A DNA stretch of 64,000 bases from Rhodobacter sp. 24-YEA-8. Lineage in GTDB: Bacteria > Pseudomonadota > Alphaproteobacteria > Rhodobacterales > Rhodobacteraceae. The DNA lies in contig NZ_FNSK01000002.1 in NCBI RefSeq assembly GCF_900105075.1, positions 467,001-531,000 on the forward strand, written 5' to 3'. A program made the translations under genes and the position numbers. The notes beneath the pieces are model-generated. The model had not been told where the DNA came from. It was given only the letters and a program-made list of their open reading frames with translations, and did no database searches. Positions 1 through 64,000 of the stretch are shown here, one piece after another (position 1 is the first letter of the stretch; each line of letters opens with the position of its first letter).

Positions 1-206
1 CGTGTCATCTCGGTCGGGTCGACGATCATCGTCACCGGCTGAAACGGCGCAATCGCAAGTGCGACATCGGCCCAGGCCCGGTAGCCTGCCTCGCGCGCGA
101 CCATGCCCTCGCCCAGCGTCGCACTCTCACGCGGGAAGGCCATCCAGATCCGGTCCTGGGGGGCGGTCTCGGCGGGCATGAACCAGTTCTTCGGCACCAC
201 GGGCAT
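1..206 (-). CDS. aguA: Agmatine deiminase, N-terminal part (cut by window edge)
   Basis: The reading frame starts at the ATG at 206 (minus strand) with an AGGAG ribosome site just upstream and stays open to the window edge. About 68 residues are visible. The start reads MPVVPKNWFMPAETAPQD followed by RIWMAFPRE, which matches the N-terminus of the agmatine deiminase/peptidylarginine deiminase (PAD_porph) family, where an early MPAE and a WMA(F/W)P motif are typical. The family hydrolyses agmatine to N-carbamoylputrescine for polyamine synthesis. The catalytic residues lie outside the window, so the assignment rests on the N-terminal motifs only. Confidence 0.72.
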   Translation of the reverse strand, partial: MPVVPKNWFMPAETAPQDRIWMAFPRESATLGEGMVAREAGYRAWADVALAIAPFQPVTMIVDPTEMT

Positions 207-414
207 CGGCAACTCCTGTCAGACTGTTGCCCGATCAGATGCCAGAAAGCGCCGCTGGCGCAAGAGGGCGCAAAGAAGGATCAGCCCCCCGGCACAGCGC
301 GCCGGCTCCCGGGCGGTGATATGGCAGCGCCTGGCAAGCAGCGAAGGCGCGGTGAGGGTCCATCGCAACAAGGCTTAACCCAGGCGCGGGATTTCCAGCC
401 AGGCCGGACTGTTC

Positions 415-1014
415 TTACAATTCAGGGCCACCCTCTGATCCTGCCTCGACCGGCGCCGCTCCGGAATCCAGCAGGCTCCGGATCAGTTCGAAACTGTTTC
501 TGACTCTGAGCTTGCGGATCATCGAGGCCCGGTGCACCTCGACCGTGCGGGGCGAGCAGTCCAGCACCCGCGCGATTTCCTTCGAGGTCATGCCGCCGAC
601 CATATGCCGCGCCACCCGCATCTCGGCGGGCGTCAGAAGTCCCGGCGCCGCCCCCGTCTCGATCACGCGATAGGTCCAGATCGCCAGGCGATGCGGTGCT
701 TTCGGGGTCAGCGTCACCCCCCTGCCCTCCATCCAGACCAGCTGGCCATCGTGGCGGCGCATGAAACGTTCATCGCGGATCATCGGTCGCAGCCGCAGCG
801 CCTCTTCCGCGCGTTGGCCCAGCCGCTCGAAATCGGTCTCGCCAGGGTAAAGCACCCGCATCGAACAGCCCTCAAGCGCGCCCGGGTCCCAGCCGAACAC
901 CCGGCCCGCCGCAAGATTGGCACGGCAGATCACCCGGTCCTTCAGCACCAGCGTGGCTTCCGGCGCATGCAGAAAGGCCAGCGCGGCAAGGTCATCGGGG
1001 GCAGAAGACGGCAT
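415..1014 (-). CDS. PAS-LuxR family transcriptional regulator
   Basis: A 199-residue regulator. Residues about 8-125 look like a PAS fold (a segment around FGWDPGALEG, then RRHDGQLVWMEGRG). Residues about 135-190 are a LuxR/FixJ-type helix-turn-helix: LTPAEMRVARHMVGGMTSKE, then IARVLDCSPRTVEVHRASMI. There is no receiver domain, so it probably senses a ligand through PAS. I chose the ATG at 1014 because AAAGAGA lies 6 nt upstream; an in-frame GTG at 1038 has no ribosome site. It is divergent from the CoA-transferase genes, with about 105 bp of shared promoter region, and is likely their regulator (inference). Confidence 0.85.
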   Translation of the reverse strand: MPSSAPDDLAALAFLHAPEATLVLKDRVICRANLAAGRVFGWDPGALEGCSMRVLYPGETDFERLGQRAEEALRLRPMIRDERFMRRHDGQLVWMEGRGVTLTPKAPHRLAIWTYRVIETGAAPGLLTPAEMRVARHMVGGMTSKEIARVLDCSPRTVEVHRASMIRKLRVRNSFELIRSLLDSGAAPVEAGSEGGPEL

Positions 1015-1118
1015 CGGTGTCTCTTTATACCTGGGCACCTACGTATTTCTACGGATTCCGGCCCGGCCTGCAATCCATCAGCATCACCGGGGATCGGACC
1101 AGAGTCCGGAGAGGGATC

Positions 1119-1826
1119 ATGGGAAACAAGATATACAATACCGCCGCCGAAGCGCTGGACGGCCATCTGAAAGACGGGATGCTGATCGCCGCCGGCGGCT
1201 TTGGCCTTTGCGGCATTCCGGAACTGCTGATCGCCGCAATCCGCGATGCGGGCACCAGAGAGCTGACCGTCGCCTCGAACAATGCGGGCGTTGACGGATT
1301 TGGCCTCGGGCAATTGCTGGAAACCCGCCAGGTGAAGAAGATGATCTCGTCCTATGTGGGCGAGAATGCCGAATTCATGCGCCAGTATCTCTCGGGCGAG
1401 CTGGAGCTGGAATTCAACCCGCAAGGGACGCTGGCCGAGCGGATGCGCGCGGGCGGTGCCGGGATCCCCGGCTTCTACACCAAAACCGGCGTCGGCACCG
1501 TGATCGCCGAGGGCAAAGAGCACCACGATTTCGACGGCCAGACCTATATCCTGGAACGCGGCCTCGTCGCCGATCTGGCGATTGTGAAAGCCTGGAAGGC
1601 CGACCCTTCGGGCAATCTCGTCTTCCGCAAGACCGCACGGAATTTCAACGTCCCCGCCGCCACCTGCGGCCGCGTCTGCATCGCCGAGGTCGAGGAAATC
1701 GTGCCGCTTGGCGCCCTGGACCCCGACAGCGTCCACCTCCCCGGCATCTATGTGACAAAGATCGTGCAGGGCGCCCATGAAAAGCGGATCGAACAACGCA
1801 CTGTGCGCCAGAAGGAGCAGGCATAA
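1119..1826 (+). CDS. scoA: 3-oxoacid CoA-transferase subunit A
   Basis: A 235-residue alpha subunit of a succinyl-CoA:3-ketoacid (or acetoacetate) CoA-transferase, which moves CoA to acetoacetate for ketone body or short-chain acid use. The N-terminus has the glycine-rich family segment [14 protein letters not shown], and the middle has the [15 protein letters not shown] region. The start at 1119 follows a GGAGAGGG ribosome site; the longer open frame upstream would run through the promoter region. Its TAA overlaps the ATG of subunit B (TAATG), indicating translational coupling. Family identity is clear; the exact acid substrate is not. Confidence 0.92.
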
Positions 1827-2458
1827 TGGCTGGCTGGGATCGTAACCAAATGGCCGCCCGTGCGGCGCAGGAACTCCAGGACGGCTGGTATGTGAATCTC
1901 GGCATCGGCATTCCGACGCTGGTCGCGAATTATATTCCCGAGGGCATCGAGGTCACGCTGCAATCGGAAAATGGCATGCTTGGCATGGGCCCCTTCCCGT
2001 TCGAGGGCGAGGAAGACGCCGATCTGATCAATGCCGGCAAGCAGACCATCACCGAGCTGCCGCAAACCGCGTTTTTCGACAGCGCCACCAGCTTCGCGAT
2101 GATCCGTGGCGGCAAGATCGCCATGGCGATCCTCGGCGCGATGGAAGTCGCGGAAAACGGCGATCTCGCCAATTGGATGATCCCCGGCAAGCTTGTGAAG
2201 GGCATGGGCGGCGCGATGGACCTTGTCGCGGGCGTCGGCCGGGTGGTCGTGGTGATGGATCACACCAACAAAGCGGGCGAGTCGAAAGTGCTGAAAGCCT
2301 GCACCCTGCCTCTGACCGGCAAATCGGTGGTCGACCGCATCATCTCGAACCTCGGGGTGCTGGATGTGGTGCCGGGCGGGCTGAAAATCGTCGAATGCGC
2401 CCCGGGCATCAGCGAGGCCGAACTGCGCGCCGCGACCGAGGCGACCATCGTCGGCTGA
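1826..2458 (+). CDS. scoB: 3-oxoacid CoA-transferase subunit B
   Basis: A 210-residue beta subunit, normal length for the family. It contains the catalytic glutamate motif SENG (in [15 protein letters not shown]), where Glu forms the glutamyl-CoA thioester intermediate in known enzymes. [10 protein letters not shown] near the C-terminus is also typical. It overlaps scoA by 1 nt and is followed by a strong terminator, so scoAB is a two-gene operon. Confidence 0.93.
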
Positions 2459-2482
2459 TCCCACCACTGCAAGACTGACATA

Positions 2483-2506
2483 AGGGGGCCGCCAGGCCCC
2501 CTTTTC
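2483..2506 (+). terminator. Rho-independent terminator after scoAB
   Basis: GGGGGCC, a short loop and GGCCCCC followed by TTTT form a compact GC stem with a U-tract 25 nt after the scoB stop codon. Confidence 0.85.
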
Positions 2507-2657
2507 TGTGGCCTCCGTCTCAATATGAACCCGCCCCCTTCGCCGGCACAAAGCTGCCTGGACCCCGAAACCGCACTGCTGCCGCAGCAAAATCCCACTG
2601 GCCCGGCCATAGCCGCCGCGTTAACAGACATGTGAGATTTTCGCAGGAGCGACTCCG

Positions 2658-3740
2658 ATGGCGGCCCCAGGCATTTCAGAACGCACAACCCTGTCCTATT
2701 TCACCGCAGCTTTCGTGGTCACGGCAATCGGGCTCGGGCTGGGGCTCTGGCTGGGCTTTTCCTCCGAACATACCACGCTCGGCGCGCTGAAGATCTTCTT
2801 CATCGTCTCGGTGCTGGCGGTGCTGGAAATCTCGCTTTCCTTCGACAATGCCATCGTGAACGCCAATAAGCTCAAGGATATGACGCCGCTCTGGCAGCGC
2901 CGCTTTCTGACATGGGGCATCATCATCGCCGTTTTCGGCATGCGGATCGTCTTCCCGCTGCTGATCGTGGTCATCGCCGCCAATGTCGGCCCCTGGACCG
3001 CGCTTGTGATGGCCGCAAGCCAGCCCGAACGCTATGCCGAGATCATGCATGAGGCCCATCTGCCCATCGCGGCCTTTGGCGGCACCTTCCTGATGATGGT
3101 CGGCCTGTCTTTCTTTTTCGACAATGAAAAAGACGTGCATTGGGTGCGCTGGATCGAACAGAAAGCGGCGAATTTCTCGTCGGTCAAGGGGATCGAAATC
3201 GCCTTCGTGCTGGTGGTCATGATGATTTTCTCGAAGATCATCGGGAACGATCCGGCGCTCGGGCCTGCGGCCTCGAATACCTTCTTCCATGCCGCGATCT
3301 GGGGTCTTCTGACCTTTCTGATGGTCGAGGTTCTGGGGGGCATTCTCGACCGCAGCCAGGAGATGCTGGAAGGCGCGGCCAGGGGCGGCGTCGGCGCGTT
3401 TCTTTACCTTGAAGTGCTGGATGCGAGCTTTTCCTTCGACGGGGTGATCGGGGCTTTCGCCCTGTCGCAAAACCTCTTTGTCATCGCCATCGGTCTTGGG
3501 ATCGGCGCGATGTATGTGCGCTCGATGACCATCATGCTGGTCGAAAAAGGCACGCTGGCGGAATATCGCTATCTCGAGCACGGCGCCTTCTGGGCGATCC
3601 TGATCCTCTCGGTCATCATGTATCTCCAGGCCATCATACATATTCCCGAGGTGATCACCGGGCTTGGCGGTGCGGTGCTGATCGGGATCTCGCTCTGGTC
3701 GTCGATCCGCTGGAACCGCGCCAATCCCGGGGCAGAGTAA
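2658..3740 (+). CDS. DUF475/TerC-like integral membrane protein
   Basis: A 360-residue polytopic membrane protein with about nine hydrophobic segments. It carries two related TerC-type motifs, LSFDNAIVNANKL near residue 58 and FSFDGVIGAFALSQ near residue 260, consistent with an internal repeat. TerC/YkoY/DUF475 proteins are linked to tellurium resistance or metal (manganese) export in other bacteria; the substrate here is not known. An AGGAG site sits 8 nt before the ATG. It is a single gene between the scoAB terminator and the M15 peptidase. Confidence 0.85.
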   Translation: MAAPGISERTTLSYFTAAFVVTAIGLGLGLWLGFSSEHTTLGALKIFFIVSVLAVLEISLSFDNAIVNANKLKDMTPLWQRRFLTWGIIIAVFGMRIVFPLLIVVIAANVGPWTALVMAASQPERYAEIMHEAHLPIAAFGGTFLMMVGLSFFFDNEKDVHWVRWIEQKAANFSSVKGIEIAFVLVVMMIFSKIIGNDPALGPAASNTFFHAAIWGLLTFLMVEVLGGILDRSQEMLEGAARGGVGAFLYLEVLDASFSFDGVIGAFALSQNLFVIAIGLGIGAMYVRSMTIMLVEKGTLAEYRYLEHGAFWAILILSVIMYLQAIIHIPEVITGLGGAVLIGISLWSSIRWNRANPGAE

Positions 3741-3827
3741 GGTCCGGCTCTCCGGACTTTCCGCGATGTGCGGTTCGGATCAGGTTTCGCCTGGTATCAG
3801 GAGCCAGGCAGGGGAAAGGATGGTCCT

Positions 3828-4661
3828 ATGGTGACTTTGCGCAATCTTCTGGTTCTGGCCCTGCTGGCAGCCGGACCGGCCGGGGCCTGTGAGGTCAGGG
3901 ATTTCCTGACCACCGAATTGCCTGCGAAAGCCGATCTGCCCTGGATTGACGCGCTGGAACTGGCCTATCCGGGCACAGAGGTCAGCGCGAACCGTCAGAC
4001 CCTGATCCTCGCAGACGGGCGCAAGCTGCCGACCGGCTTCGGTGACGTGCCGCTGTCGCCGCAGGAACGGCTGGAAGATGCCAGCATCACCGAACAGTTC
4101 CTGCAGACCTATCCGCTGGCCTTTGATCTGACCCTGCGCGAGACACCCTGGTTCGACCCGGGTCGCGCACGGAACGAACCCTTCTTCCGCGCGCTTTACG
4201 GCAACAGCAAAGCCGAGGCTGCGGCGGGGCTTGAAGAGGTGCGCTGGCCCGGGGATGCGAAAGCCATCTTCATGATGTCGGAAAAGACCTGCGCCGCCAC
4301 GCAGCTGCGCGCGGCCCTGGCCGCGATCCACGCCATCGGGCCGGAAATGAATGTCTATTTCCAGACCATCGGCGGCAGTTTCAACTGGCGCGTGATCGCA
4401 GGCACCACGCGGCTCTCGGGGCATAGTTTCGGCATTGCGGTCGATTTCAACACCGAACTTGGCGGCTATTGGCGCTGGTCCGGCGCGCGCGAGGGCAAGG
4501 TCGGGGCCTATGACAACCGCTATCCCGAAGCGCTGGTGCGCGAGATGGAGCGCTATGGCTTTATCTGGGGCGGCAAATGGCACCATTTCGATGGTATGCA
4601 TTTCGAATACCGGCCCGAACTCATCCTTTACGCCCGCCTGACCGGCGCGCAATCCGACTGA
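3828..4661 (+). CDS. M15 family D-Ala-D-Ala carboxypeptidase-like protein, exported
   Basis: A 277-residue protein with a signal peptide (LLVLALLAAGPAGA, then Cys at the predicted mature end, so a lipoprotein is possible). The metal site of the M15 peptidases is present: SGHSFGIAVDFN gives the His and Asp ligands, and HHFDGMHFEY gives the distal His. The family cleaves peptidoglycan cross-bridges or stem peptides in the periplasm. I chose the ATG at 3828 because GGGGAAAGGA lies just upstream; the longer frame has no signal peptide at its start. Confidence 0.87.
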   Translation: MVTLRNLLVLALLAAGPAGACEVRDFLTTELPAKADLPWIDALELAYPGTEVSANRQTLILADGRKLPTGFGDVPLSPQERLEDASITEQFLQTYPLAFDLTLRETPWFDPGRARNEPFFRALYGNSKAEAAAGLEEVRWPGDAKAIFMMSEKTCAATQLRAALAAIHAIGPEMNVYFQTIGGSFNWRVIAGTTRLSGHSFGIAVDFNTELGGYWRWSGAREGKVGAYDNRYPEALVREMERYGFIWGGKWHHFDGMHFEYRPELILYARLTGAQSD

Positions 4662-4682
4662 CATCCCAGACAGGAGACCCAC

Positions 4683-5072
4683 ATGCGTCTGTCGCTTCTT
4701 GCTGCCGCCACGGCCATCGGCCTTGGCTTCGTCGCGCCCGCCTCGGCGCAGGAACTTCTGGAAGAATACACCGCCTTTATCGGCCCGGCCGATCTGGTGA
4801 ATTCGAAAGGCAAACGGCTCACGCAGCCCTGGCAGATCCTGCGCCAGGACCGCGCGAATTTCCACAAATTCGGCAAGGGCGATCCCGGTGATGAATGGGA
4901 CAGCTTTTTCGGCGATGTGAAGAACCGCGATGCGATGGAGAAGATGCTGATGGGCGGCACCATGACCAAAAGCGCGCGCGCTGCCATCGTCAATGGCGGC
5001 GCGGTGGTCCAGGTGCAGATCTGGGGCCAGGGCGGTGTCGGGAATTACATCTCGGTGGATGTCTTCCGCTGA
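4683..5072 (+). CDS. Small exported protein of unknown function
   Basis: 129 residues with a clear signal peptide ending at ASAQE (about residue 22). The mature part is short and soluble (GPADLVNSKGKRL, then QDRANFHKFGKGDPGDEWDS) with no motif I recognise as catalytic. An ACAGGAGA ribosome site lies upstream, and only 21 bp separate it from the M15 peptidase, so the two are probably co-transcribed and both act in the periplasm. Confidence 0.8.
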   Translation: MRLSLLAAATAIGLGFVAPASAQELLEEYTAFIGPADLVNSKGKRLTQPWQILRQDRANFHKFGKGDPGDEWDSFFGDVKNRDAMEKMLMGGTMTKSARAAIVNGGAVVQVQIWGQGGVGNYISVDVFR

Positions 5073-5082
5073 GCCTGGCGGG

Positions 5083-5160
5083 TCTGGAAACCGGGTTCGG
5101 GGGCTCTGCCCCCAGGGGGCCTTCCGGCCCCCTCCCCCGGGATATTTAAGGACAGATGAA
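5083..5160. repeat. Rhodobacterales-type intergenic GC-rich repeat with hairpins
   Basis: Two nested stem-loops (GGGGGCTCTGCCCCC, then GGGGGCC-TTCC-GGCCCCC) are followed by a conserved-looking tail, CCCGGGATATTTAAGGACAG. I recognise this arrangement as a recurrent intergenic element in Rhodobacteraceae genomes. It lies between the convergent small exported gene and proV, where it could act as a bidirectional terminator. Confidence 0.65.
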
Positions 5161-5165
5161 AAAGC

Positions 5166-6206
5166 TCAGGCGGCGGCCCGGGTCGGGAACATGCCGCGGG
5201 TGATCGCTGCCATATCGACAGTGCCGAGGGGGCGACCTGACGGGTCGGTGACCGCGAGGCGGGCGGCATTGCCGGCGATCAGCTGCTTTGCCGCATCTTC
5301 GAGGAGCGCGGTGGCCGGGATGGTCGCGAGGCCCCCGGTTTCCGCGCCCTTCTGCATCACGGTTTCGACCCGGATCACCTTGCCGCGATTGACGTGTTCG
5401 ACGAAGCTTTCGATATAGTCATCGGCGGGGGTCATCACGATCTCCTGGCCTGTGCCCTGCTGCACCATATTGCCGTCGCGCAGGATCGCAATGCGGTCGC
5501 CCAGCCGCAGCGCCTCGTCAAGATCATGGGTGATGAAGACGATGGTCTTGCGGATATCCTTTTGCAGATCCAGCAGGATCGTCTGCATATCCACCCGGAT
5601 CAGCGGATCGAGAGCGGAAAATGCCTCGTCCATCAGAAGGATCGGCGCGTCATTTGCCAGCGCGCGGGCAAGGCCCACCCGTTGCTGCATGCCGCCCGAA
5701 AGCTGGTTCGGGTATTTCTTTTCGAACCCTTTCAGCCCGACGCGTTCCAGCCACATCGTCGCGGATTTCACCTGATCCGCACGGTCCACCCCCTGAACCT
5801 CGAGCCCGTAAACCGTGTTTTCCAGTACGTTCCGATGCGGCAGCAGCGCGAATTTCTGAAACACCATCGCCGTCTGATGCCGGCGGAACCGGCGCAACTG
5901 ATCCGGGTTCATTCTGACGACATCATCGCCCCCGACCACCACCTCGCCCGAAGTCGGGTCGATCAGCCGGTTGATATGGCGGATGAGGGTCGATTTGCCC
6001 GATCCGGAAAGCCCCATGATCACCTGGATGCCACCGGCGGGCATCGAGATATTGATATCCCTCAGCCCCAGAACATGGCCATGTTTCTCATTCAGCTCGG
6101 TCTTGGTCATGCCCGCCTCGACCCGGGCGACCATATCAGCCGCATGCGGGCCGAAGATCTTGTAAAGCTTGCGGATCTCGATGCCGATTGCAGAAGTATC
6201 ACCCAT
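5166..6206 (-). CDS. proV: Glycine betaine/proline ABC transporter ATP-binding protein
   Basis: 346 residues. Walker A is GLSGSGKST, the ABC signature is LSGGMQQRVGLARAL, and Walker B is ILLMDEAFSAL. The N-terminal extension (IRKLYKIFGPHAADM) and a C-terminal CBS-like regulatory region are typical of ProV/OpuAA. It energises uptake of compatible solutes at the inner membrane. The start at 6206 overlaps the proW stop by 8 nt and has a GGAGA site, so translation is coupled. Confidence 0.92.
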   Translation of the reverse strand: MGDTSAIGIEIRKLYKIFGPHAADMVARVEAGMTKTELNEKHGHVLGLRDINISMPAGGIQVIMGLSGSGKSTLIRHINRLIDPTSGEVVVGGDDVVRMNPDQLRRFRRHQTAMVFQKFALLPHRNVLENTVYGLEVQGVDRADQVKSATMWLERVGLKGFEKKYPNQLSGGMQQRVGLARALANDAPILLMDEAFSALDPLIRVDMQTILLDLQKDIRKTIVFITHDLDEALRLGDRIAILRDGNMVQQGTGQEIVMTPADDYIESFVEHVNRGKVIRVETVMQKGAETGGLATIPATALLEDAAKQLIAGNAARLAVTDPSGRPLGTVDMAAITRGMFPTRAAA

Positions 6207-7086
6207 GAACGATCTCCAGATGCTTTTGCAGACGGCGCCCGTAAGCCTGGCTCACGCGGTCGAAGATGATGGCGATGCAGACAATGGCGAAGCCGTTGAA
6301 CATGCCGATCGAGAAATACTGGTTGTTGATCGCCTGCAGCACCGGCTGCCCCAGCCCCTGCACCCCGATCATCGCCGCGATCACCACCATGGCCAGCGCC
6401 ATCATGATCGTCTGGTTGATCCCGGCCATGATCGTCGGCAGAGCAAGCGGCATCTGCACATTTTTCAGCTTTTGCCAGGAGGACGATCCAAAGGCATCCG
6501 CCGCCTCGAGCACATCCTTGTCGACCATGCGGATGCCAAGGTTTGTCAGACGGATGATCGGCGGGATGGCATAGATCACCACCGCAATCACGCCCGGCAC
6601 GCGCCCGATCCCCAAAAGCATGACGACCGGGATCAGATAGACGAAACTCGGCATGGTCTGCATCACATCAAGCACCGGGTTGACCACCGCCTGTATCCGG
6701 TTTGACCGCGCCATCAGGATGCCGACCGGGATCCCGACCGCAATCGCCACCACCGTACAGACGAAGATCATCGAAATGGTCCGCATCGTGTCATCCCACA
6801 TGCCGAACCAGCCGATGGCCAGCAGCGAGACCACCGCAAAGGCCGTGATCTTCCAGTTGCGGCTGGCAAACCAGGCGATCAGCGCGATCACCAGCAGTAC
6901 AATCGGCCAGGGTGTCTTCAGCATCAGGTTTTCAGACCAGATCAGGAACAGCCGCAGCGGCTCGAAAAGCCATTCGAATGTATCGCCCCAGGCGCGGGTA
7001 AAGGCCCGGAAATTCTCGTCTATCCCCTTGCGCAAATCGCGCAGCGCACTTGTTTCCATGGTGGGGAATTTGGTCAGCCAATCCAT
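6199..7086 (-). CDS. proW: Glycine betaine/proline ABC transporter permease
   Basis: 295 residues with a soluble N-terminal part followed by about seven membrane segments. It has the binding-protein-dependent permease loop (EAADAFGSSSWQKLKNVQMP) that docks with the ATPase. I chose the ATG at 7086 (MDWLTKFP) because a GGGA site precedes it; the longer frame would start inside the hairpin region between proX and proW. It belongs to the proXWV order on the minus strand. Confidence 0.91.
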   Translation of the reverse strand: MDWLTKFPTMETSALRDLRKGIDENFRAFTRAWGDTFEWLFEPLRLFLIWSENLMLKTPWPIVLLVIALIAWFASRNWKITAFAVVSLLAIGWFGMWDDTMRTISMIFVCTVVAIAVGIPVGILMARSNRIQAVVNPVLDVMQTMPSFVYLIPVVMLLGIGRVPGVIAVVIYAIPPIIRLTNLGIRMVDKDVLEAADAFGSSSWQKLKNVQMPLALPTIMAGINQTIMMALAMVVIAAMIGVQGLGQPVLQAINNQYFSIGMFNGFAIVCIAIIFDRVSQAYGRRLQKHLEIVHG

Positions 7087-7170
7087 GCTGGTGTCCCTGT
7101 CAGATGCCGTGATTAACGGGTGGCCGGTCCTTAGCGGACCTGTTGATCTTAAAAGATACGAATGCGCGCG

Positions 7171-7220
7171 CGCCGGTGTTAACCGGCGCGGGCAGGATCC
7201 GGCGGCATCACGGCCGCCGG
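7171..7220 (-). other. Two hairpins between proX and proW
   Basis: CGCCGGT-GTTA-ACCGGCG (7171-7188) and CCGGCGGC-ATCAC-GCCGCCGG (about 7199-7220) are perfect stems without a following U-tract. In binding-protein transporter operons such intercistronic hairpins commonly protect the upstream binding-protein mRNA or attenuate downstream genes. That role is inferred here. Confidence 0.6.
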
Positions 7221-7228
7221 TCAAAGGC

Positions 7229-8227
7229 TCAGAGCGCGGCCTTGATTTTTTCGGCAGCCTCGGGGCTCACCCATTTCGTCCAGATCTCCTCATTCTCTTT
7301 GAGGAAATGACGCGCGCCATCATCGCCGGTCGCCTGATTGTCGGTCATCCAGGCCATCAGCCCGTTGACGGTGGCATTCGACCAGGAACGGGTGTCGAGA
7401 TAGGCCTTCACCTCGGCCGGAGCGCTTTCGGCGAATTTCGAGGTCATGATGGTCTGGACGGTGTCACCCGGCCAGTCATTCTTTTGCGGATAGGCGCAAT
7501 CGGCATTCGCGTTGCACGCCGTCCAGGCTTCGGCGTCATAGGGCACGCCATGATCGAGCTTGACCATCTCGTATTTGCCAAGAAGCGCGGTCGGGGCCCA
7601 GTAATAGCCGACCCAGCCCTGCTTGTTTTCGTAAGCGCGCGCGATGGAACCGTCGAGGCCTGCCGCCGAACCGGTATCGATCAGCTTGAAGCCCTTTTCT
7701 TCGCCACCATAAGCCTTGAAGAGCTGCGTGGTCACAACCGTACCGCCCCAGCCCTGCGGGCCGTTGAAGACCGCGCCCTTGGACGGGTCTTCGGAATCGG
7801 GGAACAGTTCCGGATGCGCCAGCGCATCATCGATGGTTTTGATGTCCGGGTTCGCATCCGCGAGATATTTCGGGATCCACCAGCCCTGAACCGCGCCATC
7901 CGACAGCGCCAGCGCGCCTTTCACCAGACGGCCCTCTTCGGTGCCGCGCGCGATCACTTCCGGGACAAGATCAATCCAGCCTTCGGGCGCGACATCGGGC
8001 TGGCCGCGTTCCACCATCGAGGTGATGGTCGGCACCGTGTCGCCCGTGATCACGGTCGCGTTGCAGCCATAGCCCTCGGACAGGATGATCGCATCAAGTG
8101 CTGCCAGCACTTCGGCGCTCTGCCAGTTCATGCTTGCGATGGTCACATCACCGCAATCGGCGAAAGCCGCTGTGGCGCCAAGGCCAAGCCCCAGCGACAG
8201 CGCGACAGTTGCGACGGATTTTTTCAT
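7229..8227 (-). CDS. proX: Glycine betaine/proline ABC transporter substrate-binding protein
   Basis: 332 residues with a signal peptide (KKSVATVALSLGLGLGATAA, then FADCGD). It belongs to the OpuAC/ProX family: the tryptophan-rich positions MNWQSAEV, EGWIDLV, QGWWIPKYL and GWVGYYWAP fit the aromatic cage that holds quaternary ammonium ligands. I chose the ATG at 8227 (MKKSV) because GGGAG is 7 nt upstream; the ATG two codons earlier abuts that site. It is first in the operon, with the regulator immediately upstream on the same strand. Confidence 0.91.
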   Translation of the reverse strand: MKKSVATVALSLGLGLGATAAFADCGDVTIASMNWQSAEVLAALDAIILSEGYGCNATVITGDTVPTITSMVERGQPDVAPEGWIDLVPEVIARGTEEGRLVKGALALSDGAVQGWWIPKYLADANPDIKTIDDALAHPELFPDSEDPSKGAVFNGPQGWGGTVVTTQLFKAYGGEEKGFKLIDTGSAAGLDGSIARAYENKQGWVGYYWAPTALLGKYEMVKLDHGVPYDAEAWTACNANADCAYPQKNDWPGDTVQTIMTSKFAESAPAEVKAYLDTRSWSNATVNGLMAWMTDNQATGDDGARHFLKENEEIWTKWVSPEAAEKIKAAL

Positions 8228-8384
8228 GGTCATCTCCCGGTTGCGGTTTGTTTGAAGGATCTCCAGACGGTACCGCTCATGTCTGCAGATTGGATGATGC
8301 CGTCCGACATGGTCGGGATAGGGGCGGTTTCCCGCCCTGCCCTTCTGCCGGCCGGTGAGTCCTTTTTTCCTGAGGTCAGCGCAT

Positions 8385-8428
8385 ATTCTGCCAGGTCACA
8401 GCGCAATTTACGACACCAGTGGCAGAAT
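8385..8428. promoter_or_regulatory. Inverted repeat upstream of proX, candidate operator
   Basis: ATTCTGCCA (8385-8393) and TGGCAGAAT (8420-8428) form a perfect 9-bp inverted repeat with 26 bp between the arms, so the arm centres are about 35 bp apart. It lies about 160 bp upstream of proX, between the AraC-type regulator stop and proX. The spacing would suit an AraC-family dimer, but no binding is shown. Confidence 0.5.
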
Positions 8429-8509
8429 TGCGACCCCTGTCCGGTAATCACCGGATTTAGCAGATTTTTCCCTTCGCCCTGCACCGCCTGTGGCAGGCGC
8501 GGCCCCGGC

Positions 8510-9538
8510 CTATACCGGCAGTTCGCTGCGGGCGCCGCCGGGGAAATGTGAATACTTGTTCGGCGAAACCCCATATTTCTGCCGGAAGCTGCGCGCGAAA
8601 TGCGACGAGGAAACATAGCCGCAGGCCACGGCCACTTCCATCACCGTCATATTGGTTTCTGACAGCAAAAGCCTGCCATGCGACAGCCGCAGCCCGTTCA
8701 GATACTGCACCGGCGTCACGCCAAGATAGCGCCGGAACAGCCGCTGGATCTGGCGCGGCGTGACCCCGACATGATCGGCGCATTCCTCCAGCAGGAAATC
8801 CTCAGACAGACGCCCTTCCAGCCAGGCCACCGCCTTGACGACATGTTCGTTCCTCGTGCCCAGCCGCGAGGCGAGCGAGGTCATCTGATCATCGCTTTCG
8901 CGCCGCATATGGGTCAGCAGGCACATATCCATCACCGCCTGCGCCAAAGCCGGCCCGTAATGTTCCGAGATCAGCTTGACCACCAGTTCAGCCGAGGCGA
9001 TGCCGCCGGCACAGGTGATCACCCGGTTGTCGATGCAAAACACCCGGCGCAGCGGCTCCAGCTCCGGATAGGTCTCGATAAACCCGGGAATGTTTTCCCA
9101 ATGCAGCGTGAATTGCCTGTCCTTTAGGATCCCCGCTTTCGCCAGCGTATAGGCCCCGGTGCACAGGCTCCCCACCGTGCGGCCGCGTCGCCACTGCACC
9201 CGGATCCAGTCCGACATCCGCCGCGTCGTCGTCATCTCCGGCTCGGTCCCGGAGCAGATCAGCACATAGCCCGAGGGCGCCTCGGGCGGCAGCCCGCCAT
9301 CGACCCCGACCCTCATCCCGTTCGAGGCCGTGACCTGCTCGCCTTCAGACGACCAGACCGCCCATTCGAACAGCGTCTTCCCCGCCAGCTGGTTCGCCAC
9401 CCGCAGGGGCTCCACCGCCGAGGTGAAAGCCAGCATGGTGAATTGCGGCAGAAGAACAAACCCGACCGAGACCGGCGCCCCCTGATGCGGCACGTCGATA
9501 TGGGCCACGCCGCGCGAGACGAAAGACCGTGCGCTCAC
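8510..9538 (-). CDS. GlxA family AraC-type regulator, GbdR-like
   Basis: 342 residues. Residues about 20-190 form a DJ-1/PfpI-like (GATase1-like) sensor domain including VGSLCTGAYTLAKAGIL with its nucleophile-elbow Cys. Residues about 230-330 are two AraC helix-turn-helix motifs (LSEDFLLEECADHVGVTPRQ and MTVMEVAVACGYVSSSHFAR). This architecture is that of GlxA/ArgR/GbdR-type regulators; GbdR controls glycine betaine and choline catabolism in pseudomonads. The adjacent proXWV operon supports a betaine or carnitine role. It ends about 280 bp before proX. Confidence 0.85.
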   Translation of the reverse strand: MSARSFVSRGVAHIDVPHQGAPVSVGFVLLPQFTMLAFTSAVEPLRVANQLAGKTLFEWAVWSSEGEQVTASNGMRVGVDGGLPPEAPSGYVLICSGTEPEMTTTRRMSDWIRVQWRRGRTVGSLCTGAYTLAKAGILKDRQFTLHWENIPGFIETYPELEPLRRVFCIDNRVITCAGGIASAELVVKLISEHYGPALAQAVMDMCLLTHMRRESDDQMTSLASRLGTRNEHVVKAVAWLEGRLSEDFLLEECADHVGVTPRQIQRLFRRYLGVTPVQYLNGLRLSHGRLLLSETNMTVMEVAVACGYVSSSHFARSFRQKYGVSPNKYSHFPGGARSELPV

Positions 9539-10791
9539 TCCGCCCCTCCTGCGATACCGTCAAAGGCCCCGGGCGAGACCTCCTCCCAAAACACAAGAAT
9601 CGCAGCAGCGTTCAGCGCCGACATCCAGCCATGGCGTTCAAAATCATCACGGGCCGCACCGTCAAGCCGTGCCTGAAACAGCCGCCGGTCTGCATCACGC
9701 TGCGTTGGGGTCCGCGCCTGGGCGAGCGCCTGGATCCTCGCGAGCCGTTGCGCCCTCGGCGAAAGCGCGCCCGCTGCGGTAAGGTTTCGCGGCGAAACCT
9801 CCGCCGCATCTTTCGCGGCGCCTTCCTTCAGCACTTTCGACAAATAGCCGACCGCATTTCTTACGCCGCCCTGCCCCGCCACATAGTCAAGCTTCTGACG
9901 CAGATGATCCTCGCCATGTTCCTGGATCCATTGACGCGCCAGCCGGTCCGAGACCCCAAGCGCCCTGAGCCGCGCATAGGCATCTGAATTGCGATGCCCC
10001 TCGCCATCATCCATATCAAGGATCGCAAGCTGCGGGTTTTCGGCGATCAGAAACCGGATCTCTGTCACCTGGCGGCCCATTTTGCGAAAATCCGGTGTCA
10101 CCACGATATTCGACGTCTTGTTCACCTCGGTCACGGCAGGCTTGATGATCTTGGCGTTCAGATGCTTGAACTCATCATAATAGGGGCTGTCCGCCACCCC
10201 CATCAGCCGGCGGAAAATATCCAGCGACCACCACCCGGTCGAACCGGTGCGGATAAAGCGGTAGCAATTCTCATAAAGCGCCAGTGCATGGCCCGAGGTG
10301 AACCGCCGCTGGATGTTGAGATTGATCAGCGCGAATACCTTGGGGTCATGCAGCTTTTCCGCCAGCGCCGGCGAATAGGCATATTCGCAAACCCCGCCTT
10401 TGAGCTTGGCATAGGCCAGCAGCGCCGAGACCCCCCATTCCTGCTGACCATCGGCGTCAAGCATGTCCCATTCCGCCACCGTCTCTGCCAGCCCGCGCAG
10501 AGACGCTTTCAGCGTCTCCATATCATTCGAATTATAGCCGATCATCAGGCAAAGCGTGCGCGCATCGATCTGATGGCGCGGCTGCGAGGTCAGCGTGTCA
10601 TAGGCATTAAGAAGAAGCACATTCGACAGCTTGCGCTGAAGAAGGCTGAGCTTTCCCGACACATGGATCGCTGCCACGTGCTTCTTAACTGCGCCACGCC
10701 TGAGCGGCCCGCTCAGCCGGTCGCGCGGAATGTCCTCTGTTCCAGTCCTGTCTGAAACCCTGTCTTCTGTGACCCGTTCCGGGATCTGCAT
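9535..10791 (-). CDS. Plasmid replication initiator (Rep_3/RepB-like)
   Basis: 418 residues. The N-terminal two-thirds (LQRKLSNVLLLNAYDTLTSQ, then RHQIDARTLCLMIGY, KASLRGLAETVAEWDML and LYENCYRFIRTGSTGWWSL) resembles tandem winged-helix iteron-binding initiators. The C-terminal third has a helical IRFLIAENPQLAILDMDD and VRNAVGYLSKVLKEGAA region seen in Rep proteins of Rhodobacterales replicons. I set the start at 10791 (MQIPERV) because GAGGG lies 8 nt upstream. The longer open frame to 11028 would translate through the iterons and is probably not used. It is divergent from parAB. A parS-like palindrome sits inside the gene at 9782-9800. Confidence 0.82.
   Translation of the reverse strand: MQIPERVTEDRVSDRTGTEDIPRDRLSGPLRRGAVKKHVAAIHVSGKLSLLQRKLSNVLLLNAYDTLTSQPRHQIDARTLCLMIGYNSNDMETLKASLRGLAETVAEWDMLDADGQQEWGVSALLAYAKLKGGVCEYAYSPALAEKLHDPKVFALINLNIQRRFTSGHALALYENCYRFIRTGSTGWWSLDIFRRLMGVADSPYYDEFKHLNAKIIKPAVTEVNKTSNIVVTPDFRKMGRQVTEIRFLIAENPQLAILDMDDGEGHRNSDAYARLRALGVSDRLARQWIQEHGEDHLRQKLDYVAGQGGVRNAVGYLSKVLKEGAAKDAAEVSPRNLTAAGALSPRAQRLARIQALAQARTPTQRDADRRLFQARLDGAARDDFERHGWMSALNAAAILVFWEEVSPGAFDGIAGGAE
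9782..9800. promoter_or_regulatory. parS-like palindrome inside rep
   Basis: AGGTTTCGCGGCGAAACCT, a 19-bp palindrome around a single central base. The core GTTTCGC-S-GCGAAAC recurs in parA and parB. On the rep strand it encodes VSPRNL. Confidence 0.7.
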
Positions 10792-10993
10792 CGGCCTGCC
10801 CTCGCTCAGCGCCGGATCTGTAATCCGGTCATTGCGCAGACGCCCGGCCCATCGCCGAATCCCGTCTGTCGCTATTGTTATGGCGGGATCATCCGGCAAA
10901 AGGTATCCAAATGCAAGAACCGGACGGGAACCCTCAGCCGCAGTCAGAAGGCCGCACCGTAAACGGGAACCTGAGCCGTCCCGCAGCTTTCGG

Positions 10994-11015
10994 AAAGGTA
11001 TCCGTTTGCAGGAAG
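10994..11015 (+). repeat. Iteron copy 1 (forward)
   Basis: A 22-bp element AAAGGTATCC followed by GTTTGCAGGAAG. It matches the copy at 11132-11153 in inverted orientation at 21 of 22 positions. Confidence 0.75.
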
Positions 11016-11089
11016 CATCCCTGCCCAACCGGGTCCGGCCTGTGGATGATTCGGAGAAACAGGCTCTGTGCCTGCCATTTCTGGGTCAC

Positions 11090-11098
11090 TTATCCACA
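11090..11098 (+). promoter_or_regulatory. DnaA box
   Basis: TTATCCACA, an exact match to the bacterial DnaA box consensus, between the two inverted iterons. Confidence 0.65.
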
Positions 11099-11131
11099 AA
11101 ACTCCGCCCTCGCCCGGGAATCGGCACCTCT

Positions 11132-11153
11132 CTTCCTGCAAACGGATACCTTA
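11132..11153 (-). repeat. Iteron copy 2 (inverted)
   Basis: Reverse-complement partner of the 10994 element; the only difference is the last base. The two arms flank both DnaA boxes, a symmetrical arrangement suited to initiator binding or autoregulation. Confidence 0.75.
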
Positions 11154-11407
11154 TGTCCTGAAACCGGATACCCATTGCCCCGTATCGGGGCACCTATCCT
11201 GCCGGAAGACACTGTTTTTGCAGGATTAGTGACCTGGTAAAGACTCTAAAGCGAAAAAAGAATATGAAACAGGGACCGCTTTGTTCTCTCTTTTCGATAA
11301 AATCCAGAAAGATCAGCGATCAGATGGCCAGGAATGATTCCCTTCTGGCCTATGATGTGCCATAGTTCGGGCAATATCAGCATAAACTGCGAACATACAG
11401 GCAAAGA

Positions 11408-12808
11408 ATGGCACAGAAACCAGTGCTTCCGGGCAAGACTGATCTCCCCCCCTATTTCAACATCGACCCGGCCCAGGCCGCGGCAAGGCTGGCCGATCCC
11501 ATCGATACCGCGCGCTTTGCCAAGGCTGCGGCTTTCGCCAGCCGGGGCCGCGATGATCTGGCGAAACGGGGTTATGCGCCGGATGGCAAAAAGCGGCTGC
11601 GCCGGTTTTCGACCTGGGAAGTCTGCCGCTATCTGATCCCGGTCAATTCCGCCCATCTGCGGCGCGTCCTGCGGCTGAACCCGGAATTGCCACAGGGCGA
11701 AGGGGAGGGCGGTTCCAAATGGTTCACGCTCGAAGAGGTGCTGGCGCTGCGCGACCATTTCGCAGCTGAGGGCGCGCGGGGTCGTGAATACCGCGCCTGG
11801 CGCCCGGAGGGCCTGCCCGCCAAAGTCGTCGCCATTGCGAATTTCAAGGGCGGCGTCGGCAAGACCTCCACCGCCGCGCATCTGGCCATGTCTGCCGCGC
11901 TCGACGGCTATAAGGTTCTGGTGATCGATCTCGACAGCCAGGGCTCGATGACCTCGATCATGGGCGGCAAGGTCGAGGATGAATGGAAAACGGTCTTCCC
12001 TCTGCTTGCCCGTGACTATGCGCTGCGGCTGAAGGAGGAAAACGAGGTGCGTGTTGCCAATGGGGACGCGCCGTTTACCTTTGATGAAACCCTGACCGAG
12101 GCACTGAAGGTTTCGCCGCGAAACCTTGTGCAAAAGACCCATTGGCCGAATATCGATCTGATTGGCGCGCAGCTGAACCTGTACTGGGCCGAATTCCAGG
12201 TGCCGGTCTGGCGGATGCAGCTCAGGTCCTGGCAACTTTGGGACGCGCTGTCGAACGCGCTCACGGAAGGCGGGTTGCTGGATGAGTATGATCTCGTGCT
12301 GCTCGATACCCCGCCGGCGCTTGGCTATCTGACGATCAACGCGCTGGCGGCGGCGGATATTCTCCTGGTGCCACTTGGGGCGTCCTTCCTCGAATTCGAT
12401 TCGACGGGGCGGTTCTTTGACATGATCTACTCCACCTTTGCCTCGATCGAAGAAGGTGAGAACCGGGCGCGACGTGGCTCTGGCCTGCCCGAGATGCGGT
12501 TCGAATGGGATGCCGTCCGGGCGCTGATCACTCGGTTCGATGCGGCGCAACAGACCGATCTGGCCAATGTCGTTCAGGCCTGGTTTGGTGATTTCATGAC
12601 CACCTACCGGCAGGAGGTGACGGCGATGGTCGGCCAGGCAGGCGAGCAGGTTTCGGGCATCTATGAAACCGATTACCGCGATTATAACCGCGACACCTGG
12701 GTGCGCGGGCGTGAGACGTTCGATCGTACCTGGGCCGAGGTGAAAGAGCTGATCCTCGGCACCTGGTGGCGCGATCAGCAGCTGGCCAAAGCGGCAGAGG
12801 AGGGCTGA
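11408..12808 (+). CDS. parA: Partition ATPase ParA/RepA family
   Basis: 466 residues. An N-terminal DNA-binding region (residues about 1-130, with FSTWEVCRYLIPVNSAHLRR like a MerR/HTH segment) precedes the deviant Walker A FKGGVGKTSTAAHL, Walker A' (LVIDLDSQGSMTSI) and Walker B (DEYDLVLLDTPPAL). This is a long type Ia ParA, as in RepABC-like systems, which segregates the replicon and autoregulates par. It is divergent from rep across the origin, with parB 4 nt downstream. It carries a parS-like palindrome at 12107-12127 that encodes VSPRNL, the same hexapeptide as in Rep. Confidence 0.92.
   Translation: MAQKPVLPGKTDLPPYFNIDPAQAAARLADPIDTARFAKAAAFASRGRDDLAKRGYAPDGKKRLRRFSTWEVCRYLIPVNSAHLRRVLRLNPELPQGEGEGGSKWFTLEEVLALRDHFAAEGARGREYRAWRPEGLPAKVVAIANFKGGVGKTSTAAHLAMSAALDGYKVLVIDLDSQGSMTSIMGGKVEDEWKTVFPLLARDYALRLKEENEVRVANGDAPFTFDETLTEALKVSPRNLVQKTHWPNIDLIGAQLNLYWAEFQVPVWRMQLRSWQLWDALSNALTEGGLLDEYDLVLLDTPPALGYLTINALAAADILLVPLGASFLEFDSTGRFFDMIYSTFASIEEGENRARRGSGLPEMRFEWDAVRALITRFDAAQQTDLANVVQAWFGDFMTTYRQEVTAMVGQAGEQVSGIYETDYRDYNRDTWVRGRETFDRTWAEVKELILGTWWRDQQLAKAAEEG
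12107..12127. promoter_or_regulatory. parS-like palindrome inside parA
   Basis: A 21-bp palindrome around a single central base: AAGGTTTCGC, C, GCGAAACCTT. It shares the GTTTCGC-S-GCGAAAC core with the sites in rep and parB. Confidence 0.7.
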
Positions 12809-12812
12809 GACA

Positions 12813-13874
12813 ATGGCAAAACGCAGAACGCTGGTGCCGCCATCGGCCGAAGACATCAATCGAGTCGAGGAAGAGTTTCGCCGCGAAACCTCGCTGCCGC
12901 GCCCGAGTGCCGCCCCGATTGCGACGGTTGCGGCCGAGGCGGCCGCGGCGCTCGATCCGCGACCAGCGGTCGAGCGGATCGAGGTCGCGCGTGATCGTCA
13001 GGACGCCAGCGCCTGGCGCGAGGCGCAGGGACAGGGGCTGGTAATGCTCGACCTTGCGACCGACGGGATCGAGGCCGATGCCCTGGTGCGCGACCGCAGT
13101 TCGATCGGGGCGGAGGAGATGGAGGAGCTGAAGCTTTCCATCGCGAAGAACGGGCTGCGCCTGCCGGTCGAGGTTTTCGCACTGCCTTCAGGGGGCTATG
13201 GGCTCTTGTCCGGCTATCGGCGGCTGATGGCGGTCCGGGCGCTCCGGGCGCTGAGCGGCGATGCCCGTTACGACCGCATCCGCGCGGTGCTGCGCGACCC
13301 CGAGACCCTGGGCGGCCCTATTGCCGCCATGGTTGAGGAGAATGAGGTCCGCGCCGGTCTCAGCCAGTTCGAGCGTGGTCGCATCGCGGTGCTCGCCGCG
13401 CAGCAGGGCGCTTTCCCCAATGTCGAGGCGGCGGTTGAGGCGCTGTTTCCTGTGGCGTCAAAGGGGAAACGGTCAAAGATCCGTTCCTTCGCGCTGATCT
13501 TCGAAGAGCTTGGCGACATGCTTTCCTTCCCCGAACAGTTGCGTGAGAAAGACGGGCTGCGGCTGGCAACTGCGCTGCGCGAGGGCGCGGAGGGTACCTT
13601 GCGCGAGGCACTTGCGCAGGGCACGCCGGCCAATGCCGAGGAAGAGGCGACGTTGCTGGATCTGGCTCTGGCCGGTCTTGCGCCCAAGGCTGCAGATCCG
13701 AAACGCGGCGGACGGCCAAAGCGGGATGTGCTGGCGCCGGTGCTGTCGCCATCTGGCTTCCGGCTTGAGGCCCAGGAAGATGCAAAAGGCTGGTCAATCC
13801 GGCTTGGAGGCCGCGCGGCCACGCGTGAGATTGTCGAACGGGTGATGCGTGAGATGGCGCGGGCGCTTGGGTGA
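12813..13874 (+). CDS. parB: Partition protein ParB/RepB family
   Basis: 353 residues. An N-terminal basic MAKRRTLVPPS tail is followed by a ParB nuclease-like fold (EEMEELKLSIAKNGLRLPVE, LLSGYRRLMAVRAL), the GPIAAMVEENEVRAGLSQFE motif equivalent to the (V)ENxxRxxLSxxE box, and a HTH region (RGRIAVLAAQQGAFPNVEAA). The C-terminal 50 residues carry IRLGGRAATREIVERVMREM. It binds parS and works with ParA. A third parS-like core lies at 12875-12889, here read in another frame (FRRET). Confidence 0.9.
   Translation: MAKRRTLVPPSAEDINRVEEEFRRETSLPRPSAAPIATVAAEAAAALDPRPAVERIEVARDRQDASAWREAQGQGLVMLDLATDGIEADALVRDRSSIGAEEMEELKLSIAKNGLRLPVEVFALPSGGYGLLSGYRRLMAVRALRALSGDARYDRIRAVLRDPETLGGPIAAMVEENEVRAGLSQFERGRIAVLAAQQGAFPNVEAAVEALFPVASKGKRSKIRSFALIFEELGDMLSFPEQLREKDGLRLATALREGAEGTLREALAQGTPANAEEEATLLDLALAGLAPKAADPKRGGRPKRDVLAPVLSPSGFRLEAQEDAKGWSIRLGGRAATREIVERVMREMARALG
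12875..12889. promoter_or_regulatory. parS-like palindrome inside parB
   Basis: GTTTCGCCGCGAAAC, identical over 15 bp to the core of the parA site and to the complement of the rep site, near codon 21 of parB. Confidence 0.68.
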
Positions 13875-14283
13875 TAATTAACATATTGATAATAAATGGA
13901 ATCATCTGGAAGGGCAGGGGCCTGACCAGGTGATTCCATGCTGCCGCATCGCTTAGCGACCGAACTGGTGCGGGGCATATGGCCAGTGTCGCGCAATGAC
14001 AGAGACTATCCGGCTCAGGCTGCGGCTGACTTACAAGGGGACCGATCCCTCTGCGCCAAATGCCATATCACCTTTGACCTCATACGGGCATACAGACAGA
14101 GGGCAACAGTGATCAGTCTCTGGAACTTCCGGCGTGGTTCATGGCCGCAACGTGTCAAAGTCATATTGACCGGTCTCCTGCGCTCCCCTACACTCATAAT
14201 CAACCGGCCAGCATTGCCCGGTACTGCGGGCTTGTGATCGCATTTGATCGCCCGTCATTTCCCCCCGGAAAGGTTTGCTCCGA
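13875..14283. other. Gene-free region between parB and the AmiC-like gene
   Basis: No open frame here is convincing. It contains an imperfect inverted repeat at 13898-13937 (GGAATCATCTGG and CCAGGTGATTCC, 11 of 12 matching, 16-nt loop) just after parB that could end the par transcript, an AT-rich stretch at 13873-13897, and a likely promoter region for the downstream AmiC/AmiR pair. Confidence 0.55.
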
Positions 14284-15474
14284 ATGACAAGCGACCAGCC
14301 GATTCATATAGGCGTTCTCTTTTCCGAAACAGGACGCACCTCGGTAACCGAGCGCAGCATGCTTGCGGCGACGGAATTTGCCATAGAAGAAATAAATGCC
14401 AGCGGCGGTATTAATGGCCGCGAGCTGTGCCCCGTAATTCGCGACCCAATGGGAGATCCATCGGCCTATCAGCAGCTGGCTGCCGGACTTGTGTCAGAAG
14501 ATAAGGTTCGGGTCATTCTGGGCTGCTACACATCAAGCCAGCGCAAAGCGGTTCTGAGCGTGGTGGACAGGGAATCGGCTCTTCTATGCTATGCTGCGCA
14601 ATATGAGGGTTTTGAGTATTCTGAGAACATCGTGTATTTCGGGGCCGTGCCAAACCAGAACAGCGTTTTTCTGGCCGAGTATCTGCTGAAAGATCCGGCG
14701 CCCCGGCTTTACATCGTTGGTTCTGATTACGTATGGCCGCGTGAATCCGGGCGGATCATGGGAGATCTGATCCGATCCGGAGGCGGCGAGATCGTCGGTG
14801 AAACCTATCTTGGCGACATGGCCACACCCATTCACTATGACGCGCTTGTCAGAAAGATCAGGAAAGCCAGTCCTGATATAATCTTCAATAACTTTGTTGG
14901 TGAGGCAAACCGCAACTTCTATGAGGCCTATATCGGAAATGGCCTTGATGCCAGGCGGATGATGGTGGCCAGCCTGACAACGAGTGAGGCAGATATCCGG
15001 GATATCGGAGCATCGGCAGTGGCGGGCCATATCACCGCCGCAAGCTATTTCGCGTCACAGTCAAATCTCACCAATCAATCCTGCCTTGCGCGTTTCAGGG
15101 CGCGGCATCAGGAGGAACCCTATGCCAATATGTGCTGGGACGCGGCCTATACCCAGGCGCATGTGGTGGCGCAGGCCATGCGGGGCGGCGATCCGGACAG
15201 TCTCAGTTCGATCCGGTCAGGGATCCTTGGCGCCTCGTTTGACGCGCCGCAGGGGCTGGTCAGCATCGATGCCCTGAACGCGCATTGCTATGTCTGGCCC
15301 AAGGTCGGGGTGGCACGCGATGATGGCCAGTTCGATATCGTTGCCGAGACAGACTGTGCCGTCCGCCCGGACCCCTATCGCACGACCTATGAATTTGCCG
15401 ATGACGCGGGTGTTCCCTCCGATGCGGCGCCGCCCTCAACACCTTTGCCCCGGATCTCCGGCCTGAGGCAATGA
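14284..15474 (+). CDS. AmiC-like ligand-sensing protein (substrate-binding family 5 fold)
   Basis: 396 residues without a signal peptide, so cytoplasmic. The N-terminus (IHIGVLFSETGRTSVTERSM), YQQLAAGLVSEDKVRVILGC and the LYIVGSDYVWPRESG segment are the type I periplasmic-binding fold of AmiC/FmdD/urea-binding proteins. AmiC in Pseudomonas senses amides and restrains the antiterminator AmiR. The next gene is an ANTAR protein, which supports the AmiC role. The ATG at 14284 has GGAAAGG 10 nt upstream; a TTG at 14275 is in frame but too close to that site. Confidence 0.85.
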   Translation: MTSDQPIHIGVLFSETGRTSVTERSMLAATEFAIEEINASGGINGRELCPVIRDPMGDPSAYQQLAAGLVSEDKVRVILGCYTSSQRKAVLSVVDRESALLCYAAQYEGFEYSENIVYFGAVPNQNSVFLAEYLLKDPAPRLYIVGSDYVWPRESGRIMGDLIRSGGGEIVGETYLGDMATPIHYDALVRKIRKASPDIIFNNFVGEANRNFYEAYIGNGLDARRMMVASLTTSEADIRDIGASAVAGHITAASYFASQSNLTNQSCLARFRARHQEEPYANMCWDAAYTQAHVVAQAMRGGDPDSLSSIRSGILGASFDAPQGLVSIDALNAHCYVWPKVGVARDDGQFDIVAETDCAVRPDPYRTTYEFADDAGVPSDAAPPSTPLPRISGLRQ

Positions 15475-15550
15475 ACCGGCCTGCCCTTGGGTGACAAGTG
15501 ATCTTGTACGATCGTATTCAGTGAACGTTCTTCGGGGAAGAGGATCTGAA

Positions 15551-16276
15551 ATGCGGCCTGGACGAAGCGAGCCTTTTGCCAGCGAAAAAGAGCAGCCCTT
15601 TCTGATCAGGGATCTCAGATCCCTGAGCTTCCTGCTTGTTCAGCCTCAGGACAGTGATGGCCTCGCGCTGAAATCGCATCTGGAGAGAATAGGCTGTCAG
15701 GTCCAGGAGATATGGCCGCCGCCGCAGAACTATCCGACTGATATTGATATCATTTTCGTGATGGTCGACCGTGTCACCGAGAGTGGTCAGACCTTTCACT
15801 GGCAGGCCGACACCCCCTCTGCCGTTCTCATCGCCGTCATTGACTACGAGAACCCGCTTTCCATTGACCGGCTGCTGCATATGCGCGTCAACGCCGTGAT
15901 TGGGTTGCCGATACGGCCCTTTGGAATTCTCACAAACCTGCTGGCTGCGGTGAACAATCACCGGCGGGAACAGCGCATCCGTCTAAACCTTGAACGGTTG
16001 CAGGCAAAGCTGGAATCCTGCCGGGTGGTCGAGCGCGCGAAACTGGCGGTCATGCTGGCCGAAGGTTACCCGGAAAAGGTGGCTTACGCGGTGTTGCGGG
16101 AACTTGCGATGAAGCGGCGGACCACCGTCGAAGCCATTTCCAGCGAGGTTCTCATCCGCCTCGGCTGGAGCGACAGCGGCGCCGCAACGAGGCTCTCTGA
16201 CAAGCCGGACTGGCAGGCGCTTTGCCTGGCCGGTGAGGCTGCGCGTGATGCAGGTCTCAGCGACAAATCTGCCTGA
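15551..16276 (+). CDS. AmiR-like ANTAR domain transcription antiterminator
   Basis: 241 residues. Residues about 25-145 are a degenerate receiver fold (LSFLLVQPQDSDGLALKSHL). The coiled-coil (EQRIRLNLERLQAKLESCRV) leads into a C-terminal ANTAR domain (VERAKLAVMLAEGYPEKVAY, then AVLRELAMKRRTTVEAISSE). ANTAR proteins bind paired hairpins in leader RNA to stop terminator formation. The ATG at 15551 follows GAGGAT; an in-frame GTG at 15491 lacks a site. It lies 76 bp after the AmiC-like gene and upstream of the hydantoinase genes, whose leader it may control. Confidence 0.88.
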   Translation: MRPGRSEPFASEKEQPFLIRDLRSLSFLLVQPQDSDGLALKSHLERIGCQVQEIWPPPQNYPTDIDIIFVMVDRVTESGQTFHWQADTPSAVLIAVIDYENPLSIDRLLHMRVNAVIGLPIRPFGILTNLLAAVNNHRREQRIRLNLERLQAKLESCRVVERAKLAVMLAEGYPEKVAYAVLRELAMKRRTTVEAISSEVLIRLGWSDSGAATRLSDKPDWQALCLAGEAARDAGLSDKSA

Positions 16277-16646
16277 TTCGTTTTTTCCCCGTGAGCTGCC
16301 GGCGCGCGATGCGGCGGCTGACCCATGCCGGAAATACGCACCCGTATAATTCGGGAATCCGGGTTGGTTTTTGCAGTGCAGCAAGATTTGGCAGAAATCA
16401 CCTCTTTGTTTTTCCTGTATTTATCATAATTAATTCTGCCACTGCATCCTGATGAAAAATCACTTGGAGATACATATATTCATCGCGTAGTGTTGTGAAA
16501 CGCATTCAACAAAGAATGCCAGATCACCAGATGCCGGATGCGGCGGGTGACAAACTTCCTCTCAGAATAAAACCCAGATGCAGCCATTCGCATTGCGATT
16601 CCGCATATCGCGGACCGTATTGCGGGGCTCAAATCAAAGGAATTGC
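16277..16646 (+). promoter_or_regulatory. Leader region before hyuA with hexaloop hairpin
   Basis: 370 bp without a gene. At 16502-16519 a perfect 6-bp stem encloses a 6-nt loop (GCATTC-AACAAA-GAATGC), the size of an ANTAR target hairpin. Its loop has A at position 1 but A, not G, at position 4. A longer imperfect hairpin (CGCATTGCGATTCCGC pairing with GCGGACCGTATTGCG, about 16590-16626) lies just before the ribosome site. Together they suggest leader-based control, unproven. Confidence 0.45.
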
Positions 16647-18722
16647 ATGATGAGCATGGACGGAGCGGGCCCGGGCCCGGCACCGCAACGGGCGCGCACG
16701 CGCCTTGCAATCGATGTTGGCGGAACATTTACGGATGTATTTGTTCTGGATGAGAATGGCAATCAGACGGTTGCGAAGGTTCCCAGTACAAAGAACCCGA
16801 TTGACGCAATTATGAATGGTGCCGAGGCTGCCAATATCGACTGGGCGGATGTCGAGCTTTTCACCCATGGCACCACGGTGGCCACCAACGCGCTGATCAC
16901 CCGCAATTTCAAGCCGGTGGCCATGGTCACGACCGAAGGTTTCCGGGATGTGCTGGAAATCGGGCGTGGCACGCGGGAAGACCCCTGGGATGCGTATAAA
17001 GAGGGGACCCCGCCTTATGTGCGCCGCCGTGACCGGTTTGCGGTGAAAGAGCGGATCAATTTCCGCGGTGAGGTTCTGGAGCCTCTGGATGAGGATCGCG
17101 CCCGCGAAATTGCGCGGATCCTGAAAAAGCGCGAGGTTCATGCGGTCGCAGTCTGTTTCATCAATGCCTATGTGAATGGCGCGCATGAATTGCGCATGGC
17201 GGAGATCCTTGCCGAAGTTCTGGGGCCGGATATTGCGATTTCGACCTCGCATGAAACCCATCCCGAGATCTTTGAGGATGACCGGTTCTCGACCACGGTC
17301 GCCAATACCATTCTCGCCCCGATCATCCGCCCCTATGCCCGCGACATTGATCGCCGCACCACCGAAGCTGGCTATGAGGCCGATGTGCTGCTGCTGCATT
17401 CCGGTGGTGGTGTGATGACGCCGGCCACGGCCGAGAAATATGCCGCGCGGCTTGCGGCCTCGGGCATTGCCGCCGGCGCCATCGCCAGCAAATATTTCGC
17501 CGAGCTTTGCGGCTATCAGAACTCCATCGGGCTCGATATGGGCGGCACCTCGGCGGATATCTCGCTGGCCGAGGCCGGCAATATCCGTATGACCGACAAA
17601 TGGGAGGTCGACTGGGGCCATCCGATCTGCTTCCCCTCGATCGAAGTTCTGACCATCGGCGCGGGCGGCGGTTCGATCTCCTGGCTCGACAAGGCGGGGT
17701 CTTTGCGCAACGGGCCGCAATCGGCGGGATCGGTGCCGGGGCCTGCCTGCTATGCGGCGGGCGGCACCGAGCCGACCAATACGGATGCCAATATCATCCT
17801 TGGCCGGGTCGGGACCACGCTGGCGGGGGGCAAGAAATCCCTCAACCGTGATGCGGCGCTGACGGCGATGCACAAGATCGCCGATCCGCTGAAGCTGGAT
17901 CTGGTCGAGGCCTCGCTTGCCACTTTGCGCGTCGCCAATGCCAATATGGCCGATGCGGTGCGGCTGATCTCGATTGCCCGGGGCCATGACCCGCGCGATT
18001 TTGCGCTGGTGGCTTTCGGCGGCGCAGGCCCGTTGCATGGTGTTGATATCGCACGTGAACTCAACATCCCTGTGGTCATCGTGCCGCCCAATCCCGGCGT
18101 GACTTCGGCGGTGGGCTGTATGCTGGTCGATGTGCAGCATGACGTCACCCAGATGTATTTCGAGGATGCCGCCAGCGCGAAGCCCGCAGATGTCGAGGCC
18201 GGCTTCCGCAAGCTGGAGCTGGAAGGCCGTGACCGTCTGGAACGGGATGGCGTGAAGGCGGGCGATATGACCTTCCAGCGCTTTATCGATATGCGTTACC
18301 GGGGGCAGTGGCGTTCGCTTGCGGTGCCGGTGCCGGGGGAAATCACCTCGGTTGAGGAGCCGCTGGCGATCTTCCACAGCGAATATGAAAAGGCGCATAA
18401 CTTCCGCCGTGAGGATTTCCCGGTCGAGATCTACCGCCTGACGGTGCGCGCCATCGGCGTCACGCCGAAGCCGTCTTTCCCGAAGATCACCATCGATCCC
18501 AATGCGAAAGCGGTTCCCAAAGGCACCCGCGAGGCCTGGTTCCACGATCATCCGACCGCGCTGACCACCGCGCTTTACGACCGCGAAACCCTGCCGGCCG
18601 GCGTCACCATCAAAGGCCCCGCCGTCATCGACCAGCTCGATTCGACCACCGTCATCCCGCCCGGTGACGAGGCCTATATCGACGAATGGCTCAACATCCA
18701 GATCCGGCTCGGCGCAGCATAA
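16647..18722 (+). CDS. Hydantoinase/oxoprolinase (acetone carboxylase) family subunit A
   Basis: 691 residues, the usual size of HyuA/AcxA-type ATP-binding subunits. The N-terminal actin-like ATPase motif is LAIDVGGTFTDVFVLD, followed by LFTHGTTVATNALI and the second phosphate-binding motif GLDMGGTSADISLAE. These enzymes phosphorylate a cyclic amide or carbonyl substrate (hydantoins, 5-oxoproline, caprolactam, acetone). The start at 16647 follows AAAGGA. With subunit B and an NCS1 permease downstream, an imported cyclic amide is the more likely substrate. Acetone carboxylase is less likely because no gamma subunit gene follows. Confidence 0.88.
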   Translation: MMSMDGAGPGPAPQRARTRLAIDVGGTFTDVFVLDENGNQTVAKVPSTKNPIDAIMNGAEAANIDWADVELFTHGTTVATNALITRNFKPVAMVTTEGFRDVLEIGRGTREDPWDAYKEGTPPYVRRRDRFAVKERINFRGEVLEPLDEDRAREIARILKKREVHAVAVCFINAYVNGAHELRMAEILAEVLGPDIAISTSHETHPEIFEDDRFSTTVANTILAPIIRPYARDIDRRTTEAGYEADVLLLHSGGGVMTPATAEKYAARLAASGIAAGAIASKYFAELCGYQNSIGLDMGGTSADISLAEAGNIRMTDKWEVDWGHPICFPSIEVLTIGAGGGSISWLDKAGSLRNGPQSAGSVPGPACYAAGGTEPTNTDANIILGRVGTTLAGGKKSLNRDAALTAMHKIADPLKLDLVEASLATLRVANANMADAVRLISIARGHDPRDFALVAFGGAGPLHGVDIARELNIPVVIVPPNPGVTSAVGCMLVDVQHDVTQMYFEDAASAKPADVEAGFRKLELEGRDRLERDGVKAGDMTFQRFIDMRYRGQWRSLAVPVPGEITSVEEPLAIFHSEYEKAHNFRREDFPVEIYRLTVRAIGVTPKPSFPKITIDPNAKAVPKGTREAWFHDHPTALTTALYDRETLPAGVTIKGPAVIDQLDSTTVIPPGDEAYIDEWLNIQIRLGAA

Positions 18723-18753
18723 GCGCGCCCCCCAACATCAGGAGGATCCCGGC

Positions 18754-20841
18754 ATGACCGGCAAAAAACAATCTCTCAGCCTTTCCGACAAGGGCATCCA
18801 GTTCCCGCCGCCCCCCGAACAGCGGATGACCGAGTTCAAGTCGCAGCTTGATCCGATCACCTTCGAGGTGCTGCGCAACGCCTTCGTCAATATCGTTGAC
18901 CAGATGGCCGAGCAGCTTTTGCGCACCTGCTATTCCTTCGTGATCTATTGCCGCGATTTCTCATCCGGCCTCAGCGATCCCGAGGGCAATCTGGTGATGC
19001 AGGGCACCGGCGATATCGCCGCCCATGTCGGCACGCTGCATTACACCTGTAAGGCGGTGATCGAGGATTTCGAGGGAGATATCCATCCCGGCGACGTCTT
19101 CATCATCAATGATCCGTTCCGCGGCGGCAGCCATTTCAACGATACCCGCATCCTGCGCCCGATGTTTTATGAGGGCGAACTGATCGGCTGGTCCCAGGCC
19201 AATGGTCACTGGGCCGATATGGGGGGCGCGACGCCGGGATCGTTCAACATCACCGCGCTTGACCATATGGGCGAGGGGCTGCGCATCACGCCGACCCGCG
19301 TCTGGAGCAAAGGTGTCTGGCTGGAAGACGTGGCGAAGATGATCGCCAACAACACCCGCAACCCGGGCGATGTGATCGGCGATATGCAGGCCCAGGCCGA
19401 GGCGACCGCCGTGGCCGAACGCGAAATCCTGCGGCTTTGCGGCAAATATGGCGTCGAAACCATCAAGATCGCCTTCCGCGAAGTGCAGGACTGGGTCGAG
19501 GTGCTGATGCGCCAGCGCCTGGCCGAACTGCCCGACGGCACCTGGTATGCCGAGGATTATATCGATCAGGATCCCAAGCTCGAAGAAGGGCTGATCCCGA
19601 TCAAGATCAAGTTCACCATCGAAGGCAATCACGCGCATTACGACCTTTCCGGTTCGCATCCGCAGATCTCGACCTTCCTCAACGCGGCTTATGGCGGGTC
19701 TTTCGCGGGGATCGTCGCGGGCACGAAATACCAGTTCCCGGATCTGCCGCTGAATTCGGGCCTCTACCGCGCGGTCACCGTCAATGTGGGCGAGCCGGGC
19801 ACGGTGGTGAATGCCAACTGGCCCAGCCCCTGCGCCGGATTCTGTTCCGGCCCGTTCGAGAAACTGATGAATTCGGTCTTCGGGCTCTGGGCCGATATCA
19901 TGCCCGAACGCACCATGGGCTGCGCCTTTAACCTGGAATATCTGCTGGTCGGCGGGCGTGACACCAGGATCGAGGGCAAGCCCTATTTCATGTGGTATGA
20001 CTGGATGGCTGGTGGCTGGGGCGGCCGGAACGGGCGCGATGGCTTTAACGCCACCGCACCTGTCTTTGGCGCGCAATATGGTATCCAGCCGCTTGAGGGC
20101 CAGGAGCGGCTCGCGCCCGTTCTGACCAAATGCCATGATTTCGTGCAGGATTCCGCCGGACCCGGCGAATCCCGCGGCGGGCTTGGCGCCGAAAAAGGTG
20201 GCTCGGTCTTTGAGGGCGAACGCATCGTCGTCTCCTATTGCTGCGACCGCGAACGCTCGGTCACCTGGGGGATGTGGGGTGGCCTGCCCTCGATCCCGCA
20301 TGGCGTCTGGCTGAACAAGGGGACAGAGCGCGAGCGCTATCTCGGCTCGATCTTCTCGAACCTGCCGATCGAGCTTGATGACGTCTTCACCCGCCCTTCG
20401 GCCGGGGGAGGCGGGGTGGGTGACCCCCTGCTGCGCGATCCGGCTCTGGTCTGCGAAGATGTGGCTGACGAATATGTCAGTGTGCGGCGGGCACAGATCG
20501 ACTATGGCGTGGTCATCCGCGTCGTCGATGCCGATCTCGCGCAATATGAGGTCGACGAGGCTGCAACAATGGCCGAACGCGCCCGGATCGCCGCCGAACG
20601 CCCCGGCTGGCTCGACACGGATCCCGCCGAAGTCGCGGCGCGCTACCGCGCGGGCGAGTTCAACGAGATGGATTGCGTCCGGCAATATGGCGTCATCCTT
20701 GACTGGGGCAATGGCGAGCTTCTCGCCAATACAACCACCCAGTTCCGCGAAATGATGAAGCGCCGCGTCCTGCCCTATTGGGGCAAAACGCTCGCGGTGC
20801 TGAGCGAGGAGGCCGGCGAACGCCTGAAAGCAGCCGCCTGA
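18754..20841 (+). CDS. Hydantoinase/oxoprolinase family subunit B
   Basis: 695 residues with the HyuB signature at the start (LDPITFEVLRNAFVNIVDQM). GDVFIINDPFRGGSHFNDTR and GNHAHYDLSGSHPQ are conserved family segments, as is the glycine-rich PSAGGGGVGDPLLRDP near the C-terminus. It is longer than most N-methylhydantoinase B subunits (about 590) and nearer the acetone/acetophenone carboxylase type. An AGGAGG site lies 9 nt before the ATG, 31 nt after hyuA. Confidence 0.88.
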   Translation: MTGKKQSLSLSDKGIQFPPPPEQRMTEFKSQLDPITFEVLRNAFVNIVDQMAEQLLRTCYSFVIYCRDFSSGLSDPEGNLVMQGTGDIAAHVGTLHYTCKAVIEDFEGDIHPGDVFIINDPFRGGSHFNDTRILRPMFYEGELIGWSQANGHWADMGGATPGSFNITALDHMGEGLRITPTRVWSKGVWLEDVAKMIANNTRNPGDVIGDMQAQAEATAVAEREILRLCGKYGVETIKIAFREVQDWVEVLMRQRLAELPDGTWYAEDYIDQDPKLEEGLIPIKIKFTIEGNHAHYDLSGSHPQISTFLNAAYGGSFAGIVAGTKYQFPDLPLNSGLYRAVTVNVGEPGTVVNANWPSPCAGFCSGPFEKLMNSVFGLWADIMPERTMGCAFNLEYLLVGGRDTRIEGKPYFMWYDWMAGGWGGRNGRDGFNATAPVFGAQYGIQPLEGQERLAPVLTKCHDFVQDSAGPGESRGGLGAEKGGSVFEGERIVVSYCCDRERSVTWGMWGGLPSIPHGVWLNKGTERERYLGSIFSNLPIELDDVFTRPSAGGGGVGDPLLRDPALVCEDVADEYVSVRRAQIDYGVVIRVVDADLAQYEVDEAATMAERARIAAERPGWLDTDPAEVAARYRAGEFNEMDCVRQYGVILDWGNGELLANTTTQFREMMKRRVLPYWGKTLAVLSEEAGERLKAAA

Positions 20842-20856
20842 AAAGCATCACTGTCC

Positions 20857-20890
20857 AGGGCGGCGGGATCATCCGCCGCCCTGTTTCTGA
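20857..20890 (+). terminator. Hairpin after hyuB
   Basis: A perfect 10-bp stem AGGGCGGCGG-GATCAT-CCGCCGCCCT followed by GTTTCTG. The U-run is weak, so it may only partly separate hyuB from the permease gene. A second 8-bp stem (TGACCAGG/CCTGGTCA) lies at 20978-21000. Confidence 0.6.
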
Positions 20891-21115
20891 ACTGATCTGC
20901 CAGACAAGACCAAATTCAGACGGATACCGGTTTTCCACTGCGGCCTCAGGGGATTTCGCCAGCCTGCCCGTCCTGAGTGACCAGGGGCGAAACCTGGTCA
21001 GGGCAGCCCGCGAATGACTTGTGGCACATGGCCTGACGATCCGCCAGGCGACGCCTCTTCTCTGCTTACAGCCGGTTTTCCGATTTCAGAGAAACCCCAT
21101 GAGGAGCTGGAATTC

Positions 21116-22744
21116 ATGAGCACTGCCAGAACATATCCTGCCCCCGACATCATTTACCATGACGAGCCCGAGGTGCTGCGCGAGGCCGCAGCGGAAGATT
21201 TCTCGCTGCATATCGTGCCGCCCAGCTGGCGAAGTTCACGCTTTTCGCTCTCGATGGCCTGGTTCGGGCTGATGAGCGCGATGTTCTGGGTGGTTGTCGG
21301 CAGTATGGTCGCCCTGACGGTCGGCACCATCAACACCCTGATCGGGATCGCACTTTCGACCATCGTCTACGGCATCCTTTGCGGCATTGCCGCGCGCTTC
21401 GCCGCCCGCAGCGGCACCAGCGTCGCGCTGTTTTCCCGCGCGGTGTTCGGCCAGGTCGGCGCCACCTTCGCCGCGCTGCTCTTTGGGGTCACGATCACCT
21501 ATTATGCCATCGCCGAAGGCTCGATCGTCGCCATCGCGCTGCAGGATTACTTTGGCGGCCCGATCAGCCTCTGGTATTTCATCGTCTGCCTTTACAGCGC
21601 GCCCCTTGTAATGCGCGGTGTCAGGACCTGGCTTGACCGGATCAATGGCATTCTGCTGCCGCTTTATGTGTTCGGGTTGGTCGCCTGTGTGATCTGGGCG
21701 ACCGCGAAACATGGATATTCCGGGGCCTGGCTGACCCAGATGCCTGTTGGCGGTGTCGATGCCGGCGTCCCTGGCTGGTGGTTCGCCTTCACGGTCTATA
21801 TGGGCGTCTGGGTCGTGGTGATGATGACCTGGGATGTCGCCCGCTTTGGCCGCAAGGAAGACGCGCCTTTCAACGGACGCATCACCTTTGGCATTCCCTT
21901 CTATGTGGTCACGCTGCTGATCAATGGGGCGGTCGGCATGTTCATCACCTTCACCATTCCGATTGAAGGCGCGCTGAGCGAGACCTCGGCGATCATCGGC
22001 ATTGTCGCGCTGATGGGGCCTTTCGGAGTGCTGCTGGTCTGGGCCAGTCAGACCCGGATCAACACCATCAATTTCTACCTGTCGTCGACCAATATGCAGA
22101 ACTTCTTCGCAAGGGCCTTCAAGATATCCTGGCCGCGGACGGTCTGGGTCGGGATCATGACGGTGGTTATCTTTCTTGTGATGCTGACCGATGTCTTTGG
22201 CTATCTGCTGCTGACGCTGCAATTCCAGGGCGTGATCATCGTGGCCTGGGTGGGCGTCGCCATGACGCATATCGCCTGGTGCGGTCTGCGCGGCATCAGG
22301 GCGGATCAGCTGGAGTTCCGGCCGGGCAGGGTGCCTCTGGTCAATCCGGGCGGTCTAGGGGCCTGGGTCATTGCCTCGGCCACCGGCTGCCTGATGATGG
22401 TCTTTGGCGGCAGTTTTGGCGGGGTCTGGGCGCCTCCGGTCACACTGGGCATCGCGGTGGTGATCTATGCGGCCTCGCTGATGGTGGCGCAACGCAACTG
22501 GTTTGTCGAGGAACGGCCCGGTGATCCCCGCAAGGAGGTCGATGATCCCTGGCAGGCGCGCATCCGCTGCCACCATTGCCATCAGGCCTATATCGCGCAT
22601 GAGATGGACCGCGACCCTTCCGCCGGCCATGAGCCGATCTGCCTGGCCTGTGCCTCGGATCGCAGCGAATTTCTGGTTGCGGCCCGTGCCGAGGCGCGCA
22701 CCAGCAGCGGAAATCTGAGCATGGAGGAACTGGTCAGACAGTAA
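21116..22744 (+). CDS. NCS1 family permease with C-terminal Cys4 tail
   Basis: 542 residues with about twelve membrane segments and the NCS1 (cytosine/allantoin/hydantoin permease) layout: PPSWRSSRFSLSMAWFGLMS at the first helix and a central TWDVARFGRKED loop. The last 65 residues are unusual: CHHC (485-488) and CLAC (509-512), 20 residues apart, form a zinc-ribbon-like motif on what should be the cytoplasmic tail. The start at 21116 follows GAGGAG. Its place after hyuAB suggests it imports their substrate. Confidence 0.88.
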   Translation: MSTARTYPAPDIIYHDEPEVLREAAAEDFSLHIVPPSWRSSRFSLSMAWFGLMSAMFWVVVGSMVALTVGTINTLIGIALSTIVYGILCGIAARFAARSGTSVALFSRAVFGQVGATFAALLFGVTITYYAIAEGSIVAIALQDYFGGPISLWYFIVCLYSAPLVMRGVRTWLDRINGILLPLYVFGLVACVIWATAKHGYSGAWLTQMPVGGVDAGVPGWWFAFTVYMGVWVVVMMTWDVARFGRKEDAPFNGRITFGIPFYVVTLLINGAVGMFITFTIPIEGALSETSAIIGIVALMGPFGVLLVWASQTRINTINFYLSSTNMQNFFARAFKISWPRTVWVGIMTVVIFLVMLTDVFGYLLLTLQFQGVIIVAWVGVAMTHIAWCGLRGIRADQLEFRPGRVPLVNPGGLGAWVIASATGCLMMVFGGSFGGVWAPPVTLGIAVVIYAASLMVAQRNWFVEERPGDPRKEVDDPWQARIRCHHCHQAYIAHEMDRDPSAGHEPICLACASDRSEFLVAARAEARTSSGNLSMEELVRQ

Positions 22745-22765
22745 ACAAGGCGCATCCCGAGACCT

Positions 22766-22792
22766 GGGCCGCATCTGATGCGGCCCTTTTTT
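22766..22792 (+). terminator. Rho-independent terminator after NCS1 permease
   Basis: GGGCCGCAT-CTG-ATGCGGCCC followed by TTTTTT, 22 nt after the permease stop codon. Confidence 0.9.
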
Positions 22793-22902
22793 GTGACGCC
22801 TGGCCATCCCCATATGCGGGAGCGCGCTGTGACGGGCGTCGCGGTTCTGCCGGTTGGCTCTGGAAAGGCGTCACTGCGGAATTTCCGGGGGGCTGGTGTC
22901 CG

Positions 22903-22921
22903 GTACGGGCAGAGCCCGTAC
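22903..22921. other. Short perfect inverted repeat
   Basis: GTACGGGC-AGA-GCCCGTAC, a tight hairpin between the permease terminator and the DUF4394 terminator. No function is assigned. Confidence 0.4.
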
Positions 22922-22939
22922 GGGGGAGACCCGGGAAAA

Positions 22940-22976
22940 CACAAGCGGCCCGAAAGCCTTAAGCTTCGGGCCGCGT
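22940..22976 (-). terminator. Terminator of the sigma/fasciclin operon
   Basis: On the minus strand, GCGGCCCGAAG and CTTTCGGGCCGC pair around a short AT-containing loop and are followed by TTGTGTTTT. It lies 35 nt after the DUF4394 stop codon. Confidence 0.75.
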
Positions 22977-23010
22977 CACTCATACAGAACTGAACTCCTG
23001 CACTGGTTAC

Positions 23011-23772
23011 TTACATCCCGGGCAGGATGGCGATGTCACGGACATTCGCGCCATCGATGCGGCCTGCCTCAGTGGTGGCGCCGGTTTCCAGGTTGACCGA
23101 ATGGAAGCCCCCCTCGACGACCAGCCAGGCCGCATTGCCACCCTTGCCATCCGAGGCGATGTCGAACCCTGCCTCGGCCGGCTTCACGCCGATCTCGCCC
23201 ACCGGGTTCAGTGTGCCGTCATTTGGCGGATCCTGAAGCACCAGCCAGCCGGCAGCCCCGTCGATATTGAAGAGCTGGGTTTTCTCGGCGCCCTTGTAGG
23301 AATTGGTATAGGCCCCGGCGATGATGTTCGGTGCGGTGCCATCGGCGTAAGCGTGGCTGCCATCGGTCACCACTTCGCCGGTCTCGACCGTCACGCGCAG
23401 GCTGGTGCCATCGCTGCCCATCACCCGCAATTTATCGGCAACCGGGTTGAAATCGACGGTGGCCGCGACGCCATCTGCCAGCCTGGTGGCCAGCGTGCTG
23501 ACCTTTGTCGCCACGCCGGTTTTAGGGTCAATGGTGGCGAGGGTGCCATCGGCAAAGACCCCGTACAGCATGCCATCCGCCGGGCGTATATCGATGCCGA
23601 GCAGGCGTCCCTCGACGCCGGTCACAGTTACGCCGCCGGTGCGGGTCCAGCTTTCGGTGTCGAGCCAGTGCAACTCGTTTTCACCCGAAAGGCCGACAAC
23701 TGAGGCAGCCATGGCCGGCGCGGCGAGGGCAGAGAGCAAGAGGCCCGCAGTGACCGATTTGATCGCATTCAT
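23011..23772 (-). CDS. DUF4394 domain secreted protein
   Basis: 253 residues with a signal peptide (KSVTAGLLLSALAAPAMAAS). The mature part has the beta-propeller-like DUF4394 pattern: VVGLSGENELHWLDTES, LLGIDIRPADGMLYGVFADG and VDFNPVADKLRVMGSDGTSL. Function is unknown; members are exported and often sit near ECF sigma factors or fasciclin genes. It is the last gene of the ECF-associated run. Confidence 0.85.
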   Translation of the reverse strand: MNAIKSVTAGLLLSALAAPAMAASVVGLSGENELHWLDTESWTRTGGVTVTGVEGRLLGIDIRPADGMLYGVFADGTLATIDPKTGVATKVSTLATRLADGVAATVDFNPVADKLRVMGSDGTSLRVTVETGEVVTDGSHAYADGTAPNIIAGAYTNSYKGAEKTQLFNIDGAAGWLVLQDPPNDGTLNPVGEIGVKPAEAGFDIASDGKGGNAAWLVVEGGFHSVNLETGATTEAGRIDGANVRDIAILPGM

Positions 23773-23883
23773 CGGAAAGTTCCTTCTTTGGTTGGGGTTT
23801 GCCGGTCATCCCGGCGATAACGGGCCATGTCCGTGCGGGAGGGAGAGACCGCGCGAAACATGGCCCGGTCTGTGCCGGAGGGA

Positions 23884-24441
23884 TCAGCCCTTCGGCAGCA
23901 GAACCTTGTCGATGACGTGGATCACGCCATTGGACTGGATCACGTCGGCGATGGTGACATTGGCTACGCCGCCGGTTTCATCGGTCAGGGTAACCATGCC
24001 ATCTTTGGCTTCGGCGGTGATTTTGCACCCTCCGAGCGTCTCGATCACATGCTTGCCGCCATCATCGGCCACCATCTTCTGCACATCGGCTGCCAGTGCC
24101 TTGGCACCGACGACATGGCAGGTCAGCACCTTGACCAGCATCTCTTTGTTCTCGGGTTTCAGCAGGGTCTCGACGGTTCCCGCTGGCAGTGCCTCGAAAG
24201 CGGCATTGGTGGGGGCGAAGACGGTGAAGGGCCCTTTGCCCTGCAGCGTCTCGCCAAGGCCGGCTGCCGTCACAGCGGCGACCAGCGTGGTGTGATCCGC
24301 CGAGTTCATGGCGTTCTCGACGATGTTTTTATCGGCGAACATCGCAGCGCCGCCGACTTTCGGATTGTCCTGGGCCAGTGCCGCCCCGGCTGTTGCCAGT
24401 GCGAAGCATCCGGCGATGACTGCTTTGGTAAGGGTCTTCAT
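23884..24441 (-). CDS. Fasciclin (FAS1) domain secreted protein
   Basis: 185 residues with a signal peptide (MKTLTKAVIAGCFALATAGA). A single FAS1 domain is shown by TTLVAAVTAAGLGETLQGKG, FTVFAPTNAAFEALPAG and the C-terminal VIQSNGVIHVIDKVLLP, the H2 motif of the family. FAS1 domains act in adhesion or as secreted scaffolds. The ATG at 24441 follows GGGAGGAAG; an upstream in-frame start lies before the ribosome site. It is between the anti-sigma gene and the DUF4394 gene, all on the same strand. Confidence 0.9.
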   Translation of the reverse strand: MKTLTKAVIAGCFALATAGAALAQDNPKVGGAAMFADKNIVENAMNSADHTTLVAAVTAAGLGETLQGKGPFTVFAPTNAAFEALPAGTVETLLKPENKEMLVKVLTCHVVGAKALAADVQKMVADDGGKHVIETLGGCKITAEAKDGMVTLTDETGGVANVTIADVIQSNGVIHVIDKVLLPKG

Positions 24442-24586
24442 CTGACTTCCTCCCGGAAATGTCGATCCCGTTGATCGGGGGACACAGGAAGTCACGGATG
24501 CGGGTTGCAGAAAGTTTCAGACCGGTGCGATTTTTTTATAAAGCCTTAGAGCCGCGCCGAAATCTGTCACGCTCAGACCACCGGTA

Positions 24587-25291
24587 TCAGATGTCGAGAA
24601 GGTCGCCCACAGCGAGAACAGGCCCTGTCGGCTGCCCGGTGGGAGAGCCGCCGGGCGGCTCCAGGCTGATTGCCATATGCGCGGCCGTGGTCATCAATGC
24701 GCGGATCTGGTCGGTGGTCCCGACCCGTGTCGACACACCCGCCGGGATCACGCCAAGCGAGACGGGCGCTTCGGCGCCGCGCGCAATCCAGAGCTGGAAA
24801 TCGCGCCCTTCGACCGGGTCGCCGGTCATATGGGCCAGGCTGACACTGCCCGTGGCCGCATCATAAAGCACCAGATAGGTCACGCTGCTGCCCTCGGCGG
24901 TCAGAGACGCGGCAAGCCGGTCGGTTGCCGCCGGGGGGGACAGGGCCGGCAGGGTCACCGCGGCAAGAAAAGCCACGGTCGCCGCCCCCGCGAGCCCGCG
25001 CCAGAGCGCAAGACTTGACCAGATCCCGCGCCGGGCCGGCACGTTTCCGAAAAGCCGCAGATCCAGGGCGCGTTTCACGGCTGGCGGCAGGTCGGCCGGG
25101 ACGAACCCTTCGGCCATCGGAGACAGTCGCTCCTCCCATTCGGCGACAAGCCGGGCAAACCCCGTATCGGTTTCGACCCGGCGGGCAAGCTCTGCCTGCA
25201 GCGCAACGGGCAGGCCGCCCAGCACGAATTCGGCGGCCAGAAGCTCGTCGCCGCCTTCGGTGAAATCCTTGTCCATATCGGTGTCGCTCAT
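24587..25291 (-). CDS. Anti-sigma factor, RskA family
   Basis: 234 residues. The cytoplasmic N-terminal part (ELLAAEFVLGGLPVALQAEL, a zinc-less anti-sigma helix bundle) binds the sigma factor. One membrane segment lies near residue 100-120 (WRGLAGAATVAFLAAVTLPAL), and the periplasmic RskA domain contains DFQLWIARGAEAPVSLGVIP. I chose the ATG at 25291, which overlaps the sigma stop codon as ATGA with AGGAG 11 nt upstream. The GTG at 25303 sits directly on that site. Confidence 0.9.
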   Translation of the reverse strand: MSDTDMDKDFTEGGDELLAAEFVLGGLPVALQAELARRVETDTGFARLVAEWEERLSPMAEGFVPADLPPAVKRALDLRLFGNVPARRGIWSSLALWRGLAGAATVAFLAAVTLPALSPPAATDRLAASLTAEGSSVTYLVLYDAATGSVSLAHMTGDPVEGRDFQLWIARGAEAPVSLGVIPAGVSTRVGTTDQIRALMTTAAHMAISLEPPGGSPTGQPTGPVLAVGDLLDI

Positions 25292-25842
25292 CTCTGCAGA
25301 CACTCCTTCAGCCGCATAAGGCTGCGTCTCAGCCAGGTTCGCATCGTGTTCAGCGGCACATCATGGCGGGCGGCCAGATCGGCATAGCTGTCGCCCTCCA
25401 GATAGGCCGACCGCACGGCATCGGCCCGCCCGGCCTCCAGCTCATCCAGACAGTCGTCAAGCTGCCGCCGCGCTCCTGCTGCAACGGCGCGGGCCTCAGG
25501 CCCCGGTGCCGGATCACGGATCTCCAGGGCCACATCATCGATCGCAGAGGCCGCTTCCCGCCTTGCGCGCAGCCGGTCGATGGCCTGATGCCGGGCAACC
25601 GCAATCAGCCAGGACATCGGGCTTTGCCCGGTCACCGCAAACCTGTCCGCTCTGAGCCAGATCTTGATGAACACGTCCTGCACCGCCTCCTCGGCCTCTG
25701 CCCTGTCTTTCAAGACACGAAGGCAGGTGCCAAAAAGTTTCGCGGAGGTTGAGCTGTAGAGCATATTGAACGCAACCCGGTCCCGAAGGGCCACCCTGAG
25801 GATCAGAGCAGAGATGTGGTCACGGGTAGGGTCAGATGTCAT
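25288..25842 (-). CDS. ECF RNA polymerase sigma factor
   Basis: 184 residues. Region 2 is YSSTSAKLFGTCLRVLKDRA followed by EAEEAVQDVFIKIWLRADRF and SPMSWLIAVARHQAIDRLRA; region 4 is VRSAYLEGDSYADLAARHDV followed by PLNTMRTWLRRSLMRLKECL. It is paired with the overlapping RskA-type anti-sigma gene, so it is held at the membrane until a signal releases it. The probable regulon includes its own operon and the fasciclin and DUF4394 genes. Confidence 0.92.
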   Translation of the reverse strand: MTSDPTRDHISALILRVALRDRVAFNMLYSSTSAKLFGTCLRVLKDRAEAEEAVQDVFIKIWLRADRFAVTGQSPMSWLIAVARHQAIDRLRARREAASAIDDVALEIRDPAPGPEARAVAAGARRQLDDCLDELEAGRADAVRSAYLEGDSYADLAARHDVPLNTMRTWLRRSLMRLKECLQR

Positions 25843-26111
25843 CTTGCCTCCGGCCGGTTCGCCCGATCATGCGCCGGGGCGGGCCCCCGTACAAGGGACC
25901 AGGAGGCTGACAGAGACGCAAATGGCTTTTTGCCGCCGTTCGGGAGTGCACCGGGGCAGGGGGGTGATGGCACGGCTCCGGCGGCAGGGCCGGTATCATG
26001 CCATGGAGTCGCCTGGTGCCGACATCTCCTAAAGGACTATATTGCAATCAATATTGACCATAAAGAACTATAGATATATCATATAGTATGTAATCAGAGA
26101 GGTGCTGCATA

Positions 26112-26363
26112 GTGAAGTATAAACTTGCCATAATCGGGTGCATGTTTGTTTCCGGATGCGTATCCAGTATGCCTGCTGAAAAGGACGCTGACCTGATCAG
26201 GATCTCTGTTGAAGCGCCTGCCAGGACTTCGTTCGAGCGTCTCGTGACTGCGGCCCAGCCGCTTGCAACGCAGGCTTGTGCGAAAGAGCAGAAGCAAGCT
26301 CAATGGGTTGTGGCGAAGGAAGTCTCGCCGACCAGAACCTCGCTCGCCTTTGCCTGCTGGTAA
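26112..26363 (+). CDS. Small lipoprotein of unknown function
   Basis: 83 residues beginning at a GTG with AGAGAGG about 9 nt upstream. The N-terminus KLAIIGCMFVSGC is a lipoprotein signal with Cys16 as the lipidated residue. The mature 67 residues have no family I recognise, but two Cys (in TQACAKEQ and FACW) could form a disulfide. The preceding 70 bp are AT-rich (around TATATCATATAGTATG), unlike neighbouring GC-rich DNA. A strong terminator follows. Confidence 0.7.
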   Translation: MKYKLAIIGCMFVSGCVSSMPAEKDADLIRISVEAPARTSFERLVTAAQPLATQACAKEQKQAQWVVAKEVSPTRTSLAFACW

Positions 26364-26441
26364 GCAAGAGATTATCCGGCAGATGTGGCGGCTGTGACAA
26401 CAGTCTGAGACCCCGCCTGACTGTCGCGGCTAAGGAAACCG

Positions 26442-26478
26442 AAAGCCCTGCCGACATCTGTGCGGCAGGGCTTTTTTT
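26442..26478 (+). terminator. Rho-independent terminator after the small lipoprotein gene
   Basis: AAAGCCCTGCCG-ACATCTG-TGCGGCAGGGCTTT followed by TTTTT. It also reads reasonably on the minus strand for transcripts leaving the receiver-like gene at 26545. Confidence 0.9.
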
Positions 26479-26544
26479 GGTGAGCTTTTCCCGGTGCCGC
26501 CTCCGACACGCCCTATGGAAGGGGGAGCGCCTGGCGCAGGGCGT

Positions 26545-27087
26545 TCAGCGGGATCTCTGGTAATAGTCGTTGTTCTGATACGCCGCCTGTACACCCAGCG
26601 TCAGGGCCGTATGCAGCAGCGGGGGTTTCAGCGTTACATCGCAGGCCATCATCCGCTCGCAGGTGAAGTCATGGGACCGGATTTCGCTTGAGACCAGCAC
26701 CAGAGGCAGCCTGGGTGTCGCCCGGCGTACCTGCATACAGAAATCAATCGTGCTCTCGGTGTCGCCAAGGTAATCGGAATCGACCAGCAGAAAATCAAGC
26801 TTCGGCGCATATTCCCGCAGCCAGTCGAGTGTCATGCCGTTCTCGGAAACCACCATGACCACCGCCCGCATCCGGTCCGACCAGTCGCTGAGATCGCGTG
26901 AGAGGGCGCCCATCTGCCCGCACATCAGGATCAGACCCTTGGGGCAGAGCGGTGCGTCGATCAGCGATGAGGTTTTCAGACTGTAAGCCACATTTGTTTC
27001 GGTCTCCGCAGCCGGAGGAACGCGCATAATCATCGCGCTCTCTGCGGGGCGAATGCTTGCCTGATGGCTTTTGGTCAGTCTCAGCAC
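26545..27087 (-). CDS. Receiver-like (pseudo-response-regulator) protein
   Basis: 180 residues starting at a GTG preceded by AAGGAGA. Residues about 70-170 resemble a receiver: LDFLLVDSDYLGDTES could provide the phospho-acceptor Asp, LPLVLVSSEIRS the Thr/Ser position and CDVTLKPPLL the conserved Lys with its cis-Pro. The N-terminal acid pocket is not evident, so phosphorylation is uncertain. It is at the end of the minus-strand Tad arm, 206 bp after tadG. An atypical receiver is also found in TadZ/CpaE, so a pilus-regulatory role is possible. Confidence 0.65.
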   Translation of the reverse strand: MLRLTKSHQASIRPAESAMIMRVPPAAETETNVAYSLKTSSLIDAPLCPKGLILMCGQMGALSRDLSDWSDRMRAVVMVVSENGMTLDWLREYAPKLDFLLVDSDYLGDTESTIDFCMQVRRATPRLPLVLVSSEIRSHDFTCERMMACDVTLKPPLLHTALTLGVQAAYQNNDYYQRSR

Positions 27088-27293
27088 GGGTCTCTCCTTA
27101 TGGACATAATCCGGCTCTTTTGAGTCTTTTGTGTCGAAAGTATGTATCCTTTGGCCATCTGTCTTTTTTGTGGCGGGTTCTTTTCGGATTGCGTCAAGAA
27201 TGTGGCGTCGTGGCGTGCAGCCAAAACGGCGGGCCGCCTGCGAGGGCTGCGCAGGCAGTCAAACGGATCGTTCTGGCTGGACGGCTCCAGGCG

Positions 27294-28958
27294 TTACCGG
27301 GCGAGAGCTGCGCCACAGGAATAGCTGTCGAGAATGAGATCCGCCTGCGCGACCCCTATTCCCAGCAGATCAAGCAGGCTCTGCAGGAATTCGTCGATGC
27401 CGAGCAATGCGAGAAACTCTCCAAGGCTGTTCACAAGAGCGCCGAGAATACCGAGCAGCAGAGAAAGAGTAAGGTTGACCAGCCCGAGCAGAGGACACAA
27501 CAGGAAGCCAAGCGGCCCGCCGCACTTGTTCACCTGGTCCTGCAGATCCTTTCTGACGCTCTCAAGGAAGCTGGCAGTATCCCTGAGCAGGCCGGAAAGC
27601 GTCAGCGGATTTCTGACGGGAACCGGTTTGCCAAGCTCGCTCAGCCGGATTGCCACCTGCTGCGTTCCGCCGCCGAGGCTGACCCTCTCCATATCCTTCG
27701 GGTCTACGCCAGCCCGGCTGTCCAGGAGGCCCACACGCAGGGCCAGTTCCGCAGGCGCAGTCTGGACCGAGAACACTGCCAGCTGGTCCGACGGCGCCTG
27801 AGCGCTGCAATTCAGACTGACCGGCACTGCCGTTGCCGTGGCAGCCGCAACATTCAGCGAGACCGTCAGGAGACCGGTTCCGCCGAAATCGAGCACATTT
27901 GCCAGGACCCGCGCGTCCACCTGCGCCACCGAAGCCTTTGGCGGCGGTGTGTCACCGACATAGCCAACGGCGATCACCGGCGGGCGGATCAGGCCAAGCG
28001 AGACCGAGATATTGACCAGTTTCCCAAGATTGACCGGCAGCTCGACACTCAGCCGCTGTTTCGGGTCTGCGGCCAGCCCGGCCATTGCCATCACAAGGTC
28101 AAAGACATTCAGTTTGATATCAGGAAGGATGTCACCAGCGTTCAGGCCCAGCAGGCCCGGAGACGCCCCTACGATCTGCCCGAGGGTCAAAGGCCCGGTC
28201 CCGACCTGGGTTGGATTAATGTCGATCTTCGCAAGCCCGCCGAGCGTCACCAGATGGTTCAGCAGGGCCAGGCGCCCGACCTGGAGATTGAGAACATCGT
28301 TGAAGCTGAACACATCAAGCCCGACCTCGGTTCCGGCAATCAGGCCGAGCAGGTTGTTCAGGCTGACTTTTGTGGTGGCGAGGCCCATATAGCCAAGCAC
28401 TTCGGTATTCAGCCCGAGGCCCAATGGCCCCAGCACCCGCCCGAGGATTGCACGGTCCGTGTGCAAAGACAGGAGCCGGTTGCGCAATGTGAAAGCGACG
28501 ACCCCGCGCTGCACCCCGATCGCCGCGCGTCTGATGACGATATTCTCGTCGCTTAAGATCGGTGACAACAGAAACGGGCGAAACCGTGAGGGCACAACAA
28601 CCTGAACCGCGCTGGCAAATTCCGGCCGCGCCTGATTTGGCGCCCGCGTAAAGACGCCGCTGACCGGATCATAGCGTCCGATCCGGATATCGGCATCGGC
28701 AAGGGTGATCTGCCCGAATTTGTCATTGCGCAAAACAACCTCCCGCGCGGCCTGGCGGGTTGCCACCGGATCCGGGAGATAGCGCGACGCACTGAGTGCG
28801 GCGAGGTCAGCCTGAGACTGGGTAAACCTTTTCTGCGCGTTCAGAAGCGAAACATCGGTCGCAGCCCCACCGATGAGCATCAGGAGAGGCATCAGAAGGA
28901 CAAAAAGAATCGAAATTGCGCCGGAGGCGTCTTTGAGAAACCGTTTCAGCGTAGTCAT
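27294..28958 (-). CDS. tadG: TadG-like pilus assembly protein
   Basis: 554 residues. The N-terminus FLKDASGAISILFVLLMPLL is a pseudopilin-like membrane helix, and the next segment (GGAATDVSLLNAQKRFTQSQ, then ADLAALSASRYL) is the TadG/DUF2134 hallmark. The large C-terminal part is rich in Leu/Gly (LLGLVNLTLSLLLGILGALV) with a Cys pair (CGGPLGFLLC). There is no obvious von Willebrand MIDAS motif. TadG is an envelope component of Tad (Flp) pili. The ATG at 28958 is preferred over an upstream TTG. It lies 133 bp after the histidine kinase, behind a palindrome. Confidence 0.82.
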   Translation of the reverse strand: MTTLKRFLKDASGAISILFVLLMPLLMLIGGAATDVSLLNAQKRFTQSQADLAALSASRYLPDPVATRQAAREVVLRNDKFGQITLADADIRIGRYDPVSGVFTRAPNQARPEFASAVQVVVPSRFRPFLLSPILSDENIVIRRAAIGVQRGVVAFTLRNRLLSLHTDRAILGRVLGPLGLGLNTEVLGYMGLATTKVSLNNLLGLIAGTEVGLDVFSFNDVLNLQVGRLALLNHLVTLGGLAKIDINPTQVGTGPLTLGQIVGASPGLLGLNAGDILPDIKLNVFDLVMAMAGLAADPKQRLSVELPVNLGKLVNISVSLGLIRPPVIAVGYVGDTPPPKASVAQVDARVLANVLDFGGTGLLTVSLNVAAATATAVPVSLNCSAQAPSDQLAVFSVQTAPAELALRVGLLDSRAGVDPKDMERVSLGGGTQQVAIRLSELGKPVPVRNPLTLSGLLRDTASFLESVRKDLQDQVNKCGGPLGFLLCPLLGLVNLTLSLLLGILGALVNSLGEFLALLGIDEFLQSLLDLLGIGVAQADLILDSYSCGAALAR

Positions 28959-28999
28959 CGCGTAAACCAAGAAATCTACGCCCCCGAATGAGTACTAGT

Positions 29000-29026
29000 C
29001 TTAAGGTTGCAGAATGCAACCTTAAG
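29000..29026. promoter_or_regulatory. 27-bp perfect palindrome upstream of tadG
   Basis: CTTAAGGTTGCA-GAA-TGCAACCTTAAG: perfect 12-bp arms and a 3-nt spacer, 42 nt before the tadG start codon. No U-run follows on the minus strand, so it is more likely an operator or an mRNA hairpin than a terminator. Confidence 0.65.
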
Positions 29027-29091
29027 TTTGCATGTTCCTGGAAAAAGCTGCGTTTGCGGCTTTGCAATCGGCTGACCAGCCTGGGGTCAGG

Positions 29092-31581
29092 TCATATCCC
29101 CGCCCTGGCCACATCTCCGAAAAACTCATCGGCGAGGCTTTTGAGCTGGCCGAAGCTGAGAGGCTTCTCAAGCGCATAATTGGCGCCTGCCTCTTCCAGA
29201 TCGCGGCATTCCGACCCAAGCGTCGAGGCGGTGATGCCAATGATCGGCATGGTCTTTTCGGTCTGCCGTATTTCGCGCACCAGCTCGCTTCCGATCAGGC
29301 CGGGCAGCAACTGGTCGACGACCACCATGTCGTATTTGTTTTCGCGGAACAGCTTCAGCCCGGCATCACCGCTTTCCGCCCAGTCAACCTGCCTGAACAG
29401 CTTGCGCAATCTGGTTACGGTGATTTCGCCGACCAGCTTGTTGTCCTCGACCAGAAGGACGCTGCGATCCTCGTAGAGCGGAGTGATGTCGTTCATCGAT
29501 ATTACCTTTTGCTCCGGCTGTACCAGTTGGCGCGCTATCCGGGCCGGATGTGTCAGAACAAACCGGCTGCCATTGCCGTCATCGTTAAGGGTCAGATCTC
29601 CGCCCATCAGGCGGATCGCTTTACGGGCGGTATAAAGCCCGAGACCGGGCCGTTCGTCAGGATTGTCCGCACTGGATTCAAAGGGCTCGAAAATCGTCTC
29701 ACGCCGGTCGGGTTCAACCCCGATACCGTCATCCGCAACCTGCCAGGTGACGATACGCTCGTCTTCGGTCCCCCTGGTCACGAAGGCGTCGATCATTACT
29801 TCCCGGCCGCGGGAGTGGATGATCGCATTATGGGCCAGTTTTGACAATGCGATGAAGACCCGGTTGTGATCGCTTTGCAAAAGGGTGTCGCTGTCCTTCC
29901 CGGCGGTGAAGGTCAGATTGATCCCATTGCTGACCGCAACCGTTGAGAAGATGTCGAGAACCTGCTGCGCCATCTCACGTATGGTAAAGCCGGTATTGGC
30001 GATATGGCCGGCGCCGGTACCACTGCCCGCCCGAAGATCATCAAGAATTGCGATGATCCGGTCCAGGGTTCTTTCGTAACCCGCCCCGATATCCTCCCAG
30101 TCGGTGCCGGATTTGAGCTCTTCGCCCAGCATGGAGAGGATGGCGATCGGGGTGCGCAATTCATGCGAGGCGATGGAGAGCAGGCGCTCTTCGCGCAGGA
30201 TCGCCTCCCCGAGCAGCTGTTCGTAACGGGCAAGCCGGTCGGAGAGATCTTTCTCGCGCTCCTGGCTGACCAGTGCAAGCCAGGCTTCGGGGGGAGATTT
30301 GCTCAGCACATGTGCTTCGAATGTCATGAGCCGGGGCGAGGTGTTCTTCTCGGGGTCTTTGCCGCCACGGGTCAGCTGGATCCTGACGGGTGGGGCCGGT
30401 CGCTTGCTGTCGCTGCGCAGCAACTGGACCAGGTCGATCAGGCCCGAGAAATCCGAACCCGAAAAGGCCTCGTCGAACCGCACCAGTTCCCCATAGCCAA
30501 GGCTTTCGCCGCTGCCCCCTGCAAAGCGCAGCGTGCGGTCGTCAAGATTGACGCGGACGATCCAGGACTGGGCCGCCTTGTGGAACTGCCGGGTGACAGC
30601 CACCGGAGGCAGGCCTGCATTGCCCACGGGATCATTGCCCCCGGCTGTTGGCTGGCCGATGCTGAAAAGGACCGCGATCAGCAGGACGAGAAACACGGAT
30701 TGCAGAACCGGGCCTCCAACCGTTTGCGAGGCGTTGAAAGCCAGGGTTGCCGCCGTCAGAAGGATGCCGGCCCAGAGCAAGAGGGCAGGGCGGCGGAACA
30801 GGACCACACTTGCCAGCGTTGCGGTGAGAAGCACCGTCCCGACCCCTCCGACCTGACCGTAAGGTGCGAGTTCGGGCAGCGCCATGACAAAGGCAAGCGC
30901 GGCAAGGGCGCTCAGAAAAGCCAGCACCACCATGAGTGGCGCCGGGCGGGTGTCGGAATCGGTTTCGCGCAGAACCTCCATCCCCTGCAGGGCCAGCGCC
31001 GCAGCGGTCAGCGCGTAAAGCGCGTCAACAAAGGCCCCCGACACCGAGGCGAGCCGTGGAAGTTCGCCGGCGATGAGCGGGCGCAAGGATGTGGCCAGCA
31101 GGAAGCAGCAGGCCAGAACCAGCGCTGTCGCTGTCAGATGCACCGGGTTGCGAAGCGCAAGGCTGAAACTGCTGAGGCGGCTTGGTATCAGCGGCCAGGC
31201 CGATCGGCTGATCAGAACTGCCCCGATGCCGGAAACCCAGAAGAATATGGCAGTGAGGGTATCGGCGGTGGAATAGGCCGATGCATTGGCGAAACCGAGC
31301 CATGGCACAAGCGGCATTCCCGGCAAAAGGATCAGGCCGATAAAGGATGCAAGGATCGTCGGGACCCCGATCACCCGACCATGTCCCGCGAAAAGCCCGG
31401 CCAGAACAAAATGCACGATGGTTGACCAGACCATGACGCTGGTCAGCAACAGATCCGGGACCGCAAGCATGGGGCGCCCGCCCAATACAAGCTGGGCCCC
31501 AAGACATGGCGTCAGGACCAGGCAGAGTGCGGAGACCCAGCGGAATTTGTGGCGGCTGATTTGCGATGTCGAAATTGGCAT
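29092..31581 (-). CDS. Membrane hybrid histidine kinase inside the Tad operon
   Basis: 829 residues. About nine membrane segments occupy residues 1-310 and a PAS-like region residues about 325-440. The dimerisation domain has LLSIASHELRTPIAILSML with the phosphorylated His. The ATPase domain has KLAHNAIIHS (N box), VADDGIGVEP and RPGLGLYTARKAIRLMGGDL. A C-terminal receiver (SVLLVEDNKLVGEI, MVVVDQLLPG, GITAS, LEKPLS) completes the hybrid. No DNA-binding output is fused. It starts 24 bp after tadC, so it is co-transcribed with pilus genes. Confidence 0.92.
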   Translation of the reverse strand: MPISTSQISRHKFRWVSALCLVLTPCLGAQLVLGGRPMLAVPDLLLTSVMVWSTIVHFVLAGLFAGHGRVIGVPTILASFIGLILLPGMPLVPWLGFANASAYSTADTLTAIFFWVSGIGAVLISRSAWPLIPSRLSSFSLALRNPVHLTATALVLACCFLLATSLRPLIAGELPRLASVSGAFVDALYALTAAALALQGMEVLRETDSDTRPAPLMVVLAFLSALAALAFVMALPELAPYGQVGGVGTVLLTATLASVVLFRRPALLLWAGILLTAATLAFNASQTVGGPVLQSVFLVLLIAVLFSIGQPTAGGNDPVGNAGLPPVAVTRQFHKAAQSWIVRVNLDDRTLRFAGGSGESLGYGELVRFDEAFSGSDFSGLIDLVQLLRSDSKRPAPPVRIQLTRGGKDPEKNTSPRLMTFEAHVLSKSPPEAWLALVSQEREKDLSDRLARYEQLLGEAILREERLLSIASHELRTPIAILSMLGEELKSGTDWEDIGAGYERTLDRIIAILDDLRAGSGTGAGHIANTGFTIREMAQQVLDIFSTVAVSNGINLTFTAGKDSDTLLQSDHNRVFIALSKLAHNAIIHSRGREVMIDAFVTRGTEDERIVTWQVADDGIGVEPDRRETIFEPFESSADNPDERPGLGLYTARKAIRLMGGDLTLNDDGNGSRFVLTHPARIARQLVQPEQKVISMNDITPLYEDRSVLLVEDNKLVGEITVTRLRKLFRQVDWAESGDAGLKLFRENKYDMVVVDQLLPGLIGSELVREIRQTEKTMPIIGITASTLGSECRDLEEAGANYALEKPLSFGQLKSLADEFFGDVARAGI

Positions 31582-31605
31582 TTATGTCAGGGTCCGCAGT
31601 CCATG

Positions 31606-32469
31606 TCAGAATGAAGAGACGATCCGGTATATGGCCGGGGCAAGCAGCAGGATCAAAAGGGGTGGTACGGTAAACATCATCGTTCCGAGCGTCATCTTGG
31701 TCGGCAGCACATTGGCACGTTCTTCAATTTTTCGGACGCGCTGGTCGCGGAGATCTGCGCTGAACACGCGCAGGGTCTGGGCGACCGGCGTGCCCATGTT
31801 CGAGGATTGCAGAATGATATTGGCGAGCTGTCGCAGATCCTGATTGCCGGTCTCATAGACCAGTTTCATCCAGGCTTCATGGCGGTCCGCCCCTGCGGCC
31901 AGTGCTTCGGTCAGGTTGACAAGCCCGGCGGACAGGTCCGGATGGACAGGGGCGAGTTCCTCTGCGACGCGCATAACCGCGACATCGGTGGATTGCCCTG
32001 CCTCGACACAGATAAGCATGAAATCCAGGGCATCCGGCAGCGCGATTTCGATCCGTTTCAGCCAGGCGTTTCGTCGTCTGTCAACGATCATTACGGGAAT
32101 GAAATAGCCCAGCACCGCCATAATCAGCTGAAAGCCCAGTTGTGGCAGCGGATCCAGATCCTGCAACTGCGGCAGCACACGCAGCAGGATCACCGAAAGG
32201 ATCAGGGCGACAATCGCGAAACCGACCTTGGCGTAAAGAAACCAGCGCATGGCTTTCGGATGACGAAAGCCTGCCTGGAACAACTGTCTGCGCAGTTCGG
32301 AATTGTCGGATTCCGCCTCGGACATGACAAGGGGCATATCCGGAACAGACTTCGCCGGTGCCGCAGGAGGGGTCGCGGGGGCACGCTGCAGCATCAGCAG
32401 GGCCATTGCGAACATCAGGGCGCAGCCGATGAAGCATCCCAACAGGATCCAGGAGCTGATAGCGATCAT
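31606..32469 (-). CDS. tadC: Tad pilus inner membrane protein TadC
   Basis: 287 residues of the GspF/TadC type: an N-terminal anchor, one segment after residue 80, and a cytoplasmic GspF domain with EIALPDALDFMLICVEAGQS, then the conserved RVAEELAPVHPDLSAGL and ILQSSNMGTPVAQTLRVFS, and C-terminal hydrophobic segments. With TadB it forms the platform for the CpaF ATPase. It lies 31 bp after tadB. Confidence 0.92.
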   Translation of the reverse strand: MIAISSWILLGCFIGCALMFAMALLMLQRAPATPPAAPAKSVPDMPLVMSEAESDNSELRRQLFQAGFRHPKAMRWFLYAKVGFAIVALILSVILLRVLPQLQDLDPLPQLGFQLIMAVLGYFIPVMIVDRRRNAWLKRIEIALPDALDFMLICVEAGQSTDVAVMRVAEELAPVHPDLSAGLVNLTEALAAGADRHEAWMKLVYETGNQDLRQLANIILQSSNMGTPVAQTLRVFSADLRDQRVRKIEERANVLPTKMTLGTMMFTVPPLLILLLAPAIYRIVSSF

Positions 32470-32500
32470 TCGATGCCCTCTGTCATATCAGTCCCCCGCC

Positions 32501-33466
32501 TTATTCGATTTTCACGAGCCAGCGCATGAACATCATGTTCATGAACAACAGGCCGGCGACGACGCAGAGCATCGGAATGAAGAAGGGCTTGTCAGAGATC
32601 TCGGCGAAATAGTCAGGGTTGATCGCCAGCAGCATCACCGTGGCGCCGATCGGGAAGAAAGACAGAAAGCGCCCCGACCATTTTGCTTCGGCGGTAATCG
32701 AGCGTACCTTGCGCTGCAACTGTTGCCGGCCCCGCGCGATGGCGCAAAGACGTTCAAGCACTTCGGCCAGATTGCCACCTGTCGAGGATTGCAGGGCCAC
32801 CGCGGCGGCCAGAAACCGCAGGCTCTGGTTTCTGCAGCGATCTGCCATTTCACGCAAAGCGCTCACCGGTTCCTGGCCATAACTGATCCGGCGCGAGGTC
32901 TCGCCAAATTCCTCGGCCAGCGGGCCGATCAGCTCCTGCCCGACGGCATGGAGCGCCGAGCTGACCGGCAGACCGACCCGGAGCGAGCGCACGATCATAT
33001 CGAGTGCCTCGGGCACACCTTCCTCAATGCGGAGCAATCGCCTGGTGCTGCGCATCTTCATCCAGAAATACCATATGATCGCTGACAGCAGCAGCCCGGT
33101 CACCGCGCCGATCAGGATATTAATATCCAGAAGCGCATTGAACAAAATCATGACCAGTGTCGTTATGGTCAGCGTCAGCACCAGAGCAATACGCCGCATT
33201 TCGGCGGTGAAGGCCGCCATATTGAGGTCGTCCCATTTTCCGGGCAGCAGATGACGCCACCAGGATGGCGGCCCGTCGCGGCGCAGCGTCACCTGATCCG
33301 GGGAGGGCGCATCCCCGTCGGTCGCTGGCCGGCCTGAAAAGCGCGCGATGACGGCTTGCAGAAAGGCGCGGCGGTGCAGCACGCGGCTATAGCAAATTGC
33401 AACGACAATCAGGCCCAGCCCTGCTCCGACCAAAAGCGAAAAAATGAGAGCAAGGCTCATGGTCAC
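32501..33466 (-). CDS. tadB: Tad pilus inner membrane protein TadB
   Basis: 321 residues with an N-terminal membrane segment, a pair near residue 100-140 and a GspF domain (RIEEGVPEALDMIVRSLRVG, VSSALHAVGQEL, VALQSSTGGNLAEVLERLCA). The C-terminus is hydrophobic. Its ATG overlaps the cpaF stop codon (ATGA), indicating coupling. Confidence 0.92.
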   Translation of the reverse strand: MTMSLALIFSLLVGAGLGLIVVAICYSRVLHRRAFLQAVIARFSGRPATDGDAPSPDQVTLRRDGPPSWWRHLLPGKWDDLNMAAFTAEMRRIALVLTLTITTLVMILFNALLDINILIGAVTGLLLSAIIWYFWMKMRSTRRLLRIEEGVPEALDMIVRSLRVGLPVSSALHAVGQELIGPLAEEFGETSRRISYGQEPVSALREMADRCRNQSLRFLAAAVALQSSTGGNLAEVLERLCAIARGRQQLQRKVRSITAEAKWSGRFLSFFPIGATVMLLAINPDYFAEISDKPFFIPMLCVVAGLLFMNMMFMRWLVKIE

Positions 33467-34860
33467 GCCCCGTAAAGGTCGGGAGGCAGGGTGATCCCCC
33501 AGCGGCGGAAGCGGTCGGACGAATCCGAGCGTACCCCGGTTGCGGCGAAATGCCCTTCGACACGGCCATCGGGGGTCACGCCGCTATGTTCGAAATAGAA
33601 CAGTTCCTGCATGGTGAGGACATCACCTTCGCAGCCCGTCACTTCGGTGATCGAGGTCACTTTGCGGCTGCCATCCTGCAGACGGTTGACCTGCACGATC
33701 AGGTTGACCGCGCTGGCGACCTGGCGGCGCAAAGCCGCCAGCGGGATCTCGATCCCGGCCATGGCAACCATGTTTTCCAGCCGGCTGGTGGCGTCGCGCG
33801 CCGAATTGGCATGGATTGTCGTCATCGAACCGTCATGCCCGGTATTCATGGCCTGCAGCATATCGATCACCTCGTCGCCGCGGGTCTCGCCGACGATAAT
33901 CCGGTCGGGGCGCATCCTGAGGGCGTTGCGCAGACAGTCCCGCTGGGTGACGGCGCCTTTGCCTTCGATATTGGGCGGGCGGCTTTCCATCCGGCCGACA
34001 TGTTTTTGCTGAAGCTGCAATTCGGCGGTATCTTCGACCGTGATGATGCGCTCGCGCTTGCCGATATAGGCAGAAAGCGCATTCATCAGCGTCGTCTTGC
34101 CTGAGCCGGTCCCGCCCGAGATCACGATATTCAGCCGGCAGGCAACAGCGGCGCGCAGATAGATCGCCATCTTCTCGCTCATCGCGCCCAGAAAGGTCAG
34201 CTGTTCGAGGCTGAGCTTGTCTTTGCGGAATTTCCGGATGGAAACCAGCGTGCCATCAAGCGCGATAGGGTAAATCACGGCATTGAGACGTGAGCCATCC
34301 TGAAGCCGGGCATCGACATAAGGGGTCGATTCGTCCAGCCGGCGCCCGACCATGCCGACGATCTTTTGCAGGATGCGGCGCAGATGGGCCTCGTCCTGGA
34401 ATTGCACATCGGTCAGTTCAAGAAGCCCGCCCTGTTCGATGAAAACCTGCTCGGGTCCATTGATGAGAATATCAGAAACGGATTCTTCATTGAGCAGGAT
34501 TTCCAGCGGCCCCAGCCCCATGACTTCATAATAAAGGTCATTGACCAGGCTGTCGCGGTCGGACCGGCTCACCGCAACACTTTGCGACGGGATGACCGCT
34601 TTCAGAACCGCGGCAATCTCGGCTTTGATATCGGCCTCCGAGGCCTGCACCAAAGCGGAAAGGTTAAGAACCTCCAGCAATTGCTGATGGGCCTGCTGCC
34701 GGATCTCGGTCAGCTTGCGCCGGCGCTGGCGTGCGGCCTGGTTCTCTGCCGAGGGGACTTCTGCCGGCAGCGCGGCTTCTGGCTGAAAATGGCTGAGCGG
34801 GTTTTCCTGGGGAACCTCGTTTTGCTCTGCAAGTCTGCTGTCGCGAAATTTACGAAACAT
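33463..34860 (-). CDS. cpaF: Tad pilus assembly ATPase CpaF/TadA
   Basis: 465 residues of the GspE/CpaF secretion ATPase family. Walker A is [17 protein letters not shown], the Asp box is [13 protein letters not shown], Walker B is [20 protein letters not shown], and the His box is [16 protein letters not shown]. The N-terminal part ([20 protein letters not shown]) is the helical CpaF N-domain. It powers pilus assembly and probably retraction. Its start touches the cpaE stop. Confidence 0.95.
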
Positions 34861-36191
34861 CAGCCAGCCTCCGTCGTGGACAGCTCTCGTGGCCCTGCCT
34901 TGGCAAGGATATCTGCGGCCAGGTCGCGGATCGCCAGTCTGAAGACATTCGCTGGCGCATGTGTGGCCAGAGGAATTCCGGCATTGCAGGCCATGGAAAC
35001 CGGATCCCCTCCGTCGGGCAAGGTTTTGAACACGCCGAACTCATTGTCCTTTTCAAAACGGGCGAGAGAGTCTTCCCACAGCTGGGACCGCCGCAGCGGC
35101 GCGCGGTTGAGCAGGCAGCGGAATTTGCCTCCGGGCAGCCCCTCGGAGCGGATAAGATCCTGCAGCTTCGCCAGGTTCTGCGCGGAACGGACATCGAGCA
35201 GGGCAGGGGCCAGGACGACCGAGGCCTGATCGAAGGCGGCGCCGCTCCAGTCCGGAAGCTGATGCGGCAGATCGACAATCACCAGATCCGCCTTATTGCG
35301 GGCGAGCCCGACAAGACGGCGCAAATGCGCGGCATTGATCCCGTCGACCGGCAGGATCTCTCCAGGGTCCGAGAAAATGTGCAGGTTTGGGGCGGTGCTG
35401 CGCAGACACATGTCGAAAGCATCAGAGTCGAGCGCCTCGATGCCGCGATAGGCGTCAAGAATGCGCGTATTCGCCGTAAGGCCCGCATAGGTTGCGACAT
35501 TGCCATATTGCAGATGCAGATCAATCAGGCAGACAGTGCGGTCTTGCTGCGCCTGCGCCAGTTCAGTGGCAAGATTGACGGCGATTGTCGTTGCGCCCGC
35601 GCCGCCGCAGACGGGGAGCACCATGATTGTCTTCAGCGCGTCAGGCAGATCGCGTCCGGGTGGCGGCACTATTATATCGGTCGGCGCGGGATCAGAAATC
35701 CTGGTCTTCCCCTTGCGCGAAAAGACCCTTCCCCAGAATCCTGAAGCCGGCGCAGGACCGGCTGCGCTGTCTGGTCCGGGACCGGCTGTCCCGTCAGCGG
35801 GGGCGTCTTCTCCGTCAGCTGGGGCAGCGTCGGTGAAGGGGGGGCCGTAAAGGACTTTCACCCCTTTGCGCGCGGCATCCGGGATCTGCAATCGCGACTT
35901 CAGCGGCAGCAGGACCATTACTTCGCCCGTGTGCCGGCCTGCCTCTTCCACAAGTGCCTGCAAGAGCCGCGGCAGCGCCGTCTTACTGGCATTCGGGACC
36001 AGAACAACGGCGTCGAAGCGGTCTTCCCGATGAAGCTGCAGGTGGTCGAGTGCCTCGGACATGGACAGATCCGTGCGAACCGCACCGGGGGGAATGCGCG
36101 AAAACCAGGCTGCAAAAAGCATCACGGCGTCGACGCCATCGCAGATTGAGCAAAGGCGCGTTTCTTGTGTGGCCCGAAGTTTGCTCAGCAT
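34860..36191 (-). CDS. cpaE: Tad pilus localisation protein CpaE/TadZ
   Basis: 443 residues. Residues 1-110 form an atypical receiver-like domain (FDAVVLVPNASKTALPRLLQ), then a Pro/Ala/Asp-rich linker (130-165) and a ParA-like ATPase domain. The deviant Walker A is CGGAGATTIAVNLA with no signature Lys at the usual MinD position, as in TadZ proteins; Walker A' is CLIDLHLQYGNV and Walker B ADLVIVDLPHQLPD. It positions the Tad machine at the pole. It overlaps cpaB by 7 nt. Confidence 0.93.
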   Translation of the reverse strand: MLSKLRATQETRLCSICDGVDAVMLFAAWFSRIPPGAVRTDLSMSEALDHLQLHREDRFDAVVLVPNASKTALPRLLQALVEEAGRHTGEVMVLLPLKSRLQIPDAARKGVKVLYGPPFTDAAPADGEDAPADGTAGPGPDSAAGPAPASGFWGRVFSRKGKTRISDPAPTDIIVPPPGRDLPDALKTIMVLPVCGGAGATTIAVNLATELAQAQQDRTVCLIDLHLQYGNVATYAGLTANTRILDAYRGIEALDSDAFDMCLRSTAPNLHIFSDPGEILPVDGINAAHLRRLVGLARNKADLVIVDLPHQLPDWSGAAFDQASVVLAPALLDVRSAQNLAKLQDLIRSEGLPGGKFRCLLNRAPLRRSQLWEDSLARFEKDNEFGVFKTLPDGGDPVSMACNAGIPLATHAPANVFRLAIRDLAADILAKAGPRELSTTEAG

Positions 36192-37063
36192 GGGACTTCT
36201 GCAATCGATCTGGAACCGCCTCTGATAACCGCGGTCGGACAGCGCTCCCGGGAAGAGTTCCCGCCGGTGATCTTGCCGAGTATGGATGAATCGCCTGTGT
36301 CCTGGTTGCCGGATGCGCGCACCGCCAGTGGCAGTTTCTCAAGGTCGGTCGGGCCAAACACCACGAAATCACCGTCAAGGCTGCGGCTGCCATCAGACAG
36401 GATGATGCTCATAAAGCCGCTCTGATGATTGGCCACGACACCGCGAATGGCGTCCGTGAATTCTCCTTCCAGCAACAGCTTGTCAGCAAGCGCTGACACG
36501 GCCCCGGCAGGCTGCCCGTTTGCGGGCGGTGTTCTGACGCGCAAACCGGTCGCGATCAGTCTGGTCTCGGATTTTCCGGCACCGATATCCTGGGTCCAGA
36601 CAATGTCGACACGGGTGCCGTTTGCAAGCTTGCCGCTGAAATCGGCCAGATTGCGCGGCGTAATGGCAAAAATCCTGCCGTTTCCAACCGGCAGCAGCAC
36701 CCCTGCCGGCGTTGTGCCCGTTTTCGCAATGTCAGTATCGAATATCGCGTTCCCAGCTTTCAGCGCGCTCAGCGCCACAAAGCTTTCGCCCTCTGCGACC
36801 GCGGGCAGACCTTGCAGGATGTTGCCCGGCAGATAGCTGACCGGAATTTTTGCTGTAACAAGGCTTTCCGCAGTCAGCACGGTGCCAGGCGCGATGTCGC
36901 GCGCCGCCAAGGGTATCTCAACAGTATCACCGAAGGCGCGCAAGCTGCTGCGTGCCGAGGCGAGCTCGAGTTCCAGGGCCCTTGTATAATGAAAGGTGCC
37001 GAATGCCCCGCCGAGCGCCAGGACGATCCCGGAAGCGATCAGTGCGATTATTTTGACGTGCAT
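36185..37063 (-). CDS. cpaB: Flp pilus assembly protein CpaB/RcpC
   Basis: 292 residues with an N-terminal membrane anchor (IIALIASGIVLALGGAFGTF). SAF domain: VEIPLAARDIAPGTVLTAES, then LVTAKIPVSYLPGNIL. ITPRNLADFSGKLANGTRVD leads into the RcpC region. The ATG at 37063 overlaps the end of the Flp-like gene by 16 nt; a TTG at 37075 is also in frame. RcpC proteins stabilise the secretin and pilus. Confidence 0.9.
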   Translation of the reverse strand: MHVKIIALIASGIVLALGGAFGTFHYTRALELELASARSSLRAFGDTVEIPLAARDIAPGTVLTAESLVTAKIPVSYLPGNILQGLPAVAEGESFVALSALKAGNAIFDTDIAKTGTTPAGVLLPVGNGRIFAITPRNLADFSGKLANGTRVDIVWTQDIGAGKSETRLIATGLRVRTPPANGQPAGAVSALADKLLLEGEFTDAIRGVVANHQSGFMSIILSDGSRSLDGDFVVFGPTDLEKLPLAVRASGNQDTGDSSILGKITGGNSSRERCPTAVIRGGSRSIAEVPC

Positions 37064-37296
37064 TGCTTCGTGCAACCCTGGGTATAGTTAACGTTTATAT
37101 CTGTGATGTCATTTCCGACTTCGTCAACTGCGTCATCTACGATCTGAGCGAGCTTTTCCGATGCCAGATCCAGAACGCCGCTGTTCACGAGCACCACCGC
37201 AACGGCGGCCAGCGCGAATGCTGCGGCGCTCAGCACCAGCCAGTCGACAGAGATCGCACCGCTCTGGCCGGTCGCAAATCTTACTGATCTTGTCAC
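37048..37296 (-). CDS. Flp-like small prepilin with GAISVDW processing motif
   Basis: 82 residues. A short basic leader is followed by GAISVDWLVLSAAAFALAAV, so cleavage after Gly13 would expose a hydrophobic helix. Canonical Flp has Glu at +5 and Tyr at +6; here they are Asp18 and Trp19. The C-terminus has CTKQC, a possible disulfide. I recall similar GAxTVDW proteins at Tad loci of Rhodobacterales. It is first in the cpaB-tadG operon and the only pilin candidate in the window. Confidence 0.72.
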   Translation of the reverse strand: MTRSVRFATGQSGAISVDWLVLSAAAFALAAVAVVLVNSGVLDLASEKLAQIVDDAVDEVGNDITDINVNYTQGCTKQCTSK

Positions 37297-37360
37297 CTGG
37301 CCCTCCTCACGTTTCCGGAAGACGCAAACATCACTTCGCGCGGTATTCCGATCAGTCGTC

Positions 37361-37371
37361 TGTACGGTACA
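37361..37371. promoter_or_regulatory. Small palindrome upstream of the Tad operon
   Basis: TGTACGGTACA is a perfect 11-bp palindrome 65 bp before the Flp-like start codon, between it and tadD. It may be an operator; short palindromes also occur by chance. Confidence 0.3.
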
Positions 37372-37399
37372 TACTAAGTAAGGTCACGCAACTCTTGTT

Positions 37400-38182
37400 T
37401 CACTGAAAGATCATGTATCCGATCGGCTTACCGGCAAGGTAGTCCTGCCGCGCCGCCGCGTAATGGCGCAGGCTCTTCTCGATATCGGCGTCCGACATAA
37501 GGCCCGACAACATCGCTTTCGCATCGCGACTGCGCCCGTCCAGCGCATAGGCGATGGCCAGATTGGCGCGCACGGTGTCGCCATTTGCAGGATCGCGCAG
37601 CAGTTCTTCCATCAGCTTCATCCCGGCGCCGATATTGCCGCCCAGCACCTGGGAAAGGGCGTAGTTGCTCAGCAAGGGGAAGTTGGTCGGCCAGGTTTGC
37701 AGCGCGCGCGTGTAGACCTCCTGCGCTTCTGCATGGCGGGACAGGTAGTCAAGGGAGACAGCTTTCCCGGTGAGAGCCGCGAGATTGGTCCGGTCGAGCC
37801 GCAGAGCTGTATCGAAATGCTCGATGGCGGTCTTGGGATGCATCTCCTGGAGCGCGAGATTGCCAAGCTGGTTGTGAACCTCGGGAGCGCGCCGGTTCAG
37901 ATCGCGTGCCCTGAACAGCGCATTCTGCGCCCGGTTGTACTGGGCCAGCGCAGTATAAGACTTTCCAAGCCCGACCAGGGCGGTCACCGATTTCGGATTT
38001 CTGGCAGAGGCGAGCTCGAACAGGCGGGCGGCTTCCTCATAGTCCCCGATGGACCAGGCCGCCTCGGCAACCTGTTCGGTTTCGCCTTCCGGTTGTTTTT
38101 CCATGGCTGCGGGCAGGCTGCAGCCGGAAAGCACAAGCAATGCACACAGGATGACCGGAAGCGCAGCCAAGCGTGAAAACAT
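37400..38182 (-). CDS. tadD: TadD-like tetratricopeptide lipoprotein
   Basis: 260 residues with a lipoprotein signal (LPVILCALLVLSGCSLPAAM). TPR repeats cover residues about 45-230 (AWSIGDYEEAARLFELASAR, ALVGLGKSYTALAQYNRAQN, VHNQLGNLALQEMHPKTAIE). TadD is needed for secretin assembly. I chose the ATG at 38182 with GAGGG 5 nt upstream over the ATG at 38194. It is on the same strand as, and 100 bp before, the Flp-like gene. Confidence 0.88.
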   Translation of the reverse strand: MFSRLAALPVILCALLVLSGCSLPAAMEKQPEGETEQVAEAAWSIGDYEEAARLFELASARNPKSVTALVGLGKSYTALAQYNRAQNALFRARDLNRRAPEVHNQLGNLALQEMHPKTAIEHFDTALRLDRTNLAALTGKAVSLDYLSRHAEAQEVYTRALQTWPTNFPLLSNYALSQVLGGNIGAGMKLMEELLRDPANGDTVRANLAIAYALDGRSRDAKAMLSGLMSDADIEKSLRHYAAARQDYLAGKPIGYMIFQ

Positions 38183-38261
38183 GTCCGCCCTCATAAGTTG
38201 TATTCCACTATAGGTTTAGTCGCCGGATTTCAGAACGTCCATCACCTCGAGTCTATGGATA

Positions 38262-38290
38262 TTGCAAAGTCCGACCGAGTGACATATACG
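38262..38290 (+). promoter_or_regulatory. Sigma-70-like promoter in the tadD/bap intergenic region
   Basis: TTGCAA (38262-38267), a 17-bp spacer, then TATACG (38285-38290). It points rightward and would start transcription near 38297, toward the terminator at 38474-38501 and the small BapA-prefix gene. Confidence 0.45.
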
Positions 38291-38296
38291 AAAGTT

Positions 38297-38501
38297 ACTT
38301 TATCAGTTCTTAGGTTTGTATCATGCAGGTAAAAGCTAAGCGAGATCTGGCAGAATCAACTGCCGGTAGCAGTGTTGGAGCCTGAAGTGGGTCGGATGTA
38401 CATGACCGGGCCATAGGTGTTGGTAAGCAGTGAATCTACCGGAAGCGGAACCGCCTTACTGTTTCCGTCTCTTGGCTGCCGCTTCTTGCGGCAGCCTTTT
38501 T
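38297..38501 (+). ncRNA. Candidate small RNA or attenuated leader
   Basis: About 205 nt between a promoter-like sequence and a strong terminator, with no open frame that looks translated. Because tadD lies on the other strand, no plus-strand gene precedes this terminator. The transcript could be a stand-alone sRNA or a leader that attenuates the BapA-prefix/T1SS operon starting at 38610. A GTAAG/CTTAC pairing around 38428-38460 could form an alternative stem. No known riboswitch class was recognised. Confidence 0.45.
38474..38501 (+). terminator. Orphan Rho-independent terminator
   Basis: GGCTGCCGC-TTCTT-GCGGCAGCC followed by TTTTT. Perfect 9-bp stem. Confidence 0.85.
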
Positions 38502-38609
38502 ATCAGGCGAACCGGGGTAAGAGGCGTGTCGGGTTTGCGTTCTATATGGCATTGCGGGAATCGACCGACTGACCTATGCCAGTGACAAAATCCCCGGAGG
38601 GCCATACCC

Positions 38610-39494
38610 ATGGTTGAGATATTTACGGCGGCAAGCGGCCAGTCCGGTGCTGCGACCCGCAGCGTTTCGAATGATGTCCGGCTCTCGGTTCCGTCCGAAG
38701 TTTACTTCGGAAGCGGTGTTGCGGGAGTCGCCTTCTACGAGAAATCCGGGGCGGATCTGAAAGTGACACTCCTGGACGGGCAGGAGGTCATGGTCAGGGA
38801 TTTCTTCGTCATTGGTCCTGCCGGAGAATACAGCCGGCTGCGCGATGGCGGATCGGCAGGCGCGGTCGAAGTGACCGGGCTGATTGCGCCGGAACCCTTT
38901 GTTCCGGCAGATCCTTCTGCGCAGACCGCTGTCGCGGAAGTTGAAGAGAAAGCCCAGACAGCGCAACCTTCGGAGGCACTTCGGGACGGTGAGACCGTGG
39001 TCGAGGTTAATGTCGGGGGCGGTGAACCGGCGGGCGCGGATGCCGGATCCTCGTCGGGCGGAGACGCCGGCGGCGGCGGTACGTTCTTTGCGGGAATGCC
39101 GCTGGACGGTGCAATTTTCGGAGCATCTATGTTCCCGGCAGTCGGCATTATGCTGCGCGGCGGCAATGATGATGATGTCGCACCTGCACATGCGCCTGTG
39201 GCAGCTGCTGCGCCGGTGACCGCACCGGAAGAAACCGTTGCAGAAGAACCTGTTGCAGAAGATGCCCCCGCTACGGTCGGCACTGATGCACCGGCAGATC
39301 CCTATGTTGCGGATCTTCTTGCGGCGATTCTTGATCCGGACCACGCTGAGACCGATCTGTTTGCCGGCGATACATCTCCCGCGCCGGTCTCTCTGCTGGC
39401 CGACGCGGCAGATGGCAGCGCCTCGCATGATACAGGCTCAGATCTTCTTTCGGCATTGTTGGGTGATCTGATCTACACCCCGCCGGAAGGCTGA
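38610..39494 (+). CDS. Small BapA-prefix domain protein, probable T1SS substrate
   Basis: 294 residues. Residues 10-80 form a BapA/LapF prefix-like domain whose end (DFFVIGPAGEYSRL) matches the large adhesin at 51371 ([14 protein letters not shown]). An acidic Ala/Glu/Pro-rich stretch, a hydrophobic Gly-rich segment (residues about 155-190, FFAGMPLDGAIFGASMFPAV) and an acidic C-terminus follow. There is no signal peptide. It is 15 nt upstream of the TolC-like gene and starts the T1SS operon. A CGGAGGG site precedes it. Whether it is an adhesin, a regulator of secretion or a chaperone is open. Confidence 0.82.
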   Translation: MVEIFTAASGQSGAATRSVSNDVRLSVPSEVYFGSGVAGVAFYEKSGADLKVTLLDGQEVMVRDFFVIGPAGEYSRLRDGGSAGAVEVTGLIAPEPFVPADPSAQTAVAEVEEKAQTAQPSEALRDGETVVEVNVGGGEPAGADAGSSSGGDAGGGGTFFAGMPLDGAIFGASMFPAVGIMLRGGNDDDVAPAHAPVAAAAPVTAPEETVAEEPVAEDAPATVGTDAPADPYVADLLAAILDPDHAETDLFAGDTSPAPVSLLADAADGSASHDTGSDLLSALLGDLIYTPPEG

Positions 39495-39509
39495 TCGGCG
39501 CATCTGTAT

Positions 39510-40766
39510 ATGGTCCTTGCTCCATCCCTGTTTAGGCATGCCCGTTCCGGTGCTCTCGCGCTTTGTCTTGGTGCATTTTCAGTGTCACCGGTGCTGGCGC
39601 AGTCTCTGAAAGAGGCGGTCAGAATCGGGACGGAGCGCGACCCGACGGTCGAGGCGCTGCAACACGCTGTTGCGCGCGAGACGACCAATATCGAGATCGC
39701 GAAAGACGGCAAGCGGCCCCGGCTCAGTGTTTCGGGGGCCACCAGCACAACCGATGATGATCCGGCTCTGACAGTGACTGTCTCGCAGGTTCTGATCGAC
39801 TGGGGTCTGGTCAAAAGCAGGATTGCGGCCGCCTCGCTGGGCCGGATCAAGGTCGTGGCACAGCTGAAAATGGCGGTTGAGGATCTCAGCCTCGAGATCT
39901 CTGAACTCTATCTGGAAATTGAGACGCTTGATCTCAAGATCGCGAAAACGCAGGTCTATATCGATTTCGCGAACCGGATTGAAGGTTTCTCGCGCAGCCG
40001 TGTCTCGGCGGGTCTTTCGGACAGTTCCGAAATCGCGCGCGCGCTGCTGGAAATCGCCCGTGCGGAAGAGCGGATGACGCAGCTGCAGGCGGATCGCACG
40101 ATCACATCTTCGCAGCTGGAATTCCTGCTGGGTAAGCCGGTGGTCAATCCGGGCATCCCGCCGAATCTGGCCTTTACCGACCAGTTTGCATCCAGCGCCA
40201 ATATCATTGCAGCAGTCGTGATCGCCCCGGCCTATGTTGAGGCGAAGGCCGATCTCGATATAGCTCTGCAGGGGATCAAGGCCGCCAAGGCATCCAACAA
40301 GCCGAAGATCACCCTGCAGGCTCAGGGCCGCCAGGACCTGACCGGTGGGCGCGGTCGCAGTGGCGCCGTGGGAATCACCGCGGGCGTCGATCTGAATTCC
40401 AGCAGTTTCAGCGGACGTGCGGTGGTCGCGGCTGAACAGGACAAGGCCGCGGCCGAAGCCCGGCTGAAAGCGGCAGAGCGCGATCTTCAGAACACGGTTC
40501 GGGTTTATGTCGAACAGATTCGTGTTTTGCAGGGCAATGAGGCCTCGCAGCAGCGCCAGCTTGACCGCGCAGCAGAGGTTCTGGCTGCCTATGAGCAGCA
40601 GTTCATCGGCGGTAAAAGAGAGCTGATCGACCTTCTGACCACGGGGCGCGATCACTACGAAGCCGAAATGGACAAAATTGAGACATACAAAGAACGCAAA
40701 CATACGGAATATGCTGCCGCACACTCCGTTGGTATGTTAGGCTCTCTTTTGTTTGGTACCCGTTGA
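39510..40766 (+). CDS. TolC-family outer membrane protein (BapB-type)
   Basis: 418 residues with a signal peptide (ALALCLGAFSVSPVLAQ) and OEP domains made of long helices (LSLEISELYLEIETLDLKIA, EQDKAAAEARLKAAERDLQN). It is the outer-membrane channel for type I secretion. Second in the operon after the small prefix protein, with the ABC transporter 38 bp later. The short upstream spacing and weak ribosome site suggest coupling. Confidence 0.88.
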   Translation: MVLAPSLFRHARSGALALCLGAFSVSPVLAQSLKEAVRIGTERDPTVEALQHAVARETTNIEIAKDGKRPRLSVSGATSTTDDDPALTVTVSQVLIDWGLVKSRIAAASLGRIKVVAQLKMAVEDLSLEISELYLEIETLDLKIAKTQVYIDFANRIEGFSRSRVSAGLSDSSEIARALLEIARAEERMTQLQADRTITSSQLEFLLGKPVVNPGIPPNLAFTDQFASSANIIAAVVIAPAYVEAKADLDIALQGIKAAKASNKPKITLQAQGRQDLTGGRGRSGAVGITAGVDLNSSSFSGRAVVAAEQDKAAAEARLKAAERDLQNTVRVYVEQIRVLQGNEASQQRQLDRAAEVLAAYEQQFIGGKRELIDLLTTGRDHYEAEMDKIETYKERKHTEYAAAHSVGMLGSLLFGTR

Positions 40767-40804
40767 TCCAACGTTAAAGACCTCCAGCACTCAGGCGGGA
40801 CATT

Positions 40805-42934
40805 ATGGCTGCCAGCGACAACAGGGACGCGCTCGTTCTCGGCCTGATAGAGCTTTGTCGGGCACATGGTATTGCGGCCTCGGTCGAGCGACTGAGCGAT
40901 GGCCTGCCGCGGGAGGCGCATGGCGGCCTCAGCATCACCGCAAGTGCGCGGGCGCTGCGCCGCGTAAACCTGAGCTGCCGGATTGCCGCCGGCCCGCTTT
41001 CCTCGATCCCGCCCGAAGCGCTGCCGGTTCTTGTCTTTGGCAAGGATGATGAAGTCGCCCTGCTTGAACAGCTGGATGAGACCAGCGCTGTTCTTGTGCT
41101 GCCGGAGACGGGTGGCGGGCGCGTGCATAAAAGCCGGGCAGAGCTGGAAGAGGCCTATGGTGGCCGATTCCTTGCCTCTAAACCGGTCGATGTTGTGTCG
41201 CAGCGGCTTGGCGAGACCGATCCGGACAGGCGGCACTGGATCATCGGTGCGGTGCTTGGAAACATGTCCATCTATCGGGATGTTTTCCTTGCGAGCTTTG
41301 TGGCCTCGCTGCTGGCGGTCTCGACCGCGATGTTCTCGATGCAGGTCTATGACCGTGTTGTGCCGAATCAGGTGTTCGATACGCTGTGGATCCTGGCCAG
41401 CGGCGTCGGTCTTGCCATTCTGCTGGAATTTGTCCTGCGGATGATGCGCTCGCGGCTGATTGACCTGTCGGGGCGTGATCTTGATCTGACGCTCTCGGCA
41501 CGGCTGTTTGAACAGGTCGCAAATCTTCGCCTGTCGCATCAGCCGCGTTCGACCGGGGTTTTTGCCAACCAGGTGCGGGATTTCTCGACCGTCCGCGAGT
41601 TTTTCACCTCAGGTACGGCGTCGGCGATCTGTGACATTCCTTTCGTGCTGATCTTTATCGGCATCATCGCCTATATCGGTGGCCCGGTTGCCTTTGTCGT
41701 ATTGTTCGGCGGCGTGCTGATGGTAGGGCCGGGGCTGCTGATGCAGCGCAAGCTGGCAACGCTCTCCCGCCAGAATACCCGGGAAAGCGCTGCCCTGAAC
41801 GGCCTTCTGTTGGAAGCGGTTTCCAATCTGGAAACGGTGAAGGCGGCGCGGGCCGAGGGGCGGCTTCACCGGGCCTATGTGCAGCTGACAGCGACCATGG
41901 CCGAAACCGGCGTGAAAGCCCGCGAGCAGACCACATTCCTGATGCAGATTGCCTCTTCCACGCAGCAGCTCTGCTACGGGCTGGTCGTGGTGGTCGGGGT
42001 CTATCAGATCTCTGCCGGTAATATGACCACCGGCAGTCTGATCGCCTGTACGCTTCTGACCAGCCGGACGCTGGCGCCGCTTGGCCAGGTTGCCGGGCTT
42101 CTGACCCGCTGGCAGCAGGTTCGCGCCGCAATGGACAACCTGGACAAGATTATGGAAATGCCGGTCGAACGCCCGGCGGACCGCCATTATCTGCGCGCCC
42201 AGCAGATTGGCGGCAGCTATCAGGTTACGGATGCCACCTATGCCCATGACAAGGAAAGCGGCGAGGTTCTGAACATCAAAAGCCTCACCATCAGGGGCGG
42301 CGAACATATTGCGCTTCTGGGAGGCAACGGGGCAGGCAAATCGACCCTCCTGCGGCTGATCGCCGGTCTGACAGATCCTGCATCGGGCTCGGTGCTGCTT
42401 GATAACCTGTCACTGGCGCAGATCGATCCGATCGACCGCCGTCGCCAGATCGGCTATCTGCCGCAAAGCGCGGCGCTCTTTCAGGGCACGCTGCGCGAGA
42501 ACCTGCAGCTTGATCACGGGCTCCACAGTGACGAAGAGCTGTTCGAGGCGCTGGATGCTGTCGGGCTGGGACGCCATGTCCGCCGTCATGTCCGCGGTCT
42601 TGATATGGCGCTTTACAGCAATGCCAATGTCTCGGGCGGGCAGCGCCAGGCCATCGGCCTTGCCAGGATCATTTTGCAGGATCCGAGGGTGGTGATCCTG
42701 GACGAACCAACGGCGGCATTCGATCACATGACCGAACAGCATGTCGTGCAATTCCTGAAAACCTGGCTGGCAGGCCGCACCGCGATCATCGCAACGCATA
42801 AGCGCGAACTCTTGGCTCTGACAGAGCGCGCGGTTGTTCTGAAAGACGGCGCAATCGCGCATGATGACGCGCTTGGCAAGATCATGGATCTTGCGCGCGC
42901 CTCTTCGACCCAGCAGGTGAAGGCTGTCAAATGA
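40805..42934 (+). CDS. Type I secretion ABC transporter with inactive C39-like domain
   Basis: 709 residues. Residues 1-130 are a C39-like domain without the catalytic Cys (start MAASDNRDALVLGLIELCRA), as in LapB/HlyB-type exporters that do not cleave the substrate. Residues about 150-430 hold six membrane helices. The ATPase has Walker A LLGGNGAGKSTLLRL, signature NVSGGQRQAIGLARI and Walker B RVVILDEPTAAFD. A GGCGGGA site precedes it. It ends overlapping the HlyD start (ATGA). Confidence 0.93.
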   Translation: MAASDNRDALVLGLIELCRAHGIAASVERLSDGLPREAHGGLSITASARALRRVNLSCRIAAGPLSSIPPEALPVLVFGKDDEVALLEQLDETSAVLVLPETGGGRVHKSRAELEEAYGGRFLASKPVDVVSQRLGETDPDRRHWIIGAVLGNMSIYRDVFLASFVASLLAVSTAMFSMQVYDRVVPNQVFDTLWILASGVGLAILLEFVLRMMRSRLIDLSGRDLDLTLSARLFEQVANLRLSHQPRSTGVFANQVRDFSTVREFFTSGTASAICDIPFVLIFIGIIAYIGGPVAFVVLFGGVLMVGPGLLMQRKLATLSRQNTRESAALNGLLLEAVSNLETVKAARAEGRLHRAYVQLTATMAETGVKAREQTTFLMQIASSTQQLCYGLVVVVGVYQISAGNMTTGSLIACTLLTSRTLAPLGQVAGLLTRWQQVRAAMDNLDKIMEMPVERPADRHYLRAQQIGGSYQVTDATYAHDKESGEVLNIKSLTIRGGEHIALLGGNGAGKSTLLRLIAGLTDPASGSVLLDNLSLAQIDPIDRRRQIGYLPQSAALFQGTLRENLQLDHGLHSDEELFEALDAVGLGRHVRRHVRGLDMALYSNANVSGGQRQAIGLARIILQDPRVVILDEPTAAFDHMTEQHVVQFLKTWLAGRTAIIATHKRELLALTERAVVLKDGAIAHDDALGKIMDLARASSTQQVKAVK

Positions 42935-44103
42935 CACAGACAGATTTACAGCCGGATTATCTCGACGGAAGTTTCCGTCGTAAATCCATGGTCACGGCCC
43001 GCCATACGGTCTGGATTGTTTCGGCATCGCTGCTGATCGCGGTGATCTGGTCTGCTTTTGCGCAGATCAATGAAATCACCCGTGGCGACGGAACCGTGGT
43101 TCCTCTGCGCCGGATGCAGACGATCCAGAGCCTTGAAGGCGGCATTCTGTCGGAATTGCTGGTGCATGAAGGTGACATCGTCCGGGAAGGGCAGGCCATC
43201 GCAAAGATCGACGCGACGCGCTTTCGCTCGGCCTTTCTGGAAACAACTGCCGAGATCGATACGCTGCGCGCCGAAATCGCCCGTCTCGAAGCCGAGGTGA
43301 TGGAAAGCGACAAGATCGAATTCAGCGGTGATGCGGATGGCGAGGCCCGGGCCAATGAGCTGCGGCTGTTTCAGGCCCGCCGCACCAAGCTGAATGAATC
43401 TATCGGCGCGGCCGAAGCGGAACGCGCCGCGATCATCGGTCAGATCGACATCACCGAGCCGCTGGCGAAACAGGGATCTGTGAGCAAGGTCGATCTGTTG
43501 CGGCTTCAGCAGCAGGAAGCCGAGCTGCAGGGGCGGATCAGCGAGTTGCGCAATAACTATGTGCAGGAAGCCTATCGCGATCTGGTTGCGAAAAAGGGGC
43601 GGCTTGTGGTGCTGGAACAGCAGATGATCCAGAAACAGGACCAGCTTGACCGGACCGAGATCAGATCGCCGGTTTCGGGGCGCGTCAATAACGTCAATAT
43701 CACCACGCTGGGCGGTGTCGTGCAGCCCGGGGAATCCATCATGGAAGTGACCCCCATCGACGATCAGCTGATGATCGAGACAAAGGTTTCTCCGCGGGAC
43801 GTGGCTTTTATCGCGCCCGGAATGCCTGCCAGCGTCAAGATCACTGCCTATGATTTCTCGACCTATGGGGATCTCAGGGGAACGGTCTCGCAGATCAGTG
43901 GTGATACGGTCGATGAACAAACGGCAAATGGTGTTCAGGCCTATTACCGGGTGATGGTCACCACCGAGAAAAGCTATCTTGAACGAAATGGTGAGGAATT
44001 GCCGATCCGCCCCGGCATGGTGGCGCAGGTCGACATTGAATCCGGTCGGCGTTCGGTGCTGAGCTATCTGACGCGGCCGATTTTGCGCGCTCAGCTGCGT
44101 TGA
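42931..44103 (+). CDS. HlyD-family T1SS membrane fusion protein
   Basis: 390 residues with one N-terminal membrane helix (TVWIVSASLLIAVIWSAF). GDGTVVPLRRMQTIQSLEGG and LLVHEGDIVREGQAIAKID form the lipoyl-like hairpin halves, a long coiled coil spans residues about 100-230, and GTVSQISGDTVDEQ belongs to the beta-barrel. It links the ABC exporter to the TolC-like channel. It completes a four-gene operon. Confidence 0.92.
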   Translation: MTQTDLQPDYLDGSFRRKSMVTARHTVWIVSASLLIAVIWSAFAQINEITRGDGTVVPLRRMQTIQSLEGGILSELLVHEGDIVREGQAIAKIDATRFRSAFLETTAEIDTLRAEIARLEAEVMESDKIEFSGDADGEARANELRLFQARRTKLNESIGAAEAERAAIIGQIDITEPLAKQGSVSKVDLLRLQQQEAELQGRISELRNNYVQEAYRDLVAKKGRLVVLEQQMIQKQDQLDRTEIRSPVSGRVNNVNITTLGGVVQPGESIMEVTPIDDQLMIETKVSPRDVAFIAPGMPASVKITAYDFSTYGDLRGTVSQISGDTVDEQTANGVQAYYRVMVTTEKSYLERNGEELPIRPGMVAQVDIESGRRSVLSYLTRPILRAQLR

Positions 44104-44239
44104 TTAAATTGTAGGTAATACAACCAGTGGTATTTGTAATCCCGCTGGATATCGCGTTATGGTATTCGCGTATCGCGCTGTAGCCGATACGATGTGACAG
44201 ACAACGGCGTAATAACGCGACTGCGGGGGAGAAAGATTA

Positions 44240-45544
44240 ATGGCAGGCATGGGGCTATCGGCCGTGATGTCGTTTTTTCTGACCGTTGCCGCAGTGGCGC
44301 CGAGCTTTGCCCAGGAAGTCTGGAGCGCCGGGCGAGGGGGGCTTTCCCTGAACGTGTCCGAGGCGAAATTCATCAAGCTTGAAGAGCCTGCGACCGCAGT
44401 TTTCCTTTCCAACCCGAACGTTGCCGAGATCGATCTGCAATCCGCCCGCTATCTCTACATTGTCGGCCGGAATATTGGTGAGTCCAACCTTTTCGTTCTG
44501 GGCGAGAATGACGAGCAGATTCTCAGCACCACCATTTCCGTCGGGATCGATGCCGCCCGGCTCGCCTCGGCCGCGCAAAGCTCGATCAGCGGTGGCTCGG
44601 TCTCGGTGAAAACCGTCGAGGGCGCGGTCTTTCTCAGCGGCCGCGTGCGCAGCATCGATGATGCCGAAACCGCCGCCGATGTTGTGGCGGCATTGCTTGG
44701 CGATGGTGCAATCATCGTCAACCGGCTCGAAGTTGAAGCGGCGTCGCAGGTCAATCTCCAGGTCCGGATCGCCGAAGTCTCCCGTACCATCAGCGAGGAT
44801 CTCGGCCTCAGCCTGACCGCGCGGGACGCGGGGGGGCCGCGCGTTTCTACACGTTCCGGCGGGGTGGATCTGAGCGTCGGTGCGGGCAGCCGCAATATCA
44901 ACCTCGTGCTGGACGCACTGGCGCGCAACGGGCTGGTCACCATCCTCTCCGAACCCAATCTGACGGCCCGCTCCGGTGAGGCGGCGACCTTTCTGGCTGG
45001 GGGACGGATCCCCTACAGGAATACCGATGGGGACGGAAAGATCTCGACCACCTTTGAATCCATCGGTGTAGAGCTGGAATTCACCCCGACCGTATTTGAT
45101 CAGAACCAGATCCAGCTGCAGATCAACACCAGGGTGCGCGCAGTTGATGAGGCCAACTCCTCTGAAGACGGGCGCGCTCTGTCCGAGCGCAGCGCGACAA
45201 CCACGGTGGAACTCGGCAGCGGTCAGAGCTTTGCCATTGCCGGCATGTTCCAGGCGGATACCGCACAATCGCTGAGCGGTATTCCCGGTCTCGTCAATCT
45301 TCCGATCCTCGGGGCGCTCTTCAGGTCTTCGAGCTTTAAGAAGGGCGAAACCGAACTGGTCATCATTGTGACCCCCTATCTGGTGAAGCCGACCAGCCCG
45401 AACAACCTGCGCACTCCGGTCGATGAGGTGAAGCCCGCAAGTGGCGCCATTGAGCAGCTTGTGACCGGACAAATGAGCAAAACGATCCGTCCCGGTGAAA
45501 AGGGCCAGTCAAAGGTCCGCCGGGGTGGGTTCATGCTGCAATAG
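44240..45544 (+). CDS. cpaC: Tad secretin CpaC/RcpA
   Basis: 434 residues with a signal peptide (SAVMSFFLTVAAVAPSFAQ). The BON/N-terminal segment contains VFLSNPNVAEIDLQSARYLY, followed by the secretin domain with VTILSEPNLTARSGEAATFL, AGGRIPY and GQSFAIAGMFQAD, then PGLVNLPILGALFRSSSFKK. It forms the outer-membrane pore of the Tad pilus. It starts the second Tad arm, 136 bp after the T1SS operon, with GGGGGAGAAAG upstream of the ATG. Confidence 0.93.
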   Translation: MAGMGLSAVMSFFLTVAAVAPSFAQEVWSAGRGGLSLNVSEAKFIKLEEPATAVFLSNPNVAEIDLQSARYLYIVGRNIGESNLFVLGENDEQILSTTISVGIDAARLASAAQSSISGGSVSVKTVEGAVFLSGRVRSIDDAETAADVVAALLGDGAIIVNRLEVEAASQVNLQVRIAEVSRTISEDLGLSLTARDAGGPRVSTRSGGVDLSVGAGSRNINLVLDALARNGLVTILSEPNLTARSGEAATFLAGGRIPYRNTDGDGKISTTFESIGVELEFTPTVFDQNQIQLQINTRVRAVDEANSSEDGRALSERSATTTVELGSGQSFAIAGMFQADTAQSLSGIPGLVNLPILGALFRSSSFKKGETELVIIVTPYLVKPTSPNNLRTPVDEVKPASGAIEQLVTGQMSKTIRPGEKGQSKVRRGGFMLQ

Positions 45545-45553
45545 GAACGGACA

Positions 45554-46114
45554 GTGCAGATCAGATTCACCCGCATTTTCGTGCCCTTGCTGACAGCAGG
45601 GTTTTTGGCAGCCTGTGGCGCCGCATTGCCGCAAGGCCCGACCGAGCGTCTTTCTGCGCAAACGCATGAGGCAGTTCTGCCCTATTCCTTCCTGTCCTGC
45701 TCGACCGATATCGGTGCGGCCGAGCAGAAGCGGATCCGTACCTTTCTGGATAAACTGGGCCTGACCAGCCAGGATACTCTGGTGGTCTCTGTGCCGAAAA
45801 ACCGCCTGCCCGAACGCGATGCAGGCCGGCGCAAGACGCTCAGCCAGATTTTTGCCGCTTATCCTGCGCGGGTCCGCTTTATCCAGGACGATGATCTGCG
45901 CGAATTGCCGCAATCAGAGCCGCAGGGGATCATCCGGGTGGTTCGGGTAACCGGGGTGAATGTGACGTGTAAAGGCGGCACGGGCGAGGCGGGATGCGCC
46001 TCGGCCAGAAATCTTGCGGCCATGATTGCGCATCCGGCGGATGCTTTCATGCCGGATAAGGGGGCAAGATATTTGCCTCCGGCAAAAACACAACAGGCAG
46101 GGTTTGCACCGTGA
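45554..46114 (+). CDS. cpaD: CpaD/RcpB-like pilus assembly lipoprotein
   Basis: 186 residues beginning at a GTG with AGGAACGG upstream. The signal ends at a lipobox (TAGFLAACGAALPQG). The mature domain (TIGAAEQ-like turn, VSVPKNRLPERDAGRRKTLS, IIRVVRVTGVNVTCKGG, then NLAAMIAHPADAFMP) is the CpaD fold, including the typical NLAAM-like motif near the end. It works with the secretin and overlaps tadE by 4 nt. Confidence 0.87.
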   Translation: MQIRFTRIFVPLLTAGFLAACGAALPQGPTERLSAQTHEAVLPYSFLSCSTDIGAAEQKRIRTFLDKLGLTSQDTLVVSVPKNRLPERDAGRRKTLSQIFAAYPARVRFIQDDDLRELPQSEPQGIIRVVRVTGVNVTCKGGTGEAGCASARNLAAMIAHPADAFMPDKGARYLPPAKTQQAGFAP

Positions 46115-46566
46115 AACTGGATCTGTTCAGAGCCGCCAGATCCTGGGCGAGGCGCGAAGATGGTGCGATCACCATCGAATTCGTGATTATTTTCCCGCTG
46201 TTTCTCGCCTTTCTGTTCCTTATTGTATTCGTGAGTTTTCTGATTGCGACCGCAAGCGATGTGCAGCAGCTGGCGCATGAACTTGCGCGACAATCCATTG
46301 GCCGTCTGAGTCGCGCAACGCCGCCTGCAGATGTTTGCAAGGCCCTGGCCGATGACGAGATCCTGATGGGTGTGCTGGTCCGGCAATCGGTGCTGCTCGA
46401 CCCGGCGGATCTGACGGTTCTGCCCTGCCCTGGTGCACCTGATGCGAACGGCTTTGTCACCGTGAAGGTGACGTATAATTTCGCGGGCAGCTTTGTGCAG
46501 TCGCTGGGGCAGACCTTTGGCGTTGATCTGGGCATCATCACCCGTATTTCTGCCATCAAACTCTGA
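46111..46566 (+). CDS. tadE: TadE-like pseudopilin
   Basis: 151 residues. The N-terminus REDGAITIEFVIIFPLFLAF is a canonical TadE prepilin-like site with Glu at +5 after Gly18. A small periplasmic domain follows, with Cys near 75 and 110. TadE/F are minor pseudopilins cut by the TadV peptidase. No TadV gene is in this window. Confidence 0.9.
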   Translation: MKLDLFRAARSWARREDGAITIEFVIIFPLFLAFLFLIVFVSFLIATASDVQQLAHELARQSIGRLSRATPPADVCKALADDEILMGVLVRQSVLLDPADLTVLPCPGAPDANGFVTVKVTYNFAGSFVQSLGQTFGVDLGIITRISAIKL

Positions 46567-46663
46567 CGATCTGACAATTTGCACCTGATGCGCGGCAGGA
46601 ATCGGGTGCATGCAACGTATGATTGATTTATCAGACATCGGATTGCGGGAATCCCCTCTGCCG

Positions 46664-46700
46664 ATTCCCCACCTCATCTTCAGCTGCCACTGAGGGGAAT
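46664..46700 (+). promoter_or_regulatory. Possible RNA fold over the Omp85 ribosome site
   Basis: ATTCCCC (46664-46670) can pair with GGGGAAT (46694-46700), which contains the GAGGGG ribosome site 5 nt before the ATG. A second AATCCCCTC at 46650 could compete. Translation control is possible but not shown. Confidence 0.35.
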
Positions 46701-46705
46701 ATCTG

Positions 46706-48007
46706 ATGGCTGTCTTCCTGAACCTGCAACGTGCAGCGCCTGCTGTTCTGATCGCGGCTGCTGCGGGATCCGTTTTTGTCGGCAGCCTTCAGGCACGGCC
46801 CTATACGGCGGTTGAGGTTCGGGGTGCCGAATTCATTGCAGCCGATGACATTGCGGCTGCCTGTGAGGTCGTAGCGGGGGAATATGATTCCTCCGATATG
46901 AGCGCGGTCCAGGAATGCCTGATGAGCAGCGGTCAGTTTCGCAGTGTAGAGGTGCGGGGCGAGGGCGCGACCCTTGTGGTCGAGGTCAGCGAGCTGAATG
47001 ACCGCCCCGGTCGGGTTGAGGTCGGTCTGGCTTATGACAGCCGCGATGGCGCGACGCTCAACCTTTACTTCGAGCGCTACAATCTGTTCCCGGGCACCTT
47101 TGGCTCGATTGATCTGCGGTTCGCCGAAGAGGTGCAGTCTTTCCGCACTTCGCTTTATCGCGCGGATGCCTTTGGCGATCTGGATTTCGGCATTGATACC
47201 GAAATGCGCAAGACCAGCTACAGTGATCAGGGGTTTGTTGCAAAGCGGGTGCTGATCGAGCCATATCTGGCTCTTCCCTTTGCAGAGGGCGGCCGGGCCG
47301 AACTGGGGATCGGCTATCGCCGCGACGATATGACGGATGTGGCCGCGGGCTCCAGCGTGCTTTTTGGCCGTGAGATGGGGGTCATTGACGCACCCTATGT
47401 CCGTCTTGGCGTCAGCTATTCGTCCAACCCCTCGAAGAATGGCGGGGCTGGTTTCGTGACCGGGCTTTCGCTGTCACTGGACCAGTATTTCTGGGGGCTT
47501 GGCACCGATCAGAAGACATATGAGACCCGGATCGAGGCGGATGCGCGCTTTGCGCTGGCAGAGAAAACATCGCTGCTGGTCGGGCTGCGCGGCGGTATTG
47601 TGTCCGGCCAGAATGGTCATAATACACGCGCGGTTGACCGCTTCTTCGTCGGCGGGGCCGATTTCAGGGGCTTCGCGCCGCGCGGCATTGGCCCGAAAGA
47701 CGGCGACTGGTTCCTCGGCGCCAATAATTACTATGTGACCAGTGTCGAGCTGCAGCGCGAGATCGATCAGCTGCTCGGCACCACCGGGCGCGTTGGTGTC
47801 TTTGCGGATATCGGGTCGGCCTGGGGGCTGGATGATACGCTGGGCGGCACTGTCGATGACGGGAAATATATCCGCAGTTCGGTCGGCGTTTCGCTGACAC
47901 TCGATCTGGGCAATATACCGGTGTCGCTCTTTGTGGCCAAACCGGTCGATTACCTGGATGGCGATGACAGACAGAGCTTCGGTATCAGTTTCAGCACATC
48001 ATTCTGA
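46706..48007 (+). CDS. Omp85/BamA-like outer membrane protein with one POTRA
   Basis: 433 residues. A signal or anchor segment (ALVIAAAAGSVFVGSL-like) is followed by a single POTRA-like domain (residues about 33-95, FIAADDIAAACEVVAGEYDS, then VECLMSSGQFRSVEVRGEG). A 16-strand barrel follows, with the L6 motif FFVGGADFRGFAPRG (the Omp85 RGF signature) and a terminal Phe. Most Omp85 family members insert or secrete proteins at the outer membrane. It follows tadE by 139 bp and may serve Tad secretin or adhesin anchoring (inference). Confidence 0.82.
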   Translation: MAVFLNLQRAAPAVLIAAAAGSVFVGSLQARPYTAVEVRGAEFIAADDIAAACEVVAGEYDSSDMSAVQECLMSSGQFRSVEVRGEGATLVVEVSELNDRPGRVEVGLAYDSRDGATLNLYFERYNLFPGTFGSIDLRFAEEVQSFRTSLYRADAFGDLDFGIDTEMRKTSYSDQGFVAKRVLIEPYLALPFAEGGRAELGIGYRRDDMTDVAAGSSVLFGREMGVIDAPYVRLGVSYSSNPSKNGGAGFVTGLSLSLDQYFWGLGTDQKTYETRIEADARFALAEKTSLLVGLRGGIVSGQNGHNTRAVDRFFVGGADFRGFAPRGIGPKDGDWFLGANNYYVTSVELQREIDQLLGTTGRVGVFADIGSAWGLDDTLGGTVDDGKYIRSSVGVSLTLDLGNIPVSLFVAKPVDYLDGDDRQSFGISFSTSF

Positions 48008-48011
48008 GAAA

Positions 48012-48044
48012 TCCGGCTGCGGCAGTAGATCTGCCGCAGCCGGA
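48012..48044. terminator. 14-bp perfect hairpin between convergent genes
   Basis: TCCGGCTGCGGCAG-TAGAT-CTGCCGCAGCCGGA sits between the Omp85 stop (48007) and the regulator stop (48055). It has no U-run on either strand, so it may halt transcription from both sides by structure alone. Confidence 0.65.
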
Positions 48045-48054
48045 CAGAATGCGT

Positions 48055-48699
48055 TCAGGCCAGCTTCAGATTGCGCGCCTGGATAACCGCTTGGGTCCGG
48101 TTTGTGACCCCCAGCTTGCGGCAGATCGATTTCACATGCATTTTGACGGTGGCTTCGGCCAGCCCCAGATTTTCGCCGATTTCCCGATTGGGCATGCCAT
48201 CGGCCAGGAGATTAAGCACCGAGACCTCGCGGTCTGAAAGAGGCGAGACGAAAGCCTTCTGTGTGGCTTTATTCTCCTGGATCAGCTCAAGCGGGAAATA
48301 GCGCTCTCCTGCCGCCATGAAGCGAATGGCATTTGTGAGGCTTTTCATCGAAGTGGTCTTCGGAACCAGGCCGGCCGCGCCATTCCGGGTCATCTCATCG
48401 ACAACACGCGGGGTAGGGCCCCCGGTGATGATGCCGACCGGCTTCCCCGCATTCAATGCGGTGATCTGCTTCAGTGTTTCGACCCCATGCATCCCGGGCA
48501 TGTCGAGATCCAGCAGGATGAGGTCGAATTCGCCGTTTTTCTTCAGCTGTTCGATTGCACCATCGATCGAGACCGCGGTGCTGAGCTTGATATCCGGGCT
48601 GTTCTCCAGCACCAGGCCGATGATTTCGAGGATCAGGGTATGGTCATCGGCGATGAGCACGCTGAGCGGCGCAGGTGCCGGATTGTTTTCACTCATCAT
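48055..48699 (-). CDS. NarL/LuxR-type response regulator
   Basis: 214 residues. The receiver has acidic pocket IADDH, phospho-acceptor DLILLDLDMPGMHG, Thr in GIITGG and Lys in LVPKTTS. The HTH is LSDREVSVLNLLADGMPNRE, then IGENLGLAEATVKMHVKSIC. GAGAGAC lies before the ATG pair. The hybrid kinase at 48909 is 210 bp upstream on the same strand, so these are likely partners. Targets may include the Tad and Bap operons nearby. Confidence 0.92.
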   Translation of the reverse strand: MMSENNPAPAPLSVLIADDHTLILEIIGLVLENSPDIKLSTAVSIDGAIEQLKKNGEFDLILLDLDMPGMHGVETLKQITALNAGKPVGIITGGPTPRVVDEMTRNGAAGLVPKTTSMKSLTNAIRFMAAGERYFPLELIQENKATQKAFVSPLSDREVSVLNLLADGMPNREIGENLGLAEATVKMHVKSICRKLGVTNRTQAVIQARNLKLA

Positions 48700-48908
48700 G
48701 TCTCTCTCATTGCCCTGTCAGAATTGCCCTGCCAGGTGAATACCGCCGACTGCGACGATTGGATAAACGTCTGTAAAAATCACATGCTCAGAAGAGAGAA
48801 TTGTCAAGACTTTAAGCGGGGATCCGGCCCAGCGGTTCGACAGCTTCTCTTTTTGGGCAGTGACCTCGCCGGTCGAACAAAACTTAAGACTTATGATCGG
48901 GATTACCG

Positions 48909-50762
48909 TCAGCTTTCGGCTGCATACTGCTGCAGCCGAACTTCCGTACTATGTGCCATCTCTTCCGCAAGATCCAGCGTCGCGGCATCGCATAGCCCCA
49001 CGCGGGCGTCGATCTGCAAGCGCCGAAGTGCGTATTCGACCCCTGCCAACCCGGTAAGACCGGCAGACCCGATCGCTGAATGGATCCGTGCCCGCAGATT
49101 TTCGGGGATTTCCGGGCTGCGGGCGAGGTCAAAGACCTCGCGCGCCTCTTCAAGCGCGCGCTGCATGAAGACAAGCGTTGCAGGGCGTCCCATTTCTGCG
49201 GTCAGTTCAAGGACAAGTGCATTGTTCAGCATGGTCTCGGGCGTCTGCATTCTGTTGATGGCCTGTTGGCGGGGCCGTGTCCCTTCTTTCGCATCCCTGA
49301 GAGCGAGGCGTAATTCAGACGGGCGCACGGGTTTGATAAGAATATGATCCATCCCCGCAGCGAGGCCGGATCCGTGGATCACCGAGCCGACATGTGCCGT
49401 AAGCCCGACGATAAGAAGATGTTCTCCGGCGCTTTCCTCGCTGCGGATCTGGCGCGCCACTTCGATCCCGTCGATATCGGGCAAAGTGACGTCCAGCAGA
49501 ACAACATCGATCTGATCTTTCTTTGATCTGACCCGCAGAAGCGCATCCATACCGTTGACGACGCCTTCAACTTCCGCGCCGGCATCGGTCAATGTCCGCA
49601 ACAGGATTGCGAGATTTACGGGATTGTCCTCGACGACAAGGATCCTGAGACCGGCAAGACTGATGAATTCCGGACGGTCCGGGTTCTGATCCCCGCGCTG
49701 ATCGTCCCGTGCCCTGGCGCCGGTGAGCGGAAAGGTGATGCGGAAAAGTGCGCCGCGTTCTTTGCCCTGTCCCAGTTCGATCCGGCCGCGCAGGCGGCTG
49801 ACCGCCCGGGACACAATGCCAAGCCCGAGCCCGTACCCGTCTTTGCTGCCCGGTTGGAGGGGCCGTCCAGCGGTGCCGGGGCTGAGCACCAGCTTGCGCT
49901 CGGCCTCAGTGAAGCCCGGCCCGACATCTTCGACTTCCAGCGTCACAAGACTTTCAAAGCTGCCTTCGGTGGCCGCGATTTTCAGCCTTACGGTAATGGG
50001 GCCGTTCATATTGAAACGGTTCGCGTTTGTGATCAGGTTTTGCAACACCGCGCGCAACAGATGCGGTCCGCCGCTATGCCAGGCCTCACCTTCGGGCAGC
50101 TCGGCCAGGATAAAGTTATTGCTGCGCCGGCAGATCGGGTCAAGCAGGCGGACCGTTTCGCGCACGACGGCGATCAGATCGAAATCGACCCGCGGTTCCG
50201 TATCTGCCGATACCCCGTCCATCCGCACCGTTTCCAGCAGATTGGCGACCTGATCAATGGCAAGCTGTGCGAGGGCGCCCAGCTCGGCCTCTCGCCCATC
50301 CTGCGTTCTGGCGTCTTTAAGACCATCCGCCGCAATGATCAGCGATTGCAGCGGCGCGCGCAGATCATGGGCCATATCTGTGATGCGCTCTGAAAGCGAG
50401 CGGTCCTCGGCAGACAGGGTGCCACTGGTGACGCGCATCAGATAATAGCGGGCGAGCCCGGTTTCCGCCGGAATGACGTGCAGATCCGCAGTCTCTTCAT
50501 CGGAGGGGCTGACGCTGCAGCTTCCGCGTGCCTGCGCTTCATCGCGTGCACCGGCCCAGTCCGCCGATCTGCCAAACCTGTGCCATTGCGCGACTTTCGC
50601 GGCTCCCGCCACAGCATTTGCAAGCAGGAGGTCTCCGCTATCCGCAAATATTGCCGTGGCGCGGCTGTCGGTCGCGATAACCGCAGCAAGCAGATCCAGG
50701 ATGTTGACGGTGGAATCCGCTTTGGTCTGTGCCGGCTGGTGCGCCACCTGGGGAGGAATCAC
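48909..50762 (-). CDS. Soluble hybrid histidine kinase with receiver and Hpt-like domain
   Basis: 617 residues without clear membrane segments. A PAS-like region (1-130) is followed by the His-acceptor DMAHDLRAPLQSLIIA, ATPase motifs LITNANRFNMNG, EDVGPGFTEAE and DGYGLGLGIVSRAVSRL, a receiver (LRILVVEDNPVNLAILLRTL, LLDVTLPDIDG, LIKPVRP), then a C-terminal Hpt-like domain (ARIHSAIGSAGLTGL). The Hpt His is present but the usual following Lys is not. This gives a His-Asp-His chain ending in the LuxR regulator next door. Confidence 0.92.
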   Translation of the reverse strand: MIPPQVAHQPAQTKADSTVNILDLLAAVIATDSRATAIFADSGDLLLANAVAGAAKVAQWHRFGRSADWAGARDEAQARGSCSVSPSDEETADLHVIPAETGLARYYLMRVTSGTLSAEDRSLSERITDMAHDLRAPLQSLIIAADGLKDARTQDGREAELGALAQLAIDQVANLLETVRMDGVSADTEPRVDFDLIAVVRETVRLLDPICRRSNNFILAELPEGEAWHSGGPHLLRAVLQNLITNANRFNMNGPITVRLKIAATEGSFESLVTLEVEDVGPGFTEAERKLVLSPGTAGRPLQPGSKDGYGLGLGIVSRAVSRLRGRIELGQGKERGALFRITFPLTGARARDDQRGDQNPDRPEFISLAGLRILVVEDNPVNLAILLRTLTDAGAEVEGVVNGMDALLRVRSKKDQIDVVLLDVTLPDIDGIEVARQIRSEESAGEHLLIVGLTAHVGSVIHGSGLAAGMDHILIKPVRPSELRLALRDAKEGTRPRQQAINRMQTPETMLNNALVLELTAEMGRPATLVFMQRALEEAREVFDLARSPEIPENLRARIHSAIGSAGLTGLAGVEYALRRLQIDARVGLCDAATLDLAEEMAHSTEVRLQQYAAES

Positions 50763-51134
50763 GTCATACTCCTTAAGATCTGCCGAATGTGTTTCTTCGT
50801 GGTTCAGTCTTCAACGCTCAGGCCCTTGCAGGCGGCTTGTGTCAGCAAAATACCGAATGACAAGGGGTAAATTGTTTCCTTTTTCGGGAAGCACTGTTCT
50901 TCCTGAGGTTGTTTTATCAGGCAAATCACAACCAGGAACCCCTGGATACGGGCGATTTTCAAGAGATGTCCACCAGAGCAGGGAAATCGGGGCCATTCCG
51001 ATGGCACCAGGTGCTGCCCGGCCAGGGCCTTTGCCCTCATCCTGATTGACATACCTACCCAATATCAATCATACATACTTTCGTAGTGTCATACTAACCC
51101 CTACGATGCCACGATCAACCAAGGGTGTGATGAG
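50763..51134. other. Gene-free divergent promoter region before the BapA locus
   Basis: 372 bp between the kinase (-) and the small membrane gene (+). No open frame is convincing. The last 80 bp (from ACATACCTACCC to the ATG) are AT-rich with CATAC repeated at 51071 and 51091, a plausible promoter/operator area for the adhesin operon. Confidence 0.4.
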
Positions 51135-51332
51135 ATGATAATTTTTATACTCGCTCTCGCAGTGCTTACGGAAATTCTTGTGGCAGGGGTTGTTTTTGCT
51201 TTGGGCGGGGGCTGGTTGCCCGCCCTCTTCATCGCCCAGGGGGCGGGATGTGCTGCGGTTCTGGGGGCCGCTCTAGTCGGAATTGGGCTGCAGCACATCC
51301 ATGAGACAGCGGGCGCAGCAAGCGCCGCCTGA
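51135..51332 (+). CDS. Small two-helix membrane protein upstream of the adhesin
   Basis: 65 residues with two hydrophobic segments (FILALAVLTEILVAGVVFAL and ALFIAQGAGCAAVLGAALVG) and a short Ala-rich tail. The start has AAGGG 9 nt upstream. Only 38 bp separate it from the BapA-like gene, so they are probably co-transcribed. No family was recognised. A role in adhesin expression or export is possible from position only. Confidence 0.7.
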   Translation: MIIFILALAVLTEILVAGVVFALGGGWLPALFIAQGAGCAAVLGAALVGIGLQHIHETAGAASAA

Positions 51333-51370
51333 TCCAACAAACGTAACAAACCAATCTAGGACGAAGAACG

Positions 51371-54268
51371 ATGGGACCCATTCGCATCAACGCTGACAAG
51401 CCCACTGACTTCCGGGTCACAGCCCGGCAGGACCAGGTACAGAAATTCGTCCGGGAGGGCGACAATCTGGTTGTCCGGCTGGTCGACGGCAAAAGCATCA
51501 TTATCACCGACTTCTTCGTCAAAGGACCGAATGGCGAAGTAAGCCGTCTTCTCTATGAAGATGGCACGTTCAGCGGTGTTGATGGCAATTCGCAGACCGT
51601 CGAAGAAGCCGTCGATGGCATCGGCTCGGCCATGACCAATGAGGAAATGATCGCTCTTGGTGCTGCCGGCCTGGCTGGCATCGGGATCCTCGCCTCATCC
51701 GGCAGCAGCGATGCCGCGCCCGGCGACGGCGATGGCGACGGCGACGGCGATGGCGATGGCGACGGCGACGGCGATGGCGACGGCGATGGCGACGGCGACG
51801 GCGACGGCGATGGCGACGGCGATGGCGACGGCGATGGCGACGGCGATGGCGATGGCGATGGCGACGGCGACGGCGACGGCGATGGCGACGGCGATGGCGA
51901 CGGCGATGGCGACGGCGATGGCGACGGCGATGGCGACGGCGATGGCGACGGCGATGGCGACGGCGATGGCGATGGCGACGGCGATGGCGACGGCGATGGC
52001 GATGGCGACGGCGACGGCGATGGCGATGGCGACGGCGATGGCGATGGCGACGGCGATGGCGACGGCGATGGCGACGGCGATGGCGATGGCGACGGCGATG
52101 GCGACGGCGATGGCGACGGCGATGGCGACGGCGATGGCGACGGCGATGGCGACGGCGATGGCGACGGCGACGGCGATGGCGACGGCGACGGCGATGGCGA
52201 TGGCGACGGCGACGGCGATGGCGACGGCGATGGCGACGGCGATGGCGACGGCGACGGCGATGGCGATGGCGACGGCGACGGCGACGGCGATGGCGACGGC
52301 GATGGCGACGGCGATGGCGACGGCGACGGCGATGGCGATGGCGACGGCGACGGCGATGGCGATGGCGACGGCGATGGCGATGGCGACGGCGATGGCGACG
52401 GGAACTCGGTTCTTGGCGAAGTTCTCGAAGGCGTCAGCACAATCGCTCCAGCCCTGCTGAACGGCATCAGCGACGCTCTGACCAATCTCGGAAATGCTGA
52501 TGTCAGCGCGACGGTGAATGGTCTGCTTGACACTGTGGCAACCGTTCTGGGTGGTGAGAATGGCCTGCTCGACACTGCCGGAGACGCGGTCGGTGAGCTG
52601 GTCTCCAGCGTTGAAGCCGGGCTGGCGGCTCTGCTCGAGGGGCTTGAAAACGGCACGCCTCTGGCCGGTGCAGGCAACCTTCTGGCCGCATTGGTCGAAG
52701 GTATCCTGGGCGGTGATCCGGCAAGCGGCGAAGCCGGCGGCCTGATCCCGCATCTGGAAGGCGGCACTGCGGTGGCAGCTGCGGCTCTGGCAGCTGGTCT
52801 TGCCGAAGCCCTCGGCGCTTTGGACAGCCTGGATGTTGCCGGAGCGCTCGGCGCGGTCCTCACCGCGGTTGATGCGGCCCTGTTGCAGGAAGGCGCCCTG
52901 GTTGGCGAGGCCCTGGAAGGGGTGCACGATCTGCTTGAAAACCTGCTCGGCGGCCTTGACGGCGCAGTCACGGATCTGACCAGCGGCGATGTGCTTGGCG
53001 CGGTCTCGACCCTGGTCGACGGTCTGCTCGCAGGTGTCTTTGGTGGCGGTGAAGGCGGCGGCGGCGGTTTGCTGACCGGCTTGCTCGACGGCCTCCTCGG
53101 CGATCTGTTGGGGGATGACGGTCTGCTGGGTGGCCTGCTCGGCGGTATCGTCGGCGGCAATGGTGGCCTGCTTGGCGGCCTCATTGGCGAGAACGGCCTG
53201 CTTGGTGGCCTCCTGGGCGGTGAAGGCGGTCTGTTGGGCGGTCTGCTCGGCGGCGACGGCGGTCTGCTGGGTGGTCTCCTTGGCGGAGAAGGTGGCGGTC
53301 TCCTTGACGCAGTGCTCGGCGATGACGGTCTTCTCGGTGGTCTCTTGGGCGGTGACGGTGGCCTGCTCGGCGGTCTGCTCGGGAATAACGGCCTGCTTGG
53401 CGGTCTTCTGGGCGGCGGTGGCCTCCTTGGCGGGCTGTTGGGTGGCGCAAGCGGCGGTCTGCTGGACGGCATCCTTGGTGACCACGGCCTGGTCGGCGGT
53501 CTCATTGGCGGCGAAGGCGATCTCCTCGGCGGCCTTCTGGATCCGATCCTTGGTGACAATGGCCTTCTCGGCGGTCTCCTCGGCGGTGAAGGTGATCTCC
53601 TCGGCGGCCTTCTGGATCCGATCCTTGGTGACAATGGCCTGGTCGGCGGTCTCCTCGGCGGCGACGGTGACCTCCTCGGTGGCCTTCTGGAGCCGGTCCT
53701 CGGTGACAATGGCCTGATTGGCGGTCTCCTTGGCGGCGACGGCGACCTTCTGGGTGGCCTCCTGGAGCCGGTCCTTGGTGACAATGGCCTGATTGGCGGT
53801 CTCCTTGGCGGCGACGGCGACCTCCTCGGCGGCCTTCTGGAGCCGGTCCTTGGTGACAATGGCCTGATTGGCGGTCTCCTCGGCGGCGACGGCGATCTCC
53901 TCGGTGGCCTTCTGGAGCCGGTCCTTGGTGACAATGGCCTGATTGGCGGTCTCCTCGGCGGCGACGGCGACCTCCTCGGCGGCCTTCTGGAGCCGGTCCT
54001 TGGTGACAATGGCCTGGTCGGCGGTCTCCTCGGCGGCGACGGTGATCTCCTCGGTGGCCTTCTGGAGCCGGTCCTTGGTGACAACGGCCTGGTTGGTGGT
54101 CTGCTGGGTGACGATGGCCTGGTCGGCGGCTTGCTGGGAGATAATGGTCTGGTTGGCGGCCTTGTCGGCGGCCTGCTGGGTGGGAATGGTGGCCTTCTTG
54201 GCGGTCTCTTCGGGGGTAGCAGCACCCTCCTGGAAGATGACAGCCATGCTGGCGCCCTGCTCTCGTAA
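51371..54268 (+). CDS. bapA: BapA-like large adhesin with (Gly-Asp) tract
   Basis: 965 residues without a signal peptide, fitting type I secretion. Residues 1-75 are the BapA prefix-like domain ([35 protein letters not shown]). Residues 91-112 are a hydrophobic Gly/Ala stretch. Residues 118-343 are an uninterrupted run of Gly-Asp, about 113 repeats. Residues about 345-580 are Ala/Gly/Leu-rich helices. Residues about 580-955 are [12 protein letters not shown] repeats, including eight 25-residue units. No RTX nonapeptides are seen. Paracoccus denitrificans BapA, known to need a type I system and to have Asp-Ala repeats, is the closest described protein I recall. Confidence 0.88.
51722..52399 (+). 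repeat. Hexanucleotide tract GGCGAY encoding (Gly-Asp)113
   Basis: 678 bp in which every Gly codon is GGC and every Asp codon is GAC or GAT in irregular order. The tract is in frame for its whole length, so copy number can change by slippage without a frameshift. Apparent long frames on the minus strand across it are artefacts. Confidence 0.95.
53477..54076 (+). repeat. Eight tandem 75-bp repeats in the adhesin C-terminal region
   Basis: Units start at 53477, 53552, 53627, 53702, 53777, 53852, 53927 and 54002 with the pattern GGTGACAATGGCCTG (the first reads GACCAC). Each encodes a 25-residue unit of the form [19 protein letters not shown] followed by LLEPVL. A partial copy follows at 54077. 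Differences between units are mostly synonymous. Confidence 0.92.
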
Positions 54269-54312
54269 CTGAGAGCTCCCTCAGGAGCGGAACAACCCCC
54301 CGTTCCTGATAC

Positions 54313-54350
54313 TGAGCTGCCGCACCCCCATGCGGCAGCTCATTTTATTT
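54313..54350 (+). terminator. Rho-independent terminator after the adhesin
   Basis: TGAGCTGCCGCA-CCCCCA-TGCGGCAGCTCA followed by TTTTATTT, 45 nt after the adhesin stop codon. Confidence 0.92.
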
Positions 54351-54430
54351 GTAGCCGGCGGGATTTTGTCGGAAGACTGCTGACGCAGAAGACACAGAAT
54401 ACGACGACACAGAATACAGGGGCCGTTTTC

Positions 54431-56080
54431 GTGACAGTAATGATGCAGGCCAGCGCAACGGTGTCTGACCTCCAGGTCCTCGACAGTTTCCATGGCAGGG
54501 ACACTTTTGCCCTTGTTGTCGGCGCGCCGGTCTGGCTGGCCTGGCGTTGCGCGGGGCGGCAAGTCGCGGCCGGCTGGTATGAGGCCGATGATCTGGCGGC
54601 CGCCATCGCTCTGGCGCGGGCCGATTTGCCGGAGGTGCCGCATCCGGATGCGCTCGAGATCTGCGTGACGCATGACTGGGAACATGTCACGCCGGAGGCG
54701 CTGGCCACATCCTTTCCGAACAGCCTGCGCGGGCTTGTCGGAATGGAGATCCTGTCAGGCGGCAAGCTGACACGGGTCGCACCAACCCGCGCGATCGCCA
54801 CAAACCGCGCGCCCTTTCGCGAGATTGAACGGCTTGCGAAACTGAAACGCGTCACGCCCGAGGCCTATGCGCGGACCGCCCGGATCCGCCGCTTCAGCGC
54901 CGATCAGTTCCTGCTGCTTATTCCCGAAGACAGATGTATCAGGCTCTGGCGCGGCGGGCAGGTTCAGCCGGCGGAAACCGTCGATGCGCCTTTGTTGCAG
55001 CAGACGGTTGAGGGGCTGATCGGATGGATGTGGCGAAATCTGCACCCCGATGGCCGGATGACCTATAAATACTGGCCAAGCCGGGGCGCCGAGTCGAAAG
55101 CCGACAATACCATACGCCAGTTTATGGCCACCGTGGCGCTCGGCCGGGTTGCGATGCGCAGCGGATCGGCCGAGGACGCCTCCGGCGCGCAGGCCAGTCT
55201 GGCCTATAATCTCGACCGGTTTTACGCGGAGGAAGATGGTCTCGGCATGATCATTTTCGAAGGCAAGGCAAAGCTCGGGGCCATGGCGCTGGCGGCGCTG
55301 GCGATCCTTGAGTTTCGCGAGGCCGGCCTCATCGAGCCTGCCGGATATGAGGCGGTTTTCACGGCGCTTTGCGCTGGCATCTTTCATCTCTGGCAGGAGA
55401 ACGGCGCCTTCCGCACTTTCCTGAAGCCGCCGGATCGCAACGACAATCAGAATTTCTATCCGGGCGAGGCGCTGCTGTTTCTGGCGACGCTGCACCGTAA
55501 GACCCGCGATCCGGATCTGGCCCGCCGCTGTATGACCAGTTTCCGCTATTATCGCGACTGGCACCTGGCGGATCCGAACCCGGCCTTCGTTCCCTGGCAC
55601 AGCCAGGCCTGTGTCATGCTCTGGGAAGATCTCGGCGCGCCGGAGCTGGCGGAGTTCGTGTTCAGTCGGAATGACTGGATCTTGCATATGCAGCAATGGA
55701 GCGGGCGGCTGCAGCCGGATTTTCAGGGACGGTTCTACAATCCCGAACGCCCGGATTTCGGGCCGCCGCATGCCTCCTCGACCGGGGTCTATATGGAAGG
55801 GCTTGCCGACGCCTGGCGCCTGGCGCATCGCCTCGGCGATGATGCGCGCGCAGAGCGTTACGCGACAGCCTTGCGCCGCGGCTTGCGCGCGATCCGGCAG
55901 CTGCAGTTTCGCGACAGAAAGGTTGACGGGTTTTACATCAGCCGGCCCGAGATGGTCATGGGCGGATTGCGCACCGAGACCTATAACAACGAGATCCGGG
56001 TGGATAATGTGCAGCATTGCCTGATGGCATTGCTCAAACTTGACAGAGATGCGGATTTCAACTGGTCAGGCGGGGTCTGA
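54431..56080 (+). CDS. AMMECR1-like/alpha-barrel protein of unknown function
   Basis: 549 residues, no signal peptide. Residues about 60-190 include NSLRGLVGMEILSGGKLTRV and ATNRAPFREIERLAKL, which resemble the LRGCIG and NA..AAFRDPRF pattern of AMMECR1 domains, though the central Cys is replaced. Residues about 190-545 are repeated helical pairs with YKYWPSRGAESKADNTIRQF, SSTGVYMEGLADAWRLAHRL and TETYNNEIRVDNVQHCLMAL, like an (alpha/alpha)6 barrel seen in sugar-active enzymes. It starts at a GTG (ATG 9 nt later is possible). Being next to the adhesin, a role in glycan modification is conceivable, not shown. Confidence 0.72.
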   Translation: MTVMMQASATVSDLQVLDSFHGRDTFALVVGAPVWLAWRCAGRQVAAGWYEADDLAAAIALARADLPEVPHPDALEICVTHDWEHVTPEALATSFPNSLRGLVGMEILSGGKLTRVAPTRAIATNRAPFREIERLAKLKRVTPEAYARTARIRRFSADQFLLLIPEDRCIRLWRGGQVQPAETVDAPLLQQTVEGLIGWMWRNLHPDGRMTYKYWPSRGAESKADNTIRQFMATVALGRVAMRSGSAEDASGAQASLAYNLDRFYAEEDGLGMIIFEGKAKLGAMALAALAILEFREAGLIEPAGYEAVFTALCAGIFHLWQENGAFRTFLKPPDRNDNQNFYPGEALLFLATLHRKTRDPDLARRCMTSFRYYRDWHLADPNPAFVPWHSQACVMLWEDLGAPELAEFVFSRNDWILHMQQWSGRLQPDFQGRFYNPERPDFGPPHASSTGVYMEGLADAWRLAHRLGDDARAERYATALRRGLRAIRQLQFRDRKVDGFYISRPEMVMGGLRTETYNNEIRVDNVQHCLMALLKLDRDADFNWSGGV

Positions 56081-56126
56081 ACTCTGGGTCCGAACTCGGA
56101 GGCTCCGGGGTGAAACCCCTTGCAGA

Positions 56127-56468
56127 TCAGAGTGTTGTGACCTGAAGGCGAAGCTTGCGCTGTTCCATCTGCATGGCCTTGCGAAGCAGCCTCGGCTGAA
56201 GATCATCCGGATCCCCGCCTCCGAACTTGCGGCACGTCTCGTGAAACTCAACCTGCCTGTCCGGATCCGTCAGGTCGGGTTCTTCCGGCGTCCCGGGGGG
56301 CGTGTCCGATATACGCCTGATACGGCTACGGCGGCGCCAGCGAATGAGGGTAAGCAGATAGAGACAGGTTGCGATCCCCTGAATCAGCAGAACCTGATCG
56401 AAGCCGGTCAGAAAACAGATAGCAGCGACTACCGCGCCCACGAGCCACATCAGAGGAAAAATTGCCAT
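56127..56468 (-). CDS. Small membrane protein of unknown function
   Basis: 113 residues with two N-terminal hydrophobic segments (FPLMWLVGAVVAAICFLTGF and VLLIQGIATCLYLLTLI), a basic stop-transfer RWRRRSRIRR, then a polar tail. Convergent with the AMMECR1-like gene. No family was recognised. Confidence 0.6.
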   Translation of the reverse strand: MAIFPLMWLVGAVVAAICFLTGFDQVLLIQGIATCLYLLTLIRWRRRSRIRRISDTPPGTPEEPDLTDPDRQVEFHETCRKFGGGDPDDLQPRLLRKAMQMEQRKLRLQVTTL

Positions 56469-56789
56469 TGACCGGGTGTCCCTGCAACAGATCCAGACAC
56501 AGAATGGCCAAAGAATACTGATATATACTATAGTTTGTCAAATGCCCTTTAGTTTGGATCCGCTTGCTGGTTTGGTTTTCGCCATCAGATGCCTTCGCGT
56601 TCCTCTGCGCAGTTCTCCAGTCTGTAATTTGCCATAACGACCGGTACCCGGTGGCAAAGATCCTGCCGGATGCACCGCGCAAATGGGCATCCCTGTTCAG
56701 CTGATTTTTGGTGTATGACCTGATCCGGGATCGTTGCGACCATCCGCTCAAAGGCAATGCCAAAGCCCTGCTGTGCCGGGAGGAGTGTT
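56469..56789. other. Gene-free region before the istB remnant
   Basis: About 320 bp without a convincing frame. The first part has an AT-rich stretch (around 56518-56560, TACTGATATATACTATAG) that may hold the promoter of the small membrane gene. The rest precedes the IS21 remnant. Confidence 0.4.
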
Positions 56790-57120
56790 GTCCGCCACGA
56801 CTGGACCTCGACTTCGGTCCCTTCCTGTCGAATGCGACGGTCGAACTGGAACGGCGGAAGGTCGGGCGCCGTATCAGGGCTGCGAAGCTCCCGGCCGTCC
56901 AAAGCCTGGCCAGCTTCGACTTTGCGGCCATCGCGAAGCTGAACAAGATGCCGGTTCAGGAGCTGACCCGCTGCGAACGGATCACATGTCGCGAGAGTGC
57001 CATTGCCCTCGGCCCATCTGCCACCGGCAAGGCCCATGTCGTCCGCGGCACAGGGCTGACTGCTTGCCGTAAAAGGCCTTCCCGTCGGTTTCACCGCCGC
57101 TGACACGCTTCACTGGCGTC
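56790..57120 (+). pseudogene. istB: IS21-family istB remnant
   Basis: The frame ending at 57103 reads like the middle of IstB: VELERRKVGRRIRAAKLPAV, then QSLASFDFAAIAKLNKMPVQ, ELTRCERITCRESAIALGP. The Walker A is decayed (GPSATGKAH for GPSGTGKTH). After TACRK an extra A in the AAAA run at 57071-57074 shifts the frame; the following frame continues KGLPVGFTAAD, the family's next motif. Both ends are missing and no istA is present, so it is a dead insertion-sequence helper. Confidence 0.75.
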
Positions 57121-57330
57121 CCGGAAACGGTCAGACCATTATAGTGCTTAACTCTGCTGCTCCTGTTGTTCACGGGGTTGCCTTTGTGCGGGTTTCCGCC
57201 GGGGGAGCCGGTCCGGCGGGACAGATTCACGTGCAAACTTCTGTTTTTGCGCTAACAGCGTGCAACAGGATCAGAAATCTTTTGCGGGGCGCAGAGCAAG
57301 CCCTGCAACCTGATGAGGAACGGGCACAGC

Positions 57331-58500
57331 ATGGCGCTGAATGACGGGTCGGGCACGGGGGCAGCAGTATCGCCACGCCGGGGTAAGGTCTACATCTGGC
57401 TGGGGGTGATCGTGATTGCGGCTGGCGCGGGCCTGTTCTTCCTGCGCCCGTCGGCCGAGGTCACAGCTGCGCAGGATGCGTCGGAAGAGGCGCCCGCCGC
57501 CCTGGTGATGCAGCTTCTGCCCTCCGAGCTTTATGAGGTCAGGACCGGCACGCTCAGCGATACGGTGCAGGTCACCGGTTCGCTTGTCCCCGCGCGGGCG
57601 CTTTCCATTCCTGCCGAGGTGTCGGGACGGATCGATACAGTGAAGTTCCGTGTCGGCGACCAGGTTGGGGAAGGGGCCGAACTCGCGACGATTGACGTGG
57701 AAACGCTGCGCAACCGGCTGGAGCAAAGCCGTGCAACCGCCGAGGCAACCCGCGCCCAGCTGGTGCTTGCCGAGGCGCAGCTGCAACGCACCACCGATCT
57801 GGTGCGGCGGGGTGTTTCCTCGACCTCTGCGCTTGAGACCGAAGCGGCCAATCTCAGCCAGATCGAGGCGAATTACACCGCCCTGATGCGCCAGGTTGAG
57901 ACCGCCGAAGATGACCTCTCCAAGGCAAAGATCACGGCCCCTTTCGCGGGTGTGATCTCGGCCCGTTCCGTCGATCCCGGCACCTATGTCACCATCGGAA
58001 CCGAGCTTCTCGGGCTGGTTGACATGACCGCGCTGGATCTGGAGGGCGGCGTGCCGGCAGTGCATGCGCCACGGCTGCGCATTGGCCAGCGGGTTGATCT
58101 GGTGGTTGACGGTCTTGCCGATCATCATTTCGAAGGCGTCATCGACCGGATCGCCCCTGTCGCCGTCGCAGGCACGCGCGTGCTGCCGGTTTTCGCACGG
58201 ATCGAGAATGCCGATGGGCTGCTGAAAGGCGGCATGTTCGCCTCTGGCACGCTGGTGCTTGAGGAAGCGACTGACGGGATCGGCATTCCCGCTGACGCGC
58301 TTCGCGAAGATGACGCGGGCACCTATGTCCTGAAAATCACCGGCGACAAAGCGAGCCGCCAGCCGGTCGAAGCGGGCCGCAGCTGGAACCGGGGGCGCGT
58401 GGTCGAGATAGTTTCGGGCCTCAGCCCCGGCGATACCATCGTGGCCCTGAAATTGGAGAGGTTGCAGGCTGGCGCAACGGTCTCGCTGGTGGGGCGCTGA
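57331..58500 (+). CDS. RND efflux periplasmic adaptor subunit
   Basis: 389 residues. An N-terminal membrane anchor (VYIWLGVIVIAAGAGLFFL) is followed by the lipoyl halves (ALSIPAEVSGRIDTVKFRVG and ITAPFAGVISARSVDPGTYV) around a helical hairpin, then beta-barrel segments (VDGLADHHFEGVIDRIAPVA). GAGGA is 11 nt before the ATG at 57331; an ATG at 57313 lacks a site. It is 3 nt upstream of the RND pump gene. No TolC-type gene follows, so an outside channel must be shared. Confidence 0.9.
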   Translation: MALNDGSGTGAAVSPRRGKVYIWLGVIVIAAGAGLFFLRPSAEVTAAQDASEEAPAALVMQLLPSELYEVRTGTLSDTVQVTGSLVPARALSIPAEVSGRIDTVKFRVGDQVGEGAELATIDVETLRNRLEQSRATAEATRAQLVLAEAQLQRTTDLVRRGVSSTSALETEAANLSQIEANYTALMRQVETAEDDLSKAKITAPFAGVISARSVDPGTYVTIGTELLGLVDMTALDLEGGVPAVHAPRLRIGQRVDLVVDGLADHHFEGVIDRIAPVAVAGTRVLPVFARIENADGLLKGGMFASGTLVLEEATDGIGIPADALREDDAGTYVLKITGDKASRQPVEAGRSWNRGRVVEIVSGLSPGDTIVALKLERLQAGATVSLVGR

Positions 58501-58503
58501 GCG

Positions 58504-61500
58504 ATGTTTCTGACCCGCATCGCCGTCCGCCAGCCGGTCTTTGCCACCATGATCATGGTGGCGATCTGTGTGATCGGCATTTTCTCATATAGCCGCCTGC
58601 CGATTGACGAGCTGCCCGAAGTCGATTTCCCGGTTGTGGCTGTGGTGACGTCTTACCCCGGGGCGACCCCCGAGGCTGTGGAAAAAGACATTATCGAGCC
58701 CATCGAGGACTCTGTCTCGACGCTTTCCGGGATCGATACCATCACTTCGACCGCACAAACCGGGTCGGCGATGGTGCTGATCATGTTCGATCTGGAGGTC
58801 GACAGCGCCAGTGCCGCCCAGGATGTACGTGACCGCGTGTCGCAGATCGCGGCGAGCCTTCCCGACACTGCCACCGACCCGCGCATCCTGCGGTTTGACC
58901 CGTCCGAGATGCCGATCCTGTCGATCGGCCTTTCCTCGCAGACGCTGAGCGCAGGCACGCTGACCACGATTGCGGAAGATGAGATTTCCACCCGCATCTC
59001 GAATATCAGGGGCGTGGGCCAGGCGACCGTGGTGGGCGGGCTCCCGAATGAAGTGCAGATCCGCCTTGATCCTCTGCGCCAGACCGCGCTGGCGGTGGGC
59101 GCGGTGCAAGTGACCTCGGTTCTGCGCGATGCCAATGTCGATCTGCCGGCGGGCTCGGTTACCGATGCCTCCACCAGCCAGTCGGTTCAGGTCGAGGGAC
59201 GGATCCCCGATCTTGCCGGGTTTGAGGATCTGATCATCGGCCAGCGCGGCGGCTTCCCGATCCGGCTGGGTGATCTGGCGATGGTTGGCACCGATCTGGC
59301 CGAGGCCGAGAGCCTTGCCATGATCGACGGACGCCGCGCGATCACCATCGATGTGCTGAAGACGCAAGGCACGAACACCGTGGCCGTGGCCGAGGCTGTG
59401 CGCAAAGATATCGCCGCGATGCAGGCCGACCCGGCCTATGAGGGGATCGAGATCGCCCTGATCCGTGACAATGCGGTGCCGGTCGAGCAAAGCTTTGCCG
59501 CCGTGCAGAGCATGCTGATCGAAGGGGCCATCCTTGCCACGGTGATTGTGTTTCTCTTCCTGAATTCCTGGCGTTCGACCGTGATCACCGGGCTGACGCT
59601 GCCGATTTCGATCATCGGCACCATGGCGGCGGTCTATTTCATGGGCTTCACCCTCAATATGATGACGATGATGGCGCTGTCCTTGTCCATCGGCATCCTG
59701 ATCGACGACGCCATTGTCGTGCGCGAAAACATCATGCGCCATCTGCATATGGGCAAAAGCCACGAACAGGCCGCGCTGGATGGCACCAATGAGATCGGCC
59801 TTGCGGTGCTTGCGACCACGCTTTCCATCGTCGCGGTCTTCCTGCCTGTGGCGTTCATGGAGGGCATTCTCGGCCGCTTCTTCCTGCAATTCGGGGTGAC
59901 GGTCTCGGTTGCGGTGATGATCTCGATGTTCGTCTCTTTCACGCTCGATCCGATGATGTCGGCGGTCTGGTATGATCCGGCATCGGAGCCTGGCGCAAAA
60001 CGCGGCCCCATTGGCCGCGCTGTGGCCCGGTTTGACATCTGGTTCGAAGGGTTGATCGGGAAATATCGCGGCGTGCTGGCCTGGGCGCTGGCCTGGCGCA
60101 AGACCACGCTTTCGGTGGCGGGGCTGACCTTTATCGGCGGGCTGATGCTGTTTCCCTTTATCGGTGCGGAATTCGCACCCCCTTCGGATAATTCCGAGGT
60201 GCAGGTCGAGATGGAACTGCCCATCGGCACGCCGCTTTTGCGCACCGAGGCCAAGATCGCCCAGGTCGATGCGGTTCTGCGGCAATTTCCCGAGGTGATC
60301 GGCACCTATGCAACCGTTGGCTCCAGCGGGGCGAGCGGGCAGAACCAGGCGACGATCACCGCGCGCCTCTCGGCCCCCACCACGCGCGAGCGTGATCCGA
60401 CGGCCCTGGCACCGCCCATGCGCGCGGCGCTGGAACAGATCCCCGGCGCGCGGTTCCGGGTCGGCGCAGGCGGCGGCATGGGCGGCGGCGTGACTGCCCC
60501 GGTCGAAGTGAAGCTGTTCGGCCCCGATCTGAACGTTCTGAAACGCCTCGCGGATGAGCTGGCCGAAAAATTTGAAGAGGTGCCGGGCCTTGTCGATGTG
60601 CGCACCTCGCTTGATGAGCCGCAGCCGACGCTGGGGATCCAGGTCCATCGCGAGGCGGCCTCGGATCTGGGCGTGACGCTGTCGCAGGTCGGTCAGGCCC
60701 TGTCGCCGATGATCGCGGGCGAGACGGTCTCGGAATGGACCGCACCGAATGGCGACAGTTATGACGTGGTCGTGCGCCTGCCATCCGAGTATCGCGAGGA
60801 TATCACCAGCCTCAGCAGCCTGCCGATCACCGCGACCGCGGATGGCAGCGGCATCGTCCGCCTTGACCAGATCGCAACGGTCGAACCCTCGCAAAGCGCG
60901 GGCGAGATCACCCGCGAAGATGGGAGCCGCTCGGTCAGCGTTACGGCGGGGCTTGATGGCATCGACATTCTGACTGCATCCACCGGCATTCAGGCGGCGC
61001 AGGATGCGCTTGATCTGCCGCCGGGCTACCGGATCGGCACCGGTGGCGATGCCGAAAGCATTATGGAATCGGCGGTTTCTGCGCTGGTGGCGCTTTTTCT
61101 TGCGATCATCTTCATCTACCTCGTGCTGGCCTCGCAATTCGGCAGTTTCCTGCAGCCGATTGCCATCATGTCCTCACTGCCGCTGGCGCTGGTGGGGGTG
61201 ATGCTGGGTCTGCTGATCGGCGGCAGCACGCTGAATATCTTCTCGGTGATCGGGTTCATCATGCTGATGGGGCTGGTGGTGAAGAACGCAATCCTGCTGG
61301 TCGACAATGCCAATCACCACCGCCGCGACGGGATGGAGATGCGCGAGGCGCTGATCGAGGCAGGCGCCACCCGATTCCGTCCCATCGTGATGACCACGCT
61401 TGCGATGATCTTCGGGATGATCCCGCTTGCGGTGAACCTGCATGGCGGCACCTCGCAAAACGCGCCGATGGCCCATGCGGTGATCGGGGGGCTGATCTCG

Positions 61501-61611
61501 TCTTCGATCCTCACGCTGGTCGTGGTGCCGGTGCTGCTGACCTATATCGATGGCTTCCAGCGTCTGATCCGCCCCTGGCTGCCGCGCGCGCCTGACAGTC
61601 ATCTGGCCTGA
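58504..61611 (+). CDS. RND family efflux permease (AcrB-like)
   Basis: 1035 residues with twelve membrane helices in two six-helix halves and two large periplasmic domains. Family motifs include [20 protein letters not shown] and the helix-4 proton-relay region [18 protein letters not shown], with the two Asp of the DD motif. [20 protein letters not shown] is the second-half equivalent. It belongs to the efflux (HAE-1/HME-like) group; substrates are unknown. Confidence 0.94.
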
Positions 61612-61845
61612 TCGCGGCCCGGGAGCGATCTGAATTGCCCGCCACATGATGCAACGGCCCCAAAAACCCATGACCCAGGTCAGATTGCAAAGAGAAGGGG
61701 CCCGGTTGAGCGACACGGACCCTATGTGAACGGCCGGCAAAAGAAAGCCTGAACGGTGAGCGATGAAGCGAGCCCTCCCCATCGCTCAGCCTGTCCAAAA
61801 GGCCGATAAGAGCAGCGGTCATTGACAAGCTTAAGTCGATGCGAA

Positions 61846-61862
61846 AGTATACGATGTATACT
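61846..61862. promoter_or_regulatory. Palindromic operator upstream of the DHFR-like/TetR pair
   Basis: AGTATAC-GAT-GTATACT is a perfect 7-bp arm palindrome 14 bp before the DHFR-like ATG. It overlaps the expected promoter and is a likely binding site of the downstream TetR regulator. Confidence 0.6.
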
Positions 61863-61875
61863 GCGAGGGAAATCT

Positions 61876-62412
61876 ATGGTTACGGGACATGTCTTCATTG
61901 CTGCAAGCCTGGACGGCTTCATTGCTACCCGTGAGGGTGATGTAAGCTGGCTGACCCCGAATGGGGCTGAAAGTGAAGATCACGGCTACAATGCCTTCTA
62001 TGACAGCATTGATGGTATCATCATGGGACGTGGTACATGGGCAGTGGTATCGCGCTTTGACCCTTGGCCGTTCGACAAGCCAGTCATTGTTCTGTCCGGA
62101 TCTCTGACGCAGGACGATGTTCCGGATATGTTGCGCAGCGGCGTGCGTATCTGGAATATGCCCCCGCGCGATGCGATGAAAAAGCTTGCCGCCGAGGGGT
62201 GGAAAAAAGCCTATATCGATGGCGGGAAACTTATCCAGTCATGCCTCGCCGAGGATCTGATTCAGGATATCATTCTGACCCGCGTACCAGTTTTGCTTGG
62301 CGCCGGTTTGCCGCTTTTCGGGGATCTTCCAGGCATGAAACCACTGAAGCACTTGCACAGCAAAAGCTTCGCTTCCGGGCTGGTCCAGTCGCATTACCAG
62401 ATTGGCTCGTGA
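61876..62412 (+). CDS. Dihydrofolate reductase family (RibD C-terminal-like) protein
   Basis: 178 residues. The reductase fold shows VFIAASLDGFIATREGDVSW, then IIMGRGTWAVV, VLSGSLTQDDVP and KAYIDGGKLIQSCLAEDLIQ. These proteins are usually general NAD(P)H oxidoreductases rather than true folate enzymes. The ATG at 61876 follows GAGGGAAA. Its stop overlaps the TetR start (GTGA), so the two genes are coupled. Confidence 0.87.
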   Translation: MVTGHVFIAASLDGFIATREGDVSWLTPNGAESEDHGYNAFYDSIDGIIMGRGTWAVVSRFDPWPFDKPVIVLSGSLTQDDVPDMLRSGVRIWNMPPRDAMKKLAAEGWKKAYIDGGKLIQSCLAEDLIQDIILTRVPVLLGAGLPLFGDLPGMKPLKHLHSKSFASGLVQSHYQIGS

Positions 62413-62981
62413 TTAATCAGGGTCCGAGTAAGAAGGGCCGGCTGTCCTCCGCAAAGATTGTTGAAGCCGCGCGGGCCAGTATCGAAACTCATGGCGCGAG
62501 TGGCTTCAGCATCCGAATGCTTGCAAGCGTGTTAGAGGTAAGCCCGATGGCGCTTTATCGGCACACAGGGGATCGCTCGCGCCTCCTGGGGCTTGTGGTC
62601 GATCTGGTGCTGAGTGATCTCGTCAACCGTCTGGAGGCAAACCGGGAAGAGATCTCATTTCAGACTCTTGCGCGCTCATACGGAGCCCTGGTGATGCGCA
62701 ATCCACAGGTTTTCATCGCATATATAGGCGATCAGAATGCCAAAAGTGCCGAAGCGGAACGCCTGTCAGACCGAATGGTCGCAATTCTGATCGAAGAAGG
62801 GCAAAACGCCCGTGATGCCAGGATCATGCGTGATATCGTCGTCGACCACGCACACGGATACCTTCTGGCGACAACGGCACATAAAAACCAGGCGGCTGTT
62901 GATGACCTTTTTGAAGGCTATGATCTGGCAAGCGGCTTCCTGATCACACGGCTGACACAGGCGCCTTTGAATGACCGGTGA
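62409..62981 (+). CDS. TetR family transcriptional regulator
   Basis: 190 residues starting at a GTG overlapping the reductase stop. The HTH is SSAKIVEAARASIETHGASG, then FSIRMLASVLEVSPMALYRH followed by TGDRSRLL, a TetR N-terminal domain. The C-terminal domain (ARSYGALVMRNPQVFIAYIG) binds an unknown ligand. It likely represses its own operon through the palindrome at 61846. Confidence 0.87.
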   Translation: MINQGPSKKGRLSSAKIVEAARASIETHGASGFSIRMLASVLEVSPMALYRHTGDRSRLLGLVVDLVLSDLVNRLEANREEISFQTLARSYGALVMRNPQVFIAYIGDQNAKSAEAERLSDRMVAILIEEGQNARDARIMRDIVVDHAHGYLLATTAHKNQAAVDDLFEGYDLASGFLITRLTQAPLNDR

Positions 62982-63382
62982 GGGCTTAGCCGTTCAGCCC
63001 TGGCCTCTGGTGGATCGGTTCGACCTGGCCGCCCCCCGGTAAAGCAGTCCCCCGGACGGTTTTCTGATCCTAGCGGTCCCAGGGATGGTTTGGTCGGGTC
63101 AGCCGGTGTTCGATACCGCCTCGCCACGGTTTCCTGAACCGGTGGCGTGACCATGGCTCGACCTCGCAGATCATGTCGAAACGCATTTGCCGGGAGGTGG
63201 CGGTGTTTTGATCGTGGGGCTGACCGGCACGCATCTGCCTGCTACCGGGGAAGGCTGTGGTCCGTTCCCGCATCCAGCGGCACAGCACGCTCCCCACAAC
63301 ATCGAGATCACGCATGGCGCCGGCCGCGCCGCGCCGTCACAAGAGCCATGCGCAGATTTCGACCGGCACCACCTCGCAGAAG
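62982..63382. other. Intergenic region with transposase scrap
   Basis: 401 bp without an intact gene. On the minus strand at about 63070-63115 the frame reads GGIEHRLTRPNHPWDR, which matches a motif just before the Glu of some DDE transposases (GIEHRLTKPNHPW). Just before it is MRFDMICE. No terminal repeats were found; it is a fragment of a lost insertion sequence. Confidence 0.45.
63070..63180 (-). mobile_element. DDE transposase fragment
   Basis: About 35 codons: MRFDMICE, a short foreign segment, then GIEHRLTRPNHPW. The pattern belongs to the C-terminal catalytic region of IS481/IS3-like transposases. The rest of the element and the catalytic residues are missing. Confidence 0.4.
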
Positions 63383-64000
63383 CTACTGTCGGTGACCCCG
63401 GGTCTGTTCCAGGATCAATTGCTCAAGGCAGGCCTGGATTTCGCGGCGCTCCTCCGGGGCAACACGCAAGCCGAGTTTGCTGCGGCGCCAGATGACGTCA
63501 TCAAGTGTCGTGGCAAATTCACGCTCAACCATCCAGCGCAGCTCGGCCTCGTGCAGGCCGCCACCGAGATCGGTGCCCGGCCCCATTTCCATTATCGCCC
63601 CGGCCTCTGTGCCATAGGCCCGGATCAGCCTGCGGGCAGTGGCGGGTGTGAGCTGGGAATGGCGCCGGGTCAGGGCCTCTGCGAGGGCATCCCTCTGCCG
63701 TGGGTCGAAATCTCCACCCGGCAGCGGCGCCCTGGCCGTCCATGCGGCTTTGCAGCTGGTGAAAAGCGGTGCGATCAGATCGACCGCCGCCTCGGAGAGC
63801 TTTCGATAAGTGGTGATCTTGCCACCCAGAACCGTAAGCAAAGGCGCCCGGTCATTCTGTTCCAGCTCCAGCGAATAGTCACGGGTCGCGGATCGTGCAT
63901 CGCCCGCGCCATCATCCAGCAGCGGCCGCAGCCCGGCATATCGCCAGACCACATCCGAGGGCAGAACCGGCTTTTTGAAACAACGGCTGACAAAATCGCA
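63383..64000 (-). CDS. glpD: Glycerol-3-phosphate dehydrogenase, C-terminal part (cut by window edge)
   Basis: About 205 residues continuing past the window end. VVWRYAGLRPLLDDGAGDAR is the GlpD motif near the active site, LLTVLGGKITTYRKLSEAAV is the conserved GGKxTTYR region, and the C-terminal helical domain includes LIRAYGTEAGAIMEMGPGTD, EAELRWMVEREFATTLDDVI and WRRSKLGL. The enzyme oxidises glycerol-3-phosphate to dihydroxyacetone phosphate with FAD at the membrane. The stop is TAG at 63383. Confidence 0.9.
   Translation of the reverse strand, partial: CDFVSRCFKKPVLPSDVVWRYAGLRPLLDDGAGDARSATRDYSLELEQNDRAPLLTVLGGKITTYRKLSEAAVDLIAPLFTSCKAAWTARAPLPGGDFDPRQRDALAEALTRRHSQLTPATARRLIRAYGTEAGAIMEMGPGTDLGGGLHEAELRWMVEREFATTLDDVIWRRSKLGLRVAPEERREIQACLEQLILEQTRGHRQ

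Follow-up and report, generated by a model that had tools for sequence, protein, structure and literature searches.

Putative parS palindromes within the rep, parA and parB coding sequences of a Rep_3-type Rhodobacterales replicon

Why should one and the same palindrome lie within the coding sequences of a replication initiator, a partition ATPase and a ParB-like protein? This question was raised by a stretch of 64,000 nucleotides, hereafter called the window (G000:C2:467001-531000; contig C2 comprises 549,856 bases). A sequence-only reading had reported the 15-mer GTTTCGC-S-GCGAAAC once in each of the three replicon genes, and had proposed that selection acts on the DNA and that the sites serve as parS. 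The features concerned are:

9535..10791, minus strand: rep, probable CDS of a Rep_3 (RepB-type) replication initiator of 418 aa
10892..11177, no strand assigned: four iteron-like GGTATCC-containing repeats between rep and parA, two per orientation
11408..12808, plus strand: parA, type Ia-like partition ATPase with a KGGVGKT deviant Walker A motif in the translation (AAA_31, 5.4e-31)
12813..13874, plus strand: parB, ParB-like putative centromere-binding protein, presumed to read the palindromes
9784..9798, no strand assigned: parS-like palindrome 1, located towards the 3′ end of rep (VSPRNL, beginning at residue 332); 22 of 68 tree loci have a site in this slot
12110..12124, no strand assigned: parS-like palindrome 2, in parA codons 235-239 (VSPRN); 34 of 68 tree loci have a site in this slot
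12875..12889, no strand assigned: parS-like palindrome 3, in parB, FRRET from residue 22; 54 of 68 tree loci have a site in this slot

An exact search located three copies of the palindrome in the window, one per replicon gene, in agreement with the sequence-only reading, and disclosed no further copy there; dinucleotide shuffling (100 rounds) gave a mean of 0.00. The positions 9784-9798 and 12875-12889 given previously were confirmed, but 12109-12125 corresponds to a 17-bp extension, GGTTTCGCCGCGAAACC, the 15-bp core of which occupies 12110-12124. The reported reading frames were likewise recovered, VSPRNL starting at rep residue 332 and at parA residue 235, and FRRET at parB residue 22. Many copies scattered through the genome had been named as an argument against a parS role; the complete genome (5,011,740 bases on 7 contigs) contained exactly three, all of them in the replicon core. 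When up to three mismatches were allowed, six window matches were obtained (2.82 expected), a number reached by 9 of 100 shuffles. Since near-matches are this common in shuffled DNA, only the three exact copies stand out. A loose-pattern match at C3:188673, GTTTCGAGCCGAAAC, has an imperfect centre and was taken as a chance match. A 16-bp form of the palindrome, described below, was not found on contig C2.

The ATG at position 10791 was picked as start of rep by its likeness in length to named homologues (annotated with 1164-1200 bases); the longest open reading frame begins at 11028. The GGTATCC repeats at 10892-11177 are probably the Rep_3 oriV of the same replicon and thus context, not part of parS; they include a perfect 21-nt inverted pair (10995-11015/11132-11152). 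As type Ia ParABS systems require, a ParA ATPase with a deviant Walker A motif adjoins parB, and the repeated palindrome is tied to parAB and to a subfamily of ParB. The profile of this family matched the N-domains of solved ParB/Noc structures (best value 5.1e-11), the motif S-G-x-R-R is invariant in it, and a basic stretch, SKxKRSKIRSF, is conserved as a candidate HTH region. A CTP-binding N-domain is therefore predicted for the window ParB from its sequence; Pfam ParB_N gave 19.9 bits, under the cut-off of 26.3. The replicon is not of the repABC type, as its Rep_3 initiator is divergent, its palindrome is odd with 15 bp, and its ParB attained 33 bits with TIGR03454 (cut-off 201.5). The same gene arrangement is present on NZ_CP085156, whose ParB is 51% identical to that of the window and which is tabulated as RepB-I (PMC9025767). 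By ParB, the closest named relatives are Paracoccus sp. IB05 (97%), Pseudogemmobacter bohemicus (88%) and P. hezensis (79%). All three sites were recovered in IB05 (92.6% DNA identity over the aligned parAB) and P. hezensis (81.8%); P. bohemicus lacks the parB site.

To what extent the palindrome accompanies this ParB was studied in 394 genomes of the family, 72 of which contain a close ParB (match with E ≤ 1.2e-58) at 72 loci; the search scored five candidates per genome and may have missed some ParBs. The 15-mer was present in 53 of the 72 genomes, in 40 of them at least twice, as against 18 of the 322 others (Fisher p 5.9e-34, uncorrected for relatedness), and was absent in its exact form from 19 of the 72. 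It occurred in 11 of 128 genomes with weaker ParB matches only, and in 7 of 194 with no ParB among the matches listed (1-3 copies each). The pattern read backwards, used as a control, was found in 4 of the 72 genomes and in 19 of the 322 others, so that the 18 of 322 obtained with the 15-mer look like background. Within the 72 genomes, 118 of 156 copies lie between -3.7 and +4 kb from the parB start. On ten complete named plasmids, 26 of 29 matches were situated at rep-parAB or at most 0.8 kb away, and the three distant ones have imperfect centres. Among the matches listed, no genome contained a second strong ParB locus, which is weak evidence for an incompatibility group. Three genomes (G370, G262, G308) carry more copies than most on several other contigs, one per contig; in G370, nine of 16 copies lie off the par contig. 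These could be chance matches, remnants of decayed replicons or additional ParB sites. Copies outside par loci, as far as they were read, often lie singly in open reading frames and have a less regular outer base.

At the 72 loci, one per genome, the more general pattern GTTTCG-N3/4-CGAAAC was found in 70, the exceptions being L083 and L110, the latter with an incomplete parB. A single site was found in L036, L055, L068, L074, L112, L119 and L120; the loci L036, L110, L112, L119 and L120 either are incomplete or border a contig end, and the contig of L112 bears two additional copies at its opposite end. The parB gene of L036 (G273:C475) contains an in-frame TAG near the contig end, by decay or assembly error. 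A de novo scan with all 6-mer half-sites and gaps of 0-6 recovered GTTTCG-N3 twice or more in 52 of the 72 loci and the N4 form in 11. Any other half-site shared by two or more loci was this palindrome in another register, and unrelated ones occurred in at most one. In the stretch 1.5-6.5 kb downstream, GTTTCG-N3 was found twice or more in two loci. All 80 loci of a further named group, which overlaps in part with the first, contained the site, 77 with N3 only, one with N4 only and two with both.

The sites reside mainly in five homologous slots: the 3′ end of rep, the rep-parA gap, parA codons 235-239, parB codons ~22-26 and the DNA just after parB. For 68 loci a ParB tree was calculated (L073, L110, L119 and L120 were dropped, their parB starts being missing or doubtful), in which these slots are filled in 22, 32, 34, 54 and 35 loci, respectively. 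By a quick method, every slot requires 10-14 changes on this tree. In the window, no site occupies the gap slot; where present, gap sites precede the parA start by 71-145 bp (189 bp in L085). Site number varied somewhat less among the 61 complete loci than after permutation (variance 0.86 vs 1.16, P 0.056), and the rep and downstream slots anticorrelated (p 6.5e-5), relatedness being uncontrolled in both calculations.

Could the proteins themselves account for the repeats, VSPRNL and FRRET being required as peptides and the palindrome merely coinciding with them? At the parA slot, VSPRN is indeed more frequent than any other peptide (24 loci with palindrome among 69 aligned). The palindrome is present there in 33 of the 69 loci, as VSPRN, VSSRN or VSLRN, but the 36 loci without it carry many different peptides, only one of them VSSRN. 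Moreover, the identical 15 nucleotides were found in 22 of 23 other loci encoding VSPRN, and positions 235, 236, 238 and 239 are the only four of 293 conserved parA positions with 100% codon identity in these 23 loci (mean 0.514). Elsewhere the palindrome is translated in different frames. In parB it gives EFRRET and kin in 24 loci, GFAAKP and kin in 22 and, in its 16-bp form, GFARET and kin in nine. In rep, 17 of 23 sites are read as VSxRN and six in the GFAAKP/GFVTKP frame, three of these just past the stop codon. Palindromes that do follow from protein conservation behave differently: CCATGA-N6-TCATGG, present in parA of 16 loci, occurs once per locus and at one place. Thus, we concluded that the palindrome is held by selection on DNA rather than on protein, as the sequence-only reading had supposed. 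Codon identity and the multiple frames led us to reject protein constraint as its cause, and the chance that it is the right explanation after all is negligible.

Within the close ParB subfamily (class 1) the half-sites are 3 or 4 bp apart, and both spacings were found together in only three of the 70 site-bearing loci (L069, L080 and L081, whole stretches considered). Between -3.6 and +2.5 kb, 54 of the 68 tree loci have N3 sites only, 11 N4 only, two are mixed and one is without a site. L058, L062, L077 and L111 contain three N4 sites each and no N3, and in L059 all four sites read GTTTCGT-S-ACGAAAC. The quick ParB tree indicated five switches between N3 and N4, at least four of which are forced by well-supported branches; the sister loci L090 and L116 have two N4 and three N3 sites, respectively. 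That the sites of a locus change in concert points to one trans-acting reader. In a scan of class 1 ParB residues 165-260, only 165, 246 and 260 differed somewhat with spacing, and none in the basic stretch of the candidate HTH tracked it.

A related partition system exists in the same cell. Contig C7 (39.8 kb) carries a par cassette whose ParA and ParB are 68% and 44% identical to those of the window (aligned parts), and which adjoins an RPA replicase, not Rep_3. It contains the 16-bp palindrome GTTTCGCGCGCGAAAC, of the form TGTTTCGC-GC-GCGAAACA, twice, one copy preceding the parB start by ~20 bp and the other lying in the 3′ portion of the gene; the 15-bp form was not found on C7. The chromosome possesses GTTTCA-CG-TGAAAC, with two exact copies and two differing by one base around the chromosomal parB gene (C1:3054745-3064954). 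The window sites are not the chromosomal parS TGTTTCACGTGAAACA, as sequence and spacing both differ. The three partition systems of one cell therefore seem to rely on a GTTTC half-site whose centre measures 2, 3 or 4 bp.

To extend this comparison, 41 stretches with weaker ParB matches (class 2) were chosen among the matches listed; two were dropped for want of parB and 39 kept. N4 sites only were present in 24 of them and N3 only in three, 12 being without a GTTTCG site; an RPA homologue was found in 27 (one a fragment), and L230, one of the loci devoid of sites, has a Rep_3 homologue. The outer base also separates the classes. In class 1 it is G in 0.82 of the N3 half-sites (170 sites) and 0.97 of the N4 half-sites (31 sites), in class 2 T in 0.81 of both N4 (53 sites) and N3 (8 sites). 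From 17 picked genomes with one locus per class, 14 have sites in both (those of class 1 in G203 were taken from the other end of its contig). The spacing differs between the classes in 11 of these 14 pairs and is the same in G067, G107 and G270. The outer base is mainly G in class 1 of all 14 pairs and mainly T in class 2 of 11; T and C tie in G345 and G203, and G262 has G at a lone distant class 2 site. ParB residues such as K217/R217 and G189/A189, among others, separate the classes, to which we attach no causal claim. Other palindromes are repeated in the class 2 loci L217 (GTCTCGC) and L234 (GTTCCGC) and are perhaps further parS specificities. L225 (G341:C187) carries eight sites in 8.5 kb, including four 16-bp parS-like sites at -239, -209, -179 and -149 before parB with a period of 30 bp. 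In L216 (G094:C2:67000-80000), parB and an RPA fragment lie among polysaccharide genes with five 16-bp sites kept; it looks like a decayed class 2 replicon.

In ParABS systems, parS is bound by a ParB dimer, which is loaded there as a CTP clamp, moves onto adjacent DNA by sliding and stimulates ParA. Judged from sequence, the three palindromes are in all likelihood (probability roughly 0.88) parS sites of a type Ia ParABS system on a large Rep_3 (RepB-type) Rhodobacterales replicon, with the adjacent ParB as presumed reader. The association with a ParB subfamily, the mostly uniform variants within a locus and the co-resident paralogue with a variant palindrome of its own strongly support this putative role. 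A ParB dimer from the adjacent gene would sit on each palindrome, one DNA-binding domain per GTTTCG half-site, load there and spread in a CTP-dependent manner over the rep-parA-parB segment, and ParA would move the complex. That the partition complex requires several sites close to ori and parAB would explain their position within codons, each gene carrying whichever peptide the DNA dictates. The crowding of sites near ori and the par genes, together with their turnover between coding and non-coding positions, fits several loading sites rather than one exact place.

Type Ia ParA proteins are autorepressors, and this together with the recurrent slot upstream of parA would suit an operator for ParA (N-terminal extension) or Rep, acting mainly in autoregulation and not as a centromere. 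Many sites, though, are situated within genes or beyond their 3′ ends; in L057 they reach as far as 3.7 kb downstream of the parB start. Rep is an unlikely reader, since the sister cassette on C7 and its kin use the same half-site next to the unrelated RPA replicase. ParA might, at low probability, be the reader, as it diverges together with ParB. Against this, L216 has five sites around parB and no parA homologue in 13 kb (tblastn; Pfam on 5 of 11 ORFs of at least 200 aa), an argument countered by L215, L233, L235, L236, L238 and L240, in which parB without a parA match is accompanied by no such site. Taken as a whole, we regard the operator as improbable, though the gap slot of many relatives could serve autoregulation in addition. 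Still less probable is an RNA hairpin, a recombination element or a terminator. It would agree with a short perfect inverted repeat and with the many copies in a few genomes such as G370, but an RNA helix would allow compensated drift of its arms. What recurs instead are the GTTTCG arms with varying centre and spacing, whether in intergenic regions or in genes on either strand.

The putative parS sites may be compared with several known systems. Near the replicon genes of repABC plasmids of Rhodobacterales and Rhizobiales, palindromes anchor RepB, some in coding sequences downstream of repC, and parS was also found in cas genes (PMC9040568). According to the passages cited, the 16-bp consensus GTTNNCNGCNGNNAAC of Rhodobacterales chiefly occupies the repB-repC interval or the DNA downstream of repC (PMC9040568, PMC5613091), and a single reciprocal base exchange in the palindrome separates the compatible RepABC-1 and RepABC-2 (PMC5613091). 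Our palindromes share with these the vicinity of replicon genes and a partly intragenic position; they differ in having a length of 15 or 16 bp with GTTTCG half-sites and in belonging to a Rep_3 replicon, where the coding sequences of rep, parA and parB contain them. On SCP2 of Streptomyces, ChIP-seq placed the parS inverted repeat inside the gene of its own centromere-binding protein ParT, there as one 18-bp site of a CTP-independent protein (PMC12260392). Intragenic parS is thus already known from SCP2 parT (PMC12260392) and repABC (PMC9040568), and the present case is a variant of it.

An oligonucleotide with the RK2 operator OB of KorB contains TTTTAGCGGCTAAAA; it is the site of a ParB-family protein and, like our palindrome, odd with a GC-S-GC centre, but its half-site is TTTAGC and KorB is also a long-range gene silencer (PMC11790492). 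In Burkholderiales, similar Bsr palindromes of co-resident replicons are each bound with narrow specificity by their own ParB. The six sites studied have 16 bp with a central CG, and spacing variants do not figure in the cited part of that work (PMC5450999). For chromosomal parS and the Noc site NBS, the ParB DNA-binding domain reads a GTTTC half-site, and two bases separate parS from NBS; that parS differs from ours by GTTTCA and a 2-bp centre (PMC7383237). Neither the 15-mer nor the 16-bp core was found in PMC texts among the matches listed; older plasmid papers in subscription journals could contain them. The titles and abstract beginnings searched held no description of parS or palindromes of RepB-type Rhodobacterales replicons. 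Nor did the literature searched offer spacing-based discrimination between co-resident ParABS systems, or five conserved slots with three in coding sequence.

The matter bears on how related partition systems can coexist in a multi-replicon cell without mis-sorting: the exact spacing may help to keep the window sites distinct from those of the second co-resident plasmid. We propose, at about even odds, that ParB specificity is set in part by the spacing of the GTTTC half-sites: in one cell, the chromosomal ParB would read a 2-bp centre, the Rep_3-type ParB a 3-bp centre and the RPA-type ParB a 4-bp centre, while the outer base (G or T) would serve as a second letter. A change of 1 bp in every site of a replicon, absorbed even in coding sequence by a changed reading, would then make a new compatible partition system. 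One genome provides a natural series of one half-site, three spacings and two outer bases, 13 further genomes contain a comparable plasmid pair, and the series is testable with purified ParB and the short duplexes GGTTTCGC-S-GCGAAACC, GGTTTCGC-GC-GCGAAACC, TGTTTCGC-S-GCGAAACA and TGTTTCGC-GC-GCGAAACA. The data supply candidate parS motifs for Rep_3- and RPA-type plasmids of Rhodobacterales. A putative DNA-binding site kept across genera inside coding sequence, with up to three readings, also warns against assuming protein constraint.
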